Positions 1 to 64,000 of a stretch of 64,000 nucleotides of DNA are shown here, in pieces. The stretch lies in the NCBI RefSeq assembly GCF_000429265.1, contig NZ_AUBN01000003.1, positions 186,001-250,000 on the forward strand, given 5' to 3'. Origin of the DNA: Actinomyces gerencseriae DSM 6844. GTDB lineage: Bacteria; Actinomycetota; Actinomycetes; Actinomycetales; Actinomycetaceae. Position 1 is the first letter of the stretch; the number at the start of each line of letters is the position of its first letter. The notes beneath the pieces are model-generated. The model did no database searches. It saw only the letters and a program-made list of their open reading frames with translations, and was not told where the DNA came from. Made by a program: the position numbers and the translations under genes.

Positions 1-180
1 CCGAACGACTCTCACACGGGCGCGGTCGTCGTGCAACGACTCCGACCGGGCAGCGCGCCCCACCCGCCCGGCGCCGGCGACGCGCACCTGGCCGGTCGCG
101 CCGTTGTGGGGCATCTCGCACGTGTCCCGGGGCGATGCCTCCGTCGTGCGCTGGCGACGATATCGATCGCTCTGGCAGAA
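1..180 (+). other. Unassigned 5' edge; possible 3' end of an upstream gene
   Basis: Frame 1 is open from the first base to a stop near 178-180, and its codons mostly end in G or C for the first 40 or so, as in real genes here. The translated residues match no family I recognise, and the last third looks non-coding. It could be the tail of a gene starting outside the window. The rest, up to the rpsP promoter, shows no other supported feature. Confidence 0.25.
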
Positions 181-181
181 T
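173..181 (+). promoter_or_regulatory. Candidate extended -10 promoter for rpsP
   Basis: TGG followed by CAGAAT forms an extended -10. The same TGG-YAGNNT arrangement precedes rplS, rpsB, ribF and rpsO in this window. A transcript from here would have a leader of about 125 bases before rpsP. No clear TTGACA-like -35 is visible. Confidence 0.45.
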
Positions 182-313
182 GACCGGCTGTACTCGACTG
201 CGTACGGTCCCTCTCCCGGGCGTGGTTGCGTCTCGGCCCGCGCCGGACATCGTTGCTCGACCCCACCGGGTCCGTCGTGCGCCACACCATCCAGAGTCAG
301 GAGCTCATCTACT

Positions 314-736
314 GTGGCAGTTAAGATTCGCCTCAAGCGCATCGGCAAGAAGTTCGCGCCCGCGTATCGGGTGGTTGTGCTGGATGCGCGCAAGAAGCGC
401 GATGGTCGTGTGATCGAGGAGATCGGCCTGTACGACCCGATGCAGGAGCCGTCGCTGATACGGATCGATTCCGAGCGGGTGCGGTACTGGCTGGGCGTGG
501 GTGCTCAGCCGTCGAACACGGTGTTCAACTTGTTGAAGATCACGGGCGACTACCAGGCGTTCAAGGGGCTGCCGATCCCGGAGGGCAAGCTGCGGGTCAA
601 GGACGAGGCCGCTGAGGCGGCCGCCAGGCAGGAGGCCATCCGGTCCGCCGCCGACGATGCGGAGAAGCGCAAGGCCACCGCCGCCGCGGCTGCTCAGGAG
701 GCCGGGGCGGCCGAGCAGGCTGCCGAGGGGGCCTGA
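314..736 (+). CDS. rpsP: 30S ribosomal protein S16
   Basis: Small-subunit protein needed for 30S assembly. The first 80 or so residues carry the S16 fold with the typical [11 protein letters not shown] start and the DARKKRDGR and GLYDP segments. The protein is 140 residues. After the core it has an Ala/Glu/Lys-rich tail of about 50 residues, longer than in E. coli (about 82 residues) but common in actinobacteria. The GTG start at 314 is preceded by AGGAG at 299-303, and the conserved S16 N-terminus begins there. It is followed after 3 bases by the KH protein gene, so the two are co-transcribed. Identification is certain; the tail has no assigned role. Confidence 0.97.
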
Positions 737-739
737 GCT

Positions 740-979
740 ATGCTGGCTCAGGCGCTGGAGCATCTTGTACGGGGCATCGTGGACAATCCCGATGACGTGA
801 CGGTCACCTCCAGGTCCCTGCGTCGCGGTGGCCTGCTGGAGGTGCGGGTCGATCCCGAGGACCTGGGCCGCGTGATCGGCCGGTCGGGACGAACCGCCCG
901 GGCGTTGCGCACCGTCATCGGCGCCCTGGCCGATACTCCGGTGCGCGTCGACGTCATCGACACCGATCGTCATCCATAG
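740..979 (+). CDS. khpA: KH-domain RNA-binding protein (KhpA type)
   Basis: This 79-residue protein consists of a single KH domain. The RNA-contacting loop is visible as VIGRSGRTARALR (the GxxG-type turn). Members of this family bind structured RNAs, often as a dimer with KhpB, and sit between rpsP and rimM in many Gram-positive bacteria, as here. The ATG at 740 lies 3 bases after the rpsP stop, and a strong hairpin follows the gene, so rpsP-khpA forms a two-gene transcription unit. No unusual residues were seen. Confidence 0.9.
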   Translation: MLAQALEHLVRGIVDNPDDVTVTSRSLRRGGLLEVRVDPEDLGRVIGRSGRTARALRTVIGALADTPVRVDVIDTDRHP

Positions 980-1005
980 ACACCGATCGCATCGGCCGTT
1001 TCATC

Positions 1006-1051
1006 GGCGCGGGCGCCCGGCCCTCATCAGGAGGGACCGGGCGCCCGCGCC
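1006..1051 (+). terminator. Intrinsic terminator after rpsP-khpA
   Basis: A perfect 15-bp inverted repeat (arms 1006-1020 and 1037-1051) with a further CCCTC/GAGGG pairing inside its loop gives about 20 bp of stem. There is no T-run after it, which is usual for high-GC actinobacterial terminators. It separates rpsP-khpA from rimM, which has its own promoter. Confidence 0.8.
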
Positions 1052-1193
1052 TGTCCCGGATGAGCCCGGGGCCGCCGGAGGCCGTGATGGAGAGGCCGGC
1101 CGTGCCGATCGGGCCGACCGGGGCGGTGACGAGGCCCCGGCGGGGCGGTCGGGCCGGCCCGGCCGTGCTCGGCCGTGCCGTGGCGGGGCGCGG

Positions 1194-1199
1194 TAGGTT
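1194..1199 (+). promoter_or_regulatory. Leaderless -10 for rimM
   Basis: TAGGTT lies exactly 6 bases before the GTG of rimM. This spacing would place transcription start at or next to the start codon, so the mRNA would lack a leader. No Shine-Dalgarno sequence is present. Confidence 0.65.
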
Positions 1200-1205
1200 T
1201 ACCCC

Positions 1206-1805
1206 GTGCTGCTCACCGTCGCCGTCATCGGCCCCGCCCATGCCCTCAAGGGAGAGGTCCGTCTTGAGATCCGCACCGACGATCCCGAGGGCAGGCTCTC
1301 TCCGGGCACCAGTCTGCCGGTTCAGGCGCCCCGGGGCCGCACGGCGCCCTCGCACGACCAGCCCTCATACGACCGCCTGACCGTCGCGCGTCTGCGCTTC
1401 GACGGCACCCGCTGGTTCGCCGCCTTCGAGGAGGCGCGGGACCGCACCGCCGCCGAGGCCCTGCGCGGCGTGCGCCTGCTGGTCGACACCGACACCGTCG
1501 GCGGAAGCGCCGCCGAGGGCTCCGGCGATGCCGACGACGAGGCCTGGTACGCCCACGAGCTCATCGGTCTGCGGGCCGTCCGCGCCCTGCCCGGCGCCGA
1601 GCCCCAGCACCTCGGCGAGGTCGTCGACCTCGAACCCGGTGTCGCCCAGGACCGCATCGTCGTGCGCACTCCCGACGGCGAGGAGGTCGCCGTGCCCTTC
1701 GTCGAGCAGCTCGTCCCCGGGATCGATCCCGAGGCCGGTGTCGTGACCCTGGATCCTCCCGGCGGGCTCTTCCCCGGCGTCGGCCGGACCGAGGAGGCCC
1801 GCTGA
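1206..1805 (+). CDS. rimM: Ribosome maturation factor RimM
   Basis: RimM binds S19 and assists maturation of the 30S head domain. The protein has 199 residues. The N-terminal half is the RimM beta-barrel ([20 protein letters not shown] near residues 8-27). The C-terminal half is the PRC-barrel ([12 protein letters not shown], then [12 protein letters not shown] and a [12 protein letters not shown] end). An insert of about 12 hydrophilic residues ([12 protein letters not shown]) lengthens the N-domain. The GTG start is supported by TAGGTT six bases upstream and by family alignment. The stop overlaps the trmD start (TGATG), so the two are translationally coupled. Confidence 0.95.
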
Positions 1806-3373
1806 TGGTCCGGGCCCCCGCGGGATCCGGCGCGGGACCCGACGTTCCCGGCTCCCTGCGCCTCGACGTCGTCACGATCTTCCCCGATTACCCGAAGGCG
1901 CTGAACCTCTCCCTCATCGGCAGAGCGGCGCGGACCGGGCTCATCGACCTGCACGTCCACGACCTGCGCGAGTGGACCCACGACCGCCATCGCACTGTCG
2001 ACGACACCCCGCTCGGCGGCGGCGCCGGCATGGTGATGAGGCCCGACGTGTGGGGCGAGGCCCTCGACTCCCTCCTCGCTCCCCCCGCCGGCGCCGCGGG
2101 GGCCCTCCCCGCGCCGGTCGGCCGCCCCGCCCCCCGCGACACCGGGGCCTCTTCGGGGCCCGACCGCCAGGTCCTCGTCATCCCCACACCCGCGGGCGAC
2201 CTGTTCACCCAGCGCACCGCTGAGGACCTCGCCCGGGCCGACCGGATCGTCTTCGCCTGCGGGCGCTACGAGGGCATCGACGCCCGCGTCGCCGAGCACT
2301 ACCGGAGCCTCGGCGTCGAGGTGCGCGAGCTGTCCATCGGCGACTACGTGCTGAGCGGCGGCGAGGTCGCGGCCCTGGTCATGATCGAGGCCGTCGCCCG
2401 CCTGCGCCCCGGAGTTCTGGGCAACCCCGCCTCCGTCGTCGAGGAGTCCCACGGCGGGGCAGGCCTTCTGGAGCACCCCGTTCACACCCGTCCCGTCGCC
2501 TGGCGCGGTCTCGACCTGGCCGACTCCGACCCGCACCTCCTGTCGGGCGACCACGCCCGCATCGCCCGCGCACGTCGCGACCAGGCCCTCGCCCGCACGG
2601 CGGCCCGCCGTCCCGACATGATCGGCCGTCTGCGCCCCGAGACCCTCGACGCCGCCGACCGCGCCGTCCTGGCGCGCCACGGCTGGGCGGTCCCGGAGGG
2701 CGCGCGGGGCCCGGTCGGGCTGGTCGTGCGACCCGCCCTGGCCGAGGACGTCGAGGCTCTGTCCGCCCTGGCGGCGCGCACCTTCCCCGACGCCTGCCCG
2801 CCCTTCCTCGCACCGGAGCGGATCGCCGCCCACATCGCGACCAACCTCGCCCCCGAGCGCTTCGCCGTCTGGCGGGCCGACCCGCGCGCGGTCCTGACGG
2901 TGGCCGAGCTGCCCGGCGGACTCGCACCGGACGGCCTCGCGGCGGGCGCCGATCCCGCCGACGCCGTGGCCCCGGGGGAGATCATCGGTTACAGCGTCGT
3001 GCTCGTGGAGCGGGCCGACCCCGAGGGCGGGCTCATCACGGGGCTGGACCAGCGGCCCGACGCCGTCGGCGTCCCCCCGCGCTCCGACGGCACCGCGGGA
3101 CTGGCCGCCGAGCTGTCCAAGGCCTACGTCGATACGCGCCTGCGCTCCTCCGGAGTCGCCGCGGTGCTCCTGGACGAGGCCGTCCGCGCCGCCGCCGCGG
3201 AGGGCGCCACCGTCCTGTGGCTCGGCACCCACGAGCGCAACCGCCGGGCGCAGAGGGCCTACAGGCGGCGCGGCTTCCGCATCGTCGGATCGCGAGTCTA
3301 CGACGTCGGCGGGCGGACCTGCCGGGACGTGGTCATGAGCCTTGACCCGCGGGAGGCCCGCCATGAGCACTGA
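1805..3373 (+). CDS. trmD: TrmD tRNA (m1G37) methyltransferase fused to a GNAT acetyltransferase
   Basis: Residues from about 17 to 285 are TrmD, the SPOUT-family enzyme that methylates G37 of tRNAs using SAM. The knot motifs are clear: [22 protein letters not shown], and the GxLLEHPxxTRP substrate loop. An insert of about 35 Ala/Pro residues sits near residue 95. From about residue 305 to the end is a second domain of GNAT type, with the acetyl-CoA motif [15 protein letters not shown] followed by [21 protein letters not shown]. The total of 522 residues is about twice a normal TrmD (near 245). The frame is open through the junction, so this is one fused protein. The acetyl substrate is unknown; a tRNA or ribosomal target would be inference. 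The stop overlaps lepB by 11 bases. Confidence 0.93.
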
Positions 3374-4256
3374 GAGCACTGAGAGCACTGACGGCACTGA
3401 GAACACTGGCAGTACGGGCGGAATGGGCGGTGCGGGCCGCACCGACCGCATCGGGACGGTGAGGGTGACGGAGATGAGGCAGATGAGGAATGCGCCCGGG
3501 CGCGCCGCCGAGGCCGCCCTTCCAGAGCGGCCGCACGGGCGGTCGCGCGGTCTCGGCGGGAGGCGGGAGCCCCACCCGTTCGTGCGCAGGCTGGTCACCC
3601 TGGTCGCCGTGCTGGTGGTCATCGCCGTCGTGCGCAGCCTGGTCGTGCAGAGCTACACCATTCCCTCGGGGTCCATGGAGAACACGCTCCACGCCGGCGA
3701 TCGCATCATGGTCACGGTGTACGACGCCGGCTCCGTCGAGCGCGGTGACGTCGTCGTGTTCACCGATCCCGACAACTGGCTCACCGAGCCCGGGCCCACA
3801 GGCGTCGCCCGCGTCATCCAGGATGTGCTGGTGGCTGTGCGCCTGCTGCCGGAGAACGCGGGGCACCACCTCGTCAAGCGGGTCGTCGGACTGCCCGGCG
3901 ACCACATCGTGGCGGATGGCACCGGTCCGATGAGCGTCAACGGGATCGTTCTCGACGAGCCCTACCTCAAGCCCGGTCGCACCAGTTCGGACATCGCCTT
4001 CGACGTCACCGTCCCCGACGGCTACGTGTGGGTCATGGGCGACAACAGGTCGAACTCGGCCGATTCCCGGGTGCACCGGGGCGATGCCCACGGCGGCTTC
4101 GTGCCGGCCGGCAACATCGTCGGCACCGCCAGGTTCGTGTACTGGCCCATCGGACGCTGGTCCGGGCTGGGGGGCGGTCGGGACGTCTTCTCCCGCGTGC
4201 CCGAGGCGGCCTCCGCCCCGGTGACGACGCCCGCTCCGGCCGTCGGCGAGCACTGA
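3363..4256 (+). CDS. lepB: Signal peptidase I, first copy
   Basis: Cleaves signal peptides from exported proteins at the outer face of the membrane. The protein has 297 residues: a low-complexity N-terminus built on Ser-Thr-Glu repeats (9-base unit near 3366-3415), a basic stretch, one membrane segment near residues 76-95, then the catalytic domain. The nucleophile is Ser104 in [10 protein letters not shown] and the general base is Lys172 in [13 protein letters not shown]. The [12 protein letters not shown] box follows. The ATG at 3363 has CGGGAGG just upstream; a longer TTG start at 3342 is less likely. It overlaps trmD and lies upstream of rplS, with a second lepB after rplS. Confidence 0.95.
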
Positions 4257-4339
4257 GGGTCATCCGCCCGTAGACGCCCGTAAGGCGCGTGACGTCAGGC
4301 ACTCGGACCCCGACGGCCTCGCAGCCTCGTGCCGCACTG

Positions 4340-4348
4340 TGGCAGACT
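4340..4348 (+). promoter_or_regulatory. Candidate extended -10 promoter for rplS
   Basis: TGG-CAGACT matches the rpsP promoter candidate (TGG-CAGAAT) and lies about 170 bases before rplS, in the lepB-rplS gap. The match between two ribosomal-protein leaders is the main support. Confidence 0.45.
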
Positions 4349-4517
4349 GAGCGCGCCTCCGGGCCTCGGGCGTCCTCTGCCACTGGGGAGGGCGCTCATG
4401 CGCAGGATCCGCGGGCGATCGAGAACGATGCAGCCGCCCCATGGGGTTCGTCCCGAGGCGGGCCGCGGCGTCGCCTACCAAACGCCCATGACCAGTGGCA
4501 CGAGCGTGGAGAGAGTA

Positions 4518-4868
4518 ATGACCAACCTGATTGACCAGATCGACGCGGCCTCGCTGCGCGACGATGTGCCCGACTTCCGAGCCGGTGACACCCTCAAGGT
4601 GCACGTCAAGGTCGTCGAGGGCAGCCGTACCCGTACCCAGGTGTTCCAGGGCGTCGTGATCGCCCGCCAGGGCGGCGGCGTCTCCGAGACCTTCACGGTT
4701 CGCAAGATCTCCTTCGGCGTCGGCGTCGAGCGCACCTTCCCGGTTCACACGCCCACCGTTGAGAGGATCGAGGTCGTCACTCGCGGCGACGTGCGTCGGG
4801 CCAAGCTGTACTACCTGCGCAACCTGCGGGGCAAGGCGGCCAAGATCAAGGAGCGCCGCGAGAGCTGA
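4518..4868 (+). CDS. rplS: 50S ribosomal protein L19
   Basis: Large-subunit protein at the interface with the 30S subunit. The 116-residue product shows the standard L19 features: [16 protein letters not shown], the [16 protein letters not shown] barrel segment, and the closing [19 protein letters not shown]. The ATG at 4518 is preceded by GGAGAG at 4508-4513. It has its own candidate promoter and a terminator directly after the stop, so it can be transcribed alone although it lies between two lepB genes. Confidence 0.97.
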
Positions 4869-4914
4869 GGGGCGCGCTCGTCGCGTTCCGCCGTCCGGAT
4901 CCGGGCGGCGCCCC
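4869..4914 (+). terminator. Intrinsic terminator after rplS
   Basis: GGGGCGC (4869-4875) pairs with GCGCCCC (4908-4914). A CCGGATCCGG palindrome in the loop can form a second stem, and a short pyrimidine run (TTCTC) follows. It starts within a base of the rplS stop codon. Confidence 0.7.
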
Positions 4915-4976
4915 TTCTCACCACCGGGGCATCCAGGCCTCGTTATGCATACGCACCACCTCGGAACAGGAGCACG

Positions 4977-6980
4977 GTGACCTCACCGCAGGACGACCGC
5001 GAGGAGTTCGGTCCCGACGTCGACGACGGCGGGACCGCGACCTCTCCCGACAAGGAGCAGGCCGACGACGAGTCCGCGGCCGCTCCTCCCGAGGAGAGCC
5101 CGACGCAGGCTGCGCCCGCGGAGGCGGGCGATGAGGCCGTGGCGTCCGACGGGGCGGATGAGCTCGCACCCGAGGAGGCGGAGTCCGTCCCCGCTCCCGC
5201 GGGCCGGGAGCCCTGCGAGGCGGATGAGGCCGGCTCGATCGAGCAGCCGGTCGAGCACGAGGCCGACGCTCCCGAGTCCGATCCGGTCGAGGCGAGCGGG
5301 GAGCCGGAGTCGGCGCCCCCGGTCGTCGCGTCCGCCGACTCCGCCGGGTCGGGACGGCAGGCCGTTGAGCCGGTCGACTCCGAGCAGGTCGGGTCCGGGT
5401 CCGGCACTGAGACTGAGGACCCGGCTGAGGCCGGGCGGCAGGCCGGTGGGGCGGACATGGCCGAGCCGGCCGAGCCGGCCGAGCCGGCCGAGCCGGCCGA
5501 GCCGGCCGATCCGGTCGAGGTCGAGCCCGAGGCGGAGGAGCTCGCCGAGGTCGATCCGGTCGAGGATGCTGGGCCCGGGATCGCCGAGTCCGATGCCGAG
5601 CCGGTCGAGGTCGAGCCCGAGACGGAGGACTCCGCCGAATCCGGGTTGGCCGAGTCCGCTGAACCCGGGCGGATCGCGTCCGAGGCGGATGAGGCGGGGG
5701 CCGATGACGCGAGGAGCGAGCCGGATGCCGTCGAGGCCGGGCCTGCTGAATCCGGGGCCGAGTCGGTGCCGGACGACCTCGAGGAGGGGCGGATCGAGCC
5801 GGTCGAGGCCGTGACGGATGTCGAAGCCGACGAAGCATCCGAGGCGCCCGAGGGACGCGAGGCGATCGACTCCCGGGCCGATGACGGCCGAGCCGCGGGC
5901 GACGGCTCGGAGTCCGTCGTCGAGCCGCACGAGGAGCGGGCGCCCGTCGTGGACGAGGGCGGCGGTGCTGCGCCGCACGAGCCGGATGAAGAGCCCGATG
6001 CCGCGGACTCCGCGCCGGAGGCCCGGCCCCCCGCGCCGGAGATCGATGAGCCCTCGCCCGGGGCCGGCGGCACCGGGGTCGTCGAGCCCGATGCCGGGAC
6101 CACGGCACGGAGCCTCGCGGCAGAAGCGGCCGACGCGTCGACTCCGCTGCCGGAGGCGGTGTCCGGAACGGAGGAGCCCTCGTCGCACGCCGGTGAGCCG
6201 GCTGCCGGTGCCGAGGAGTCCGAGCCGGAGGAGCCCATCGACCTCCCCCCCTCCTACCCGCCCACCCGGCGCCCTCGTCCCCTGCCGATCCCTGGCAGGG
6301 AGAAGGATGAGGACTCCTCGGAGACCCGACCGCGCCGGGGATGGCTGTCCACCGTCGCCGTCGTCCTGGTCGTCCTCGCCCTGTCCGCCTTCATCAAGAC
6401 TCACATCGTCCAGACCTTCGAGATCCCGTCCGGTTCGATGGAGAACACCCTGCAGTCCGATGACCAGGTCGCCGTGCGGATGTACCACGCCCACGACGTC
6501 CACCGCGGAGACGTCGTGGTCTTCGCGGACCCGGGCGGCTGGCTCGATGCCGAGGATCCGTCCGGTTTCAAGGGGCTCGTTCGCGATGGTCTCATCCTCA
6601 CCGGACTGCTGCCGAGGAACTCGGGGCATCACCTCATCAAACGAGTCATCGGCGTCGCCGGGGACCGCGTCACGGCCGATGGGCACGGCGTCCTGACCGT
6701 CAACGGCGTCCCCCTGAATGAGACCTATGTCAAGGAGGGTACCGTCCCGTCCTCGGTGCCCTTCGACGTCATCGTCCCCGAGGGCTGCGTATGGGTCATG
6801 GGCGACAACCGCTCCAACTCCCTGGACTCCCGATTCCACCAGGACGACCCGCACGGCGGCGCCGTGCCGTTGAAGGACGTCGTCGGCGTGGCCACCAACG
6901 TCGTGTGGCCGGTGAGCCGCTGGAGCTCGCTCGACAACGGTGAGGCGGTCTTCGCCGACGTGTCCGGCTCCGGCCCGTGA
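4977..6980 (+). CDS. lepB2: Signal peptidase I, second copy, with very long acidic N-terminal extension
   Basis: The C-terminal 215 residues are a complete signal peptidase I: membrane segment near 456-478, nucleophile Ser487 in [10 protein letters not shown], general base Lys555 in HHLIKRVIGVAGD, and the [12 protein letters not shown] box. Ahead of the anchor are about 450 residues rich in Glu, Asp, Ala, Pro and Ser, with almost no hydrophobic or aromatic residues, including five AEP units in tandem (bases 5460-5507). Such a segment should be disordered and strongly negative. With the usual N-in topology it would lie in the cytoplasm. Total length of 667 residues is more than twice the family norm. 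The GTG at 4977 has AGGAG about 6 bases upstream; a shorter internal start cannot be excluded. Its stop overlaps rnhB (GTGA). Confidence 0.9.
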   Translation: MTSPQDDREEFGPDVDDGGTATSPDKEQADDESAAAPPEESPTQAAPAEAGDEAVASDGADELAPEEAESVPAPAGREPCEADEAGSIEQPVEHEADAPESDPVEASGEPESAPPVVASADSAGSGRQAVEPVDSEQVGSGSGTETEDPAEAGRQAGGADMAEPAEPAEPAEPAEPADPVEVEPEAEELAEVDPVEDAGPGIAESDAEPVEVEPETEDSAESGLAESAEPGRIASEADEAGADDARSEPDAVEAGPAESGAESVPDDLEEGRIEPVEAVTDVEADEASEAPEGREAIDSRADDGRAAGDGSESVVEPHEERAPVVDEGGGAAPHEPDEEPDAADSAPEARPPAPEIDEPSPGAGGTGVVEPDAGTTARSLAAEAADASTPLPEAVSGTEEPSSHAGEPAAGAEESEPEEPIDLPPSYPPTRRPRPLPIPGREKDEDSSETRPRRGWLSTVAVVLVVLALSAFIKTHIVQTFEIPSGSMENTLQSDDQVAVRMYHAHDVHRGDVVVFADPGGWLDAEDPSGFKGLVRDGLILTGLLPRNSGHHLIKRVIGVAGDRVTADGHGVLTVNGVPLNETYVKEGTVPSSVPFDVIVPEGCVWVMGDNRSNSLDSRFHQDDPHGGAVPLKDVVGVATNVVWPVSRWSSLDNGEAVFADVSGSGP

Positions 6981-7750
6981 TCCCTTCTGCTCCCGCGGCT
7001 GCGGCGAGGCGGTCGCGGCCGCTCCGCCCCGACCGGGAGGTCGAGACCGGGATGCTGACGCGCCACCGGCTGGTCGGCGGCATGGACGAGGTCGGGCGCG
7101 GCTCCCTGGCGGGACCGGTGACCGTCGGTCTGGCCGTCGTCGGCCGCGAGACGTCGGACGCCTTCCCCGGGACCCTGGCCGATTCGAAGCAGCTCACGCC
7201 CCGACGCCGCGAGGCCCTCGTGGGACCGTGCCGCGCGTGGGTCCTCGACTGGGCCGTGGCCCATGCCTCCCCCGCGGAGATCGACGACCTCGGCATCGTC
7301 GGCGCCCTGCGCCTGGCCGGCCGGCGTGCCCTCGCCCGAGTGGCCGCGCGCGACCGTCTGCCCGGCGCGATCATCCTCGACGGGCGGGCGGACTGGCTGA
7401 CCGGCACCGATCCCGACCTGCTCGACGCCCTGGCCGGCGAGCCCGCCGGCACCGACCCGCCCCCGGGCGACGGCGCACCGGCTCTGCCCGCCCGTCTCAT
7501 CCCGGGCGTGCGCATGGAGGTCGGGGGAGACGCCCGCTGCGCCGTCGTCGCCGCGGCGTCCGTCCTGGCGAAGGTCGAGCGCGACGCCCTGATGACGGCC
7601 CTGCCCGATCCGGGCTACGACTGGGCCTCCAACAAGGGGTACTCCTCCGGGGCGCACATCGAGGCACTGGCTCGTCTGGGCGCGAGCGACCAGCATCGCC
7701 GCTCGTGGCGCCTCCCCGGGCTGACGCCCGCGGACGGAACGACCCGTTGA
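6977..7750 (+). CDS. rnhB: Ribonuclease HII
   Basis: Removes RNA from RNA-DNA hybrids, including single ribonucleotides in DNA. The acidic catalytic residues are visible as Asp37 and Glu38 in GGMDEVGRGSLAGPV and Asp135 in IILDGRADWL. The later segment CAVVAAASVLAKVERD and the GYDWASNKGY motif are typical of type 2 RNases H. The length of 257 residues is normal, with a Pro/Gly-rich insert near residue 155. The GTG start shares four bases with the lepB2 stop, indicating translational coupling in a lepB2-rnhB unit. Confidence 0.95.
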   Translation: MIPSAPAAAARRSRPLRPDREVETGMLTRHRLVGGMDEVGRGSLAGPVTVGLAVVGRETSDAFPGTLADSKQLTPRRREALVGPCRAWVLDWAVAHASPAEIDDLGIVGALRLAGRRALARVAARDRLPGAIILDGRADWLTGTDPDLLDALAGEPAGTDPPPGDGAPALPARLIPGVRMEVGGDARCAVVAAASVLAKVERDALMTALPDPGYDWASNKGYSSGAHIEALARLGASDQHRRSWRLPGLTPADGTTR

Positions 7751-7763
7751 GCCCGCATCCGCG

Positions 7764-7800
7764 GATCCGGTCCGGACCGGGGCCGGTCCACGGCCGGATC
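7764..7800 (+). terminator. Stem-loop after rnhB, likely terminator
   Basis: GATCCGG (7764-7770) pairs with CCGGATC (7794-7800), enclosing an inner GGACC/GGTCC stem with a six-base loop. It lies 14 bases after the rnhB stop and before the separate promoter of the next gene. Confidence 0.5.
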
Positions 7801-7891
7801 GGGACCGCTCCGGACCGCTTCGCGGCTGGTCCGTGGCCGACGGAGTGCGACGCGCCACCGGCGCCTGCTCGGGCCGCGCAGCAGGGACGTG

Positions 7892-7897
7892 CATGAT
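7892..7897 (+). promoter_or_regulatory. Leaderless -10 for the DUF2469 gene
   Basis: CATGAT is followed by six bases and then the GTG at 7904. Several other genes in the window have CANNNT at the same distance (see 16307, 24895 and 36717). Confidence 0.5.
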
Positions 7898-7903
7898 GGG
7901 ACG

Positions 7904-8209
7904 GTGAGCGCCGATGACCTCGAGTCCTACGAGAACGACCTGGAGCTGGACCTGTACCGCGAGTACAGGGACGTCGTCTCGTTGTTCTCCTACGTCGTGG
8001 AGACCGAGCGCCGCTTCTACCTGGCCAACGCCATCGACGTGCAGGTGCGCACCAATGGCGGCGAGGTCTTCTTCGAGCTCAGCCTCGAGGACGCCTGGGT
8101 ATGGGATATCTACCGCTCGAGCCGCTTCGTGAAGTCCGTTCATGTCGTCACCTTCAAGGACGTCAACGTCGAGGAGCTCACCAAGCCGGAGATGGACATC
8201 CCCTCCTGA
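7904..8209 (+). CDS. DUF2469 family protein
   Basis: A 101-residue acidic protein matching the actinobacterial DUF2469 family, recognised by SADDLESYENDLELDLYREYRDVV at its start and WVWDIYRSSRFVKSVHVVTFKDVNVEEL near its end. No biochemical role is established. The gene lies between rnhB and yraN in many actinobacteria, as here. The GTG at 7904 is chosen because it sits six bases after a -10 hexamer and matches the family N-terminus; an in-frame start 15 bases upstream (7889) would add five residues. Confidence 0.88.
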   Translation: MSADDLESYENDLELDLYREYRDVVSLFSYVVETERRFYLANAIDVQVRTNGGEVFFELSLEDAWVWDIYRSSRFVKSVHVVTFKDVNVEELTKPEMDIPS

Positions 8210-8360
8210 TCCCGCCGGCCCACCACCCGGCATTGATGTGATGCAGATCATGTTGTAGGGCTCCACCGCACTTCTCGCGCCGGACGCCTCCACCATGCTC
8301 GAGGACGTCGTTCGCGCGGTCCGCCGCCGCCCGCGCATTCTGGTGGCGGAGGTGATCCCC

Positions 8361-8786
8361 GTGATCATGACAACGTCTACGACCCGCGGGTCCGCGGAGG
8401 CGCTCGGCCGCCCGGCGGTCGGCCGGCGCGGCGAGGACATCGCCGCCCGGTATCTCGGCGACCACGGCTGGCGGGTCCTGGACCGCAACTGGCGCCTCAG
8501 CGACGGCCTGCGCGGCGAGCTCGATCTTGTGGCCCTGGAGCCCGCCGCCGACCGTCCACCGACCCTCGTGGTGGTCGAGGTCAAGACCCGCACGGGCCTG
8601 AGCGCCGGGCCGCCCGCGGCGGCCGTCGACACGGCCAAGCTCGGTCGCCTGCGCGTGCTCGCGGCGGCCTGGGCGGCGCAGCACCCCGTCCCCCACGAGC
8701 GCATCCGCCTCGATGTGGTCTCGGTGCTCCTGCGCCGGGGCCTGCCCGCCGAGCTGCGCCATCACCGCGGGGTGGGCGTGTCATGA
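8361..8786 (+). CDS. yraN: YraN (UPF0102) family endonuclease-like protein
   Basis: A 141-residue protein with the restriction-endonuclease-like fold of the UPF0102 family. The core includes GRRGEDIAARYLGDHGWRVLDRNWR, then GELDLVAL and VVVEVKTR, the last two carrying the Asp and Glu-x-Lys of a PD-(D/E)xK site. The function is not established; the comM neighbourhood suggests DNA processing. GGAGGTGAT (8348-8356) is a near-perfect ribosome site 8 bases (from GGAGG) before the GTG at 8361; ATG 8367 is the alternative and lies 14 bases away. The stop overlaps the comM start (ATGA). Confidence 0.88.
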   Translation: MIMTTSTTRGSAEALGRPAVGRRGEDIAARYLGDHGWRVLDRNWRLSDGLRGELDLVALEPAADRPPTLVVVEVKTRTGLSAGPPAAAVDTAKLGRLRVLAAAWAAQHPVPHERIRLDVVSVLLRRGLPAELRHHRGVGVS

Positions 8787-10354
8787 GCCTGGCGCGCACC
8801 CTGGCCGTGACCCTCACCGGCCTGGAGGGCCATCTCGTGGACGTCGAGGCCCACTCGAGCCAGGGCCTGCCCGGCTTCACCCTCGTGGGGCTCCCCGACG
8901 CCGCCGTGCGCGAGTCGCGCGAGCGCGTACGCGCGGCACTGACCACCTGCGGCGTCACATGGGGCGAGCAGCGGCTGACGGTCAACCTGTCTCCGGCCGA
9001 TCTGCGCAAGACCGGCACCGGGTTCGACCTGGCCCTGGCCCTGGCCGTTCTCGGCGCCCGCGCGCTGCTGCCCGGTGGCGCCCTGGCGGTGCTGGACCGC
9101 ACCGTCTACATCGGCGAGCTCGGACTGGACGGCTCCGTCCATCCCGTGCGCGGCATCCTGCCGGCCGTGCGCACCGCCGTCGAGGCCGGTGTGCCCGACG
9201 TCGTCGTGGCCGCCTCCGCCGCCTGCGAGGCCGCCCTCGTCCCGGGGGCCCGCGTGCGCGCGGTCGACCACATCGGCGAGCTCGTCGAGGACTACGGAGG
9301 AGAACTGCCTCCCCGCGCCCGCGCGGTCGTCGAGCGCGCCCACCGGCGCTCCGAGCAGACCCGCGGCCCGCGGCGCCGCCCGACGGGCTCCGCCCCCGAT
9401 CTCGCCGACGTCGTCGGGCAGCCCGAGGCCCGCCATGCACTTGAGGTCGCCGCCGCGGGCGGCCACCATCTTCTTCTCGTGGGTCCGCCCGGCGCGGGCA
9501 AGACCATGCTGGCCGAGCGACTGCCCTCCGTCCTGCCGCCGCTGGACGCGGAGGATGCCGCGACCGTCACCTCCCTGCACTCCCTGGCGGGCGCCTTCGA
9601 CCCGGAGGCCGGCCTGCTGACCACGCCGCCCCTACGAGCCCCGCACCACACCGCGACCAGGGCGGCGGTCGTCGGGGGCGGCAGCGGCTCGCCCCGGCCG
9701 GGCGACGTCTCGCTGGCCCACCGCGGGGTGCTCTTCCTCGACGAGGCGCCGGAGTTCCCCAGCGGCGTCCTGGACTGCCTGCGTCAGCCCCTGGAGACCG
9801 GCTCGGTCACCATCGACCGGGTCGGCGGACGGGCCGCCTTCCCCGCCGCCTTCCAACTCGTCCTGGCGGCGAACCCCTGCCCCTGCGGCAAGAGCGGGGG
9901 CCGCGGGCTGGAATGCACCTGCACGTCCCTGCAGCGCAGACGCTACTTCTCGCGGCTGTCGGGCCCGCTCCTGGATCGCATCGACATCCAGGTCGAGGTC
10001 GCGGCCGTCACGGCTCAGGACCTGGCGGTGGGCGCCGTGGGCGAATCGAGCCGGGACGTCGCCGCGCGCGTGCAGCGGGCGCGTGCGCGCGCGGCCCATC
10101 GGCTGGCGAGCACTCCCTGGCGGCTCATGGGGCAGGTGCCGGGGTCCTGGCTGCGCTCGCCCTCCTCCGGAATGGACGCCGCCCTGCTGGCACCGCTCAT
10201 GGCCGCCCTGGACCACGGCGACCTCACCCTTCGCGGCGTCGACAGGGTGCTGCGCCTGTCCTGGACCCTGGCGGACCTCGCCGGCCGCCCGGCTCCCACG
10301 ACCGCCGACCTCGGCGGCGCCCTGGCCCTGCGCATGAGAGGAGCGCGACTGTGA
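8783..10354 (+). CDS. comM: ComM-type AAA+ ATPase (magnesium chelatase-like, YifB)
   Basis: A 523-residue protein of the ComM/YifB family. ComM in Gram-negative bacteria is a hexameric helicase that promotes branch migration during natural transformation. Domains in order: an N-terminal Lon-protease-like fold (residues 1-170, with SSQGLPGFTLVGLPDAAVRES), an AAA+ domain with Walker A VGPPGAGKTMLAERLP and Walker B GVLFLDEAPEFP, and a C-terminal Mg-chelatase subunit domain. A cysteine set (CPCGKSGGRGLECTC) between Walker B and the C-domain is the usual zinc-knuckle-like loop. It is coupled to yraN by ATGA and to dprA by GTGA. Confidence 0.95.
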   Translation: MSLARTLAVTLTGLEGHLVDVEAHSSQGLPGFTLVGLPDAAVRESRERVRAALTTCGVTWGEQRLTVNLSPADLRKTGTGFDLALALAVLGARALLPGGALAVLDRTVYIGELGLDGSVHPVRGILPAVRTAVEAGVPDVVVAASAACEAALVPGARVRAVDHIGELVEDYGGELPPRARAVVERAHRRSEQTRGPRRRPTGSAPDLADVVGQPEARHALEVAAAGGHHLLLVGPPGAGKTMLAERLPSVLPPLDAEDAATVTSLHSLAGAFDPEAGLLTTPPLRAPHHTATRAAVVGGGSGSPRPGDVSLAHRGVLFLDEAPEFPSGVLDCLRQPLETGSVTIDRVGGRAAFPAAFQLVLAANPCPCGKSGGRGLECTCTSLQRRRYFSRLSGPLLDRIDIQVEVAAVTAQDLAVGAVGESSRDVAARVQRARARAAHRLASTPWRLMGQVPGSWLRSPSSGMDAALLAPLMAALDHGDLTLRGVDRVLRLSWTLADLAGRPAPTTADLGGALALRMRGARL

Positions 10355-11871
10355 ACCCGACCGGTACCGCGGACGCGGCGGGCTCGACCGTCCCGGCGGG
10401 TTCGGCCGACTCGACCGATCCGGTCGGCCCGACGGGCGCGGGTCCCGCCCCCGCGCCGTCGTCGGGGGCCCCGGTGCCCTCCGTCCCGGAATCCCCTCGT
10501 GCGGCCGATCCCTCATCCGACCGGGTGCGGGGGAGGAGCGGGCCGCCCGCCGGAGCCCGCCCGCGGCGCCGCACGCTGCCCCACCCCATCGGGAACGAGG
10601 CCCTGGCCCGAGCCACCTGGTCCCGCCTGGCCGAGCCCGCCGATCGCGCCGCATGCGCCCTGGTCGGCGCCCTGGGCGCCACCGGGGCTCTCGCCTGGCT
10701 CCTCGACGAGGCTCTGGACTCCGACGGGAGGGTGCTGCCCGCGCCGCGCCCGCCCGTGCCCGTCCGGGGCGACGCCGCCCGGGCTCGCGCGGCCTGGAGC
10801 CGGGCGGTCGCACGATGGGCGCCCAGGCTCACCGGTCTGGACATCCGTCGCGAGCTCGACGCCCTGGAGCGGCTCGGCGGCAGTCTCGTCCTGCCCTCCG
10901 ACCCGTGGTGGCCCGCCGGTCTGGACGATCTTGAGCACCCGCCCCACTGCCTGTGGGTCCGCGGCGACCCCGCGCTGCTGTCATCGGACGGCCCCCATGA
11001 CGGGGCGCCGCCCTCCCGGGCCGCTGCCGGGGCCGCTGGGGCCCGGCGCGCCCGAGCCGATCTCGTCGCCGCGGGCCCCGGCGCCGGGCGGTCCCTGGCC
11101 CTGGTCGGATCGAGAGCCTCCACCGATTACGGGGAGCGCGTCGCCGCCCGAATCGCCTCCGAGGTGACGGCCCGGGGCGCCGTCGTCGTCTCCGGCGGGG
11201 CCTTCGGCATCGACGCCGCGGCCCTGCGCGGAGCCCTGCACGCCGGCCCGACGCTGTCCGTGAGCGCCGGAGGGGTGGACCGGCTCTACCCGGCGGCGAA
11301 TGCCGATCTGCTGTCGGCCGTCATCGGCACCGGCGCTCTCGTGGCCGAGGTCCCCCCGGGATGCCAGCCCGGACGGCATCGCTTCCTGACGCGCAACCGT
11401 CTCATCGCGGCCATGAGCGGGGCGACCGTCGTCGTCGAGGCCGCCTGGCGCTCCGGGGCCCTGTCCACGGCCCGGCACGCGCGCGACCTCGGCCGCGGCC
11501 TCGGCGCGGTGCCCGGCCCGGTCACCTCCATGGAGTCAGTCGGCTGCCACCGGCTGCTGCGCAACGGCGCCGTGTGCGTCACCGACGCCGACGACGCCCT
11601 CGAGCTCATCGCCCCTCTGGGAGAGATCGATCCCGAGGCGACCCGTGCGGCCGCCGCCGGCCAGGCCGGCTCCGGGCTTCTCGACGGCCTGTCGGAGGAG
11701 GCCTCCGCGGTGATCGACGCCCTTCCCGCCCGGGGTTCGGCGAGGGTCGAGACGCTGACCCGAGCGGCGGGCCTCTCGGAGCAGGAGGTCGTCTCGGCGC
11801 TGGGGCTGCTCGAGCTCTCCGGACGCGTCCAGCGCGACGGGCCGCGCTGGCGCCGACGCCCCGTGCCGTGA
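10351..11871 (+). CDS. dprA: DNA-processing protein DprA
   Basis: DprA binds incoming single-stranded DNA and loads RecA. The 506-residue protein is longer than usual because of an Ala/Pro/Ser-rich N-terminal region of about 80 residues. The Rossmann-type core starts near residue 245 (SLALVGSRASTDYGERVA), with VSGGAFGIDAAALRGAL, SVSAGGVDRLYPAAN and RNRLIAAMSGATVVVEA. The C-terminal 60 residues form the winged-helix domain. A second Ala/Gly-rich insert precedes the core. The GTG start shares four bases with the comM stop. The extension could be shorter if translation starts internally, for example near the LPHPIGNEALARA segment. Confidence 0.93.
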   Translation: MNPTGTADAAGSTVPAGSADSTDPVGPTGAGPAPAPSSGAPVPSVPESPRAADPSSDRVRGRSGPPAGARPRRRTLPHPIGNEALARATWSRLAEPADRAACALVGALGATGALAWLLDEALDSDGRVLPAPRPPVPVRGDAARARAAWSRAVARWAPRLTGLDIRRELDALERLGGSLVLPSDPWWPAGLDDLEHPPHCLWVRGDPALLSSDGPHDGAPPSRAAAGAAGARRARADLVAAGPGAGRSLALVGSRASTDYGERVAARIASEVTARGAVVVSGGAFGIDAAALRGALHAGPTLSVSAGGVDRLYPAANADLLSAVIGTGALVAEVPPGCQPGRHRFLTRNRLIAAMSGATVVVEAAWRSGALSTARHARDLGRGLGAVPGPVTSMESVGCHRLLRNGAVCVTDADDALELIAPLGEIDPEATRAAAAGQAGSGLLDGLSEEASAVIDALPARGSARVETLTRAAGLSEQEVVSALGLLELSGRVQRDGPRWRRRPVP

Positions 11872-11964
11872 GAGCCGCGGGCGGGTGCGATGGCGGGCGT
11901 CGCTGGGAAACGGCGAGAGTCGCCGTGCGAGTGCTCGTGGGAGCCGCGTCGATGGGCGGATCGC

Positions 11965-11970
11965 TAGTCT
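11965..11970 (+). promoter_or_regulatory. Leaderless -10 for xerC
   Basis: TAGTCT lies exactly six bases before the ATG of xerC, with no Shine-Dalgarno sequence between them. Confidence 0.65.
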
Positions 11971-11976
11971 GTCCTC

Positions 11977-12984
11977 ATGAGCGAACCGGTCCGGCCGCGC
12001 ACCCGCGGCGAGCTGAGCGACGCGTGGTTCCGCCACCTCGCTCTTCAACGGGGCCTGTCCGAGCACACCGTGCGCGCCTACGTCGCCGACGTCGAGGACC
12101 TGCTCACCTTCCTCGGCGTGGGCGCCGACGCCGATGAGCCGGTCGGCCCCGCGCTGGCCAGCCTCGACCTGGCCGATCTGCGCGCGTGGCTGGCGCGGAT
12201 GTCCGCCTCCGGCAGCGCCCGGGCCACCATCGCGCGTCGCTCGGCGGCGGTGAGGGCCTTCTCCGCCTGGGCCCACCGCGGCGCCCTGCTCACCGCCGAC
12301 GTCGCCGTCCGACTGCGCTCGCCCCGGGCGGACAACCGGCTGCCGGCGGTCCTGACCGAGGAGCAGGCCGAGGCGCTCCTGACGGCGGCCGCGCGTCGAG
12401 TCGATGAGGCCTCCGAGGCCTCCGCGCTCGCGGAGGGCGGTGCCGCACGAGGGGAGGACGCGCGCAAGAGCATCGCGCGGCGGGCCATCGCTCTGCGCGA
12501 CGTCGCGCTCCTGGAGCTCCTGTACGCCACCGGCGTGCGCGTCTCGGAGCTGTGCGGTCTCGACGTCGCCGACCTGGATCGCTCCCGCCGCACCCTGCGC
12601 GTGCTGGGCAAGGGGGGGGATGAGCGCACCGTGCCCTACGGGGCCCCCGCATCCCGGGCGCTTGAGCACTGGCTCTCCGTACGCGGCCGGATCGCGGCCG
12701 GCGCCGCCGGCGGGGCGCTCTTCGTCGGCGTGCGCGGCCGGCGCCTCGATCCCCGTGCGGCCCGCGACGTCGTCCACCGGGCGGCCGCGCTCGCGGGTGT
12801 GCCCGACCTCGGCCCGCACGGACTGCGGCACTCGGCCGCCACCCACGTCCTGAACGGGGGGGCGGACCTGCGCAGTGTCCAGGAGCTGCTCGGCCACTCC
12901 TCCCTGTCCACCACGCAGCGCTACACCCACGTATCGACCGAGCGCCTGCGGGCCGTGTACGCCCAGGCGTTCCCGCGGGCGTGA
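11977..12984 (+). CDS. xerC: Tyrosine recombinase XerC
   Basis: Site-specific recombinase that resolves chromosome dimers at dif together with XerD. The protein has 335 residues: an N-terminal SAM-like core-binding domain (about 1-110) and a C-terminal catalytic domain. Catalytic residues are visible as Arg188 ([11 protein letters not shown]), His281 and Arg284 ([10 protein letters not shown]), His307 (LGHSSLS) and the nucleophile Tyr316 (QRYTHV). An insert of about 25 residues near position 140-165 lengthens the protein. The dprA-xerC-M23-rpsB order is shared with mycobacteria and other actinobacteria, which favours XerC over a phage integrase. Confidence 0.94.
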
Positions 12985-13108
12985 GCGGTTGGTGCGCGAC
13001 GGTGCGGCGGCCGGCTCCCCGCCCGCTGTCGTGGAGCTCGCCGGGGGACGCCCGGACCCGGAGGTGCTCGGCCGTACCCGTACGACCTCGTGCGCTCGGC
13101 GGTGCTCA

Positions 13109-13804
13109 TCACCCGGCCCTCAGAGGCTTGAGACGGATGACGGCGGGCCGCAGGAGGCGCAACGGGTTGATGTAGGCCTTCGGCCCTGTGCGCGCCCCCC
13201 AGTGGAGCGCGTCCGCCCCGTCGGAGCGGTGCCCCGCTCGAAGCGTGCCGATGGTCTGGCCCCGCGCGACGACGTCACCGGTCGCGACCGAGGCCTCGAC
13301 CGGCTCGTAGGTGGTGCGGACGCCATCGGCGTGATCGATGGAGACCACCGGCCGGCCCGCGACCACGCCCGCGAAGGCCACGGTCCCGTCCCCCGCCGCG
13401 AGCACCGGCGAGCCCGCCGGAAGGGCCAGATCCACGCCCCGATGCCCCGAGCCCCAGACCACCGCCGGAGGGTCGAAGCCCTGGAGCACATCCGCGGGGG
13501 CGCCGGTCGGCCACCCGTAGAGGGAGCGGGGAGCAGGATTCCGCGGATCCGCGGCGCTCAGGGTCGCCGAGGACGCGGCGTCCATCACCGTCACGTCGGC
13601 CGTTGCCGCCGTTACGGTCGCCGCGGCCGGCGGCGGTCCTGCGGCCAGTGGCGCCAGCAGGCTCAGGGCAGTGCCCAGCACGAGGGACCGGTGGCGGTGC
13701 TCGCGCGAGGACGCGCGCGGGCGCCGGCAGGGGCACGGACACGGGGAGGACGGGCGCACGGGGCTCATGCTCACCAGGCTGCTCCGGGCGCCCGGTCGGC
13801 GCAC
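13109..13804 (-). CDS. Secreted M23-family peptidase (LytM-like)
   Basis: A cell-wall peptidase-type protein of up to 231 residues. The N-terminus is basic and followed by a hydrophobic stretch (LVLGTALSLLAPLAAG) ending at Ala residues, a signal peptide. The M23 domain shows the zinc ligands His and Asp in GHRGVDLALPAGSPV and the final His in LHWGART. The usual first His of the HxH pair is replaced by Ala (ADALHWG), which may reduce activity; actinobacterial members next to rpsB often look this way. Start uncertain: GTG 13804, GTG 13774 or ATG 13768 all precede the signal peptide. It is convergent with xerC and divergent from rpsB. Confidence 0.87.
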   Translation of the reverse strand: MRRPGARSSLVSMSPVRPSSPCPCPCRRPRASSREHRHRSLVLGTALSLLAPLAAGPPPAAATVTAATADVTVMDAASSATLSAADPRNPAPRSLYGWPTGAPADVLQGFDPPAVVWGSGHRGVDLALPAGSPVLAAGDGTVAFAGVVAGRPVVSIDHADGVRTTYEPVEASVATGDVVARGQTIGTLRAGHRSDGADALHWGARTGPKAYINPLRLLRPAVIRLKPLRAG

Positions 13805-13869
13805 CCGAGGGCGTTGAGCCCTGTGGGCCGTGATTCGGCGCGGGGACTGGTGGAGCCCGGCGAGGTGAT

Positions 13870-13884
13870 GGGAATGACATTCCC
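13870..13884. promoter_or_regulatory. 15-bp perfect palindrome upstream of the M23 gene and rpsB
   Basis: GGGAATG-A-CATTCCC, a 7-1-7 inverted repeat in the divergent gap, 66-117 bases from the candidate M23 starts and about 50 bases before the rpsB -10. The 7-1-7 layout resembles Fur/Zur-type operators, but the sequence does not match a consensus I can name. The bound protein is unknown. Confidence 0.4.
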
Positions 13885-13931
13885 GCGCCTCCGGATCCTC
13901 TCATTTCGGCGCGGAATCGCGCCAAACACTG

Positions 13932-13940
13932 TGGTAGCCT
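13932..13940 (+). promoter_or_regulatory. Candidate extended -10 promoter for rpsB-tsf
   Basis: TGG-TAGCCT, the same extended -10 form seen before rpsP, rplS, ribF and rpsO. It would give rpsB a leader of about 400 bases. Confidence 0.5.
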
Positions 13941-14344
13941 CGCGTTCGCAGTCGCCTGTGGCCCGCTCGCACCGATTCGTCAAACCGATCGATCGTCGCT
14001 GGTTGATGTCGATCGGCATTCCGTCGGTTCCACGCTGACCGTGGGTGGCTGACTTCGCGTGCTCGCGTCCGCGCCCATCGGCTCACCCCGATCCGGGTGC
14101 GGGCTTCCTTTCGGGCGTCGCGGTCGAGGTCCTGAACCGCCCAGGCGGAGAGGGTGACCGCGCGTCGCGAGCACCAGGCCCCATCCACCCGGCCCCTCCG
14201 GGGCGGAGCCGCGGCCCGCCGTGCGGGCCCACCGGTCAAAGGGGAAGAACCATCAATACCGGGGCGTCGTCCACGACGGCGGACAACCGCCCCACGACTC
14301 ATAGCGGGCCCGGCAACCTCCGGGTCGCGCGCGAAAGGACCGAC
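13941..14344 (+). other. Long rpsB leader region
   Basis: About 400 bases between the candidate promoter and rpsB contain no supported gene. Long structured leaders that bind S2 are known for rpsB in other bacteria; I cannot identify a specific fold here. A GAAAGGA ribosome site ends 5 bases before the rpsB ATG. Confidence 0.4.
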
Positions 14345-15220
14345 ATGGCGATTGTCACCATGCGTCAACTCCTCGAGAGCGGTGTCCACTTCGGCCACCA
14401 GACCCGCCGCTGGAACCCGAAGATGAAGCGCTTCATCCTCACCGAGCGCAACGGCATCTACGTCATCGACCTCCAGCAGACCGTCGAGGGCATCAACACC
14501 GCCTACGACTTCGTCAAGGAGATCGTCGCCCGCGGTGGCAGCATCCTGTTCGTCGGTACCAAGAAGCAGGCGCAGGCCGCCGTGGCCGAGCAGGCCCAGC
14601 GCGTCGGCATGCCCTACGTGAGCCAGCGCTGGCTCGGCGGCATGCTCACCAACTTCTCCACCGTGCGCGCCCGCCTGGACCGCATGAAGGAGCTCGAGCA
14701 GATCGACTTCGACGACGTGGCCGGGTCCGGCCGCACGAAGAAGGAGCTGCTCATGATGCGCCGTGAGAAGGACAAGCTCGTCAAGACCCTCGGCGGTATT
14801 CGCGACATGAGCAGGCTGCCGGCCGCGGTGTGGGTCGTCGATACCAAGAAGGAGCACCTGGCGATCTCCGAGGCCCGGAAGCTGAACATCCCCGTCGTCG
14901 CCATCCTCGACACCAACTGCGACCCCGACGAGGTCACCTACGGCGTCCCCGGCAACGACGACGCCATCCGCGCCGTCAGCCTGCTGACCCGCGTCATCGC
15001 CGACGCCGCGGCCGAGGGCCTCGTGGCCCGCTCCGCCGGCCGCGCCCGCACGGGCGCCGAGGCCGAGGTCGCCGCGACCGACGCCGAGCCGCTGCCCGAG
15101 TGGGAGGCCGCCCTCCTCGCCGGTGCCGAGGCGGAGCAGACCGAGCAGGCCGTTGTCGAGCAGGTCGAGCAGACCGCCGAGCCGGGCGAGCAGACGGCCG
15201 GCGCCGCCCAGCAGGCCTGA
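14345..15220 (+). CDS. rpsB: 30S ribosomal protein S2
   Basis: Small-subunit protein of 291 residues. The S2 signature is clear from the start ([24 protein letters not shown]) and in [13 protein letters not shown] and [13 protein letters not shown]. The last 60 or so residues form an acidic Glu/Gln/Ala tail typical of actinobacterial S2. The ATG at 14345 has a GAAAGGA ribosome site. tsf follows after about 100 bases, the standard rpsB-tsf pair. Confidence 0.97.
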
Positions 15221-15323
15221 GCGCCCCGCCCCGGCAGCCCGACCGGCCCAGCGGGGCGCGGCGGGACCCGGCCGGACCCAGTCAGACACACTCCAGTCAG
15301 TACAGGAGACACAGGAGACATCC

Positions 15324-16163
15324 ATGGCGAACTACACCACCGCCGACATCAAGGCGCTGCGCGAGAAGACCGGCGCCGGCATGCTCGACGTCAAGAAGGC
15401 CCTCGACGAGGCCGACGGCGACGCCGAGAAGGCCATTGAGATCATCCGCGTCAAGGGGCTGAAGGGCATCGCCAAGCGCGAGGGCCGCTCGGCCACGGCC
15501 GGCCTCATCGCCGCCAAGGTCGTCGAGGACGGCGGCTCCCAGGTCGGGGTCCTGGTCGAGGTCAACGCGGAGACCGACTTCGTGGCCAAGAACGAGAAGT
15601 TCATCGACTTCGCCGCCAAGGTCCTCGACGCGGCCATCGCCTCCGGCGCCCAGACCGCCGAGGAGCTCGCCGAGGCCGCGGCCGACGGCGGCAGCGTCAA
15701 GGAGCTGACCGACTCCATGCAGGCCGTCATCGGGGAGAAGATCGTCGTGCGCCGCGTCGCCCGCCTGGCGGCCCCGAGGGTCGACACCTATCTGCACCGC
15801 ACCAACCCCGACCTGCCCGCCCAGGTCGCGGTGCTCGTCGGCACCGACGAGGCGGCCGCGGAGGTGGCCCACGACATCGCGATGCACATCGCCGCCTACT
15901 CGCCGCTCTACCTCGCCCGCGAGGACGTCCCGGAGGAGACGGTCGCCAAGGAGCGCGCCATCGCCGAGGAGACGACCCGCGCCGAGGGCAAGCCCGAGAA
16001 GGCCGTCCCCAGGATCGTCGAGGGCCGGCTGAACGGCTACTTCAAGGAGAACTGCCTCGTCGACCAGCCCTACGCCAAGGACCCCAAGACCACGGTCGGC
16101 AAGGTCGTGGGAGCCACCGGCGGCGAGCTGACCGGCTTCGTCCGCTTCCGCGTCGGCGCCTGA
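15324..16163 (+). CDS. tsf: Elongation factor Ts
   Basis: Nucleotide exchange factor that releases GDP from EF-Tu. The 279-residue protein has the N-terminal UBA-like domain (TTADIKALREKTGAGMLDVK), the TDFVAKNEKF motif that contacts EF-Tu, and the two core subdomains ending in TGFVRFRVGA. The ATG at 15324 follows two AGGAG sites at 15303 and 15313. It is transcribed with rpsB and followed by a strong terminator. Confidence 0.97.
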   Translation: MANYTTADIKALREKTGAGMLDVKKALDEADGDAEKAIEIIRVKGLKGIAKREGRSATAGLIAAKVVEDGGSQVGVLVEVNAETDFVAKNEKFIDFAAKVLDAAIASGAQTAEELAEAAADGGSVKELTDSMQAVIGEKIVVRRVARLAAPRVDTYLHRTNPDLPAQVAVLVGTDEAAAEVAHDIAMHIAAYSPLYLAREDVPEETVAKERAIAEETTRAEGKPEKAVPRIVEGRLNGYFKENCLVDQPYAKDPKTTVGKVVGATGGELTGFVRFRVGA

Positions 16164-16218
16164 GCGCCCGGCCTCCCGCGCCGTCGCGAGGCGACCCGCC
16201 GGCGACTCCGCCATCACT

Positions 16219-16254
16219 CGAGGGCCCCGCGAGCACCCGCTCGCGGGGCCCTCG
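16219..16254 (+). terminator. Intrinsic terminator after rpsB-tsf
   Basis: A perfect 16-bp stem (arms 16219-16234 and 16239-16254) with a four-base loop ACCC, 55 bases after the tsf stop. No T-run. Confidence 0.85.
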
Positions 16255-16306
16255 CGGGGTTCCGCCCGGGCGGGGCCGCCCGTCGACGCGACCGGGGGCG
16301 CGCTGG

Positions 16307-16312
16307 CATGCT
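16307..16312 (+). promoter_or_regulatory. Leaderless -10 for the PH-like gene
   Basis: CATGCT lies six bases before the GTG at 16319. This supports that start over the in-frame GTG at 16313, which would fall inside the spacer. Confidence 0.5.
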
Positions 16313-16318
16313 GTGGAC

Positions 16319-16803
16319 GTGAGCACGTCCACCAGCACCCGGGCCGGGGATGTCCCCGGTTCGGCGAACGGGACCAGGATCGTCCTGCGGCCCTCGGGCG
16401 ACAGGTGCGTCGGCGGCGGCTGCCTGGTCGCGCTGCCCATCGTCATCCTGCCGACGGCCATCGGCTCCGTCGTGGCTCGCGGCGGGCGGATGCCGGACCT
16501 CCTCGCCCTGCCGATCCTCGCGCTCATCGTGATGCTGATGGTCGGGCTGGCGATCCTGCCCTCGCACGTGGTCATCGACTCCGGCGGCTTCCATCGGCGG
16601 GGGATCCTCCTCCGCAAGGACCTCCCCTGGCCGGTCATGCCCTCCCGGCTCGTGCTGCGCGAGCGCACGGAGTCCAGCGGCCGCGGCCGCCGCAGGGTCC
16701 TGAGAGTCGTTCTCGACCCGAGATCAATGACGCCGCAGCCCTGGCCGCCATGTTCGACGACGGGCCCGCGGACGGCGCCGCGCATGCTGGCGCCCGATCC
16801 TGA
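16319..16803 (+). pseudogene. PH-like membrane protein, probably frameshifted near its end
   Basis: The first 132 or so codons encode two hydrophobic segments (VALPIVILPTAIGSVVA and LLALPILALIVMLMVGLAIL) and a bacterial PH-like strand pattern (VVIDSGGFHRRGILLRKDLPW). Near 16717-16719 the reading frame changes character: the original frame runs on to 16888 as Pro/Arg/Thr-rich sequence, while the +1 frame continues sensibly as EINDAAALAAMFDDGP and stops at 16803. Adding one C to the CCC run at 16717 would join them into a protein of about 161 residues. Either a real mutation or a sequencing error would explain this. Function unknown. Confidence 0.6.
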
Positions 16804-16922
16804 GACGGGCTCCGGTTCCGGAAGGCTCGGTCGGCGCGCCGGGACCGGGGGACCGCCGCGCGCGGAGGCGCCGGACGCCGGGTCGTGACTGCGTCGACAA
16901 CGAGTGCGGGCGCGACAGCGGG

Positions 16923-16928
16923 TAGGCT
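16923..16928 (+). promoter_or_regulatory. Candidate -10 for pyrH-frr
   Basis: TAGGCT, about 64 bases before the pyrH ATG. It matches the TANNNT form used elsewhere here. No convincing -35. Confidence 0.4.
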
Positions 16929-16991
16929 CGCTCCCGGCGCGCCTGCCGCCTTGCTATGTATCGTCGGACGCACATTCAGGAGACATGACTT

Positions 16992-17747
16992 ATGACCGCT
17001 CAGCCGCTGCCCTGCACGACCCCGGCGACTCCGGTCGAGCACCCGCGCCGCGTCCTGCTGAAGCTCTCCGGAGAGGTGTTCGGCGGGGGAGCGGTGGGCC
17101 TGGACCCCGACGTCGTCTCCGACGCCGCTCGGCAGATCGCCGAGGCGGTGCTCTCCGGGGTGCAGGTGGCCGTCGTCGTCGGCGGGGGCAACTTCTTCCG
17201 CGGCGCCGAGCTCTCCCAGCGCGGCATGGCCCGCGACCGCGCCGACTACATGGGCATGCTCGGCACCGTCATGAACGCCCTGGCGCTGCAGGACTTCATC
17301 GAGAAGGCCGGGGTGCCGGCGCGCGTCCAGTCCGCGATCGCCATGACCCAGGTCGCCGAGCCCTACGTCCCGCTGCGCGCCATCCGCCACCTGGAGAAGG
17401 GGCGGGTCGTCGTCTTCGGCGCCGGGGCGGGGCTGCCCTACTTCTCCACCGACACCGTCTCCGCCCAGCGGGCGCTGGAGACCCGCTGCGACGAGCTCCT
17501 CGTGGGCAAGAACGGCGTCGACGGCGTCTACACCGCCGACCCGCGCACGGACCCGACGGCCCGACTTCTCGACCGCCTGACCTACGAGCGCGCCCTGGCC
17601 GACGGGCTCAAGGTCGTCGACGCCTCCGCCTTCGCCCTGTGCCGCGACAACGGCCTGACCATGCGCGTCTTCGGCATGGGCGAGGGCGGTGGCATCACTC
17701 GCGCGCTCCTCGGTGAGCAGATCGGTACCCTCGTCACACAGGACTGA
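16992..17747 (+). CDS. pyrH: UMP kinase
   Basis: Converts UMP to UDP in pyrimidine nucleotide synthesis. The 251-residue protein shows the amino-acid-kinase fold: [30 protein letters not shown], the [21 protein letters not shown] helix, and [24 protein letters not shown] sites precede the ATG at 16992; an out-of-frame ATG at 16985 is ignored. frr follows after about 60 bases with its own ribosome site, the conserved pyrH-frr pair. Confidence 0.96.
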
Positions 17748-17810
17748 GCCGGCGCCCGGCCAGCACCGCCCACTACTCGAGAACCACCAGCCACCACCGG
17801 AGGAACCACC

Positions 17811-18368
17811 ATGATCGACGATGTCATGCTCGATGCCGAGGACAAGATGGACAAGGCCCTCGACGCCGCCAAGCACGAGCTCGCAGCCATCCGCACCGGT
17901 CGCGCCAACCCCGCCATGTTCACCCCGCTTCTGGTCGACTACTACGGAGCCCCGACCCCGCTCCAGCAGCTCGCCTCCATCACCATTCCCGAGGCCCGCA
18001 CGGTGATCATCAGCCCCTTCGACCGCTCCGCGATGAAGGCCATCACCACCGCCATCCGCGAGTCCGACCTCGGCGTCAACCCGACCGACGACGGCACGGT
18101 CATCCGCGTGTCCCTGCCCGCCCTGACGGAGGAGCGGCGCAGGGACTACGTCAAGCTCGCCCGCAGCCGCGCCGAGGAGTCCCGCGTTCAGGTGCGCGGC
18201 ATCCGCGGTCGCTCCAAGAAGGAGCTCGAGGCCATCAAGAAGGGCGGAGAGGCCGGCGAGGACGATGTTATGCGCGCCGAGTCCGAGCTCGACGCCCTGA
18301 CCAAGCGCTTCGTCGATGCCATCGACGAAGCGCTGTCCGCCAAGGAGGCCGAGCTCCTCGACGTCTGA
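17811..18368 (+). CDS. frr: Ribosome recycling factor
   Basis: Splits post-termination ribosomes together with EF-G. The 185-residue length is standard. Family segments include AAIRTGRANPAMF, ITIPEARTVIISPFDRS, LPALTEERRRDYVKLA and the final helix DEALSAKEAELLDV. GGAGGA lies about 8 bases before the ATG. It is followed by cdsA after 48 bases, as in mycobacteria. Confidence 0.97.
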   Translation: MIDDVMLDAEDKMDKALDAAKHELAAIRTGRANPAMFTPLLVDYYGAPTPLQQLASITIPEARTVIISPFDRSAMKAITTAIRESDLGVNPTDDGTVIRVSLPALTEERRRDYVKLARSRAEESRVQVRGIRGRSKKELEAIKKGGEAGEDDVMRAESELDALTKRFVDAIDEALSAKEAELLDV

Positions 18369-18416
18369 GCCCGCGCCGCCCGACCGTTTTCGCAGACCGA
18401 CGAGAACACGCGCCCC

Positions 18417-19355
18417 GTGACCTTGCTGAGCACGCTGCTGACCCCGCCGCCGACGCGCAACCGCCCCCCTCTGCCCGCCACCGGGCGGGCGGGGCGGAAT
18501 CTCCCCGCCGCCGTCGGGGTCGCGGTCGTCCTGATCGGCGCAGTCCTGGCCTCCCTGTTCTTCTACAAGATCCTGTTCGTCGGGGTGGTGGTCATCGCCG
18601 TCTGCGGGGCCCTGTGGGAGCTCGCCGGGGCCTTCGCGCGCAAGGGCATACGCCTGCCCATGGCCCCCCTGTGGCTCGGCTCCCTCGGAATGGCCGTGTG
18701 CGCCTGGACCATCGGCGCCGAGGCTGCCCTCGGGGCCTACCTCGCCACGGCGGGATCCTGCGTGCTGTGGTGCTTCATGGACCAGGCGGAGGCCGAGTCC
18801 GGCACCGACCTCGAGGCCCCCGATCACATGGTCCCGCGCACGGATGAGCACGACGCCGCACGACGATCCCGCTCCGTGGAGGCCTCCGCCTCCGTCTTCG
18901 CCGCGACCTACCTGCCGTTCCTGGCCAGCTTCGCCGTGCTGGTCACGGCTCAGGATCACGGGGTCGGCAAGGTTCTCATGCTCATCGCCCTGCCTGTGGC
19001 CAATGACACCGGCGGTTGGTTGGCGGGCATCACCCTCGGCCGGCACCCCATGGCGCCGAGCGTCTCGCCCAAGAAGTCCTGGGAGGGCTTCGCCGGCTCC
19101 ATGATCGCCACCGTGTGCACTGGTGCCGGCTGCCTGTGGGCCCTGGGCGGGCCCTGGTGGGCGGGCGCGGCCCTGGGCGCCGCCATCGTCGTCGTCTCGA
19201 CCTTGGGCGACCTGGGCGAGTCCCTTCTCAAGCGGGATCTCGGCCTGAAGGACATGGGCACGCTCCTGCCCGGGCATGGCGGTCTCATGGATCGACTCGA
19301 CTCGATCCTCGTGGCCGCGCCCGTCGTCTACGTCTTCTCCCTGCTTATTCGATAG
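18417..19355 (+). CDS. cdsA: Phosphatidate cytidylyltransferase
   Basis: Integral membrane enzyme making CDP-diacylglycerol from phosphatidic acid and CTP. The 312-residue protein has about seven hydrophobic segments. The family signature is complete near the C-terminus: [20 protein letters not shown] followed by GLMDRLDS. An Asp/Glu-rich insert at about residues 121-145 lies in a loop. The GTG start lacks a strong ribosome site and remains somewhat uncertain. It follows frr in the same direction. Confidence 0.94.
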
Positions 19356-19452
19356 TTTGTCCTATAGATCATCCGACGGCCCGACCGACCGACTCGGTCG
19401 ACCGGGGCCGGCCGGTACCGCCACCTCATTCCTGAGAGGAGCACTGAACCAA

Positions 19453-20715
19453 GTGAGATCCGTATCGCGGCCCGCTCCCGTCGTCATCGGGCGCGGTCCG
19501 ACGGCCCCAGGGCCGTCTTCGGGATCACGCCGGGTTCAGGTGCGCCCCACCGACCAGCCCCCCGAGGGCGCCACCAGTCCTGACGCGCGCCCCCGCCTGT
19601 CCTTCGCGGTGCCCCCGGCACGGGGGAGGGCCCCCCGGCACCTGGCGGATCTCGACCTGGCGGGCCGCAGGGCCGCCGTCGGGGAGGCGGGCCTGCCCGC
19701 CTTCCGGGCCGACCAGCTCTCGCGCCACTACTTCACCCGCTTCACGCGCGATGCCGCCGACATGACCGATCTGCCCGCCGACGGGCGCGACCGGCTGGTC
19801 GCCGACCTGCTGCCCGACCTCATCCGCGAGGTGCGCGCGCTCCGGGCCGACGGCGGCCGCACCGTCAAGCACCTGTGGGAGCTGCACGACGGGGTGCGCG
19901 TGGAGTCGGTCCTCATGCGCTACCGGGACCGCACCACCCTGTGCGTGTCCTCTCAGGCCGGCTGCGGCATGGCCTGCCCCTTCTGCGCCACCGGTCAGAT
20001 GGGACTCACCCGCAACCTGTCGGCCGCCGAGATCGTCGAGCAGGTGCGCCGCGCCGCGCGGGCCTCGGCCGCAGGCGCCCTCACCGGCGGCCCCGCCCGC
20101 CTGTCCAACGTCGTCTTCATGGGCATGGGCGAGCCGATGATCAACTACAAGAACGTCGTCGCCGCCCTGCACCGGCTCATCGATCCGCCTCCCGAGGGCT
20201 TCGGGCTGTCCGCCCGCGCGATCACCGTCTCCACGGTCGGCCTGGTGCCCCTGATCCGCAGGCTCGCCACCGAGGGCATGCCCGTGACGCTGGCGGTGTC
20301 CCTGCACGCCCCCGACGACGAGTTGCGGGACGAGCTCATCCCCGTCAACTCCAAGTGGAAGGTGGGCGAGCTCCTCGACGCCGCCCATGACTACTTCCGA
20401 TCCACCGGGCGACGCGTCTCGATCGAGTACGCCCTCATCAGGAACATGAACGATCACGCCTGGCGCGCTCAGCGCCTGGCGGACGAGTTGTGCGCCCGCG
20501 GCCGCGGGTGGGCGCACGTCAACCCCATTCCGCTCAACCCGACGCCGGGCTCCATCTGGACCTGCTCGGAACCGGACGTGCAGAACCTCTTCGTCGACAC
20601 GCTGCGGCGCGCCGGCATCACGACGACGGTGCGGGATACTCGCGGTAGTGACATCGACGGCGCCTGCGGTCAGTTGGCCGCTGAGGTGCTCCACCAGGAA
20701 AGGGCCAGGACATGA
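19453..20715 (+). CDS. rlmN: 23S rRNA and tRNA (adenine-C2) methyltransferase RlmN
   Basis: Radical-SAM enzyme that methylates C2 of A2503 in 23S rRNA and A37 of some tRNAs. The cluster cysteines are Cys171, Cys175 and Cys178 in CGMACPFC. The substrate motif [17 protein letters not shown] and the C-terminal [17 protein letters not shown], which contains the second catalytic cysteine, are present. The protein has 420 residues, with a poorly conserved N-terminal region of about 60. The GTG at 19453 follows GAGAGGA at 19433-19439; an earlier in-frame start at 19276 would overlap cdsA. Its stop overlaps the next start (ATGA). Confidence 0.94.
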
Positions 20716-21257
20716 GCGACATGTTCCCCAGGGCGGGCCTGTTCCGGCAGGGTTACCGCCGCGAGCAGGTCGAGGGCTATTTCGCGACCGCTCACGAGAT
20801 CTACGACGCCGGCGAGCTCGACGAGATGGATTCCGAGGGCGTGCGCACCGTCGCCTTCGACATCGTGCGCGGCGGCTACAAGCCCGCCGCCGTCGATGCC
20901 GCCCTGGATCGGCTCGAGGCCGCCTTCCTGCAGCGGCGTCGGGCCGACTTCGTGGCCGAGAGGGGGCGCAAGGCCTGGATGGAGGAGGTCGCCCAGCTGG
21001 CCACCACCCTCTACCCGCGGCTGCTGCGGCCCCACGGGTCGCGCTTCGCCTCGGCTCACAAGCACGGGTACTCCAAGGTCGAGGTCGATCGGCTCATGGA
21101 CCGCGTCGCCTCCTACTTCGACGCCGCTACCGCGCTGTCCTCCATCGAGGTGCGCACCGCCACCTTCTCGGCCGCGAGGAAGGACGCCGCCTACGACGAG
21201 AGGAGCGTGGACCGCTATCTCGCCCGCGTCGTCGAGGTCCTGCTGTCCGTCGAGTGA
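20712..21257 (+). CDS. DivIVA-motif repeat protein
   Basis: A 181-residue soluble protein made of four short repeats resembling the N-terminal DivIVA motif, each with an aromatic residue, a Gly-Tyr or similar turn, then a helix: [61 protein letters not shown], and a weaker last copy ending [17 protein letters not shown]. DivIVA proteins organise poles and septa in actinobacteria, but this one lacks the long coiled coil, so a scaffold role is inference. The start overlaps the rlmN stop, and the position just before dxr is shared with related genomes. No membrane segment or signal. Confidence 0.8.
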
Positions 21258-21359
21258 GGCGAGGCGGTGGGAGCGGTCCGCGGACCCGCGACGGCGCCGC
21301 GCTCGCCGTGTCCGCCAGAAGCCCCGGCAGACGCTCCGGGAGTCCAGGAAGGAGTACGC

Positions 21360-22673
21360 ATGAGTCACGCCCCCGCCCGGCTGGTCGTGCTGGGGTCCAC
21401 CGGCTCGATCGGGACCCAGGCCCTGGAGGTCGTCGCGCGCCTCGGCCCCCGGGGGAGGGCCCCCCGGGTCGTGGGACTGGCCGCCGGGGGCTCCCGCCTC
21501 GAGGAGCTGGCCGAGCAGGCCGTCGTCCATGAGGTGCCGCGGGTCGCGGTCTCCTCCTCCGAGACGGGCGCGCGCGAGCGGGCGCGCGCCGCGCTGGCGG
21601 CCGCGGCCGACCGCCTGGGGCGTCCCGACCCGGTCGCGGAGGTCCTCGTCGGCCCCGACGCCCCGGTCGAGCTCGTCGTCCGGGCCGGGCTGGCCGAGGA
21701 CGACACCGTCCTGAACGGCATCACCGGCTCGGTCGGCCTGCGCCCGACCCTGGCGGCGCTGGCCACCGGTGCGCGCCTGGCCCTGGCGAACAAGGAGTCC
21801 CTCGTCGTCGGCGGTGCCCTGGTCCGGCATGCCGTGCGTCGCGACGGGCAGGTCGTCCCCGTGGACTCCGAGCACTCCGCCATCGCCCAGGCCCTGGCCT
21901 CCGGCCGCCACGAGAAGGGGCTGACCAGCCCGGTCGTCACCGGGCGCAGCGAGGTGCGCCGCCTGGTGCTCACCGCCTCGGGCGGCCCCTTCCGCGGCCG
22001 CGCGCGAGCCGACCTCGCCGCAGTGACCGCCGAGCAGGCCCTGGCGCACCCGACCTGGACGATGGGACCCGTCGTCACCGTCAACTCCTCCACCCTGGTC
22101 AACAAGGGACTGGAGCTCATCGAGGCGCACCTCCTGTTCGACGTCGCCCCGACCGACATCGCTGTCGTCGTGCACCCGCAGTCCGTCGTCCACTCCATGG
22201 TCGAGTTCGTCGACGGCGCCACCATCGCCCAGGCCTCGCCCCCGGACATGCGGCTGCCCATCGCCCTGGGGCTGACCTGGCCGGCGCGCCCCGACCTGTC
22301 CGGGCTGGTGACGCCCAACCGGTGGGGGGAGCCGACCGCCTGGACCTTCGAGCCGCTGGATGCCGAGACCTTCCCCGCCGTCGACCTGGCCCGCCGCGCG
22401 GTGGCGGCCTCCGCGACCCACCCGGCCGTCCTCAACGCCGCCAACGAGCAGGCCGTCGACGCCTTCCTGGCCGGCCGCCTGAGGTGGACGGACATCGTCG
22501 AGGTCGACGCCGCCGTCGTGGGCGAGCACGAGGGCTTCTCCGGGGCGCCCGCGCCCGGCGCCCCCGACGGCCCCGGCGCGGCCCCGCGCCTGGACGACGT
22601 CCTGGCGGCCGAGGCATGGGCGCGCCGGCGGGCGGAGGAGCTCATCGCCGATCGCTCGCGCCGTTCGGGCTGA
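21360..22673 (+). CDS. dxr: 1-deoxy-D-xylulose 5-phosphate reductoisomerase
   Basis: Committed step of the MEP isoprenoid pathway: converts DXP to MEP with NADPH. The 437-residue protein has the NADPH motif LGSTGSIGTQALEVV, the KESLVVGG and DSEHSAIAQAL metal/substrate segments, and NAANEQAVDAFL in the C-terminal domain. Two additions are visible: RGRAPR near residue 32, encoded by an 18-base string also found in rlmN, and a Pro/Gly/Ala insert near residue 400. AGGAAGGAG lies 4-5 bases before the ATG at 21360. The dxr-rip1-ispG order is the same as in mycobacteria. Confidence 0.96.
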   Translation: MSHAPARLVVLGSTGSIGTQALEVVARLGPRGRAPRVVGLAAGGSRLEELAEQAVVHEVPRVAVSSSETGARERARAALAAAADRLGRPDPVAEVLVGPDAPVELVVRAGLAEDDTVLNGITGSVGLRPTLAALATGARLALANKESLVVGGALVRHAVRRDGQVVPVDSEHSAIAQALASGRHEKGLTSPVVTGRSEVRRLVLTASGGPFRGRARADLAAVTAEQALAHPTWTMGPVVTVNSSTLVNKGLELIEAHLLFDVAPTDIAVVVHPQSVVHSMVEFVDGATIAQASPPDMRLPIALGLTWPARPDLSGLVTPNRWGEPTAWTFEPLDAETFPAVDLARRAVAASATHPAVLNAANEQAVDAFLAGRLRWTDIVEVDAAVVGEHEGFSGAPAPGAPDGPGAAPRLDDVLAAEAWARRRAEELIADRSRRSG

Positions 22674-22722
22674 GCCCTCCCCAGTACCGACCTGTCCCGT
22701 TCTACAGCACCAGGAGCCGCCC

Positions 22723-24012
22723 GTGAGCCCGACTCTCGCATACATCCTCGGCATCATCGTCCTCATCGTGGGGATCGCCGTGTCAGTCGCCCTCCATGAG
22801 CTGGGGCACATGATCCCCGCCAAGCGGTTCGGCGTGAAGGTGCCCGAGTACTTCATCGGCTTCGGGCCGCGCCTGTGGTCCGTGCGCCGCGGCGAGACCG
22901 AGTACGGCGTCAAGGCGATCTGGCTCGGCGGCTACGTCAGGCTGCTCGGCATGCTGCCCCCGGCCCGACCCGACCGCCCGGACAAGCCCGGGTCGATGGT
23001 GGCCGACGCCCGTCAGGAGTCCCTGGACGAGCTGGGACCCGACGAGCGGGACCGGGCCTTCTACCGGCTCACCGTGCCGCGCAAGCTCCTGGTGATGGCC
23101 GGGGGGATCCTGACCAACCTGGTTCTGGGGATCCTCTGCCTCGTGCTGGCCCTGGGCGCGGTCGGGCAGTACACCCGCACCTCCACGATCTCATCGGTGG
23201 GGGCCTGCGTACCGGCCGACGTCGACGCCGGCGGATCCGAGTGCGCCACGGACGATCCCTCGCCCGCGGCGGCCGCGGACCTGCGGGTGGGCGACGAGAT
23301 CGTCTCCTGGAACGGCGCGCGCACGCCCGCCTGGGAGGACGTTCAGAAGGCCATCCGCTCCGGCGGCACCGAACCGGCCGAGGTCGTCGTGCGCCGGGAC
23401 GGGGCGGAGACGACCCTGAGCGTGACCCCCGTCGAGGTCGAGCGCACCGTCACCGCCTCCGACGGGAGCACCTCCAAGGAGCCGAGACCCTACGTCGGCA
23501 TCGGGCCGGGGCTGGGCACGGTGCGGGTGCCGATCAGCCGGGTCCCGGGGGCGGTCGCCACCGCGGTCGGGCAGACCCTCAAGGCGATCTTCACCCTGCC
23601 GGTCGGCCTCTACCACTCGGTGGCCGCGGGCCTGGGACTGGAGCAGCGCAGTGCCGACGGCCTGGTCAGCCTGGTGGGCGTGGGCAGGATCGCGGGCGAG
23701 GTCTCCAGCGAGGGCGTGGGCACCGGCGCGATCCCCTTCTCCGCGCGCCTGTCCTCCATGCTGAGCCTGCTGGGCTCGCTCAACCTCGCCCTGTTCGCCT
23801 TCAACCTGGTGCCGCTCCTGCCCCTGGACGGCGGGCACGTCGCGGGCGCCTGCTGGGAGGGGGTGCGGCGCGCCTGGGCGCGCCGGCGCGGGCGCCCCGA
23901 TCCCGGTCCCGTGGACACGGCCCGGATGCTGCCGGTGGGGCAGGTGGTGCTCGTCGCCCTGGTCGTCATGGCGCTGGTGCTCATCTGGGTCGACATCGTC
24001 GCGCCGTTCTGA
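22723..24012 (+). CDS. Site-2 protease family membrane metalloprotease (RseP/Rip1 type)
   Basis: Intramembrane zinc protease that cuts membrane-bound regulators such as anti-sigma factors. The 429-residue protein has a first membrane segment containing the zinc site HELGH (His25, Glu26, His29), a PDZ domain around residues 175-260, a membrane segment near 120-145, and the second zinc motif NLVPLLPLDGGH near residues 361-372. The position between dxr and ispG matches mycobacterial Rip1 (Rv2869c). The GTG at 22723 is the only start keeping the first membrane helix intact. No candidate anti-sigma substrate lies in the window. Confidence 0.94.
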   Translation: MSPTLAYILGIIVLIVGIAVSVALHELGHMIPAKRFGVKVPEYFIGFGPRLWSVRRGETEYGVKAIWLGGYVRLLGMLPPARPDRPDKPGSMVADARQESLDELGPDERDRAFYRLTVPRKLLVMAGGILTNLVLGILCLVLALGAVGQYTRTSTISSVGACVPADVDAGGSECATDDPSPAAAADLRVGDEIVSWNGARTPAWEDVQKAIRSGGTEPAEVVVRRDGAETTLSVTPVEVERTVTASDGSTSKEPRPYVGIGPGLGTVRVPISRVPGAVATAVGQTLKAIFTLPVGLYHSVAAGLGLEQRSADGLVSLVGVGRIAGEVSSEGVGTGAIPFSARLSSMLSLLGSLNLALFAFNLVPLLPLDGGHVAGACWEGVRRAWARRRGRPDPGPVDTARMLPVGQVVLVALVVMALVLIWVDIVAPF

Positions 24013-24290
24013 GCCCGACGCCGGCCCCCGGGCGGCGTCGGCGCATCCGCGCCGCGTGCTCCGCGGGGCACGGGGAGAAGCGCTCGGGGGAGGGCCCGGG
24101 CGCCCGGGGACGAGAACCCGGGGAGGAGGACGCGGGAAGCGGAGCCCATGGCGACCGCCCCGAGCCCCGGGAGACCATGGTCGAGTCATCGAGCCCATCG
24201 GGACCATCAGTGCGGACCGCTGCGGCGGGCGGTCGCGGCGCCGTCGGCTGCGCGGGCCGCACCGGTCCCCCGGAAGCCTCAGGAGAGCTC

Positions 24291-24827
24291 ATGGCTGAGT
24301 CATCGCCGGCGCCCGCCGCCCCCGGGAGGCCCGAGGGGAGCCGCCTCCCGCACGAGCCGGAGTCCCGGCGCCGCGTGCGGTCCGACCGCACCCGGAGGCT
24401 GGGCGCCTTCCTGTTCCTGGCCCAGGGCCCCATTGTCACGTTCACGCCCGTCTGGACGCTCGGGGTGTTCTTCATGGGACTCACCGGGGGCGGGTGGTTC
24501 ACGGTGTTCTACATCATCTACGCCCTGCCCGTGGTCGTCATCGGCCAGGCGCTCATGTGGGCGTTCTCGGCCCTGGAGGCTCGCCGCACCCATGTGCGGC
24601 GCCTGAACGCCGTGGGGACCTGGGCCTACCTGGTGCACGTCGTGTGCGTCCTCGTCTTCCCGCTCATCCTCGTGGACGTCGACGACTCTCACGACATCGG
24701 ATCACTCCTGACGTGGATCGGCCTGCCCCACTTCTTCGCGTTCACCGTGGACGGCGCGGTGCTGGTGGTCGGGGCCCTGGCGGGCGTCGTGGCCCTGGCG
24801 GTCGGGTGGATGCCGCTCGAGGAGTGA
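24291..24827 (+). CDS. Four-segment membrane protein, function unknown
   Basis: A 178-residue protein with a Pro/Arg-rich cytoplasmic start of about 38 residues, then four hydrophobic segments (FLFLAQGPIVTFTPVWTLGVFF; FTVFYIIYALPVVVIGQAL; a third around WAYLVHVVCVLVFPLILV; and VDGAVLVVGALAGVVALAV). I do not recognise the family. AGGAG ends 5 bases before the ATG at 24291. It lies between the site-2 protease and ispG, about 280 bases from the former; that gap shows nothing but GC-rich sequence. An earlier ATG near 24177 could add 38 residues but has no ribosome site. Confidence 0.7.
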   Translation: MAESSPAPAAPGRPEGSRLPHEPESRRRVRSDRTRRLGAFLFLAQGPIVTFTPVWTLGVFFMGLTGGGWFTVFYIIYALPVVVIGQALMWAFSALEARRTHVRRLNAVGTWAYLVHVVCVLVFPLILVDVDDSHDIGSLLTWIGLPHFFAFTVDGAVLVVGALAGVVALAVGWMPLEE

Positions 24828-24894
24828 TCTCGCCGCGCGCGGGAGCCGCACCACAGGACGCCTCGCCGCCTGGCTGACAGGCTGTCATCGGGTC

Positions 24895-24900
24895 CATACT
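24895..24900 (+). promoter_or_regulatory. Leaderless -10 for ispG
   Basis: CATACT lies seven bases before the GTG of ispG. A CTGACA at 24874-24879 could serve as a -35, though the 15-base spacing is short. Confidence 0.55.
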
Positions 24901-24907
24901 TGGGCGC

Positions 24908-26089
24908 GTGACTGAAGCCATCGCCCTTGGTATCCCCACCGTCCGTGAGGAGAGGCCCGTCCTGGCTCCGCGCAGGCCCACTCGAAGGATCAGGGTGGGG
25001 GACCGTCACGTCGGGGGCGACGCTCCCATCACGGTCCAGTCGATGACGACGACGAAGACTCACGACATCGGCGCGACCCTCCAGCAGATCGCCGAGCTGA
25101 CGGCCGCCGGCTGCGACATCGTGCGGGTCGCCTGCCCCACCGACAAGGACGCCGACGCACTGCCGGTCATCGCCAAGCAGTCGCGCATCCCCGTGATCGC
25201 GGACATCCACTTCAAGCCCAAGTACGTCTTCCAGGCCATCGAGGCCGGTTGTGGCGCGGTGCGCGTCAACCCGGGCAACATCCGCAAATTCGACGACCAG
25301 GTCGCCGAGATCTGCAAGGCCGCCTCCGACCACGGCGTCTCCCTGCGCATCGGCGTCAACGCCGGCTCCCTGGACCGGCGTCTGCTCAAGAAGTACGGCA
25401 AGGCCACGCCCGAGGCGCTCGTGGAGTCGGCGACGTGGGAGGCGGGCCTGTTCGAGGAGTGCGGCTTCCACGACTTCAAGATCTCGGTCAAGCACCACGA
25501 CGTGGTCACCATGGTCCAGGCCTATCAGCTGCTCTCCGAGAAGGGCGACTGGCCCCTGCACCTGGGGGTGACCGAGGCCGGTCCCGCCTTCCAGGGCACC
25601 ATCAAGTCCTGCGCGGCCTTCGGCACGCTGCTCGCTCAGGGCATCGGGGACACCATCCGCGTGTCCCTGTCGGCCCCGCCGGTGGAGGAGGTCAAGGTCG
25701 GCACCAAGCTGCTGGAGTTCATGGGGCTGCGCGAGCGCAAGCTCGAGATCGTCTCGTGCCCCTCGTGCGGGCGCGCTCAGGTGGATGTGTGGACGCTCGC
25801 CGAGGAGGTCGAGTCCGGGCTCAAGCAGATCACCGCTCCGCTGCGGGTGGCCGTCATGGGCTGCGTGGTCAACGGACCCGGCGAGGCCCGCGAGGCCGAT
25901 CTCGGCTGCGCCTCGGGCAACGGCAAGGGTCAGATCTTCGTGCGCGGCAAGGTCGTCGAGACCGTTCCCGAGAATCGAGTCGTCGAGACCCTCCTCGAGC
26001 ACGCCCAGTCGATGGCCGATCAGATGCGCTCCGAGCTCGGCGAGGCCGCTCTGGCGGGGACGACCCCCAGCGTCGTCACCAGCGCCTGA
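24908..26089 (+). CDS. ispG: 4-hydroxy-3-methylbut-2-enyl diphosphate synthase (GcpE)
   Basis: Penultimate MEP-pathway enzyme; an iron-sulfur protein that converts MEcPP to HMBPP. The 393-residue protein has the TIM-barrel start ([13 protein letters not shown]), [10 protein letters not shown], and the iron-sulfur domain with cysteines in [12 protein letters not shown] and [10 protein letters not shown]. The GTG start is fixed by the -10 seven bases upstream. It is followed by a DUF4081/GNAT gene, as in mycobacteria. With dxr it indicates a working MEP route, in parallel with the mevalonate operon 4 kb downstream. Confidence 0.96.
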
Positions 26090-26130
26090 CGCCGCTGCGG
26101 GAGTGCACCGCTCGCCCAGTCGCCGCTACC

Positions 26131-27087
26131 GTGAGCTTCTTCGGCCACCGCTTGAACGCCATCGGCCCGCACCAGCGCGACGGGCTGCTGCGCCTGTGCG
26201 CCCTCGAGCCGGTCGGCGCCGTCTCCCTGGCCCACCTGGTGCGCAGGTGGGAGCGATGGAGCAGAGGCGACGTCGTCGTCCTGGGACGGCCGAGCCGACC
26301 CGCCGCCGGAGCGTGGGCAACCGGCTCGCTGGTGCCCTTCGGCCTGGCCGCGCGTCCCGGGCTCGGGCACGACGGCGTCGGGCCCGCCGGGGCGCGGGTG
26401 ATCGCGGACCACGCGCGGCTGCGCCTGACTCGCCGCGGCTCGGTCACGGGTCCGGCGCCGGATGTGGAGGCGGTGTGGGCGCCCCTGGCCGTCGACGGCC
26501 TGCGCGCGCGCGAGGAGCGGTGGATACAGCCGCTCCTGGTGGCGCCGTCGCCCCCCGGCGGTCTGGTCGAGCCGGTTCTGAGACGCCGACCGCGCCTGGG
26601 ATGGGCGGCCGACGGTCTTCACGCCGCCGGCCCGGCCGAGGAGGAGCTGGTGCTGCCCGCATCGGTGGCCATGTTCTCCGGCGAGCTCGGCTACGACCCG
26701 ACGGCGGCGGGGGGCTCCTACGCCCGGCACGTCGCCTGGCTGATCGCCGCGGGACGCACGTACGTCCTCCTGGACGACGGCGAAGGGCGGCCCGCGCAAC
26801 CGGGCGGACCGGCACGGGTGGCATTCAAGACCGACGTCGGCGCGATATGGGAGTCTCCCACGGGCGTGGTCGCCCAGTTGACCGGGGTGTGGACCCGGGA
26901 CGACCTGCGCGGACGGGGAATCGGCACGGCGGCCCTGGCGGCCGTGGTCGATGCCGTGCGCCGGGACCACGTGCGCGCCGGAGGCGTCGTGAGTCTGTAC
27001 GTCAATGACTTCAATGCCGCCGCACTGGGCCTGTACGGCCGGCTGGGCTTCGAGCGGGTCGGCACCTTCGCCACCGTGCTGCTTTAG
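26131..27087 (+). CDS. GNAT acetyltransferase with DUF4081-like N-domain
   Basis: A 318-residue protein. The N-terminal half resembles the DUF4081 domain found in actinobacterial acetyltransferases next to ispG (DGLLRLCALEPVGAVSLAHLV). The C-terminal half is a GNAT domain with the acetyl-CoA loop DDLRGRGIGTAALAAVV and NDFNAAALGLYGRLGFERVG. The substrate is unknown. The GTG at 26131, 41 bases after ispG, is the only plausible start, although no ribosome site precedes it. Probably co-transcribed with ispG. It marks the end of the conserved dxr-rip1-ispG-GNAT block. Confidence 0.85.
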   Translation: MSFFGHRLNAIGPHQRDGLLRLCALEPVGAVSLAHLVRRWERWSRGDVVVLGRPSRPAAGAWATGSLVPFGLAARPGLGHDGVGPAGARVIADHARLRLTRRGSVTGPAPDVEAVWAPLAVDGLRAREERWIQPLLVAPSPPGGLVEPVLRRRPRLGWAADGLHAAGPAEEELVLPASVAMFSGELGYDPTAAGGSYARHVAWLIAAGRTYVLLDDGEGRPAQPGGPARVAFKTDVGAIWESPTGVVAQLTGVWTRDDLRGRGIGTAALAAVVDAVRRDHVRAGGVVSLYVNDFNAAALGLYGRLGFERVGTFATVLL

Positions 27088-27178
27088 CGGGTCGGGCCCT
27101 CGGCGGCTCGGGCTTTCGGCGGCCGGGGCGTCTCCGCTCCGGGGCCCGGGAGGCAGGGACCTGCGCTCCCTTTTCACC

Positions 27179-27240
27179 GAGATCGGTTCAGTTCCGCGTC
27201 GAGATCGGTCGAGTTCCGCGTCGAGATCGGTCCGGTTCGG
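27179..27240 (+). repeat. 22-bp tandem repeat, copy A (three cores)
   Basis: Two complete units at 27179-27200 and 27201-27222 of the form GAGATCGGTYSAGTTCCGCG-TC, then a partial third at 27223-27240. It lies in the convergent gap between the GNAT gene and the small regulator. The same unit recurs at 30228, 46443 and 61776. The units are direct repeats and do not form a hairpin. Confidence 0.85.
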
Positions 27241-27266
27241 CCGCGTCTCTCGCGCCCTCGGCGGGC

Positions 27267-27578
27267 TCACGTCCCGACCGCGTCGAGCATCTCTCGCAGG
27301 GCGCGGGTGTACTCCTCGAAGGCCGCGCGCCCCCTGGTGGTGAGCGCGAGGTAGGTGGCGGGGGTGCGTCCCGTGAAGGTCTTGGACTGGGACACGTACC
27401 CGGCCTCCTCCAGCCTGCTCAGGTGGGTGGACAGGTTCCCCGCCGTCATGCCGAGCATCTCGCGCAGACGGGGGAAGACCATCTCGTCGCCCCGGGGCAG
27501 GCCCGCCAGGGTCGCCATGATGCGGAGCCGGGCCTGCGCGTGGATGACCGGGTCGAGTGGTACGGCGCCGGAACTCAT
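27267..27578 (-). CDS. Small winged-helix transcriptional regulator
   Basis: A 103-residue DNA-binding protein. The helix-turn-helix is RLREMLGMTAGNLSTHLSRLEEAGYV, followed by the wing YVSQSKTFTGRTPATYLALT and a terminal dimerisation helix. This matches the small winged-helix (MarR/PadR-like, HTH_34) family. Its ATG overlaps the stop of the membrane protein upstream (ATGA), so the two form one unit; small regulators of this family are often encoded beside a membrane protein of this kind. The inverted repeat at 28240-28283 is a candidate operator for autoregulation. The inducing signal is unknown. Confidence 0.87.
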   Translation of the reverse strand: MSSGAVPLDPVIHAQARLRIMATLAGLPRGDEMVFPRLREMLGMTAGNLSTHLSRLEEAGYVSQSKTFTGRTPATYLALTTRGRAAFEEYTRALREMLDAVGT

Positions 27579-28222
27579 CGCGCGGCCCTTTTCGCGTCCC
27601 GGGTGCGGAAGAGGTCGACGGCGGCGGCGATGAGCATGCCTCCACCGCCCGCCAGAGCCATGATCGCCCATAGCAGGGCGCCCCCGACGAGGGTGGCCGC
27701 CGTGGTGACCGCGAGGAACCAGCCACCGATCCACGCCAGCACGGGCTCGTCCCACACGGCTGAGCCGGCGATGAAGAGGACGCCGACGATGAGGCAGGGA
27801 ACGGCGTTGCTCAGGACCATGCCCGTCTCCATGGCCTCCGGCGTCCCGAGGCTCATGAGGAGGGCGCCGACCCGGCCGACGGCGACCTCGCCGAGGATGA
27901 ATCCTCCGACCCAGGCGGCGCCGTAGCGCAGGGCCGCCCGGTTGGAGGCTCCGCGCACCCCGCGCGCGCGGCGGATGATGTAGATGCCGGTGTAGGTGCC
28001 GGCCGCGGCGAGGCAGCCGAAGTAGACCAGCCAGAAGAGTCGCGGCATGGTCCAGTCGGGACGGATGCTCAACCAGCCGACGCCGTAGCCCACGAGCCAT
28101 GCCAGTCCCCAGGCGGTGAGCAGGGGCGAGGAGCGGATGAGGGTGCGCCGCCGGACGGCGACCTGCTGCTCGACGATCGTGTCGAGGGCGGTGCGAGGGC
28201 TGAACGGGGCATCGGTGCTCAT
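27575..28222 (-). CDS. Six-segment membrane protein paired with the winged-helix regulator
   Basis: A 215-residue integral membrane protein with a short hydrophilic start (about 28 residues) and about six hydrophobic segments, including LLTAWGLAWLVGYGVGWL, LFWLVYFGCLAAAGTYTGIYII and WIGGWFLAVTTAATLVGGALLW. The family is not named, but proteins of this type commonly precede small winged-helix regulators. A GAGGAG site ends 4 bases before the ATG. Transcription probably starts near 28233, within the inverted repeat region. No catalytic motif is visible. Confidence 0.8.
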   Translation of the reverse strand: MSTDAPFSPRTALDTIVEQQVAVRRRTLIRSSPLLTAWGLAWLVGYGVGWLSIRPDWTMPRLFWLVYFGCLAAAGTYTGIYIIRRARGVRGASNRAALRYGAAWVGGFILGEVAVGRVGALLMSLGTPEAMETGMVLSNAVPCLIVGVLFIAGSAVWDEPVLAWIGGWFLAVTTAATLVGGALLWAIMALAGGGGMLIAAAVDLFRTRDAKRAAR

Positions 28223-28239
28223 GGGACTCCTCGGCGATC

Positions 28240-28283
28240 ACAGTGGTTTGCGAACCAAACTCGAATCGGGCCCGAACCACTGT
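28240..28283. promoter_or_regulatory. Candidate operator of the regulator/membrane-protein operon
   Basis: ACAGTGGTT (28240-28248) and AACCACTGT (28275-28283) form a perfect 9-bp inverted repeat with a 26-bp spacer. Inside, TGGTT-TGCG-AACCA (from 28244) is a second, shorter palindrome sharing the left arm. On the minus strand the left arm reads CACTGT, a plausible -10, so a bound repressor would block the promoter of the operon at 28222. Confidence 0.5.
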
Positions 28284-28337
28284 ACTCCGCCGCCCCGGAC
28301 GTCCGCCCCCGCTCCTGCGACGCGCATCGGGCCGTCG

Positions 28338-28415
28338 CTCCCGGGCCCGTCGTTCCGCCTCGTCTCCCGGGCCCGTCGTTCCGCCTCGTCTCCCGGGCCC
28401 GTCGTTCCGCCTCAG
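28338..28415 (+). repeat. 26-bp tandem repeat, three units
   Basis: Three consecutive 26-base units (28338-28363, 28364-28389, 28390-28415), each beginning CTCCCGGGCCCGTCGTTCCG; only the last two bases of the third differ. It lies in the divergent gap between the regulator operon and the TctA-like pair. No function is evident. Confidence 0.85.
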
Positions 28416-28471
28416 GGCATCGACGGGGACATCATGGTGAACAGCATATGGTGCGCTCAGGGGAGCGGGCA

Positions 28472-28477
28472 TAGCAT
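28472..28477 (+). promoter_or_regulatory. Near-leaderless -10 for the small membrane protein/TctA pair
   Basis: TAGCAT lies eight bases before the GTG at 28486. Transcription would start a base or two ahead of the start codon. Confidence 0.45.
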
Positions 28478-28485
28478 CGCCGCTC

Positions 28486-28794
28486 GTGCACGATATGTCC
28501 GAAACCGGATCTAAGAGCACGGATCGTCAGAATATCGAGGTCTGGAATGATCTCGTCTCGCCCAAGGATCTCGTGGTCTGCTTGCTGATATCGGTGGTCT
28601 GCGCCGTCGCGGCCGTGCCGATCGCCTCCAGAATCGGCGGGCAGACGCTTTTCTGGGGGCTGGGCGCATCCGTTCTCGGTTTCATCGTGAACTGCCTGCT
28701 GGTGGCCCCCAAACGGGACGTCGTTATCGTCGACGAGTCGGGCGTCACCGACGAAGCGGATTCCGCCGACGCGGAGGGGAGCGACGCCCGATGA
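28486..28794 (+). CDS. Small membrane protein, possible TctB-like partner
   Basis: A 102-residue protein with two hydrophobic segments (DLVVCLLISVVCAVAAVPIA and LFWGLGASVLGFIVNCLLVA) and a strongly acidic end rich in Asp and Glu. Its stop overlaps the start of the TctA-like permease (ATGA). In tripartite tricarboxylate systems a small membrane subunit (TctB) is encoded next to TctA, but TctB usually has four segments, so this is only a positional analogy. The start may be GTG 28486 or the ATG at 28495. Confidence 0.6.
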   Translation: MHDMSETGSKSTDRQNIEVWNDLVSPKDLVVCLLISVVCAVAAVPIASRIGGQTLFWGLGASVLGFIVNCLLVAPKRDVVIVDESGVTDEADSADAEGSDAR

Positions 28795-30155
28795 CCCCGG
28801 AGCTCATTCCCATGATGCTGATGGCGGTGCTGGGCGCCGTCGTTCTCTACACCTTCATCGGTTTCGTCCCCGGTACCGATGAGACGAGCGTGCTCGCCCC
28901 GGTCACTCTGGCCCTCGTGCTCGCCGGCGCCCCGCCGCAGGTGGTGCTCGCCTTCTTCGTCTCGGCGGTCGTCACCCTCAACCTGATGAACGGCATACCG
29001 ACGGCGCTGGTCGGGCTGCCGGGCGGAGTGATGTCGGCTCCGCTGATGGAGCACTCCGTGCTGCTGCGCGACAAGGGCCTGGCCTCCGGCACGATCAGGA
29101 AGATGGCGGTCGGCTCCGCCATCGGAACCCTGATCTCCATCCCGCTCGGCTTCGCCCTGGCGGGGCTGCTCAGCCCCGTCGCCGAGCCGATCAAGTCCCA
29201 GACCCCGCTCATCCTCGCCGCGGGGACGGTGCTCCTGGCGCTGCTCGGCGGCAATCGGGCTCTCGCGTTGATCGCGATCATCCCATTGGCGCTCATGTTC
29301 CAGGCGCTGCCCGCGCTCTACCGCTCGACCGGCATCATCTCCGAGGACGGCAACGTGAGCGTTTCCTTCTTCCTGGGGATCACGGTGGGCCCCATGCTCC
29401 TGACCGGGCTGGAGCTGCTCAACCCGGGGCGGCGCGCGGCTCTTCCGCACGGAACCCGCACGAGGACGGAGCTCCTGCGCTCCGGGTTCGACTCGCGGGA
29501 GCTGATGCCGGGGCGCCTGGTCTCCCTGTCCGAGGGCTGGTGGAGCGCCACCATGGCGGCCGCCTCCACACCTCTGTTCGTGCTCAGTCCCGTCGGCCTG
29601 ACCTTCCTGCTGGGGGAGGCGTCCGTGGCGCGCCAGGAGGAGAATCGCGTGCGTCGTGCGCAGCGCGCGGTGACCGTGATGAGCGCGCTGACGCACTCGA
29701 CGTATCTCGCCGGCGTCATCATTCCGCTCGTCGCCCTGGGCATTCCCGTCTCGGGAGTCTCCGCGGGGCCCGCGGGCCCGCTCTTCAACGCGCCGCCCGT
29801 CTACGACTTGAGCAACAACCTGCACCACCAACTGCGGATGCCCGATTTCGTCATGGCCGTCACCGCGGGCGCGCTGATCTCCGTCGCGATCACATATGTG
29901 ATCGCGGTCCGCTGGTCGTCGCGGATCACCTACTTCGTGATGCGGCGCATTCCGCACGAGGCGGTTCTCGCGCTGTTCATGGCCTTCATCCTGCTGCTCG
30001 CCTACATTGACGCGGGCGTTCCGAATGTGTTCGGAGTACTGCTCGTCGGCGTGCTGTGCGGAGCGCTCAATCGTCTCGGAGTCTCCTACGGCGTGCAGTT
30101 CATGACGCTCTACGCCGCGCCCGGCATCGTCGGGGCTCTGGTCGCTCTGGCCTGA
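28791..30155 (+). CDS. TctA-family permease
   Basis: A 454-residue protein with about ten hydrophobic segments. The N-terminal motif FIGFVPGTDETSVLAPVTLALV and the NLMNGIPTALVGLPGGVMSA segment resemble the two Gly/Pro loops that define TctA (DUF112) permeases of tripartite carboxylate transporters. A second half with a similar plan (VIIPLVALGIPVSGVSAGP) supports the internal duplication expected for the family. No periplasmic binding protein (TctC) gene lies nearby. The substrate is unknown. It is translationally coupled to the small membrane protein and convergent with the mevalonate operon. Confidence 0.65.
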   Translation: MTPELIPMMLMAVLGAVVLYTFIGFVPGTDETSVLAPVTLALVLAGAPPQVVLAFFVSAVVTLNLMNGIPTALVGLPGGVMSAPLMEHSVLLRDKGLASGTIRKMAVGSAIGTLISIPLGFALAGLLSPVAEPIKSQTPLILAAGTVLLALLGGNRALALIAIIPLALMFQALPALYRSTGIISEDGNVSVSFFLGITVGPMLLTGLELLNPGRRAALPHGTRTRTELLRSGFDSRELMPGRLVSLSEGWWSATMAAASTPLFVLSPVGLTFLLGEASVARQEENRVRRAQRAVTVMSALTHSTYLAGVIIPLVALGIPVSGVSAGPAGPLFNAPPVYDLSNNLHHQLRMPDFVMAVTAGALISVAITYVIAVRWSSRITYFVMRRIPHEAVLALFMAFILLLAYIDAGVPNVFGVLLVGVLCGALNRLGVSYGVQFMTLYAAPGIVGALVALA

Positions 30156-30227
30156 GCGGTGGCGGTCCGACGTCGGCCCCGACCGCTCCGACTCCCGACC
30201 GCGAGGGCTCGTCCATCAGCGACGCGG

Positions 30228-30262
30228 ACCGATCTCGACGCGGATCTGAACCGATCTCGACG
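30228..30262 (-). repeat. 22-bp tandem repeat, copy B (two cores)
   Basis: The reverse complement of the copy A unit: one full unit at 30237-30258 (with one base changed) flanked by a second ACCGATCTCGACG core. It lies in the convergent gap between the TctA-like gene and fni. Confidence 0.8.
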
Positions 30263-30340
30263 CACCGGCGCGCGCCGCTGCGCGGTCATCGGACCCGCGC
30301 GATGAGCCCGGCCCGGACCGTCTGGCGGCGCCCGGACCGT

Positions 30341-31474
30341 CTAGCGGCGCTCCGAGCGACGGGCCAGAGCCTCCGGATCCACACCCAGCAGTCGCGCCCG
30401 TTCGCGGGTGGGTCCCGTCACCAGCACGTCCGTGAGGCGCAGGTGGTCGACATCGGCCGCCCCCAGCAGGGTCATCAGCGTTCGCACGTGGTCGGTCCAC
30501 GAGTGCAGCTCGTCCCGGAGCCCATCGGCGCCCCGTACGGTCAGGGTGTGCAGGAAATGCCCCGAGACGCCGACCGCGCGAGCCCCCAGGGCGAGCGAGC
30601 GCACGACGTCGAGAGGATTGCGCACGCCTCCGGAGGCGAGCACCGGGAGCCCGACGGGGTCCCGGCCGCAGAGCGCATCCAGGAGGCACAGGGGCGCCGA
30701 CTGCCCCCAGCCGGTCAGGTAGGCGTACTCCCGGCGGCGGCGCTCGTTCTCGATGGCGATGAAGTCCGTGCCGCCGGCGCCCGCCACATCGACCGCGGTG
30801 ACGCCGGTCCGCTCCAGCGTCATGATCGTGCGGCGCGAGAGCCCGAACCCCACCTCCTTCGCCACGACCGGCACGGGCACGGTTGCGACGATGGCGGCGA
30901 TGCGCTCCGCCCAGTCGCGGAAGTCCCGGTCCCCCTCGGGCATGATCAACTCCTGCGCCGCGTTCAGGTGGATCTGCAGGGCGTCCGCCCGGACCATCTC
31001 GACGGCGCGCAGCGCCTGCTCCGGAGTGACCGTCGGACCGACATTGGCGAGCACGAAGGCGTGCGGGGCCTCACGACGGATGATGCGGAAGCCGTCGGCG
31101 CGCTCGGGATCCTCCAGGGCGATGCGCTGCGAGCCGCAGGCGATCGCGACATCCGCATCGGCGGCGGCCCCGGCCAGGCCGGCGTTGACCGCCGCCGTCG
31201 CCCGCGTGCCCCCGGTCATCGCGTTGATGTAGAACGGAACCCTCCAGGTCGCGCCGCACACCGTCGTGCTCGTGTCGATCATGTCGGCGCTGGTGCGCGG
31301 GAGGCCGTGATGGACGAAGGACACGTCGTCGAAGGCGTTCGGCCCGCCCTGGTCGTGCAGACGCACCGCCAGCCTCAGGTGCTCATCCTTGCGGGAGGCG
31401 CGCTCCGGCCCCGCCGGTGGCGTGGGCCCGGCAGGACTCCCGGGCACCACGGGCTCCGCGGGCTCGACGCTCAT
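30341..31474 (-). CDS. fni: Type 2 isopentenyl-diphosphate delta-isomerase
   Basis: FMN- and NADPH-dependent enzyme that interconverts IPP and DMAPP. The 377-residue protein shows the family start SRKDEHLRLAV, the INAMTGGT loop, QRIALEDPERADGF, QIHLNAAQELIMPEGDRDF, and the FMN phosphate site LASGGVRNPLDVVRSLALGA. The ATG at 31474 overlaps the stop of the kinase gene upstream (ATGA). It is the last gene of a four-gene operon. Type 2 isomerases often accompany mevalonate genes in Gram-positive bacteria. No HMG-CoA reductase or synthase follows, unlike the longer operons of Streptomyces. Confidence 0.95.
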   Translation of the reverse strand: MSVEPAEPVVPGSPAGPTPPAGPERASRKDEHLRLAVRLHDQGGPNAFDDVSFVHHGLPRTSADMIDTSTTVCGATWRVPFYINAMTGGTRATAAVNAGLAGAAADADVAIACGSQRIALEDPERADGFRIIRREAPHAFVLANVGPTVTPEQALRAVEMVRADALQIHLNAAQELIMPEGDRDFRDWAERIAAIVATVPVPVVAKEVGFGLSRRTIMTLERTGVTAVDVAGAGGTDFIAIENERRRREYAYLTGWGQSAPLCLLDALCGRDPVGLPVLASGGVRNPLDVVRSLALGARAVGVSGHFLHTLTVRGADGLRDELHSWTDHVRTLMTLLGAADVDHLRLTDVLVTGPTRERARLLGVDPEALARRSERR

Positions 31475-32604
31475 GAGGCGGCCTCGCCTCGGGAGTGGAC
31501 CGACAGATCCAGGGGCCGGATGCCCGATGCCTCCCAGGCCGAGCACATGGCGTCCGCATCCGTCCCCGGCGGGCACAGGGCGATGCCGCAGTCCCCGCCA
31601 CCGGCGCCGGAGCTCTTGGCGGACGCTCCGAAACCCCGGGCGATGTCCACGAGCCGCCGCAGCCGAGGGGTCTCGATGACGATCCCGCTCGTGCGGCTGA
31701 GGTCCGACAGGAGCCGGCGGCTCTCCTCGATCCGACCGGCGATCGCCCGGCCGTCGTCCTCCCGGAGCGCACGGGCGAGGGAGCCCACGCAGCTCTCGCT
31801 GGCCCGGAGGAAGGCCGCGTAGGCCGCGTAGGCCGGGGCCGCATGGGCCGTGCGGGCGGCATGGGCGGCCTGCCCGGTTCCCCTGGTGCGAGCCCGGACG
31901 CCCGCCACGAGCCGCGGGGTGGAGGCCGGCTCGCCGGTCCATCCCACGCGCAGGCGCGGGCTCGGCGGTTCCAGGCGGCGGATGCCAAGGCACGGCCAGT
32001 CCATCCGCACCAGCTCTCCCACGCTCGTGCGGCCGCTCGTCCGGCGCAGCCATCGGCGGTCGGGGGAGGTGTAGTCGATCCATCCGGTGAAGGCACTGGC
32101 CGCGATATCGCCCCCGGAGCCGATGGGCTGCACGGACTCGTTGGCCAGCAGTGCGAGCTTGTAGACGGCGAGGTCGTCCAGGGGCAGGTCGTGGAACCCG
32201 GCCACCGCGCGCACCGTGGCCACGGTCACCGCCGCGGAGGAGCCCAGGCCGAGCTTGCGTCCGCCGTCGTCCAGCTCGCTGGAGACATCCAGGTCGAAGA
32301 GCCGCAGCGGGCCGCCCGCCTCGCGCACCATCTGCTCGACGAGGCGGATCGCCGGGACCACGTGGTCGCCGGCCCGCTCCTCGACCTCCATCGCGCCGTC
32401 CTCGGGACGCCGGTACCAGGTCCGGGAGCGCGTCCCGTGCAGGGCGGTGCTGATGCGGCCGGCGTGCTCGGCGGGGGCGACCCGCGCCGTGATGAAGCGG
32501 TCGACCGCGACCAGCACCGCCCGGTGGCCCGGTTCGACGACGGCGTACTCGCCGGCGATGTAGAGCTTCCCGGGCGCGCTGCGCGTCACGCCGCCCGCGG
32601 TCAC
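31471..32604 (-). CDS. Phosphomevalonate kinase
   Basis: Phosphorylates mevalonate 5-phosphate to the diphosphate. The 377-residue GHMP-kinase starts with SAPGKLYIAGEYAVVEPGH, has the ATP loop KLGLGSSAAVTVATVRAV, and ends with the third motif KSSGAGGGDCGIAL. This combination marks the bacterial phosphomevalonate kinase branch. An Ala-rich insert (encoded by 9-base repeats near 31814-31850) lies around residue 260. The GTG start shares four bases with the mvaD stop, and the stop overlaps fni. Assignment rests on sequence and on its place between mvaD and fni. Confidence 0.92.
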   Translation of the reverse strand: MTAGGVTRSAPGKLYIAGEYAVVEPGHRAVLVAVDRFITARVAPAEHAGRISTALHGTRSRTWYRRPEDGAMEVEERAGDHVVPAIRLVEQMVREAGGPLRLFDLDVSSELDDGGRKLGLGSSAAVTVATVRAVAGFHDLPLDDLAVYKLALLANESVQPIGSGGDIAASAFTGWIDYTSPDRRWLRRTSGRTSVGELVRMDWPCLGIRRLEPPSPRLRVGWTGEPASTPRLVAGVRARTRGTGQAAHAARTAHAAPAYAAYAAFLRASESCVGSLARALREDDGRAIAGRIEESRRLLSDLSRTSGIVIETPRLRRLVDIARGFGASAKSSGAGGGDCGIALCPPGTDADAMCSAWEASGIRPLDLSVHSRGEAAS

Positions 32605-33635
32605 GGGACGACCTCCTCGACGTGCACGCCGGCGCCCGGGTGCCTGACCGACACCGTCGCTCCGGGCAGGCGATCGCGAAGGGCGGCGGCGACCCGGTCG
32701 GCGCTGTCCCTGCTGGTGAGCGCCTTCACGTTCGGGCCGGCGTCGATGGTCGCCCAGACGGGCAGCCCCTCGTCGCGCACGGCGCGGATCGTGCCCAGCG
32801 CCTCGACCGTCCGCGGCAGCCAGTACATGATGCCGGGGCGGGAGGCGATCATCGCGGCGTGCATCCCCAGCGCGTTCGCCTCGACGACCTCGCCCAGGCG
32901 AGGCAGGTCGCGGCGGCGCACCGCCGCCAGCGCCGCGCGCAGGTCCTCGCGGCCGGCCTCCACCCAGGCGGGGTAGAGCGGCGAGGACCTCATGGTCTCC
33001 CGCATGGCCCTCGTACTGCTGATGCCCTTGTGCCGCTCGGAGAGCACGACCACGACCATGGCCAGGTCCAGGGCGCACTCCACGGGCTCGGCATAGGACG
33101 TCTCGTCATCGACGCCGGCGTTCCACAGCACCAGCCCGCCGAAGACCGACCGCGTCGCCGAGCCGGAGCCGCGTCGGGCGAGCCGGGAGAGCGCGCGGTC
33201 GTCGAGACGCATGCCCGCTGCGCGCGAGGCGGCTGCGGCGAGCGCGGCGAAGCCCGCGGCGGAGCTCGCCAGGCCGGCCGCCAGCGGCACCGTGGAGGAG
33301 GAGGCCACGGTCGCCGACGCCGACTCGCCCGACTTCGCGCGCACGAGGTCGAGGAAGCGGGTCACCCGGGCCAGCTCCGCACCGCCGGGGGACGAGCCGT
33401 TGATCGTGACCGCGTCCCCGCCCCGCTCCTCGCTCGTCGCGCCCGCCCCGACTGCGCCGCCGTCGAAGGAGACCGTCGTGGTCGTCCGGGTCCCGTCGAG
33501 GGTGAGGGACAGGCTGGATGCGGTGGGGATCGTCAGCGACTCGTCCGCCTTGCCCCAGTACTTGATCAGAGCGATGTTGGTGTTCGCCGTGGCCGTCACC
33601 GCGGGCGCCGCCGCGGCCGTCTTCGCGGGGCTCAC
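32601..33635 (-). CDS. mvaD: Diphosphomevalonate decarboxylase
   Basis: ATP-dependent decarboxylation of mevalonate diphosphate to IPP. The 344-residue protein has the diagnostic NTNIALIKYWGK near the start, the GLASSAAGFAALAAAAS loop, RGSGSATRSVFGG, and the catalytic Asp in TIDAGPNVKAL. A Glu/Gly-rich insert lies near residue 65. All key residues are present, so it should be a true decarboxylase and not a phosphomevalonate variant. Both ends overlap neighbouring genes by four bases (GTGA), so the operon is tightly coupled. Confidence 0.95.
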   Translation of the reverse strand: MSPAKTAAAAPAVTATANTNIALIKYWGKADESLTIPTASSLSLTLDGTRTTTTVSFDGGAVGAGATSEERGGDAVTINGSSPGGAELARVTRFLDLVRAKSGESASATVASSSTVPLAAGLASSAAGFAALAAAASRAAGMRLDDRALSRLARRGSGSATRSVFGGLVLWNAGVDDETSYAEPVECALDLAMVVVVLSERHKGISSTRAMRETMRSSPLYPAWVEAGREDLRAALAAVRRRDLPRLGEVVEANALGMHAAMIASRPGIMYWLPRTVEALGTIRAVRDEGLPVWATIDAGPNVKALTSRDSADRVAAALRDRLPGATVSVRHPGAGVHVEEVVP

Positions 33636-34594
33636 TCGTCCGCCTCGCCGGTGCGCATCCGATGGGTCCACGCGGCGGGCGCCCCCGCCCGCCGCAGGGC
33701 GGAGCGGACCCGGTCCGCCGCCCCCTCGCTGCCCGTCAGGGCGATCACGCACCCGCCGAGGCCTCCTCCGGTGAGCTTGGCTCCCAGTGCTCCGGCCCGG
33801 CGCGCCGCCCCGACGAGCCGGTCCAGGACCGGCAGGCTCAGGTCGAGCCCCGCGAGCACCGTGTGCGCCCGATTCATGGCCTCCCCCAGGGCGGGCGCGT
33901 CGCCGTCGTGCAGCGCCGTGATCGCCGTCCTCGCCAGCGCGCCGAGGCCGTCGATGAGCGGGCCCACGCCCTCGGCGTCCTGCTCGTAGCGCCGGCGCAG
34001 GCCGCTGACGGCCTCGCGGGTGCTGCCCTGAACGCCCGAGTCGGCGATGACGAGGTGCGCGTGGGCGATGCGCTGGCTGACGGGCCGCATCCGACCGCCC
34101 TGGAATCGGATCGGGGAGGACGAGCTGGTCGCCGCCGCGTCCAGTCCGGACGGGTTCCCGTGCGCGACCCGCTCGGCCATCTGCGTGAGCGCGAACAGCT
34201 CATCGGCGGAGGCGTCGCGTCGGCAGGCGTCCAGAACGGCGCGGATGACCGCGCCCGACGCCGCGGCGGAGGAGCCCAGCCCGCGCGCGTGGGGGAAGTC
34301 GCTGCGGGTGGTGATCTCGAAGGACTGGCCGAGGCGCCCCGAGAACTCCCGGGCCTTGTCGAATGCGCGGGCGACGCAGGCGAACCGGGGCCCGCTGCGA
34401 TCGATGGGGCCGCGGTAGTCGAGGCTGCACAGCCTCGAAGGGCCGGGCACCGGCGCGGCCGTCGCCCGCATCCGCAGATCGTGCAGCGGCAGGGCCACGG
34501 CGGGGTGCCCGTACACGACGGAGTGCTCGCCCAGGAGGATGACCTTCGCCCAGGTCCGACCGCGCCCCTCGCGGACGGAGGAGTGCCTGTCCAT
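33632..34594 (-). CDS. mvk: Mevalonate kinase
   Basis: First gene of the operon; phosphorylates mevalonate at C5. The 320-residue GHMP-kinase has AKVILLGEHSVVYGHPAVALPL, the ATP loop ARGLGSSAAASGAVIRAVLD, HGNPSGLDAAA, and the third motif AKLTGGGLGGCVIAL. The ATG at 34594 has AGGGGA five bases upstream; a TTG 24 bases earlier would add eight residues. A TATGCT hexamer on the minus strand (34664-34669) is a candidate -10. The operon is divergent from proS, with an inverted repeat in the gap. Confidence 0.95.
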   Translation of the reverse strand: MDRHSSVREGRGRTWAKVILLGEHSVVYGHPAVALPLHDLRMRATAAPVPGPSRLCSLDYRGPIDRSGPRFACVARAFDKAREFSGRLGQSFEITTRSDFPHARGLGSSAAASGAVIRAVLDACRRDASADELFALTQMAERVAHGNPSGLDAAATSSSSPIRFQGGRMRPVSQRIAHAHLVIADSGVQGSTREAVSGLRRRYEQDAEGVGPLIDGLGALARTAITALHDGDAPALGEAMNRAHTVLAGLDLSLPVLDRLVGAARRAGALGAKLTGGGLGGCVIALTGSEGAADRVRSALRRAGAPAAWTHRMRTGEADE

Positions 34595-34663
34595 CTTCTT
34601 CCCCTGCCTGTAGGCCAAGAGTGCGGGAGGTCCTGCGGGAAGTCACGGCCCCGACCGGGCTGA

Positions 34664-34669
34664 AGCATA
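34664..34669 (-). promoter_or_regulatory. Candidate -10 for the mevalonate operon
   Basis: TATGCT on the minus strand, about 70 bases before the mvk ATG. It matches the TANNNT form, but no -35 is evident. Confidence 0.4.
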
Positions 34670-34734
34670 TCGCGGGGATGCTCGACATGCCGCGCCGCGG
34701 CATCGCGTCGGCCGCGTCGGCCGCGCCGTCGTCG

Positions 34735-34766
34735 CGCACCGCATGATGCCGCGCGCGTGCGGTGCG
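34735..34766. promoter_or_regulatory. Inverted repeat between mvk and proS
   Basis: CGCACCGCA (34735-34743) and TGCGGTGCG (34758-34766) are perfect 9-bp arms with a 14-bp spacer. The right arm ends one base before the proS -10, so the element covers its -35 region. It could be an operator or a transcript structure of the mvk strand. Confidence 0.4.
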
Positions 34767-34772
34767 TACCAT
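34767..34772 (+). promoter_or_regulatory. Leaderless -10 for proS
   Basis: TACCAT lies seven bases before the GTG at 34780, which fits the conserved ProS N-terminus and rules out the longer start at 34762. Confidence 0.6.
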
Positions 34773-34779
34773 GTGCCCC

Positions 34780-36606
34780 GTGCTGCACAGACTCTCCACC
34801 GCCTTCATCCGGACGCTGCGCGAGGACCCGGCCGATGCCGAGGTCGCCAGCCACAGGCTGCTCGTGCGCGCCTGCTACATACGCCGCGCCGCGCCCGGCG
34901 TCTACACCTGGTTGCCGCTGGGTCTGCGCACCCTGCGCAAGATCGAGGCGGTCGTGCGCGAGGAGATGGACGCCATCGGCGCCCAGGAGGTCCACTTCCC
35001 CGGCCTGCTGTCCGCCGACCCGTACAAGGCGAGCGGCCGCTGGGATCAGTACGGCCCCACCCTGTTCACCCTGGCCGATCGTCGGGGCAACGACTACCTC
35101 CTGGCGCCCACCCATGAGGAGATGTTCACGCTCCTGGTCAAGGACATGTACTCCTCGTACAAGGACCTGCCCGCGGTGATCTACCAGATCCAGACCAAGT
35201 ACCGCGACGAGGCCCGCCCTCGCGCCGGCCTCATCCGCGGCCGCGAGTTCGTCATGAAGGACTCCTACTCCTTCGACATGGACGACGCCGGTCTGGAGGC
35301 CTCCTACCGGATGCACCGCGACGCCTACGAGCGGATCTTCACCCGCCTGGGCCTGGACTACGTGCCGGTCAACGCCGTGGCCGGGGCCATGGGCGGCTCC
35401 CACTCCGAGGAGTTCCTCCACCCCTCGCCGATCGGCGAGGACACCTTCGTGCGCTCCGCCGGCGGCTACGCCGCCAACGCGGAGGCCGTGGTCACGGTCC
35501 CCCCCGAGCCGGTCGACGCCGGCGCCGAGCCGCCCGCGCGCGTCGTGGACACCCCCGACACCCCCACCATCGACACGCTCGTGGACCTGTGCAACGAGCG
35601 CTACCCCCGCCAGGACGGCCGGGCGTGGACCGCCGCCGACACCCTGAAGAATGTTGTGGTCACTCTCACCCACCCGGGCGGCGCCAAGGAGCTCCTCGTC
35701 GTGGGCCTGCCCGGCGACCGCGAGATCGACATGAGGCGGCTCGAGGCGGCCGTCGCCCCCGCCGAGGTCGAGATGGCCGTCGATGAGGACTTCGACGGCC
35801 ACCCCGAGCTCGTGCGCGGCTACATCGGCCCGACCGCCATCGGACCCAACTCGCCCGACCGACGCACGGAGATCGACCAGGACGGCCGGGAGCGCCCCGC
35901 CGGCTCCGTGCGCTACCTGCTGGATCCCCGAGTCGTGGACGGCACCAGCTGGGTCACCGGCGCCAACACGCCCAAGAAGCACGTGCTCCACCTGGTCAAG
36001 GGCCGCGACTTCACCGCCGACGGCACGATCGAGGCCGCCGAGATCCGCGCCGGCGACCCCGCCCCCGACGGCTCGGGCCCCCTCGAGCTGGCCCGCGGCA
36101 TCGAGATCGGCCACATCTTCGCGCTGGGCCGGAGGTACGCCGAGGCGCTGGGGCTGTCCGTCCTGGACGTCAACGGCAGGTCCCGCGTGGTCACCATGGG
36201 CTCCTACGGCATCGGGGTGTCCCGGGTCATGGCGGCGCTGGCGGAGGCCAACCACGACGAGCACGGGCTCGCCTGGCCCATCCGGGTCGCCCCGTACCAC
36301 GTCCAGATCCTGGCCACCGGCAAGGACGACGCCGTCTTCGACACCGCCGCCTCCCTGGGGGAGGCGCTCGACGCCGAGGGCCTCGAGGTCCTCTACGACG
36401 ACCGCCGCAGGGTGTCGGCGGGTGTGAAGTTCGCCGACGCCGAGCTGCTGGGCATGCCCTATATCGTCGTCGTCGGACGCGACCTGGCCAGGGAGGGCAC
36501 GGTCGAGCTCCGCGATCGTCGCAGCGGCGACCGCCGCAGCGTGCCGGTCGCCGACGCCGTCGGGCGGGTGGCCGCCGTCCTGCACGAGGCTCTCGCGCGC
36601 GCCTGA
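34780..36606 (+). CDS. proS: Prolyl-tRNA synthetase, bacterial type
   Basis: Charges tRNA-Pro. The 608-residue protein begins [20 protein letters not shown], the usual bacterial ProS start. Class II motifs are present: motif 2 in [19 protein letters not shown] and motif 3 in [15 protein letters not shown]. The editing (INS) domain lies between them, around residues 230-400, with [15 protein letters not shown] and the GYIGP segment. The anticodon-binding domain closes the protein. In mycobacteria proS lies downstream of ispG in the same general region; here the accessory block separates them. Confidence 0.97.
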
Positions 36607-36716
36607 GCGGGCCGGCTCGGCGGGGACGCCCGGGGACCGGGGGAGCGGGCCCTCGCGCGGGCCCGAGCGGTCGCACCGGCCCGCAGCCGCGCGGCTCCGC
36701 TCCCGACGCCCTCTGG

Positions 36717-36722
36717 CATACT
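36717..36722 (+). promoter_or_regulatory. Leaderless -10 for the small membrane protein and helicase
   Basis: CATACT lies seven bases before the ATG at 36730, the same hexamer and spacing as ispG. Confidence 0.55.
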
Positions 36723-36729
36723 GCCGCTC

Positions 36730-37074
36730 ATGGGCCCGCTTCTCACGGTGGCGGCCGTCGTGGCCGTCCTGCTCGCGCTGGATCGCCTCTGCCTGTGGAT
36801 GGAGAGCCGGGGCCTGATCTACTGGCGCCGGAGCAGGCCCGACCCGCGCGGCGCTGTGCTCGGCGTCGTCGATGGGGTCGTCAATCCCGCGCACGTGCAC
36901 GTGGTCGAGCAGCGCCGCACCGAGGCGCTCCTCATCGACGTCCAGACCGACGCCGGGCCATCACGGCTTCCCGCACCCTCCTCGCGCGAGGGCCGTGAGG
37001 GTGACGAGGGTCGCGCCTGCCGCGGGAACGCGGGGAACGCGGGGGACGCGGTCGCGCGGCGCTGCGACGGCTGA
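36730..37074 (+). CDS. Small single-pass membrane protein, unknown function
   Basis: A 114-residue protein: one N-terminal membrane segment (LLTVAAVVAVLLALDRLCLWM), a RGLIYWRRSR basic boundary, then a short domain (VLGVVDGVVNPAHVHVVEQRRTEALLIDVQTD) and a low-complexity tail. Proteins of this plan are common and unnamed in actinobacteria. The ATG is fixed by the -10 seven bases upstream. The helicase gene starts five bases after its stop, so the two are co-transcribed. Confidence 0.75.
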   Translation: MGPLLTVAAVVAVLLALDRLCLWMESRGLIYWRRSRPDPRGAVLGVVDGVVNPAHVHVVEQRRTEALLIDVQTDAGPSRLPAPSSREGREGDEGRACRGNAGNAGDAVARRCDG

Positions 37075-37078
37075 GCGG

Positions 37079-40000
37079 ATGGCTGACCGGACGACCGGGC
37101 GCCCGCTCGCCTCCTGGTGCCCGAGCGCTCCACTGCGCGGCTACCAGGCCGACCTCCTGAACGCCGTGCGACCCGACGACGGAGCCCGTCTTCACCTGGT
37201 CGCCCCGCCCGGCGTCGGCAAGACCGTGCTCGGCCTGGCCCTCGCGGTCCGCAACGGCCGCCGCGCCCTGGTCCTGGCGCCCACCACCGTCATCCGCGCC
37301 CAGTGGGTCGAGCAGGCCGCGCGGTTCTTCCGCGCCCCCGACGGCAGTGCGCCCCTGGTCGCCGACCGCTGCCCCGAGGCGGGGGAGGACCCCGCGGATC
37401 TCACCGTCCTGACCTATCAGGCGCTGTCGGTGGTCGACGACTCCGGTTCCTGGGAGACGGCCGCCCGGGAGCGGTGGCTGGACGACCTCGGACGCGACGG
37501 GCGCCCTCGCGCCCGGGCCGACGCCTGGCTCGACGCCCTCGCGGCCGACAACCCGGCCGCCTACAACCGCGGCATCCGCTCGCGCGCCGCCACCATCCGC
37601 GCCCGCGTCGATGAGCTCGACGACGGCGCCGTCGCCGCGCTGCTGGCACCCGGGGCGCGCGAGCGCCTGGACGCGCTCATCGGGGCCGGCACGGCCACGA
37701 TCGTCCTGGACGAGTGCCACCACCTGCGCGCTCACTGGGCCGTCGTCGTCCACTACCTGCGTCGCCGTCTCGACGCCGCCGGACTGGCCCCCACCCTCAT
37801 CGGCCTGACGGCCACCGAGCCCAGCGCCGAGGACCGCTCCCGGCGGCGCTACCAGGCCCTGCTGGGCGATGTCGATGCCGAGATCGCCGTTCCCGCCGTG
37901 GTGCGATCCGGCCACCTCGCCCCCTACCGGCCCATGGCCTGGTTCACCCTGCCCGCGCCCGAGGAGACCGCCTTCCTGACCACCGCCGGGGCGGAGCTCC
38001 GCCACCGCATCGCCCAGTACCTCCTCGCGCCCGACGGCATCGACCACCTCCTCGGCCTCGTCGCGCCGGGACTGCCCGCCGACGCGCTGCTGCCCGCGCG
38101 CGGCGCCCCGCCCGGCGACGGCTCGCGCCGCCCTCGCCGCCGGCCGCTCGCGCCCGACGACCCGCTCCTGATGCGGGCCCTGGCCGCCGGCTTCGACGAG
38201 GCCCCGGCGCTCGCCGCGGCGGCCGCGGCCCTTCTGCGGCGCACCGACGACTACGCGCCCACTCCGCTCAGCGTGCTCGTCGTCCCGCACCTGCTGGAGC
38301 TCGACGCCCTCGACGCCGCCGAGGAGCTGAGCCTCCTGGCGCACTACGCCCTGAACCGGCTCCTGCCCGATCCCGCCCGCCGCGCCGACTGGGAGGACGT
38401 GCGCCTGACGCTGCGCGGCTTCGGACTGCACCTGACCGACTCCGGGATCCGCACCGGCCGCTCGCCCCTCGACGTCATCACCGCCGCCTCGCGCGCCAAG
38501 GACGCCGCCGTCGTCGACATCGTGCGCCACGAGCTCGACGCCCTCGGGGACCGCCTGCGCGCGGTGGTGGTCACCGACGCCGCCGAGCGCTCCGCGCCGC
38601 ACCGCGCCCTCGACGTCCTGGTGGGCGCCGACCGGGCCGATGCCGCGGGCGGGGCCGCGCGCTGCTTCAACGCGATCCTGGCGGACGAGGCGCTGCGCGG
38701 CCTGCACCCGGTGCTGCTCACCGCCTCCAGGCTGCGGCTGGCCCACGGCGACGACGCCCTCCTGGAGCGCCTGCGCGCGCGCACCGGTCTGGAGCTGCCC
38801 GCCCGCGACGACGGCTGGTCCCTGACGGTCGCCGGCGGCGTCCGCGGCGCCGACCTCGTGCTGGCGGTCAGCGGGCTCGTCTCCGCCGGCCAGATCCGTC
38901 TCGTCGTCGGCACGCGCGGCCTGCTCGGGGAGGGATGGGACTGCCCCGCCGTCAACACCCTGGTGGACCTCACCACCGTCACCACGTCCGCGTCCGTCCA
39001 GCAGCTGCGCGGACGCACCATCCGCCTGGACCCGGCGTGGCCCGGCAAGGTCGCCCACAACTGGTCCGTCGCCTGCCTGGTGCCGGCCGACTCCCGACTG
39101 CGCTCCACCACGGACCTCGACCGCCTGCGCCGCAAGGCCGACCGCATCTGGTCGGTCGTCCTGCCCGAGCCCGGCTCCGGGGACGATCCGCCGCCCGGAC
39201 GACGGCCCCCGACGATCGAGACCGGGCTGGCCGGCGTCCTGACGCCCTCCCAGCGTCGGGTCCTCGACCGGCTCGCCGGGGGCGCCCGGTCCGAGGACGT
39301 CGCCGCCCTCAATACCACGACCCTGGCCTCCCTCGGCGACCGGGAGGCCGAGGGCGGCCGCTGGTCGGTCGGCGCGCCGAGCAGCGACTCGCCCGGCGCG
39401 CCGAATGGCGCCTCGCCCGGCGCGGGGCGCTCCCTGGAAGTGGTCCGCATCCGCGTGTCCGCTCCCGTCCCCGGGTGGAACGCGGCGGGCGCCGGCCTGC
39501 TGCGCCGCGGCGCCCCGGCGGATTTCTGGGCCGGTGCGGCGCGCGCGGTCCTGGCCGCCATGGGATCCCGCGACGGGGCCGTCGGGCCGGATCGCGGACA
39601 TCTGGTCGTCCTGACCGGGGACGAGCGGGGCGGGCGCGCGGCGGGCACCGTGGTCGTCGGGCTCGACGGGGTCGACGCCGCGACGGGCGCCCGCTTCGCC
39701 GACGCCCTGGCCGAGCTGCTGACCCCGCCGCGGCGCCGGCCCCGCTTCGTGCTGGAGGCCGCGCCCCTGACGCTCATCCGGCCCGGGGGGCCGGGCGCCC
39801 TGGGACCCGTGCGCCGGCTCCTGGGACGTCTGGCGGCCCGCGGCGCCTGGGGGAGGGGGCGCAGCCTGCATCTTCCCGTCCCCACGGCGCTGGCGGCCTC
39901 ACCGGCCGGTATGGGGATGCTCGTGCGGGCGTGGAGGCGGTACGTCGGTCCGTGCCGTGCGCACCTGGTGCGCGACGCCGATGACGCCGAGGCGCTCATG

Positions 40001-40108
40001 GCCGGCCGCAGCGGGGGCGTGCGCCGGCGCGTCACCGTGCGTCGCGCCCGCCGCTGGGTGGAGTCCCCGGCCGGCCGGACCGGGCGGCCCGGTCAGGCCG
40101 AGGCGTAG
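37079..40108 (+). CDS. Large SF2 DEAD/DEAH-type helicase
   Basis: A 1009-residue protein. Residues 20-250 form a type III restriction-like helicase domain: QADLLNAV, Walker A APPGVGKTVL (Lys48), LVLAPTTVIRAQWVEQ, and the DECH box (Asp211-His214). The second RecA-like domain shows LLGEGWDCPAVNTLVD and QQLRGRTIRLDP near residues 615-660. The first domain carries a long insert around residues 120-210, and there is a C-terminal domain of about 300 residues with no recognised motif. Proteins like this are single genes in Actinomyces relatives; the substrate is unknown. No methylase or nuclease is adjacent, so it is not part of a standard restriction system. Its end overlaps the next gene on the other strand by 16 bases. 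Confidence 0.87.
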   Translation: MADRTTGRPLASWCPSAPLRGYQADLLNAVRPDDGARLHLVAPPGVGKTVLGLALAVRNGRRALVLAPTTVIRAQWVEQAARFFRAPDGSAPLVADRCPEAGEDPADLTVLTYQALSVVDDSGSWETAARERWLDDLGRDGRPRARADAWLDALAADNPAAYNRGIRSRAATIRARVDELDDGAVAALLAPGARERLDALIGAGTATIVLDECHHLRAHWAVVVHYLRRRLDAAGLAPTLIGLTATEPSAEDRSRRRYQALLGDVDAEIAVPAVVRSGHLAPYRPMAWFTLPAPEETAFLTTAGAELRHRIAQYLLAPDGIDHLLGLVAPGLPADALLPARGAPPGDGSRRPRRRPLAPDDPLLMRALAAGFDEAPALAAAAAALLRRTDDYAPTPLSVLVVPHLLELDALDAAEELSLLAHYALNRLLPDPARRADWEDVRLTLRGFGLHLTDSGIRTGRSPLDVITAASRAKDAAVVDIVRHELDALGDRLRAVVVTDAAERSAPHRALDVLVGADRADAAGGAARCFNAILADEALRGLHPVLLTASRLRLAHGDDALLERLRARTGLELPARDDGWSLTVAGGVRGADLVLAVSGLVSAGQIRLVVGTRGLLGEGWDCPAVNTLVDLTTVTTSASVQQLRGRTIRLDPAWPGKVAHNWSVACLVPADSRLRSTTDLDRLRRKADRIWSVVLPEPGSGDDPPPGRRPPTIETGLAGVLTPSQRRVLDRLAGGARSEDVAALNTTTLASLGDREAEGGRWSVGAPSSDSPGAPNGASPGAGRSLEVVRIRVSAPVPGWNAAGAGLLRRGAPADFWAGAARAVLAAMGSRDGAVGPDRGHLVVLTGDERGGRAAGTVVVGLDGVDAATGARFADALAELLTPPRRRPRFVLEAAPLTLIRPGGPGALGPVRRLLGRLAARGAWGRGRSLHLPVPTALAASPAGMGMLVRAWRRYVGPCRAHLVRDADDAEALMAGRSGGVRRRVTVRRARRWVESPAGRTGRPGQAEA

Positions 40109-41079
40109 CCCGGCAGGGGCTCGTCCGCCGCGGCTCCCCAGGCTCGCGCCCTCAGGCCCGCGTCGACGGCCGCGTTGATGGCCTCGGTGGTCGCCTCACC
40201 GCCGCCGGCGGCGACGCCGGCGACCTCCGCGTCCATGACGGTGGTCCAGGCCTGGCGCGCCCAGGTCACGTCCAGCGAGGCGCCCTCCGCCGCTCCCGTC
40301 GGAGGCGCGTAGGCGGACAGGCGCGCGTCCGCCCCTCCGAGCGCCAGCGATGCCGAGACCACGCGAGTGGCGTACGCGGCGTCCTCGTTCGCGTGAGCGC
40401 GCTGATCGTCGGCCGCGCGCGCCGCCACCTCCTGGAGCGCGTAGCGAGCGGCGTCGTAGGCCTGCAGCACCGATCCGGGCGCGGGAGCGCCCGAGGAGAA
40501 GGATCGTCGAGGAGCTTCGACCGCCCCGGGGTCGAGCGAGACCGCTCCCAGCAGCCACGCGACGGCCAGGGAGGCGTACAGGCGCGCGGCGGTGGTCTCC
40601 GAGGCCTGGGAGGCCGCCGTCGATGCCTGCGTCGCGCCCTCGGTCAGCGCTGTCACCAGGTCCGCCGTGGCGGCGGTGGGCGCGGCCGTGGCGATCGGCG
40701 ACGCCGTCGGGTGGCCGGAGGGGGGCGCCGTCGCCCACGGCTCCCACACGCCGCCCAGGGCGTTGAGCTGCGCGCGTCCGGAGTCGGCCAGGCGCCGGGC
40801 ATCGCCTGCTCCGTCGGCGCCGCCGGCGACGACGTCCGCGGTCGAGACGATGAGGGACGCGCGGCGCGCCAGGGCGTCGCGAGCCGCCTCGGACGCGGGG
40901 GGCGCGGGCAGCGAGTCGGGTGCACCGGTGCCCAGGCGCAGCTCGCACCCGGCGGTCAGGGCGAGCACGGCGGCCACGGCGCCCGCCCCGCCGCCGCGCA
41001 GCATCAGACGCCGGGACGGGGGACGGCCCGAGCGCGCACGGGCCGGAACGGAGTCTGAGGACGGGGGGGTCGATCGCAT
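40093..41079 (-). CDS. Ferritin-like (DUF4439) lipoprotein
   Basis: A 328-residue exported protein. The N-terminus has a twin-arginine-like SRRLMLRG, a hydrophobic stretch and a lipobox LTAGC with the lipidated Cys45. The second half (about residues 190-328) is mostly helical and matches the DUF4439 ferritin-like domain found upstream of rimP in many actinobacteria (LQAYDAARYALQEVAARA, then the DVTWARQAWTTVMDAEVAGV helix). No metal-binding role is established. GGGAGGAT lies 9 bases before the ATG at 41079, and a -10 (CATGCT) overlaps the rimP promoter. A longer start at 41127 would precede that ribosome site and is unlikely. Confidence 0.82.
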   Translation of the reverse strand: MRSTPPSSDSVPARARSGRPPSRRLMLRGGGAGAVAAVLALTAGCELRLGTGAPDSLPAPPASEAARDALARRASLIVSTADVVAGGADGAGDARRLADSGRAQLNALGGVWEPWATAPPSGHPTASPIATAAPTAATADLVTALTEGATQASTAASQASETTAARLYASLAVAWLLGAVSLDPGAVEAPRRSFSSGAPAPGSVLQAYDAARYALQEVAARAADDQRAHANEDAAYATRVVSASLALGGADARLSAYAPPTGAAEGASLDVTWARQAWTTVMDAEVAGVAAGGGEATTEAINAAVDAGLRARAWGAAADEPLPGYASA

Positions 41080-41105
41080 CACGCGGCGATCCTCCCATGG
41101 ACGGG

Positions 41106-41112
41106 TAGCATG
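41106..41112. promoter_or_regulatory. Overlapping divergent -10 hexamers (rimP and DUF4439 gene)
   Basis: TAGCATG reads TAGCAT on the plus strand (towards rimP) and CATGCT on the minus strand (towards the lipoprotein gene, whose leader would be about 20 bases with a good ribosome site). One A/T-rich island may serve both directions. Confidence 0.5.
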
Positions 41113-41184
41113 TGACTCATTGACCATGTTCGCCGAGTTCGCTGAGTTCGATGAGAGTCACCGGCCTCGCTGAATTCACTAGTC

Positions 41185-41227
41185 ACTGTCGCCGACAGTC
41201 CCGCCGGCCCCGATGGGCCCGGCGGGA
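41185..41227 (+). other. Paired stem-loops in the rimP-nusA leader
   Basis: ACTGT-CGCCG-ACAGT (41185-41199) is followed at once by an 11-bp stem, CCCGCCGGCCC (41200-41210) against GGGCCCGGCGGG (41215-41226) with one bulge and a CGAT loop. The pair ends about 14 bases before the rimP ribosome site. A regulatory leader or attenuator for the nusA operon is possible; this is inference. Confidence 0.45.
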
Positions 41228-41253
41228 GGAAGCACGATCGGGAGGATCCGCCC

Positions 41254-41718
41254 ATGGCCGACGCGCTCGCACGCAGTCTCACCGAGCTGCTCGCCCCTGT
41301 CGTCGAGGGCGCCGGGGCCTTCCTCGAGGGCATTGAGACGACCCGGGCCGGGAAGTACTCCACCGTGCGTGTCCTGGTCGACCTCCCCGACGGTCCCGGG
41401 GACCTGGGCATGGACGCGCTGACCGAGGTCTCCCGCGCCGTGTCGACCGCCCTCGATGAGGCGGATCCGGTCAAGGGCCGGTACACCCTGGAGGTCTCGA
41501 CCCCCGGCGCGGAACGCGAGCTGAGCACCCCGCGCCACTTCCGCCGCGCGGTGGGGCACGACGTCGAGCTCACGGTCGAGGGCGGCGGCGCGGACGTCGT
41601 GCTCGCCGGCACCGTCACCGCGGCGGATGAGAACTCCGTCACCCTCCGGGTCGACGGGCGGGAGCGGACCCTGGCGCTCGGCGACGTGAGGCGGGCGCGC
41701 ATGGTCGTCATCTTCTGA
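41254..41718 (+). CDS. rimP: Ribosome maturation factor RimP
   Basis: Needed for 30S maturation. The 154-residue protein has the RimP N-domain ([25 protein letters not shown], then [10 protein letters not shown] and [14 protein letters not shown]), the [20 protein letters not shown] signature, and a C-terminal barrel ending [20 protein letters not shown] at 41241-41246 lies 7 bases before the ATG. It is the first gene of the rimP-nusA-ylxR-infB group. Confidence 0.95.
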
Positions 41719-41804
41719 TACTACGAACCATCGGCCCGGTCCCGACCGCGGCCGCGGGCGGCCCGCCCGACGCACCGCCCAGACGAGAGAGGACCCGAGG
41801 AACC

Positions 41805-42851
41805 ATGGACATCAACATGCCGGAGCTGCGAGGCGCTGCCGATGAGCTGGGCATAGACCTGGACAACCTCCTGCCGGCCATCGAGGATGCCATTCTGGGC
41901 GCCTACTCCAAGGTCCCCGGCGCCATCCGCGGCGCCCACGTCGAGATCGACCGGCGGACCGGCCATATGAGCGTGCTGGCGCCCGAGGTGGACGAGGAGG
42001 ACCAGCCCACGGGCGAGTACTTCGACGACACCCCCGACGACTTCGGACGCATCGCCCAGGCCACGGCCCGCTCCGTCATCGTCCAGCGCATCCAGGACCG
42101 GCGCGACTTCCAGGTCCTGGGCGCCTTCAAGGACAAGTCCGGCGAGCTGATCTCCGGAGTGGTCGAGCAGGGGCGCGACCCGCGTGTCGTCTACGTGCGC
42201 CTGGACGAGGAGCACGAGGGGATCATGCCCCCGCACGAGCAGGTGCCCGGCGAGAGGTACCGGCACGGCGACCGCGTGCGCGCCTACGTCACCGAGGTCT
42301 CCCGCGGGCCCAAGGGCGCCCAGATCATCCTCTCGCGCACTCATCCCGGCCTGGTGCGCAAGCTCTTCGAGCGGGAGGTCCCCGAGCTCGCCTCCGGCGA
42401 CGTCGAGATCGTCTCGGTCGCCAGGGAGGCGGGGCACCGCTCCAAGATGGCGGTGCGCTCCCGAGTGCGCGGCGTGGGCGCCAAGGGCGCCTGCATCGGC
42501 CCGATGGGTCAGCGGGTGCGCGCCGTCATGGCGGAGCTGGGCGGGGAGAAGATCGACATCGTCGACTACTCCGAGGACCCGGCGCGCTTCGTCGCCAACG
42601 CCCTGTCCCCGGCGCGGGTCGCCTCGGTGACGGTGCTGGACGCCGAGGAGCGCATGGCGCGCGCCGTCGTCCCCGACTTCCAGCTCTCCCTGGCCATCGG
42701 CAAGGAGGGGCAGAACGCCCGTCTGGCCGCGCGCCTGACCGGGTGGAAGATCGATATCCACGCCGACGCCGAGTCGGGCGAGGTCGCTCCCGGCCACGTC
42801 TCGCGCGCCGACGACGTGACTGGTCCCTCAAATCCGGACGCTCAGGACTGA
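41805..42851 (+). CDS. nusA: Transcription termination/antitermination factor NusA
   Basis: Binds RNA polymerase and modulates pausing and termination. The 348-residue protein has an N-terminal RNAP-binding domain, an S1 domain ([21 protein letters not shown]) and two KH domains ([20 protein letters not shown] and [20 protein letters not shown]). It lacks the acidic repeats of the E. coli protein, as is normal for actinobacteria. AGAGAGGA lies upstream of the ATG. Confidence 0.96.
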
Positions 42852-42874
42852 GGCCGTACAGCGGCGGACGACGG

Positions 42875-42880
42875 TAAACT
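42875..42880 (+). promoter_or_regulatory. Candidate -10 for ylxR-infB
   Basis: TAAACT, preceded by GG, lies 24 bases after the nusA stop and about 140 bases before ylxR. It could provide separate transcription of infB. Confidence 0.45.
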
Positions 42881-43018
42881 CTGGGCGGGTCTGTCCGAGG
42901 GCGCCCGTCTCATCAGCTGAGCCAGTTGATCGGGTCGGCCGAGCCGGTGCGCTCCGATGGCGGCACCCGAGCAGCGAGCGGAGCGACGCGGGAGTACGCG
43001 GAAGGACACGGCGAGCCG

Positions 43019-43375
43019 GTGGCAACCACCACACACACGCCCGAGCGCAGGTGCATCGGCTGTCGGAGCAGGGCTCCCCGGGCGCAGCTCCTGCGCCTGG
43101 TGACGAGCGCCGACGGCGAGTTGATGGTCGACGTCCGGGCCACCATGCCCGGACGCGGCGCGTGGATCCATCCCGACTCCGCGTGCCTCGCTCTCGCAGA
43201 GCGCAGGCGCGCCTTCGGGCGCGCTCTGCGAACCAGCGGGCCACCCGATGTGGCCCCCGTGCGCGACTGGATCGCCTCCTACGAGGCGGGCCGGGGCGGG
43301 CACGAAGCACCGGTTCCCGCGGAACCGGCACGACCGATAGCGAAGGCGGGTAGGAAGTTGATGGGCACCCGATGA
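43019..43375 (+). CDS. ylxR: YlxR-family RNA-binding protein
   Basis: Small protein (118 residues) of the YlxR/DUF448 family encoded between nusA and infB in most Gram-positive bacteria; thought to bind RNA. The signature is RRCIGCRSRAPRAQLLRLV and GRGAWIHPDSACLALAERRRAFGRALR. The tail of about 35 residues after the core is basic and Ala/Pro-rich. The GTG at 43019 gives a normal N-terminus, with GGAAGGA 12 bases upstream; an upstream TTG at 42926 would add 31 unconserved residues. Confidence 0.88.
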   Translation: MATTTHTPERRCIGCRSRAPRAQLLRLVTSADGELMVDVRATMPGRGAWIHPDSACLALAERRRAFGRALRTSGPPDVAPVRDWIASYEAGRGGHEAPVPAEPARPIAKAGRKLMGTR

Positions 43376-43404
43376 GTACCCGGCGATGAGCTGCCTCTAG
43401 AAGC

Positions 43405-43427
43405 GCCCACCCTGATCCGGGGTGGGC
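43405..43427 (+). other. Hairpin just upstream of infB
   Basis: GCCCACCC (43405-43412) pairs with GGGTGGGC (43420-43427). It ends about 6 bases before the infB ribosome site (ACAGGAG). It may act as an attenuator between ylxR and infB or tune translation; no T-run follows. Confidence 0.45.
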
Positions 43428-43444
43428 AACCGGACAGGAGAAAA

Positions 43445-46324
43445 GTGGCTAAACCACGCGTTCATGAGCTCGCGAAGGAGCTCGACCCCTCTGGCAAGAA
43501 GATCACCTCGAAGATGATTCTGGCCTGGCTCAAGGACCAGGGAGAGTTCGTCAAGGCGGCGTCCTCGGCGGTGGAGCCCCCCGTCGCCCGCAGAGTCCGC
43601 GAGCACTTCGGCTCCCCGGCCGCGTCGGCCCGGGGAGGCTCGCCCAAGCCCGCGCCGGCGGCGCCCCGGCCCCGTCCGGGCAAGCCCCCGGTCCCCAAGC
43701 CCGGCGGCGCCCGGCCGGCGGGGCCGCGCCCGGGGGCGCCCAAGCCCGCCGCGCCGACTCCGCCGAAGCCGGAGGCCCAGGCGCCCCGCCCGGCGGCGCC
43801 CGCGACTCCGAAGGCGCCCAAGCCCGCGCCCCGCCCCGGTGCCGGGGCGGCCCCGAAGCCCGGGGCGGCGGCCGAGCGCAAGGGCTCCGCCCCCACTCCC
43901 GGCCCGCGTCGCGGCTCGGCGCCGACTCCCGGCCCGCGTCCGGGCGCGCCGCGTCCGGGCAACAACCCCTACGCCACGTCCCAGGGCATGCCCCGCCCCA
44001 GCGGCCGCGGTCGTGACCGCGGCGGTCAGGGCGGCCCGCGTCCGGGCAACAACCCCTACGCCACGTCCCAGGGCATGCCCCGCCCCGGCGGCTCGGGCGG
44101 TCCGCGCCCTCAGGGAGGGCGTCCGGGTCCGCGCCCCGGCGGCGGGCGCGCCCAGGGCTCCACCGGAGGCCCGCGCTCGCAGGGGGCGCCGCGTCCGGGA
44201 GGCCCGCGCCCCAACCCGGGCATGATGCCCGGGCACTCCTCCGTCGGACGTCCCGGCGCTCCCGCCCGCGGCGGGCAGTCCGGCCGCGGCGGTCGTCCGG
44301 GCGGCGGTGGCCGCGGAGGCGCCGGTGGCGGCGGTCCCCGCGGTGGGGGCGGCTTCGGCGGCGGTCCCCGCGGCGGGCGCGGGGGGCGCGGCTCCACGCA
44401 GGGCGCCTTCGGGCGCGGCGGCGGTGCTCCTCGCGGGCGCAAGTCCAGGCGGGCGAAGCGCCAGGAGTTCGAGCAGCAGAGCGCGCCGTCGATCGGCGGG
44501 GTGGTCGTCCCCCGCGGAGACGGCTCGACCCCGATCCGCGTGCGTCAGGGCGCGACGCTCACGGACCTGGCGGAGAAGATCGACGCCAACCCCGCGGCTC
44601 TCGTCACGGTGCTCTTCCACCTCGGTGAGATGGCCACGGCCACCCAGTCCCTCGACGAGGACACCTTCGCCCTGCTGGGCGCCGAGCTGGGCTACAACGT
44701 CCAGGTCGTCTCGCCCGAGGACGAGGACCGCGAGCTGCTGGAGTCCTTCGACATCGACCTGGAGGCCGAGGAGGCCGGGGAGGACGACGACGATCTGCTG
44801 CCGCGTCCGCCGGTGGTCACCGTCATGGGTCACGTCGACCACGGCAAGACCAAGCTGCTGGACGCCATCCGCTCCACCGACGTCGTCGCCGCCGAGGCCG
44901 GAGGGATCACTCAGTCCATCGGCGCCTACCAGGTGCGCGTGCACCTGAACGACGACATCCGCCCGATCACCTTCATCGACACGCCCGGCCACGAGGCCTT
45001 CACGGCCATGCGCGCCCGCGGCGCGGAGGTCACGGACATCGCGATCCTCGTGGTGGCCGCCGACGACGGCGTCATGCCGCAGACCGTCGAGGCCCTCAAC
45101 CACGCCCAGGCCGCGAACGTGCCGATCGTGGTGGCCATCAACAAGATCGACAAGGAGGGCGCCAACCCGGACAAGATCCGCGGCCAGCTCACCGAGTACG
45201 GCCTGGTGCCCGAGGAGTACGGCGGCGACACCATGTTCGTCGAGATCTCGGCCAAGCAGCGCCTCAACATCGACGCCCTCCTGGAGGCGGTCCTGCTGAC
45301 GGCCGATGCGGCCCTCGACTTGCGCGCCAATCCGGACACGGACGCCCGCGGCGTCACCATCGAGGCCAAGCTCGACAGGGGGCGCGGCGCTGTGACGACC
45401 GCTCTGGTCCAGCGCGGCACTCTGCACGTCGGCGACCCGATCGTTGCCGGCAGCGCTTACGGGCGCGTGCGCGCCATGTTCGACGAGCACGGCGGCTCCC
45501 TGGAGGAGGCGGGTCCGGCGCGTCCGGCCCTCGTCCTGGGCCTGACCAGCGTGCCCAGTGCCGGGGACTCCTTCATCGTGGCGCCCGACGACCGCACCGC
45601 TCGGCAGATCGCGGACAGGCGCGAGGCCGCCGAGCGGGCGGCACTGCTGGCCAGGCGGCGCAAGCGCGTGTCCCTGGAGAACCTCACCGACGTCCTCAAG
45701 GAGGGCAAGGTCGACACCCTCAACCTCATCCTCAAGGGCGACAGCTCGGGCGCGGTCGAGGCGCTGGAGGACTCCCTGCTCAAGATCGATGTCGGCGAGG
45801 AGGTCGCCCTGCGTGTCATCCACCGCGGGGTGGGCGCGATCACGCAGAACGACGTCAATCTCGCCACGGTCGACTCCGCCGTCATCATCGGCTTCAACGT
45901 GCGGCCCGCCGAACGGGTGGCCGAGCTGGCCGACCGCGAGGGCGTCGATATGAAGTTCTACTCGGTCATCTACAACGCGATCGAGGACGTCGAGTCCGCC
46001 ATGAGAGGCATGCTCAAGCCCATCTACGAGGAGGTCGGACTCGGTACCGCCGAGATCCGGCAGGTCTTCCACTCCTCTAAGTTCGGCTCGATCGCCGGTT
46101 CGATCGTCCGCTCCGGGACGATCAGGCGCGGCACGAAGGCGCGCCTCGTGCGCGACGGAGTCGTCGTCAAAGGCGATCTGTCCATCGAGACGCTGCGCCG
46201 CGAGAAGGACGACGTCACCGAGGTCCGCGAGGGCTACGAGTGCGGCATCAACCTGGCCTTCAGGGACATCGCCGAGGGCGACGTCATCGAGACCTGGGAG
46301 ATGCGCGAGAAGCCGCGCGACTGA
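43445..46324 (+). CDS. infB: Translation initiation factor IF-2
   Basis: GTPase that brings initiator tRNA to the 30S subunit. The 959-residue protein starts with the IF2 N-domain ([18 protein letters not shown]), followed by a disordered Pro/Ala/Gly/Arg-rich linker to about residue 335 that includes two copies of [16 protein letters not shown]. The G domain begins near residue 455 ([18 protein letters not shown], then DTPGHEAF and [13 protein letters not shown]), followed by domains II-IV. The GTG start has ACAGGAG. The length is typical of actinobacteria. Confidence 0.97.
43951..44086 (+). repeat. 49-bp direct repeat inside infB
   Basis: Bases 43951-43999 recur exactly at 44038-44086, a period of 87 bases (29 codons), encoding the [13 protein letters not shown] segment twice in the linker. 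Probably a recent tandem duplication with diverged spacer. Confidence 0.9.
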
Positions 46325-46373
46325 GGCGGACCGGCGGCCCGTCGAGGACCGCCGGCGGCTGCCCCGCGGTGGA

Positions 46374-46408
46374 GCGAGGGGGCGCGGGATCATCCTGCGC
46401 CCCCTCGC
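46374..46408 (+). terminator. Intrinsic terminator after infB
   Basis: A perfect 12-bp stem (GCGAGGGGGCGC at 46374-46385 with its complement at 46397-46408) and an 11-base loop, 50 bases after the infB stop. Confidence 0.8.
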
Positions 46409-46442
46409 CGCGCGCCTGGTCGGGTCGGGGCGGGGGCCGACG

Positions 46443-46500
46443 GACCGATCTCGAGCCGGAACTGAACCGATCTCGACGTGGAACTCGACCGATCCCGACG
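46443..46500 (-). repeat. 22-bp tandem repeat, copy C (three cores)
   Basis: Three ACCGATC(T/C)-containing cores 22-24 bases apart, reverse orientation relative to copy A, with a few substitutions. It lies in the convergent gap between infB and rarD, just after the infB terminator. An 11-base string CCCGCGCGATG follows about 30 bases later, as it does after copy B (30294), so the element may extend further. Confidence 0.8.
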
Positions 46501-46558
46501 AGGGCTCCGGTGGCCCGGCGCTCCCGGGGCCCGCGCGATGGCGGCGCCCCGACCGCTC

Positions 46559-47515
46559 TCACGCGCGGCGCACGCGCGGTCGGCGGGTCGCCTCGCGCAC
46601 GGCATCGGCCACGAAGATCGCGACCGCGATCCACACCAGCACCATGGCCGCCCAGCGGGCCGGCGGAATCTCCTCGTGGAACACCGCCCACGCCAGGATG
46701 AACTGGATGATCGGCGCGATGTACTGACTCATTCCCACCACGCTCAGCGGTACCCGGCGCGTCCCGGCCGCGAAGAGCAGCAGCGGCACTGCCGTGACCG
46801 GTCCGGCCACGATGAGCAGGGCCACCATCGACCAGCCCGTCTGCGGCCCCTGCCAGGCGGACTGGCCCCGCAGGGCCAGATGGCCCAGGTATCCCATCGC
46901 CACGGGGCAGACCATGGCGCTCTCCACCGTCAGGCCGGTCAGCGCATCGACTCGCGGCCCGATCCGCTTCTTGACCAGGCCGTACAGCCCGAACGAGAGG
47001 GCCAGGGCCAGGGAGATCCACGGCAGGGAGCCCTGCAGCGCCACCAGGAGCACCACGGCCGCGGTCGCCAGGCCGATCGAGACCCGGTGGACGGGGCGCA
47101 GCCGCTCGCGCAGCACCAGGGAGGCCAGGGCCACCGTCACCAGCGGGTTGATGAAGTAGCCCAGGGCCGCGTCGGCCGTCCGCGCGGTGTTGACGCCGTA
47201 GACGTAGATGAGCCAGTTGACCGAGACCAGCGCTCCCGAGACGGCCAGGGTTCCCAGCAGGCGGGGCGTGCGCAGCGCGCGGACCAGCTGCGACCAGCGG
47301 CGTCGTGCGGCGACGAGGAGCAGACAGGTCGCAAGGGTCCACACGATGCGATGGCCGATGATCTCCACGCTGCCCGCGTCCGCCAGCAGGTGGAAGTACA
47401 GGGGGAAGACGCCCCACAGGGTGTAGCACCCGACGACCAGGGCCATCCCGGTGCCGTCGAGCCCAGCGCCCTCCCGTCGCGGGGCGGGCACGGGCGCGTC
47501 GGGGGAGGAGTGCAT
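46559..47515 (-). CDS. rarD: RarD-type permease (EamA/DMT superfamily)
   Basis: A 318-residue membrane protein with ten hydrophobic segments in two EamA repeats. Family features of RarD are visible: YTLWGVFPLYFHLL, EIIGHRIVWTL, NWLIYVYGVNTARTADAALGYFINPL and MSQYIAPIIQFILAW. The transported compound is unknown (RarD is associated with chloramphenicol sensitivity in other species). The ATG at 47515 is preferred; an in-frame ATG at 47542 would add nine residues. The gene is inserted on the opposite strand between infB and rbfA. Confidence 0.88.
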   Translation of the reverse strand: MHSSPDAPVPAPRREGAGLDGTGMALVVGCYTLWGVFPLYFHLLADAGSVEIIGHRIVWTLATCLLLVAARRRWSQLVRALRTPRLLGTLAVSGALVSVNWLIYVYGVNTARTADAALGYFINPLVTVALASLVLRERLRPVHRVSIGLATAAVVLLVALQGSLPWISLALALSFGLYGLVKKRIGPRVDALTGLTVESAMVCPVAMGYLGHLALRGQSAWQGPQTGWSMVALLIVAGPVTAVPLLLFAAGTRRVPLSVVGMSQYIAPIIQFILAWAVFHEEIPPARWAAMVLVWIAVAIFVADAVREATRRPRVRRA

Positions 47516-47570
47516 GGTGCGGATCCGTTCGCAGTCGGACATCACGGCGGCACGGGACCGTCGCTCCGCG

Positions 47571-47577
47571 TAGCATA
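47571..47577. promoter_or_regulatory. Overlapping divergent -10 hexamers (rbfA and rarD)
   Basis: TAGCATA gives TAGCAT on the plus strand and TATGCT on the minus strand. Both match TANNNT. The leaders would be about 120 bases for rbfA and about 50 for rarD. Confidence 0.5.
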
Positions 47578-47702
47578 GTGCGGCGTGCTGCCGGGCATCG
47601 CAACGGCTCACGGAGCACAGTTCCTCCACACGCCCCCGCGTTCGCCCAGTCCGGAGGCCGCCCGCCATCAGATCCACGACCGTCCACCCCGAGGAGCCCG
47701 CC

Positions 47703-48191
47703 ATGGCCGACGCCGCCCGCGCCCGCAAGGTCGCCGACCGAATCCACCAGACCGTCGCCCGCCTCCTGCAGGGGCGGATCAAGGACCCGCGCCTGGGATT
47801 CGTCACCATCACCGACGTGCGCGTCACCGGCGACCTCCAGCAGGCGACGATCTTCTACACGGTCTACGGCAGTGACGAGGACCGCAGCGACAGCGCCGCC
47901 GCCCTGAGCTCGGCCAAGGGACTGATCCGCTCCGAGGTGGGCCGGGCACTCGGGATCCGCCTGACGCCGTCGCTGACCTTCCAGCTCGATGCCCTCCCCG
48001 CGCAGGCCAGGTCCTTCGACGACGCCCTGGCCCGGGCGCGCGCCAGGGATGAGGAGATCGCTCGCGCTCACGCCGGCGCCGCCCACGCCGGCGACGCCGA
48101 TCCGTACAGGCACGACAACGAGCCCGACGACGCCGGTCGGGCCGCCGGGGCGGAGGCGGACGCGACCGGAGCCGACGGGACGCGGGCGTGA
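47703..48191 (+). CDS. rbfA: Ribosome-binding factor A
   Basis: Cold-adaptation and 30S maturation factor. The 162-residue protein carries the RbfA KH-type domain: [46 protein letters not shown], and LRLTP-like [12 protein letters not shown]. The tail after residue 115 is acidic and variable, as in related species. The stop overlaps the truB start (GTGA). Confidence 0.95.
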
Positions 48192-49300
48192 GGGCGACTC
48201 GCCCGGACGTGCCCCGGGGCGCCGCGACGGCCGGCGACGGCATCGTCCTGGTCGACAAGCTGGCGGGTCTGTCCAGCCACGACGTCGTCGCCCTCACCCG
48301 CCGCCTGGCCGCCACGCGCAAGGTGGGTCACGCCGGCACTCTCGACCCCATGGCCACCGGCCTGCTGGTCCTGGGCGTCGGCCGCGCCACGCGCCTGCTG
48401 ACCTACCTCGTCGGCGCCGACAAGACCTACGAGGCCACCGTGCGCCTGGGGCAGGAGACCACCACCGAGGACGCCGAGGGCGGGGTCACCACCGCTCGGG
48501 GCTGCCGGATCGACGACCTGCCCGCCGCCCGTCTCGACGAGGCGTTGGACCGCCTGACCGGTCCGATCCAGCAGGTGCCCAGCGCCGTGTCCGCCATCAG
48601 GGTCGACGGCATGCGCTCCTACGAGCGGGTGCGCCGCGGTCAGGACGTCGAGCTGGCGGCCAGATCCGTCACCATCCACGCGCTGGAGCTGCGCGGCCGC
48701 CCGCGTGCCGCTGCGGCCGTGAACGGCAACGGGACGGCGGGAGCCGCCGGTGCGGCCGGCTCCGTCGGCTCCGTCGGTGCAGCCGATACGGTCGAGGTCG
48801 TCGATATCGACCTGCGCGTGGCCTGCTCCTCGGGGACCTACGTGCGCGCCCTCGCCAGGGACCTGGGCGCCGCCCTGGGATGCGGGGCGCACCTGACGGC
48901 CCTCAGGCGCACCCGGGTCGGCCCCTTCGGCGTCGACGAGGCCGCCACTCTCGGCGCGCTGAGCGCCCGGGTGGAGTCCGACGCCGCTGCCGCCCGGCCG
49001 CGAGGACTGAGCGTGCTGCCCGTGCCGACGGCGGCGCGCCGGTGCTTCGAGGCGGTGGAGCTCACCGGGTCGGAGGCGCGCGCCCTCGGCCACGGCCAGT
49101 TCCTGCCGGCATCCCTCCTGGACCGGGCCCGAGCCCCCGAGCACCCCATCGTTCCCACGGCCGCGGTCCCGGCGGGATCGGCGACCCCGGCGGGCCGGCG
49201 GAGGGTGACCGCCGGGTTCGCCCCGGACGGCGCCGTCGTGGCGCTGCTGGCCCGCGAAGGCGCCCGTGCCCGCCCCGTGCTGGTGCTGGCCCCGGCATGA
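48188..49300 (+). CDS. truB: tRNA pseudouridine(55) synthase TruB
   Basis: Makes pseudouridine 55 in the T-loop of tRNAs. The 370-residue protein has [15 protein letters not shown], the catalytic Asp53 in [28 protein letters not shown] and [14 protein letters not shown]. An Ala/Gly-rich insert (residues about 175-200) precedes the last motif, and an extra C-terminal domain of actinobacterial type follows. The GTG start shares four bases with the rbfA stop. Confidence 0.95.
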
Positions 49301-49404
49301 GCGGAGAATCCGGCTCGACGACGACCTCGGGACGGATGACGGCCGCCGATGCCGGGCCCGGAGGCGTCGCGCTCGCCGTGCTCGCTGCGCGCCCGAGTCG
49401 GTGC

Positions 49405-49434
49405 GGGAGGCCCGGGGAGCCGCCGGGGCCTCCC
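49405..49434. terminator. Hairpin between truB and the ABC operon
   Basis: GGGAGGCCCGG (49405-49415) pairs with CCGGGGCCTCCC (49423-49434) with one bulged base. It lies between two convergent genes and could stop transcription from both sides. Confidence 0.55.
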
Positions 49435-49484
49435 GGGGTCGTCCGACGGGGTCGGGCCCGCGGCGGCTCCGGAGTTGGTGCCGG

Positions 49485-50273
49485 TCACACGGAGCGGCGT
49501 TGCAGGGCCTCCGAGACGGTGGACAGGCGCTGTGCGGCCCGGGCCTCCTCGTACTCGCCCAGCGCCAAGTCCTCGGCGATGGATCCGTCGACGAGCACCA
49601 GCACCCGGTCCGCCCGGGTCGCCACCCGGGCGTCGTGGGTGACCATGACGAGGGTCGTTCCCGAGGCGTGCACCTGGCCGAGCAGATCGAGGATCTGCTG
49701 CGCGGTGGCCGAGTTGAGCGCCCCGGTGGGCTCGTCGGCGAAGACGATCCCGGGGTCGTTGATGAGCGCCCGGCAGATGCCGGCCCGCTGCAGCTGGCCC
49801 CCGGAGACCTCGGTGACGCCGTTGTCGGCCAGGTCCGCGATCCCCATGCGCTCCATGAGGCTCCGGCCCCGCGCCGTGATCTCCGGGCGCGGGCGCAGCC
49901 CGGCCAGGTAGCCCGGCAGGACGATGTTGTCCAGCAGGCACAGGGTGGGCATCAGGTGAGCCTGCTGGAAGACGAAGCCGAAGCGCGTCAGCCGCAGCGC
50001 CGCCAGCTCCTTCTCGCTCAGGGCGGTGACGTCGGTGTCGCCCAGGAGGATCGAGCCGGCGCTGGGGCGGTCCATGCCGCTCAGGCAGTGCAGGAGGGTG
50101 GACTTCCCGGATCCGGAGGGCCCCATGATCGCGACGAACTGTCCCCGCTCGATGTCCAGGTCGAGGCTCTCCAGGACGGGGGAGCGGTAGCTCTTCGACA
50201 GGCCTCTGGCGCACAGCGCCGGGGGCGTGGATCCGCTCCTCGTCATGGTGCTCGACGGGGTCGAGGTGTGCAT
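49485..50273 (-). CDS. ABC transporter ATP-binding protein (MacB/LolD type)
   Basis: A 262-residue ATPase with Walker A IMGPSGSGKSTLLHCLSGMD, Q-loop FVFQQAHLMPTLCLLDNIVLPGYL, signature VSGGQLQRAGICRALI, Walker B IVFADEPTGALNS and the switch His in VMVTHDARV. This subtype pairs with FtsX-like permeases and is common in antimicrobial-peptide or lipoprotein export. GAGGAAAG lies about 7 bases before the ATG at 50273, 11 bases after the permease stop. Confidence 0.93.
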   Translation of the reverse strand: MHTSTPSSTMTRSGSTPPALCARGLSKSYRSPVLESLDLDIERGQFVAIMGPSGSGKSTLLHCLSGMDRPSAGSILLGDTDVTALSEKELAALRLTRFGFVFQQAHLMPTLCLLDNIVLPGYLAGLRPRPEITARGRSLMERMGIADLADNGVTEVSGGQLQRAGICRALINDPGIVFADEPTGALNSATAQQILDLLGQVHASGTTLVMVTHDARVATRADRVLVLVDGSIAEDLALGEYEEARAAQRLSTVSEALQRRSV

Positions 50274-50284
50274 GTGATCTTTCC

Positions 50285-52603
50285 TCATTCGCTGGTCGGG
50301 GTCGTGGACAGGGGCATGGCGCGCAGACGTCTGAGGGCCAGGGCGACGGCGCCGGTGACGGTGGCCAGCAGTGCTCCTGGCAGGATCACTCCCACCAGCC
50401 ACGGGTCGGGGAGGAGCTGGAGGTCGGGCGCTCCCCGGGTGGCCATGACCGCCCCGATCGCGGACTGCCCCACCGTGAAGGTTCCCAGGAGCCCCAGCGC
50501 GACTCCCGTCAGGGCGAGCGCGCCGAAACGGACGAGGTACTGGCCCGCGATGGCGCGTCCGGTGCAGCCCAAGGCCCGCAGCACCCCCACCTGGAGTCTC
50601 TCCCGGGACAGGATCAGGACGGTGAACAGGATTGTGATGAGGAAGGACAGCCCCAGCGCGATGGCGCAGGCCATGATGGTGATGAGACGGACCTGGGAGC
50701 CGGTGGCCCCGAAGAACTGGGAGGCGTACTCGTTCATGCCGATCGCCTGGACTCCCGCGAACTCCTGGCTCAGGTCGTGGGCGACGACGTCGGCCTGGTC
50801 CTCGCTGTGCACATCGGCGTAGATGATCTGCCACAGCGCCGGGGCGCCGTCGTCGAAAGTGGCCTTGGCGGTCAGCCCGTTGTTGGTGATGTCCTGGTAG
50901 ACGCCCGTGACCGTGAGGTCCCTGTTCCCCTGCGCCGTCTGCACGGTGACGGTGGAGCCCTCCTCGGCGCCGACGGCCCGGGCCTGGCTGTAGGACAGGG
51001 AGACCTCGTCGTCGGAGGCGGGGCCATGACCGGAGATGTACCTCATGGGGAAGGCCTCGTGGTCGCCGATGTCGATGAGCACCGTCTCCCACGTGCCGCT
51101 GCTCGTGGCCATCTTGTAGTTGCGGCGCAGCACGGTGGCGTGCCGGCTGACACGGGGGTCGGAGTCGACCGCCCTCTCCACGGCGGCCAGGTCCTGGACC
51201 CCGGTGCGCACGTCGATGCGCAGATCAGCCTGGCCGACGCCCAGGTAGGTGGCGATCTGCGGGTCGCTCAAGGTGGTGGAGACGTTGGCCGGCAGCACCA
51301 TGGTGACGGTGCACAGCGCCAGGACGCCCAGCAGCAGCGCGTTGGAGGGGCGCAGGGCCTCGCGCGCCCCGAGCCACACCTGGACCGGGAGCCGGCGCAC
51401 ACCGGTCAGCCGCCACCGCCGGCGGCGCGGGCGCAGAGTCCCGCTGGTCCCGCTGCGCAGGGCCTCGATCGCCGAGATGCGCCCGATGCGCCGCAGGGAG
51501 GCCCACGTGGAGGCGATGACGGCCGCGGCCAGCACCAGGACCGTCAGGACGGGCAGTCCCAGGCTCCAGACGGTGGTGGGGGGTGAGCCCAGGTAGAGCG
51601 TCGTCGGCGCCTCCAGCGCCGCTGCCAGCGGCTGTCCCGCCGCGTAGCCCACGACGGCGCCCACCGCTGACAGCGCCAGGTACTTGAGCACGTAGAGGCG
51701 GCGTATCCGGCTCTGCGGGGCGCCGATGGCCTTGAGCACCGCGATCTGGGCCAGGTCCGTCTCGATGGCCGCCAGCACCGTGTAGCGCAGGGCGAGCATG
51801 GCGACGACCGCGAGGACGACCGCGACGATGAGGGCGACGGCCACGATGAGCATGGCGTTCAGGGAATTCATGAACTGGATCATCGAGGCGCTGACGTTGA
51901 TGCCGTTGCTGGGCAGGCCCGCCTCCTTGTAGTCGTCGATGACGGCGCCGGGACGGGCGGAGTCGGCCAGGGCGAATTCGATGAGGTACTCGGGCTCGGT
52001 GATCTGCTGCTCCAGGGCGGAGAAGTCCTCGGGGCTGATCACCAGGCGCTTGGAGGGGATGATGGCGGCGTTCATCTGCGCGTCCCGCATGAAGCCCGCC
52101 ACCGTCAGCTCGGTCCTCGTCCCCCCGGCGCTCACGGTGACCGCGTCCCCGACGTCCGCCGCTCCGATGGCCCGGTAGTGGATCGGCAGGAACACCTCGC
52201 CCGGTCCCGGGTGGACCGGGTCGCCGTTGTCATCCAGCAGCAGGTCGAGGTGCTCGGGGGAGGTGACGAAGGCGGGCTCGCTGTAGGAGTCGGACTGGAC
52301 GACTCCGTTGATCGAGAGCTCCTGGCGCGGTACCGGCAGAGTCTTGATGACCTCGTGATCGGTGACGTCGTCGCGCGCGGCGGCCCACCGGTCGATGGCT
52401 CCGCGATCGACCTGCCCGGTGTGCATCTGGACCAGGTCCGGCAGCTCGGCCCGCGTGGAGAGCCGGCTGGTCGCCGACAGGCTGTCCACGATGAGGGAGG
52501 TGCCGGCCGACATCAGCGTGGCGGCCAGTGCGACGAGGGCGGTCAGGGTGGCGGCGACGACGGCGCCGCGCGCCAGGTCGGCCCTGAGGAGTCGAGTCAG
52601 CAC
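50285..52603 (-). CDS. ABC transporter permease, FtsX type
   Basis: A 772-residue permease with the duplicated FtsX plan: an N-terminal membrane segment, a large extracytoplasmic domain (about 40-235), three membrane segments, a central hydrophobic linker, a second large outer domain (about 450-640) and three C-terminal segments. FtsX signatures include IAVLKAIGAPQSRIRRLYVLKYLAL and VGVLRALGCTGRAIAGQYLVRFGAL. The GTG start overlaps the MFS stop by 7 bases. The substrate is unknown; the subtype exports peptides, macrolides or lipoproteins in characterised cases. Confidence 0.9.
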   Translation of the reverse strand: MLTRLLRADLARGAVVAATLTALVALAATLMSAGTSLIVDSLSATSRLSTRAELPDLVQMHTGQVDRGAIDRWAAARDDVTDHEVIKTLPVPRQELSINGVVQSDSYSEPAFVTSPEHLDLLLDDNGDPVHPGPGEVFLPIHYRAIGAADVGDAVTVSAGGTRTELTVAGFMRDAQMNAAIIPSKRLVISPEDFSALEQQITEPEYLIEFALADSARPGAVIDDYKEAGLPSNGINVSASMIQFMNSLNAMLIVAVALIVAVVLAVVAMLALRYTVLAAIETDLAQIAVLKAIGAPQSRIRRLYVLKYLALSAVGAVVGYAAGQPLAAALEAPTTLYLGSPPTTVWSLGLPVLTVLVLAAAVIASTWASLRRIGRISAIEALRSGTSGTLRPRRRRWRLTGVRRLPVQVWLGAREALRPSNALLLGVLALCTVTMVLPANVSTTLSDPQIATYLGVGQADLRIDVRTGVQDLAAVERAVDSDPRVSRHATVLRRNYKMATSSGTWETVLIDIGDHEAFPMRYISGHGPASDDEVSLSYSQARAVGAEEGSTVTVQTAQGNRDLTVTGVYQDITNNGLTAKATFDDGAPALWQIIYADVHSEDQADVVAHDLSQEFAGVQAIGMNEYASQFFGATGSQVRLITIMACAIALGLSFLITILFTVLILSRERLQVGVLRALGCTGRAIAGQYLVRFGALALTGVALGLLGTFTVGQSAIGAVMATRGAPDLQLLPDPWLVGVILPGALLATVTGAVALALRRLRAMPLSTTPTSE

Positions 52604-53985
52604 GGGACGGCCCTCGCGGTCGACCGTGTCGCGCGCCCCGTTCGCTCCGCCCGCTCCGCAAGCGCTGCTGACCGGGGACCACTCGTCCCGGTCCGGGTCT
52701 CCGCCTGCGGGGATTCCCGTCCACCGGCGGGGGAGGGAGGGGTCAAGGACCGGCGCCGCGAGTGGATGACGGCGGCCAGTCCGATGGTGACCAGGCCCGC
52801 CAGGGCCACCAGCAGAGCCGCGCCGCGCCCCGTCCCGGTGCCCATGACCGCTCCCAGGCCGTGGGCCAGCGCGCCGTCGGACGTCAGGAGCGGCTGGAGG
52901 ACGCGGTCGGCCAGGGGCCCGGCGCTCACATAGGCGACGACGTACCCCAGCTGGGAGATGAGGCTGATCGTCCCCCAGGCCCGGGCCTGATAGTCCCCGT
53001 CCACGCTCATGCGCACCAGGGTCTCGGCTCCGGCGTTGCACAGGGCCAGGCTGGCGAAGACGGCGAATCCCGTGACCGCGGCCCACCAGGGCCATACGCG
53101 CAGGGCCAGGAGCACCATGGCCGCGCCCGCGCCCGCCGTCCCCAGGGTCAGCAGCGTCGTGGGGCGCAGGCGCGCCAGGGCGGTCACCAGGCCGGCGCCG
53201 GCCAGGATGCCGGTGGCCGCCGCGGTCTCCACCTGGCCCATGGTGGTCGTGCCCACGTGGGGGAGCAGGATCGGCTTGAGCAGCACCTGCAGCGTGCCGA
53301 TGGTCAGGGTCACGAAGGTCATGAGGGCCACGAGACCTCTCACGCCGGGACGCGCCGTGACGGCGCGCCAGCCGCCCAGGAGATGGTCGGCCGGGGAGGC
53401 GGCGCCCCGCTCGCCGGCGCTCCGGCGCCCGACGGCGCGCATGACGATGATCGAGCAGGTCACGGTCACCAGGCAGGTGGAGGCGTCCAGGGCCAAAAGG
53501 CCCCGCAGTCCCACCAGGGACAGCAGAAGACCGGCCAGCAGCGGGGACAGCAGGTAGCGTGCGGAGGAGGCGGCCTGCAGCATGCCGGCGCTGCGCAGGT
53601 AGTCCTCCTCATCGACCAGGTCGGTGACGGAGGCGCGCAGCGCGGGCTCGGTCAGGGCCGCCAGGCAGGAGGAGGCCGCCACGCCCGCCAGGATGTGAGC
53701 GAGCCGGGGCGAGGGCGTGCTCAGCACCAGGATGATGGCGACCAGCCCGAGCACGGATCCGCCGTCGCCGATGATCATCATGAGCCTGCGGTCGAAGTGG
53801 TCCGCCAGGGCTCCGGCCACCGGGGCCAGGAGGATGATCGGGGCGAAGGCGCACAGCTGGACCAGGGCCACGGCTGAGGCCGTCCCGTAGGCGGAGTAGG
53901 CGAAGACGGCCAGGCCGAAGGCGGTCAGCCCGCTGCCCACGGAGTTGACGAGCGTGCCGATCAGCAGCAGGTGGAGGTGCTTCAT
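52597..53985 (-). CDS. MFS transporter
   Basis: A 462-residue membrane protein with about 12 segments. The MFS loop 2-3 motif appears as GALADHFDRRLMMIIGD. The last 60 residues are a hydrophilic Arg/Ser-rich tail. It resembles MFS exporters found with ABC systems in Gram-positive bacteria, but no substrate is visible. Its ATG overlaps the stop of a 59-codon frame upstream and its stop overlaps the FtsX-type permease, so the three transport genes are one operon. Confidence 0.88.
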   Translation of the reverse strand: MKHLHLLLIGTLVNSVGSGLTAFGLAVFAYSAYGTASAVALVQLCAFAPIILLAPVAGALADHFDRRLMMIIGDGGSVLGLVAIILVLSTPSPRLAHILAGVAASSCLAALTEPALRASVTDLVDEEDYLRSAGMLQAASSARYLLSPLLAGLLLSLVGLRGLLALDASTCLVTVTCSIIVMRAVGRRSAGERGAASPADHLLGGWRAVTARPGVRGLVALMTFVTLTIGTLQVLLKPILLPHVGTTTMGQVETAAATGILAGAGLVTALARLRPTTLLTLGTAGAGAAMVLLALRVWPWWAAVTGFAVFASLALCNAGAETLVRMSVDGDYQARAWGTISLISQLGYVVAYVSAGPLADRVLQPLLTSDGALAHGLGAVMGTGTGRGAALLVALAGLVTIGLAAVIHSRRRSLTPPSPAGGRESPQAETRTGTSGPRSAALAERAERTGRATRSTARAVPC

Positions 53986-54161
53986 CGCTCACCGCCTCGG
54001 GGCGACGTCGCAGGACCGGACGCGAGTCCCGGTGGGGTCTGGGCGACGTGCGCGGCAGCGGCGCGGCGCGCCGTCCGATCCGCCTCGCCGGTGACGACGC
54101 GGTCCTCCGAAGGCGATCCGGCGGGTCGCCGGGGAACTGGTGTGCGTGTGTTGGGGGCCAT
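53982..54161 (-). CDS. Possible 59-residue protein upstream of the MFS gene
   Basis: An open frame starting ATG at 54161 and ending with TGA overlapping the MFS start (ATGA). GAGGAG lies only two bases before the ATG, closer than usual. The product (MAPNTRTPVPRRPAG...) is Ala/Arg/Pro-rich, with no signal peptide or known motif. It could be a leader peptide coupling translation to the MFS gene, or simply an untranslated leader. Confidence 0.3.
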   Translation of the reverse strand: MAPNTRTPVPRRPAGSPSEDRVVTGEADRTARRAAAAHVAQTPPGLASGPATSPRGGER

Positions 54162-54258
54162 GGCTCCTCGCGATGTGTCGAGCGGGCCCGTGCCGGGCTC
54201 CGGGGTGGATGGGCTGATGGACGCCGAGAGGCGGACGGGGCGATATGGGACATGACCC

Positions 54259-54273
54259 GACCGACCGTCGGTC
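54259..54273. promoter_or_regulatory. 15-bp palindromic operator candidate for the MFS/ABC operon
   Basis: GACCGAC-C-GTCGGTC is a perfect 7-1-7 inverted repeat flanked by CTAG, a form often bound by TetR-family repressors. A minus-strand -10 (TACCCT at 54280-54285) would place the transcription start of the export operon inside the palindrome. No TetR gene lies in the window. Confidence 0.5.
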
Positions 54274-54279
54274 TAGTTC

Positions 54280-54290
54280 GAGGGTAGCCT
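54280..54290. promoter_or_regulatory. Divergent -10 candidates upstream of the MFS operon and ribF
   Basis: TACCCT on the minus strand (54280-54285) and TAGCCT on the plus strand (54285-54290) overlap by one base. The plus-strand element is far (240 bases) from ribF, which has a closer candidate. Confidence 0.4.
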
Positions 54291-54465
54291 CCTCCGCCGA
54301 GGGCGGTCAACCCGGACGCCCCGGGCCCCCGGTCGGGCGCCGCCCGGCTCGACCGGGACGAGGGGGGAGGGACCCGCGGGCGGCTCGCACCCCGGTGATG
54401 CCGTCGCCGCTGATCCGTTGCGAGAGGGACCCGCGGGCGGCGGCTCGCGCGGCGCGGTCCGCTCG

Positions 54466-54474
54466 TGGCAGTGT
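54466..54474 (+). promoter_or_regulatory. Candidate extended -10 promoter for ribF
   Basis: TGG-CAGTGT, followed by TTG, closely matches the rpsO candidate TGG-TAGTGT-TG. It lies about 58 bases before the ribF start. Confidence 0.5.
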
Positions 54475-54531
54475 TGACCCGCAAGATCGGTGGTCGTTCC
54501 GCCGAGTGGATCGAGAACAGGATTGCCCGCA

Positions 54532-55578
54532 GTGGAGGTCTGGTACGGCGCCGAGCAGGTGCCCGCGAGTCTGAGTGCGCCTGGTGGGCCGGGCAGCGTG
54601 GTGACCATCGGCGTCTTCGACGGCGTGCACCGCGGGCATCAGGCGATCCTGAGCCGGGTTGTCGAGCGGGCCCGCCGGGCGGGGGGCGCCGGGCCGTTGG
54701 CGGTGGCCGTGACCTTCGACCCGCACCCGGTGCTGGTTCACCACCCCGAGGCCCACCTGCCCATGGTCGCCTCCCTGGCGGACCGGCTCACGGCCCTGGC
54801 GGCCACCGGCCTGGACGCCGTCCTCGTGATCCCCTACACCCTCGACTTCGCCGACCAGGGCCCCGAGGAGTTCGTGCGCACCTGGCTCGAGGAGCTGCTC
54901 GGGGCGCGGGCGGTCGTCGTGGGCGACGACGTGCGCTTCGGGCGCGGTAATAGCGGTGATGCGGCGAGACTGGGGCGGATAGGTCGTGCCGACGGCCTGG
55001 CCGTGGAGATCGTCGCCGACGTGCGCTCCCCCTCGGGGCGCCGCTGGTCGTCCACCTGGGTGCGCGAGCTCCTCAGGGCGGGTGACATGCGCGGGGCCGC
55101 CGAGGTCCTGGGGCGCACCCATCGTCTGCGCGGCACCGTCGTCCACGGGCTGCGGCGCGGTCGCGAGCTGGGCTTCCCCACGGCCAATCTCGACGCCGCC
55201 AGTGCGGGCGTGGTCCCGCCCGACGGCGTCTACGCCGGATGGCTCGTGCGCTCGTCCGGCGCCGGGGCCCTCTCCGACCCGCGGGACCGCGCGCCGCGCG
55301 AGGAGCGGTTGCCGGCCGCGATCTCCATCGGCACCAACCCGACTTTCGACGACGTCCCCCAGCGCACCGTCGAGGCGCACGTGCTGGGGCGCGGCGATCT
55401 CGACCTGTACGGGGAGGTCGTCGCCATCGAGCTCGTCGAGCTGCTGCGCCCCATGCTCGCCTTCGACGGCCTGGAGCCGCTGCTGGTCCAGATGCGCCAG
55501 GACGTCATCGACACCGCTCACGTCCTGGCCGTCCCGGTTCCCGAGCCGATCCGCCCGGAGGACGTCACGGCCGGCTGA
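54532..55578 (+). CDS. ribF: Bifunctional riboflavin kinase/FAD synthetase
   Basis: Makes FMN and FAD from riboflavin. The 348-residue protein has the nucleotidyltransferase start SVVTIGVFDGVHRGHQAIL, VTFDPHPV, VVVGDDVRFGRGNSGD and STWVRELLRAGD, followed by the kinase domain with RGRELGFPTANLD, PPDGVYAGWL and the SIGTNPTFDD loop. A 15-residue insert lies before that loop. The GTG at 54532 gives the usual short N-terminus; TTG 54523 is possible. Confidence 0.95.
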   Translation: MEVWYGAEQVPASLSAPGGPGSVVTIGVFDGVHRGHQAILSRVVERARRAGGAGPLAVAVTFDPHPVLVHHPEAHLPMVASLADRLTALAATGLDAVLVIPYTLDFADQGPEEFVRTWLEELLGARAVVVGDDVRFGRGNSGDAARLGRIGRADGLAVEIVADVRSPSGRRWSSTWVRELLRAGDMRGAAEVLGRTHRLRGTVVHGLRRGRELGFPTANLDAASAGVVPPDGVYAGWLVRSSGAGALSDPRDRAPREERLPAAISIGTNPTFDDVPQRTVEAHVLGRGDLDLYGEVVAIELVELLRPMLAFDGLEPLLVQMRQDVIDTAHVLAVPVPEPIRPEDVTAG

Positions 55579-55588
55579 TGGGGCCGGC

Positions 55589-55604
55589 CGACCGAGAGCG
55601 GTCG
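55589..55604. terminator. Short hairpin between ribF and the esterase gene
   Basis: CGACCG-AGAG-CGGTCG lies in a 37-base gap between convergent genes, suited to act on both strands. The stem is short. Confidence 0.5.
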
Positions 55605-55615
55605 TCAGCCCGTCG

Positions 55616-56710
55616 TCAGCCCTTGGGGTGCTCGGCGAAGAACTCCCACATCAGCTCGGAGGCGCTGATCTCCCGAGTCGTGGTTCCCAGGGCGCTCAGG
55701 TCGGCCGAGGTCCCCGGCCAGGTGTGCCCGCCGCCGGCGATCGTGTAGGCCACGACGTCCGCGCCCCGGCTGCAGCCCTGGTGGGCGGTGCGCTCGACGT
55801 GCTCGCTGATCTGCTCGGTCGTCGTCCCCGTGCACTCGTCGAGATCGGCCCACCTCTGGACGGCGGTGGCGACGTCGTAGCCCCACCGCGGGTCGTTGTC
55901 GCCCCTGTAGGGGTTGACGAGATCGGCCGTTCCGTGGAACGTCATGACCGACACGCCCTGGGCGGAGGCGCAGGTGGTCGTGTCGATGACGGTGGGGTCC
56001 TCCTCGCTCGCCCGACCCGCGCGCAGGCCCGCCACCGGTGCGATGGCGGCGACGAGGTCGGGGCGGGCGCAGGCGAGGGCGGAGGCCATGCGGCCGCCGC
56101 CGGAGAAACCGGTGACGTAGACGCGCTGGGGATCCGCGCAGCCCTGAGCGGTGAGCTCCTCGATGACGGCGGCCAGGAAGTCGACGTCGTCGCGCGCGTC
56201 CTCCGGCGGCAGCCGGCCGGCGGTGGTGGGAACGCCCGGGACGTTCCAGGCCCAGTTCCCGTCGGCCAGCGGACTGCTCGACTCCGTCGCGATCGCCGCG
56301 GACGGCTGCGCCACGATGAAGCCGGTCTCGTCGGAGTCGGCGACGGCGTCCAGGTCGGAGATGCTGGCCTGGAAGAAGCCGTTCGAGTCCGAGCCGTGCA
56401 GGTCCAGGACCAGGGGCAGGGGCGTCTCCGGATCGGACGCCTCGGGGACGTGCACCCGGACGGGGTAGGTGGTTCCGTCGAAGTCGATGTCGAGCGTCCG
56501 GGTCCCGCTGAGCGTGCGACTGCACTGCGTCGCGGCCGGGGCCGTATCGGCCGACGGGGTGACGTCGGGCGTCGGGGCGGGCGAGGAGCCGGTCGCGGAG
56601 GGCCGCGAGGTCGTGCGCTGGAGGACCGACGTCGCCGTGATCAGGGCGGCGATGATGAGGAGGGAGAGGCCTCCGATGAGGAGGGGGCGACGTGGCGGGC
56701 GACGTGACAT
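55616..56710 (-). CDS. Secreted esterase of the PHB depolymerase/feruloyl esterase family
   Basis: A 364-residue alpha/beta hydrolase anchored or exported by an N-terminal hydrophobic segment (residues 11-30), followed by a Ser/Thr/Pro linker. The nucleophile is Ser203 in TGFSGGGRMA; the other triad members are likely Asp in HGTADLVNPY and His in GGGHTWPG. The oxyanion region is LVLDLHGSDSNG. This matches the LpqC/PHB-depolymerase-like family that acts on ester-linked plant or polymer material. GGAAGGA lies 3-4 bases before the ATG, and a perfect TATAAT lies upstream at 56828. It is inserted between ribF and rpsO. Confidence 0.87.
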   Translation of the reverse strand: MSRRPPRRPLLIGGLSLLIIAALITATSVLQRTTSRPSATGSSPAPTPDVTPSADTAPAATQCSRTLSGTRTLDIDFDGTTYPVRVHVPEASDPETPLPLVLDLHGSDSNGFFQASISDLDAVADSDETGFIVAQPSAAIATESSSPLADGNWAWNVPGVPTTAGRLPPEDARDDVDFLAAVIEELTAQGCADPQRVYVTGFSGGGRMASALACARPDLVAAIAPVAGLRAGRASEEDPTVIDTTTCASAQGVSVMTFHGTADLVNPYRGDNDPRWGYDVATAVQRWADLDECTGTTTEQISEHVERTAHQGCSRGADVVAYTIAGGGHTWPGTSADLSALGTTTREISASELMWEFFAEHPKG

Positions 56711-56827
56711 GGGTCCTTCCTTGTCCGCCGGGGCTCCTGGCTGCGGCGCGAGAGTGGGCGGGAACGGCTCGTGCGGGGCGCACGGCGACGGGCGGGCCCG
56801 TCTCCAGCCGCCCCGAGCACACTGCGG

Positions 56828-56833
56828 ATTATA
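56828..56833 (-). promoter_or_regulatory. TATAAT -10 for the esterase gene
   Basis: A perfect TATAAT on the minus strand, rare in this GC-rich window, about 118 bases before the esterase ATG. No TTGACA-like -35 is visible at 17 bases. Confidence 0.55.
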
Positions 56834-56944
56834 ACGGCGGGGTCTCCGCGGTCGCGGCTCGACGGCGGCGCCGGCCGCCCGCGGGTCGTGTGCGCGAGCC
56901 CACGGGCCGCACGGCCCGGTGCGGGTGTGGGTGCCGGTGGGGAC

Positions 56945-56953
56945 TGGTAGTGT
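56945..56953 (+). promoter_or_regulatory. Candidate extended -10 promoter for rpsO
   Basis: TGG-TAGTGT followed by TGG lies about 85 bases before rpsO and resembles the ribF, rpsP, rplS and rpsB candidates. Confidence 0.5.
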
Positions 56954-57037
56954 TGGCGGGCCGTCGACCGGCCGCGGACGAGTCATGCCCGGGAGAACCA
57001 GCCCCGGCGCTCCGCGCAACGAGGATCAGGAGCCGTC

Positions 57038-57307
57038 GTGTCGATTTCCGCCAAGCGCAAGCAGGAGCTCATCGCCGAGTACGCCACTCACGAGGGGGAC
57101 ACGGGCTCCCCGGAGGTCCAGGTCGCCATCCTGTCGGAGCGCATCTCCAATCTCACCGAGCACTTCAAGACCCACACGCACGACCACCACTCGCGCCGGG
57201 GCCTCTATCTGCTCATCGGTAAGCGCCGTCGCCTCCTCGACTACCTCATGGAGGAGGACATCGGGCGCTACCGCTCGCTGATCTCCCGTCTCGGCATTCG
57301 CCGCTGA
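57038..57307 (+). CDS. rpsO: 30S ribosomal protein S15
   Basis: Primary 16S rRNA-binding protein. The 89-residue length and the sequence are standard: [47 protein letters not shown] and KRRRLLDYL. The GTG start fits the family N-terminus, with AGGAT upstream. In most bacteria pnp follows directly; here fucO on the opposite strand separates them. Confidence 0.97.
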
Positions 57308-57377
57308 GGCCGGCGTCCCCGCTCCTCCCGAGGGTTTCCTTCGAGTCCTCGTCGGGACTGCGCCGCACGATCCGGTG

Positions 57378-57413
57378 CGCTCCGGTCCCGCCGCCGCATG
57401 CGGGAGCGGAGCG
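57378..57413. terminator. Bidirectional terminator between rpsO and fucO
   Basis: A 14-bp stem with one mismatch (57378-57391 against 57400-57413) and an eight-base loop lies in the convergent gap, 70 bases after rpsO and 30 before the end of fucO. Confidence 0.75.
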
Positions 57414-57443
57414 TCATCGACGGGCCCGCCCCCGCGCTCAGTC

Positions 57444-58595
57444 TCAGAGCAGCGAGCGGTAGAGGGCCTCGATGTCCTCCCGGGTCGCCGGCCGCGGGTT
57501 GCCCGGGGTGCACACGTCGTTGAAGGCGTCCTCGGCCAGGGCGGCGACGCCCGAGGCGTCCACGCCGATCTCCGAGATCCGCGTGGGGTTGCCGAGGTCG
57601 GTCGTCAGGGTCGCGACGGCCTCGACGGCGGCGGCGCGGGCATCGGCCAGCGGCATGGTTCGGGCCCCCTCGGCACCGAAGGCCTCGGCGATGTCGCGGT
57701 ACTTCTCCCCGGTGAACTCCGCGTTGTAGGCCATGACCGGCGCGAGCAGGATGCCGTTGGCCACTCCGTGGGGCGCGCCGTAGCGCCCGCCCAGCGGGTG
57801 GGCCATGCCGTGGACCAGGCCGAGACCGACGTTGGAGTAGGCCATGCCGTTGATGTAGGCGGCCAGTCCCATCGCCTCGACGGCGTCGGCGTCGCCGTCG
57901 GCCGCCTTGCGCAGGTTCGTCGCGATCATCCGGATGGAGCGCAGGCACAGGGCGTCGCTCAGCTCCCAGGCGCCGGGTGTGATGTAGCCCTCGATGGCGT
58001 GAGTCAGGGCGTCCAGGCCGGTGGCGACCTTGAGGGAGCGGGGCATGGCGTCCATCAGGTCGGGGTCGACGACGGCGACCACCGGGATGTCGTGCGGGTC
58101 CACGCACACGAACTTGCGCCTGTTCGCGGTGTCGGTGATGACGTAGTTGATCGTGGTCTCCGATGCGGTCCCGGCGGTCGTGGGCACGCCGATGATCGGC
58201 ACGCCCGGGTTCTTCGTGGGCGACACGCCCTCCAGGCTCAGGACGTCCTCGAACTCGGGGTTGGTGGCGATGACCGAGATGGCCTTGCAGGTGTCCTGCG
58301 GGGACCCGCCGCCCAGGCCGATGAGGATCTCGGCGCCGGATGCGCGGAAGGCGGCCAGACCCGCCTGGACCTTCTCGATGGGCGGGTTGGGGACGACGTC
58401 GGAGAAGAGATCCCAGCCGATGCCGGCGCCGTCGAGGAGGTCGGTGATGCGGGTCGCCGTCCCATTGCCCGCCAGGACCGGGTCGGTGACGATGAAGGCC
58501 CTGCTCAGGCCCCGGCCGGTGATCTCCGCGGGGATGGCGGAGACGGCGCCGCGGCCGAAGTGGCCGGTCTGGTTGAAGATCATGCGGTGGGTCAT
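57444..58595 (-). CDS. fucO: Lactaldehyde reductase (iron-dependent alcohol dehydrogenase)
   Basis: Reduces lactaldehyde to 1,2-propanediol with NADH during anaerobic use of fucose or rhamnose. The 383-residue protein matches FucO along its length: MIFNQTGHFGRGAVSAI, IGLGGGSPQDTCKAI, GVPTTAGTASETTINYV, and the metal ligands in GLDALTHAIEGYI, GLVHGMAHPLGG and APHGVANG. GAGGAG lies about 7 bases before the ATG at 58595. No fucose or rhamnose genes are nearby. It stands alone on the minus strand between rpsO and pnp. Confidence 0.92.
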   Translation of the reverse strand: MTHRMIFNQTGHFGRGAVSAIPAEITGRGLSRAFIVTDPVLAGNGTATRITDLLDGAGIGWDLFSDVVPNPPIEKVQAGLAAFRASGAEILIGLGGGSPQDTCKAISVIATNPEFEDVLSLEGVSPTKNPGVPIIGVPTTAGTASETTINYVITDTANRRKFVCVDPHDIPVVAVVDPDLMDAMPRSLKVATGLDALTHAIEGYITPGAWELSDALCLRSIRMIATNLRKAADGDADAVEAMGLAAYINGMAYSNVGLGLVHGMAHPLGGRYGAPHGVANGILLAPVMAYNAEFTGEKYRDIAEAFGAEGARTMPLADARAAAVEAVATLTTDLGNPTRISEIGVDASGVAALAEDAFNDVCTPGNPRPATREDIEALYRSLL

Positions 58596-59303
58596 GACGG
58601 GTGCTCCTCGAACGGACGGTGCCGGTGCGGTCCGGCGTGATCGGTGCGGCCGGTGCGAGTCGCCGCGAGTCGGTGCGGTCGTGACGGCGGCGCCCATCCG
58701 GCATGTCCACGATCACATGCGAGGCGGCCCGGGGGGCAGGCCCGAAGGTCCCTGGTGCCGGGGTGCCGGGGTGCCGGACGCGGCGCGTGGGCGCTGCGCC
58801 TCGCCCGCGCGACGGCGCGGTGGCCTGCCGGCCCCGGGCGCGGGCCGCGGGACGGCACTCGCCCGCCGCCGCTGCCGCCGCCCTCACCCCGGGCGCGGGC
58901 CGCGGGACGAGAGCCTCGGGCGGGCCCCGCGGGCCCCGGCCCTCCGGGGACTCGTGGGGCGCGTCGCGCGTCCCATCTCACGCCGACACGGGGGCGGGGA
59001 CGCGTTGAGGCCGACACCTCCACGGTAGGATCATCGCGCCCGCACGTGTGCGCGCGCCCGTGATTCCCGGGTCGGATGCATGCTGAGGACCGGCAAGGAC
59101 CGGCGTCGGAGCGACGCCGCCTCATCGGCGCGGGCCCGGGACCCGGGGACAAGCCCGGCCCCGGACGGCAGGAGCCGTCGGTTTTCGGTGGTGGCCTCCG
59201 GAACGGCGCGCGTCGGTCGCGGCGCGACTGCTCTGTTCCGTGGGCCTCGATCGAAGACCGCGCTCCGGCCCCAGAGGAAACCTGAGAAAGAGACGCATCG
59301 CAG
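58596..59303. other. fucO-pnp divergent intergenic region
   Basis: No supported gene in these 708 bases. It holds an inverted repeat GCATGT-8-ACATGC at 58701-58720, about 105 bases before fucO and a candidate operator; two copies of a GC-rich string beginning GGGCGCGGGCCGCGGGACG near 58838 and 58899; and the pnp promoter candidate at 59026. The last 270 bases are the pnp leader. Confidence 0.5.
59026..59031 (+). promoter_or_regulatory. Candidate -10 for pnp
   Basis: TAGGAT, preceded by GG, with TTGAGG at 59005-59010 as a possible -35 (15-base spacing). The pnp leader would be about 265 bases; long pnp leaders that are targets of autoregulation are known in other bacteria. Confidence 0.5.
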
Positions 59304-61694
59304 ATGTTCATTGACGACCCCGAGGTCACCGCCGCCGAGGCAGTGATCGACAACGGTGCCTTCGGCAAGCGCGTGGTCCGCTTCGAGACCGGCCGCCTCG
59401 CCAAGCAGGCGGCCGGAAGCGCCATGGCCTATCTCGACGGCGAGACGGCCATCCTGTCCGCCACGACCGTGGGCAAGCACCCCAAGGACCAGTTCGACTT
59501 CTTCCCGCTCACCGTCGACGTGGAGGAGCGCCAGTACGCCGCCGGGCGCATCCCCGGATCCTTCTTCCGCCGCGAGGGCCGAGCCGGCACTTCCGCCATC
59601 CTCGCCTGCCGACTCATCGACCGCCCGCTGCGCCCCTCCTTCGTCAAGGGGCTGCGCAACGAGGTCCAGGTCATCGAGACGATCCTGGCCATCGATCCCG
59701 ACGACGCCTACGACGTCCTGGCCATCAACGCGGCCTCCATGTCCACCCAGATCGCGGGCCTACCCTTCTCGGGGCCCGTCGCGGGCACCCGCCTGGCCCT
59801 CATCGACGGCCAGTGGGTGGCCTTCCCCCGCTACTCCGAGCTCGAGCGCGCTACCTTCAACATGGTGGTGGCGGGCCGGGTCCTGGAGTCCGGCGACGTC
59901 GCCATCATGATGGTCGAGGCCGGTGCCACCGAGAACGCCTGGAACCTCATCGCCACCGGTGCCACGGCCCCCACCGAGGCCGTCGTCGCCGAGGCCCTGG
60001 AGGCCGCCAAGCCGCACATCAAGGCGCTGTGCGAGGCTCAGATGGAGGTCGCCGCCCGCGCCTCGAAGCCCACCGCCGAGTTCCCGCTCTACCTGGACTA
60101 CACCGACGAGCAGTACGACGCCGTGGAGAGGGCCGCGGAGACGCACGATCTGGCCGGCGCCATCGCCACCGAGGGCAAGCAGGCCCGCGACCAGGCCATC
60201 GACGCCGTGCGCGAGGGGGTCCTCGCCGAGCTGGCCGAGCGGTTCGGGGCCGAGGAGGACGCCAAGGCGCTCAAGGCCGCCTTCAGGTCCGTGACCAAGA
60301 AGCTGGTGCGTCACCGCACCCTGACCGAGGGCGTGCGCATGGACGGCCGCGGCACGAAGGACATCCGCACGCTGGCGGCCGAGGTGGAGGTTCTGCCCCG
60401 CGTTCACGGGTCGGCCGTCTTCGAGCGCGGCGAGACCCAGATCCTGGGCGTCACCACGCTCAACATGCTGCGCATGGAGCAGCAGATCGACGACCTCTCC
60501 CCGATCACGCACAAGCGCTACATGCACCAGTACGTCTTCCCGCCCTTCTCCACCGGTGAGACCGGTCGGGTGGGCGCTCCCAAGCGCCGCGAGATCGGCC
60601 ACGGGGCCCTGGCCGAGCGCGCGCTCGTGCCGGTGCTGCCCAGCCGCGACGACTTCCCCTACGCCATCCGCCAGGTCTCCGAGGCCCTCGGCTCCAACGG
60701 GTCGACGTCCATGGGCTCCGTGTGCGCCTCGACGCTGTCGCTGCTCAACGCGGGCGTGCCGCTGCGCGCCCCGGTGGCGGGCATCGCCATGGGCCTCATG
60801 CACGAGGAGATCGACGGCGAGACCACGTGGGCCACGCTGACCGACATCCTCGGATCGGAGGACGCCTTCGGCGACATGGACTTCAAGGTCGCCGGCACCC
60901 GTGACTTCATCACGGCCCTCCAGCTCGACACCAAGCTCGACGGGCTGCCCTCGGAGATCCTCGCCGGCGCGCTCGGGCAGGCCCGTGACGCCCGTCTGTT
61001 CATCCTCGACGTCCTGGCTCAGGCCATCGACGGCCCCGACGAGATGGCATCGACCGCGCCGCGCGTCCTGGCCGTGCGCATCCCCGTGGACAAGATCGGC
61101 GAGGTCATCGGCCCCAAGGGCAAGATGATCAACCAGATCCAGGAGGACACCGGCGCGGACCTCACGGTGGAGGACGACGGCACCGTCTACATCGGCGCCT
61201 CCGACGGCCCGTCCGCCGAGGCCGCCCGTGACGCCGTCAACGCCATCGCCAACCCGCAGATGCCGGAGATCGGCGAGCGCTTCGTGGGCACCGTCGTCAA
61301 GACGACGACCTTCGGCGCCTTCGTCTCCCTGACCCCGGGCAAGGACGGTCTGCTGCACGTCTCGCAGATCCGCCGTCTGGTGGGCGGCAAGCGCGTGGAG
61401 AACGTGGAGGACGTCCTGGGCGTCGGCGACAAGGTTCAGGTCGAGCTGGCCGAGATCGACCAGCGCGGCAAGCTGAGTCTGCACGCCGTCCTGTCCGACG
61501 AGCAGCTGGCCGCCGAGGCCGAGAACAAGGCGGCGCACTCGCACTCCGGCGGCGGGAGTGGGGAGCGTCGCGAGCGTCGCCCGCGTCGCGAGCGCGCCGA
61601 GCGCACCGAGCGCTCGGACGGCGATGGCGAGCGTCGTGAGCGCCGCCCGCGACGGCGCCGCACCCGCACGGTCGAGTCCTCCGAGGAGGAGTGA
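59304..61694 (+). CDS. pnp: Polyribonucleotide nucleotidyltransferase (PNPase)
   Basis: 3'-5' phosphorolytic exonuclease of RNA decay. The 796-residue protein contains two RNase PH domains (residues about 15-240 and 345-560), the helical linker, a KH domain ([22 protein letters not shown]) and an S1 domain ([28 protein letters not shown]). The last 55 residues form an Arg/Glu-rich tail ([17 protein letters not shown]), basic and probably RNA-binding. The ATG at 59304 gives the normal actinobacterial N-terminus. Confidence 0.97.
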
Positions 61695-61719
61695 GCGACG
61701 GGCGACCGCGCGCTGATGC

Positions 61720-61759
61720 CGGCGGGGCCGGGACGCTGCGAGGCGGCCCGGCCCCGCCG
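61720..61759 (+). terminator. Intrinsic terminator after pnp
   Basis: A perfect 13-bp stem (61720-61732 with 61747-61759) and a 14-base loop, 25 bases after the pnp stop. Copy D of the 22-bp repeat begins 16 bases later. Confidence 0.75.
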
Positions 61760-61775
61760 CCCCGTCTCCTCCGTC

Positions 61776-61810
61776 GAGATCGGTCGAGTTCCGCGTCGAG
61801 ATCGGTCCGG
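61776..61810 (+). repeat. 22-bp tandem repeat, copy D (two cores)
   Basis: One full unit at 61776-61797, identical to the second unit of copy A, plus a partial unit to 61810. It lies between the pnp terminator and the peptidase promoter, the only copy between genes on the same strand. Confidence 0.85.
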
Positions 61811-61919
61811 GGCGCCGGGAGAGCACGTCGCGCCCGTCCGCGTGCCCGGTGGGGCGGCGGGGCGCCACCCCGTCGGTGAGGGGGCTCCGCCCCGGTACCG
61901 GTGACGGCGCCGGGCCCGT

Positions 61920-61925
61920 TAGGCT
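61920..61925 (+). promoter_or_regulatory. Leaderless -10 for the M16 peptidase gene
   Basis: TAGGCT lies exactly six bases before the GTG at 61932, with no ribosome site between. Confidence 0.65.
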
Positions 61926-61931
61926 CATCCG

Positions 61932-63311
61932 GTGACCAACCCGTCCCCCTCCACCGCTGGCGCCCTCGGGAGCAGGGCCACCAGCTACGCCGAGGCCGAT
62001 CTCCTGCGCGGTACTGCGGGCGCTCCCGGCACCGAGTTGCGCTTGACCGACGACAGCGCCGTGCTGCGCCGTTCGATTCTGCCCGGTGGTGTGCGCGTCA
62101 TCACCGAGTCCGTGCCGGGTCTGCGCTCGGCGTCGATCGGCATGTGGTTCGGCGTCGGGTCCCGTGATGAGGCCGCGGGCCAGGAGGGCTCCACCCACTT
62201 CCTGGAGCACCTGCTGTTCAAGGGCACCGCCACGCGCGACGCCCACGACATCGCCGAGGCCTTCGACATGATCGGCGGCGAGTCCAACGCCGCCACCTCC
62301 AAGGAGCACACCTCCTACTACGCCCGCGTGCTCGCCCCCGACGCCATGGAGGCACTCGATGTACTCGCCGACATGGTGACCTCCTCCCTCCTGGAACCGA
62401 CCGACGTTGAGACCGAGCGCGGCGTCATCGTCTCCGAGCTCGCCGACGCCGCCGACGACCCGGCCGACGTCGCCCAGGAGGCATTCGCCCGTGCCGCCTT
62501 CGGCGAGGACACGCCGCTGGGCCGGCCCATCGGCGGCACCAACGAGACTGTCATCGCCGTGCCGCGCGACGCCGTGTGGGAGCACTACAGGCGCACCTAC
62601 GCCTCCGACTCCCTCGTGGTGGCGGCTGCCGGCGCCGTGGACCACGACGAGGTCTGCGAGCGGGTGGCCGCCGATCTGGCCGCCGCCGGGTGGGATGCCT
62701 CGGCCGACGCCGCCCCCCGGGAGCGCCGTTTCGAGGTCGAGCCCTTCACGCCGCTGGACGTCCACGACATCACCGTCTCCCGTGAGGGCGAGCAGACCCA
62801 CCTGTACCTGACCTGCCAGGGCATCGCCGTGCTCGACGAGAGGCGCTGGGCGATGAGCGTGCTCACCACCATCCTGGGCGGAGGCATGTCCTCTCGTCTG
62901 TTCCAGGAGGTGCGCGAGAAGCGCGGCCTGGCCTACACCACCTACGCCTTCGACGTCTCCCACGCCGGTGCCGGGGCCTTCGGGCTCTACGCCGGCTGCG
63001 CCCCGAGCAACGTGGACGAGGTGTGCGCTGTCATGGTCGGGGAGTTCGAGAGGCTCGCGGCCGACGGCGTGAGTGAGCGCGAGTTGCGGCGCGCCCGCGG
63101 CCAGCTGCGCGGCGCCATGGTGCTCGGGGGAGAGGACTCCCTTGCGCGCATGGGGCGCCTGGGCCGCGGCGAGGTCGTCACCGGCCGCCTGCGCTCCATG
63201 GAGGAGAACCTGCGGCGCCTGAGCGCCGTCACTGCCGAGGAGGTGCGTGAGATGGCCGCCTGGCTGGCGGGACACGCCCGCGCCCGCGTCCTCGTCGGCC
63301 CCAGGGCCTAA
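61932..63311 (+). CDS. M16-family zinc peptidase (pitrilysin-like)
   Basis: A 459-residue protein with the inverted zinc motif HFLEH (His89, Glu92, His93) inside GSTHFLEHLLFKGT, a downstream Glu in ERGVIVSELADA, and the C-terminal half with the LGGGMSSRLFQEVREKRGLAY motif. This layout is that of the bacterial processing-peptidase-like M16B branch usually encoded after pnp in actinobacteria. The substrate is unknown. The GTG start is supported by the -10 six bases upstream. Confidence 0.93.
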   Translation: MTNPSPSTAGALGSRATSYAEADLLRGTAGAPGTELRLTDDSAVLRRSILPGGVRVITESVPGLRSASIGMWFGVGSRDEAAGQEGSTHFLEHLLFKGTATRDAHDIAEAFDMIGGESNAATSKEHTSYYARVLAPDAMEALDVLADMVTSSLLEPTDVETERGVIVSELADAADDPADVAQEAFARAAFGEDTPLGRPIGGTNETVIAVPRDAVWEHYRRTYASDSLVVAAAGAVDHDEVCERVAADLAAAGWDASADAAPRERRFEVEPFTPLDVHDITVSREGEQTHLYLTCQGIAVLDERRWAMSVLTTILGGGMSSRLFQEVREKRGLAYTTYAFDVSHAGAGAFGLYAGCAPSNVDEVCAVMVGEFERLAADGVSERELRRARGQLRGAMVLGGEDSLARMGRLGRGEVVTGRLRSMEENLRRLSAVTAEEVREMAAWLAGHARARVLVGPRA

Positions 63312-63551
63312 TCGGGTGGGAGTATGTGTCACGCTGCGGCAGCCGTCGCCGTAGGGGTGCCGACGTCGTCGCGAGAGAACTGCGTCGGCGGAGGCATCCA
63401 CATCCTTGTCGTGCAGGCTTTCAGACAGGCTGATGGACGAGTGACGTGGAGCCCGTGGGCCGGGGGCGCGCCCGAGGCTGGTTAAGAAGCGGCCTCGACA
63501 GTCCGTGCGGAGCGAGGCGCGGTCAAGTCTTTTGGTGTGGTGTAGTTGTGG

Positions 63552-64000
63552 TTAGGGGTTGAGGATGATGGTGCTGTGGTCGGTTAGGGCGTGCTGGTCG
63601 TGGGAGAGTGTGTGGGTGAGGTTTCTGAGGGAGGCTTCGGACAGGTAGCGGCGTTCGCCGTACTGCCACTCTTCGTGCTGCTCGAGCAGGACGGCGCCGA
63701 TCAGGCGGGTGACGGACTGCCGGTCGGGGAAGACCTGCACGACGTCGGCGCGGCGCTTGACCTCGCGGTTGAGGCGCTCGATGGGGTTGTTGGACCAGAT
63801 CTTGGGCCAGTGCTGTTTGGGGAGGGCCGCAAACGCGGTGCAGCGCTGCCAGGCGGCGCCGGGCAGGATCGCCTTGACCGCGGAGCGGATACCGGCGTGG
63901 GCGTCGCTGGTGACCAGCACGACCCCCTCGGGGGCCTGGTCGGTGGTGACCCTCAGTCCCCGCTGGCGCAGGGACCGCAGGAAGGGCGTCCAAAAGTCGG
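63552..64000 (-). pseudogene. IS256-family transposase, internally deleted and cut by the window end
   Basis: The visible minus-strand frame reads from the window edge (WTPFLRSLRQRGLRV) through VLVTSDAHAGIRSAVKAIL to the C-terminus (IWSNNPIERLNREVKRRADV, then LIGAVLLEQHEEWQYGERRY). These are hallmark IS256 transposase segments with the second catalytic Asp (SDAH) and the likely catalytic Glu (NPIERLN). Between GAAWQRC and TAFAALPKQHW about 75 residues normally present are missing, without a frameshift. The product is probably inactive. The N-terminus and the left end lie outside the window; no terminal repeat could be confirmed near 63500. Confidence 0.8.

Follow-up and report, generated by a model that had tools for sequence, protein, structure and literature searches.

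The window, by which we mean the whole 64,000-nucleotide stretch of Actinomyces gerencseriae DSM 6844 analysed here (contig NZ_AUBN01000003.1, positions 186,001 to 250,000 of the forward strand), carries two signal peptidase genes within the gene order trmD (1805-3373), lepB1, rplS, lepB2 and rnhB (Table 1). The genes flanking lepB2 are presumably rplS and rnhB, named from their sequences. trmD (PF01746, residues 40-270) is fused to a GNAT acetyltransferase domain (PF00583, residues 431-491), both within a single 522-aa frame.

By profile match, LepB2 is a type I signal peptidase (S26) with a predicted cleavage activity, PF10502 being matched at E 2.4e-37 and 128.9 bits (curated cut-off 22.9) and TIGR02227 at 117.6 bits (cut-off 47). 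Ser487 and Lys555, which we take from the family to be the catalytic residues, are invariant across 21 aligned LepB2 sequences. The family match, the Ser and Lys positions and the order of one predicted helix followed by the catalytic domain are those of bacterial type I signal peptidases, whereas the 422 acidic residues and the LPPSYPP motif ahead of the helix set LepB2 apart, 10-80 residues being given as usual at this position by the initial annotation.

The sole predicted membrane helix is preceded by 452 residues. The first 422 of these comprise 85 Glu and 43 Asp against 1 Lys and 13 Arg (128 acidic vs 14 basic residues), together with one aromatic residue, and in an AlphaFold2 model built on 21 sequences helix or strand first appears at residue 453 (mean pLDDT 53); the model is of low confidence overall, and only the lack of structure and the position of the helix ahead of the catalytic domain are taken from it. 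The orientation of the helix is judged from arginines only, those ahead of it placing the N-terminal tail probably in the cytoplasm. The net charge is +3 for the segment that begins at the motif and stops 30 residues short of the catalytic Ser. The initial annotation had described a second LepB with a Glu/Asp/Ala/Pro-rich extension and tandem AEP units before its anchor, and both are present in the 667-aa open reading frame; its figure of about 450 acidic disordered residues holds for residues 1-422, by composition and in the model, and fails for the last ~30 before the helix, which are mildly basic and contain LPPSYPP, an element absent from that description.

Table 1. Features of the lepB2 locus, with positions in the window
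Feature	Positions	Strand	Basis
lepB1, paralogue without the motif, start uncertain	3342..4256	+	ORF; profile match
rplS, upstream neighbour	4518..4868	+	named from sequence
Leader ggaacaggagcacg with Shine-Dalgarno-like aggag (4968-4972), 5' of GTG 4977	4963..4976	+	bases identical in relatives
lepB2, type I signal peptidase, 667 aa	4977..6980	+	ORF and translation; PF10502 and TIGR02227 above cut-off
Acidic disordered arm, residues 1-422	4977..6242	+	composition; no helix or strand and low pLDDT in model
9-bp tandem repeat coding AEP, 6.8 copies	5459..5519	+	repeat search
90-bp tandem unit, 1.8 copies	5505..5669	+	repeat search
LPPSYPP conserved motif, residues 423-429	6243..6263	+	pattern in 49/49 genus loci; alignment
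Mildly basic stretch ahead of helix, residues 430-452	6264..6332	+	sequence; net basic in 45/49
Predicted membrane helix, residues 453-476	6333..6404	+	model and hydrophobicity of sequence
Peptidase_S26 match, residues 458-644, including Ser487 (6435-6437) and Lys555 (6639-6641)	6348..6908	+	profile match; both residues invariant in 21 sequences
rnhB, downstream neighbour, 4-base overlap with lepB2	6977..7750	+	named from sequence

The extension is real, judging by its shared start region, its frame-keeping indels and its codon-position signal. The window, genomes G016 and G031 and A. israelii share 23 identical bases around the GTG start codon at 4977 (14 upstream and the 9 that follow, GTGACCTCA), and 31 of 49 Actinomyces loci have a loose N-terminal signature at a candidate start. 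Across the tail, A occupies 33% of second codon positions vs 6% of first and 4% of third positions, and the tail frame encodes 30% D+E and 3% K+R, compared with 1-8% D+E in the five other frames. Two of these five are likewise stop-free over the tail and the DNA is GC-rich, so that openness of the frame proves little and is not used as proof. In frame-blind alignments of four tail pairs, 10 of 12, 5 of 7, 18 of 20 and 9 of 11 gaps are multiples of three and 92-98% of aligned bases share the same codon phase; the values for a fifth pair (L117/L132) are 2 of 8 and 87%. The stretch from GTG 4977 to the catalytic Ser contains seven further in-frame ATG, GTG or TTG codons, at which translation might begin internally near the membrane and leave the upstream frame noncoding. 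Set against the bases shared with three relatives and the codon-position signal, this is barely credible; we rejected it on the shared start region, and the annotated start stands. Minus-strand open reading frames also overlap the tail, but the codon-position signal fits the plus frame, and antisense coding was rejected.

Tail length and charge among Actinomyces

We compared the lepB loci of the window and 48 other genomes of a genus search (49 Actinomyces). Long tails occur in eight of these genomes, one of them deduced across a contig break, and short tails in the remaining 41. Measured from the first start downstream of rplS up to the catalytic Ser, the length is 486 residues in the window, 550 in G016, 557 in G005 and 566 in G032; depending on the choice of start, 297-323 in G031, 301-354 in G010 and 279-305 in G025; and 184 in G033. 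In the other 40 genomes, A. israelii not being among them, it is 83-161. The lepB2 gene of A. israelii (G012; L112, L113) is split by contig ends within the tail: one contig has the N-terminus, another the 208 residues that run up to the Ser, and the gene is therefore counted as presumably long. An assembly break inside the tail is as expected of a repeat-rich stretch. In 60 loci from other genera of the family, the longest possible tail has 237 residues before the Ser. A group of three LepB2 (L101, L123 and L140), presumably of the A. oris type, carries an added low-complexity C-terminal tail beyond the catalytic domain.

Between relatives, the aligned tails share 34-53% identity and the remaining protein 74-92%. 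On a midpoint-rooted LepB2 tree, where gain and loss are not told apart, three changes are required to account for the eight long rows, and well-supported branches force two of these changes. By these comparisons the length of the extension is not conserved across Actinomyces; it is variable, a lineage-limited lengthening. Judged by what the initial annotation itself had named as refuting, the start passes and the extension is largely unconserved; its frame is kept in most indels, in four of the five pairs.

Tails are net acidic in all 49 Actinomyces, that of A. israelii being counted on one contig's part only, and every long form measured has the same charge sign. The start-picking rule used for the charge counts chose an internal start at four loci (L105, L133, L126 and L145) and an early start at L110; seven tails (the window and six relatives) were re-measured, with starts set by hand for three. 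The stretch from motif to helix is net basic in 45 of the 49, the other four including the close relative G016. Glu in three tail pairs is exchanged with Asp (37 times), Ala (30), Gly (29), Ser (17), Arg (10) and Lys (4), a pattern that suggests selection on tail charge; the shortage of Lys may be due in part to base composition.

These data bear on a close rival of the reading that we prefer below, namely that the lengthening is neutral: replication slippage at GAG/CCG/GCC-rich repeats would have extended a tail without a job, its acidity reflecting the repeat units and a weak selection against harmful charge. The tandem repeats, the 41 short-tailed genomes and the divergence of the tails relative to the rest of the protein all accord with such a process, whereas net acidity in every genome, the scarcity of Glu/Lys exchanges and the recurrence of the same charge sign in each long form over three changes on the tree do not, and we regard neutral lengthening as possible, at well below even odds.

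The initial annotation had pictured the extension as a negatively charged cytoplasmic brush. A conserved functional brush of this length is not supported, given how many genomes have short tails and how far the tails have diverged. The arm itself might still act electrostatically, by binding positively charged signal-peptide n-regions or by placing the enzyme at the translocon. Its excess of 128 acidic over 14 basic residues would suit such a role, and the acidity kept throughout the genus leaves room for it; in view of its unconserved length and sequence, and of relatives that manage with ~30 acidic-biased residues ahead of the motif, we consider this brush unlikely.

FtsY, a component of protein export, has an acidic and variable N-terminal region, the A domain, and the LepB2 arm is likewise acidic and variable, with no homology claimed. 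We dropped FtsY as a parallel for the tail after finding no long acidic arm in seven Actinomyces loci (7 of 20 stretches were recognised, the window genome's lying outside the seven). Also dropped were oppositely charged LepB1 tails, K+R exceeding D+E in only 8 of 32, with starts set by rule of thumb. According to a study of disordered regions (PMC6634968), such regions keep molecular features as their sequence diverges; the LepB2 arm is alike in that features are kept while the sequence drifts, whereas the study is a general one with S. cerevisiae as a keyword. A literature search, mostly outside subscription papers, turned up no publication on a long acidic signal peptidase tail.

A motif between the tail and the membrane helix

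The pattern [LI]PP[SAT][YIFLV]xP is present in LepB2 of all 49 Actinomyces, in 14 of them as LPPSYPP, and sits ~25-50 residues ahead of the helix, after the acidic tail. Ahead of the helix, an alignment of 21 sequences has only four invariant residues, all of them in the motif: Leu423, Pro424, Pro425 and Pro429. Elsewhere in the family, 60 loci from other genera were taken from the best rows listed among 162 genomes with a match, and 42 of them contain the motif, mostly as MPPSY or MPPSF; the reversed motif occurs in none of these 60, and several of the 18 loci without the motif have near forms, e.g., MPRSFTP. It is absent from all 19 readable loci (of 20 returned) in other families of the order, and from all 32 LepB1 paralogues counted, the thirty-third (L130) being unrecognised by the Ser pattern and standing outside the count.

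In 16 of the 49 genomes there is no lepB1 at the locus and the single LepB match bears the motif; since the motif-bearing copy is the sole LepB there, the motif goes with the copy that is retained throughout. The other 33 genomes have lepB1, and all eight long forms occur among them, a weak association given that the long forms fall in few lineages and that lepB1 is common. A second, general LepB (lepB1) is present in the window genome, as would be expected beside a pilus-dedicated signal peptidase of the A. oris LepB2 type; we take A. oris LepB2 to occupy the same gene position. Rows that are likely of the A. oris type carry LPPSIQP or LPPSIPP after an acidic tail, and have ~145-161 residues before the catalytic Ser vs 486 in the window LepB2. 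The tail could thus be imagined as a pilus-specific adaptation that brings LepB2 to pilus precursors or sortases, and the window genome has two sortase matches, in addition to the weak association with lepB1. PMC5817204 cites A. oris LepB2 for biofilm formation, and a title cited there ties a type I signal peptidase to pilus assembly. Yet the 16 genomes in which LepB2, as the sole LepB match, must act generally also have the motif and the acidic tail, which makes a pilus-specific role very unlikely.

At the DNA level, a tight pattern for LPPS[FI]PP gives 20 matches in the 49 genomes, against none for the reversed control; a looser pattern gave control matches and was not relied on. By position, eight of the 20 lie in lepB2, six in murJ and six elsewhere, the last comprising three in one orthologous gene, one in a Pro-rich open frame and two without a long in-frame ORF. 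We note that LPPSIPP is found in an orthologous cytosolic protein of G008, G006 and G042 (L321, L322 and L334), and that an HtrA-like protease (L286/L317, G029) has LPPSYPP in its N-terminal region, with both protein identities judged by eye.

The motif in MurJ linkers

In the window genome, the DNA pattern for LPPSYPP has two matches, one within lepB2 and one within the linker behind the membrane domain of the lipid II flippase MurJ (L179 1501-1521, G000:C3:144116-144135). The MurJ identity is supported by a PF03023 match, and the region beyond the linker has a weak match to a kinase profile. Following mycobacterial MurJ, we call this C-terminal part a putative pseudokinase. Among 49 Actinomyces MurJ linkers (loci L240-L269 and L298-L316), 18 contain [LM]PPS[YFI]xP, possibly an undercount, as 24 of the 49 were read to 190 residues and the L261 linker is only 20 residues long. 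None of the 49 contains the reversed form, and shuffled linkers gave a mean of 0.012 matches and at most 1 in 500 trials, a lenient control in that shuffling breaks up clustered prolines. The 18 rows are related and fall by eye into five groups (four LPPSYPP, six LPPSFPP, four LPPS[IF][AT]P, three Pro/Ser-rich and one alone).

Outside the genus, the motif was found in none of 26 readable rows among 30 genomes. Only 9 of the 26 show the full 260 residues of upstream open frame needed for a MurJ fusion, and the nine MurJ-like fusions in other genera are without it. With nothing in these 26 rows, the co-occurrence of the motif in LepB2 and MurJ is confined to Actinomyces as far as seen. Its presence in both proteins is a lead towards a shared partner. 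Speculatively, [LM]PPS[YFI]xP might be an Actinomycetaceae short linear motif by which envelope machines dock on one and the same cytoplasmic partner, such that protein export, through LepB, and cell wall synthesis, through MurJ, may have an adaptor in common, access to which the long arm of LepB2 would tune; we hold this wider proposal to be doubtful.

Interpretation of the LepB2 N-terminus

We favour, at a probability of about 0.5, a reading in which a charge-constrained disordered arm, lengthened by in-frame tandem duplication, is joined to a conserved docking motif. LepB2 would be an ordinary outward-facing Ser/Lys type I signal peptidase with a one-helix anchor and a probably cytoplasmic N-terminus, the latter being modular: a net-acidic disordered arm, then [LMI]PPS[YFI]xP, then a usually basic stretch, and then the helix. 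Because constraint falls on the sequence of the motif but only on the charge of the arm, we read the former as the docking site and the latter as a spacer with loose limits on its length; the motif would be the constrained, probably partner-binding part, whereas the arm, if held to composition and not to length or sequence, would be free to grow by in-frame tandem duplication, as in the window. Most likely, then, growth of the arm to 422 residues would have been tolerated, the acidic region serving as a spacer by which the motif and the basic stretch stay accessible. Counting against this reading are the out-of-phase gaps of the L117/L132 pair, the 18 loci of other genera without the motif, the four genomes whose stretch after the motif is not net basic, the possible part of base composition in the rarity of Lys and the low confidence of the model. 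The data show the start, the frame, the composition, the absence of structure in the model, the conservation of the motif, the variation in length and the tandem repeats; we infer the docking, the spacer role, the cytoplasmic side and the selection on charge. LPPSYPP probably matters more than the long acidic arm, and would be the better target.

Accounts of signal peptidase I usually centre on its outward catalytic domain. The finding of a conserved motif by the anchor, next to an arm whose length varies from ~30 to ~500 residues in a single genus, suggests selection on the inner side as well, and the LepB2 proteins of Actinomyces offer a natural length series for probing an acidic disordered arm. 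If the link to MurJ is true, the motif would point to an unknown partner that joins protein export and cell wall synthesis.
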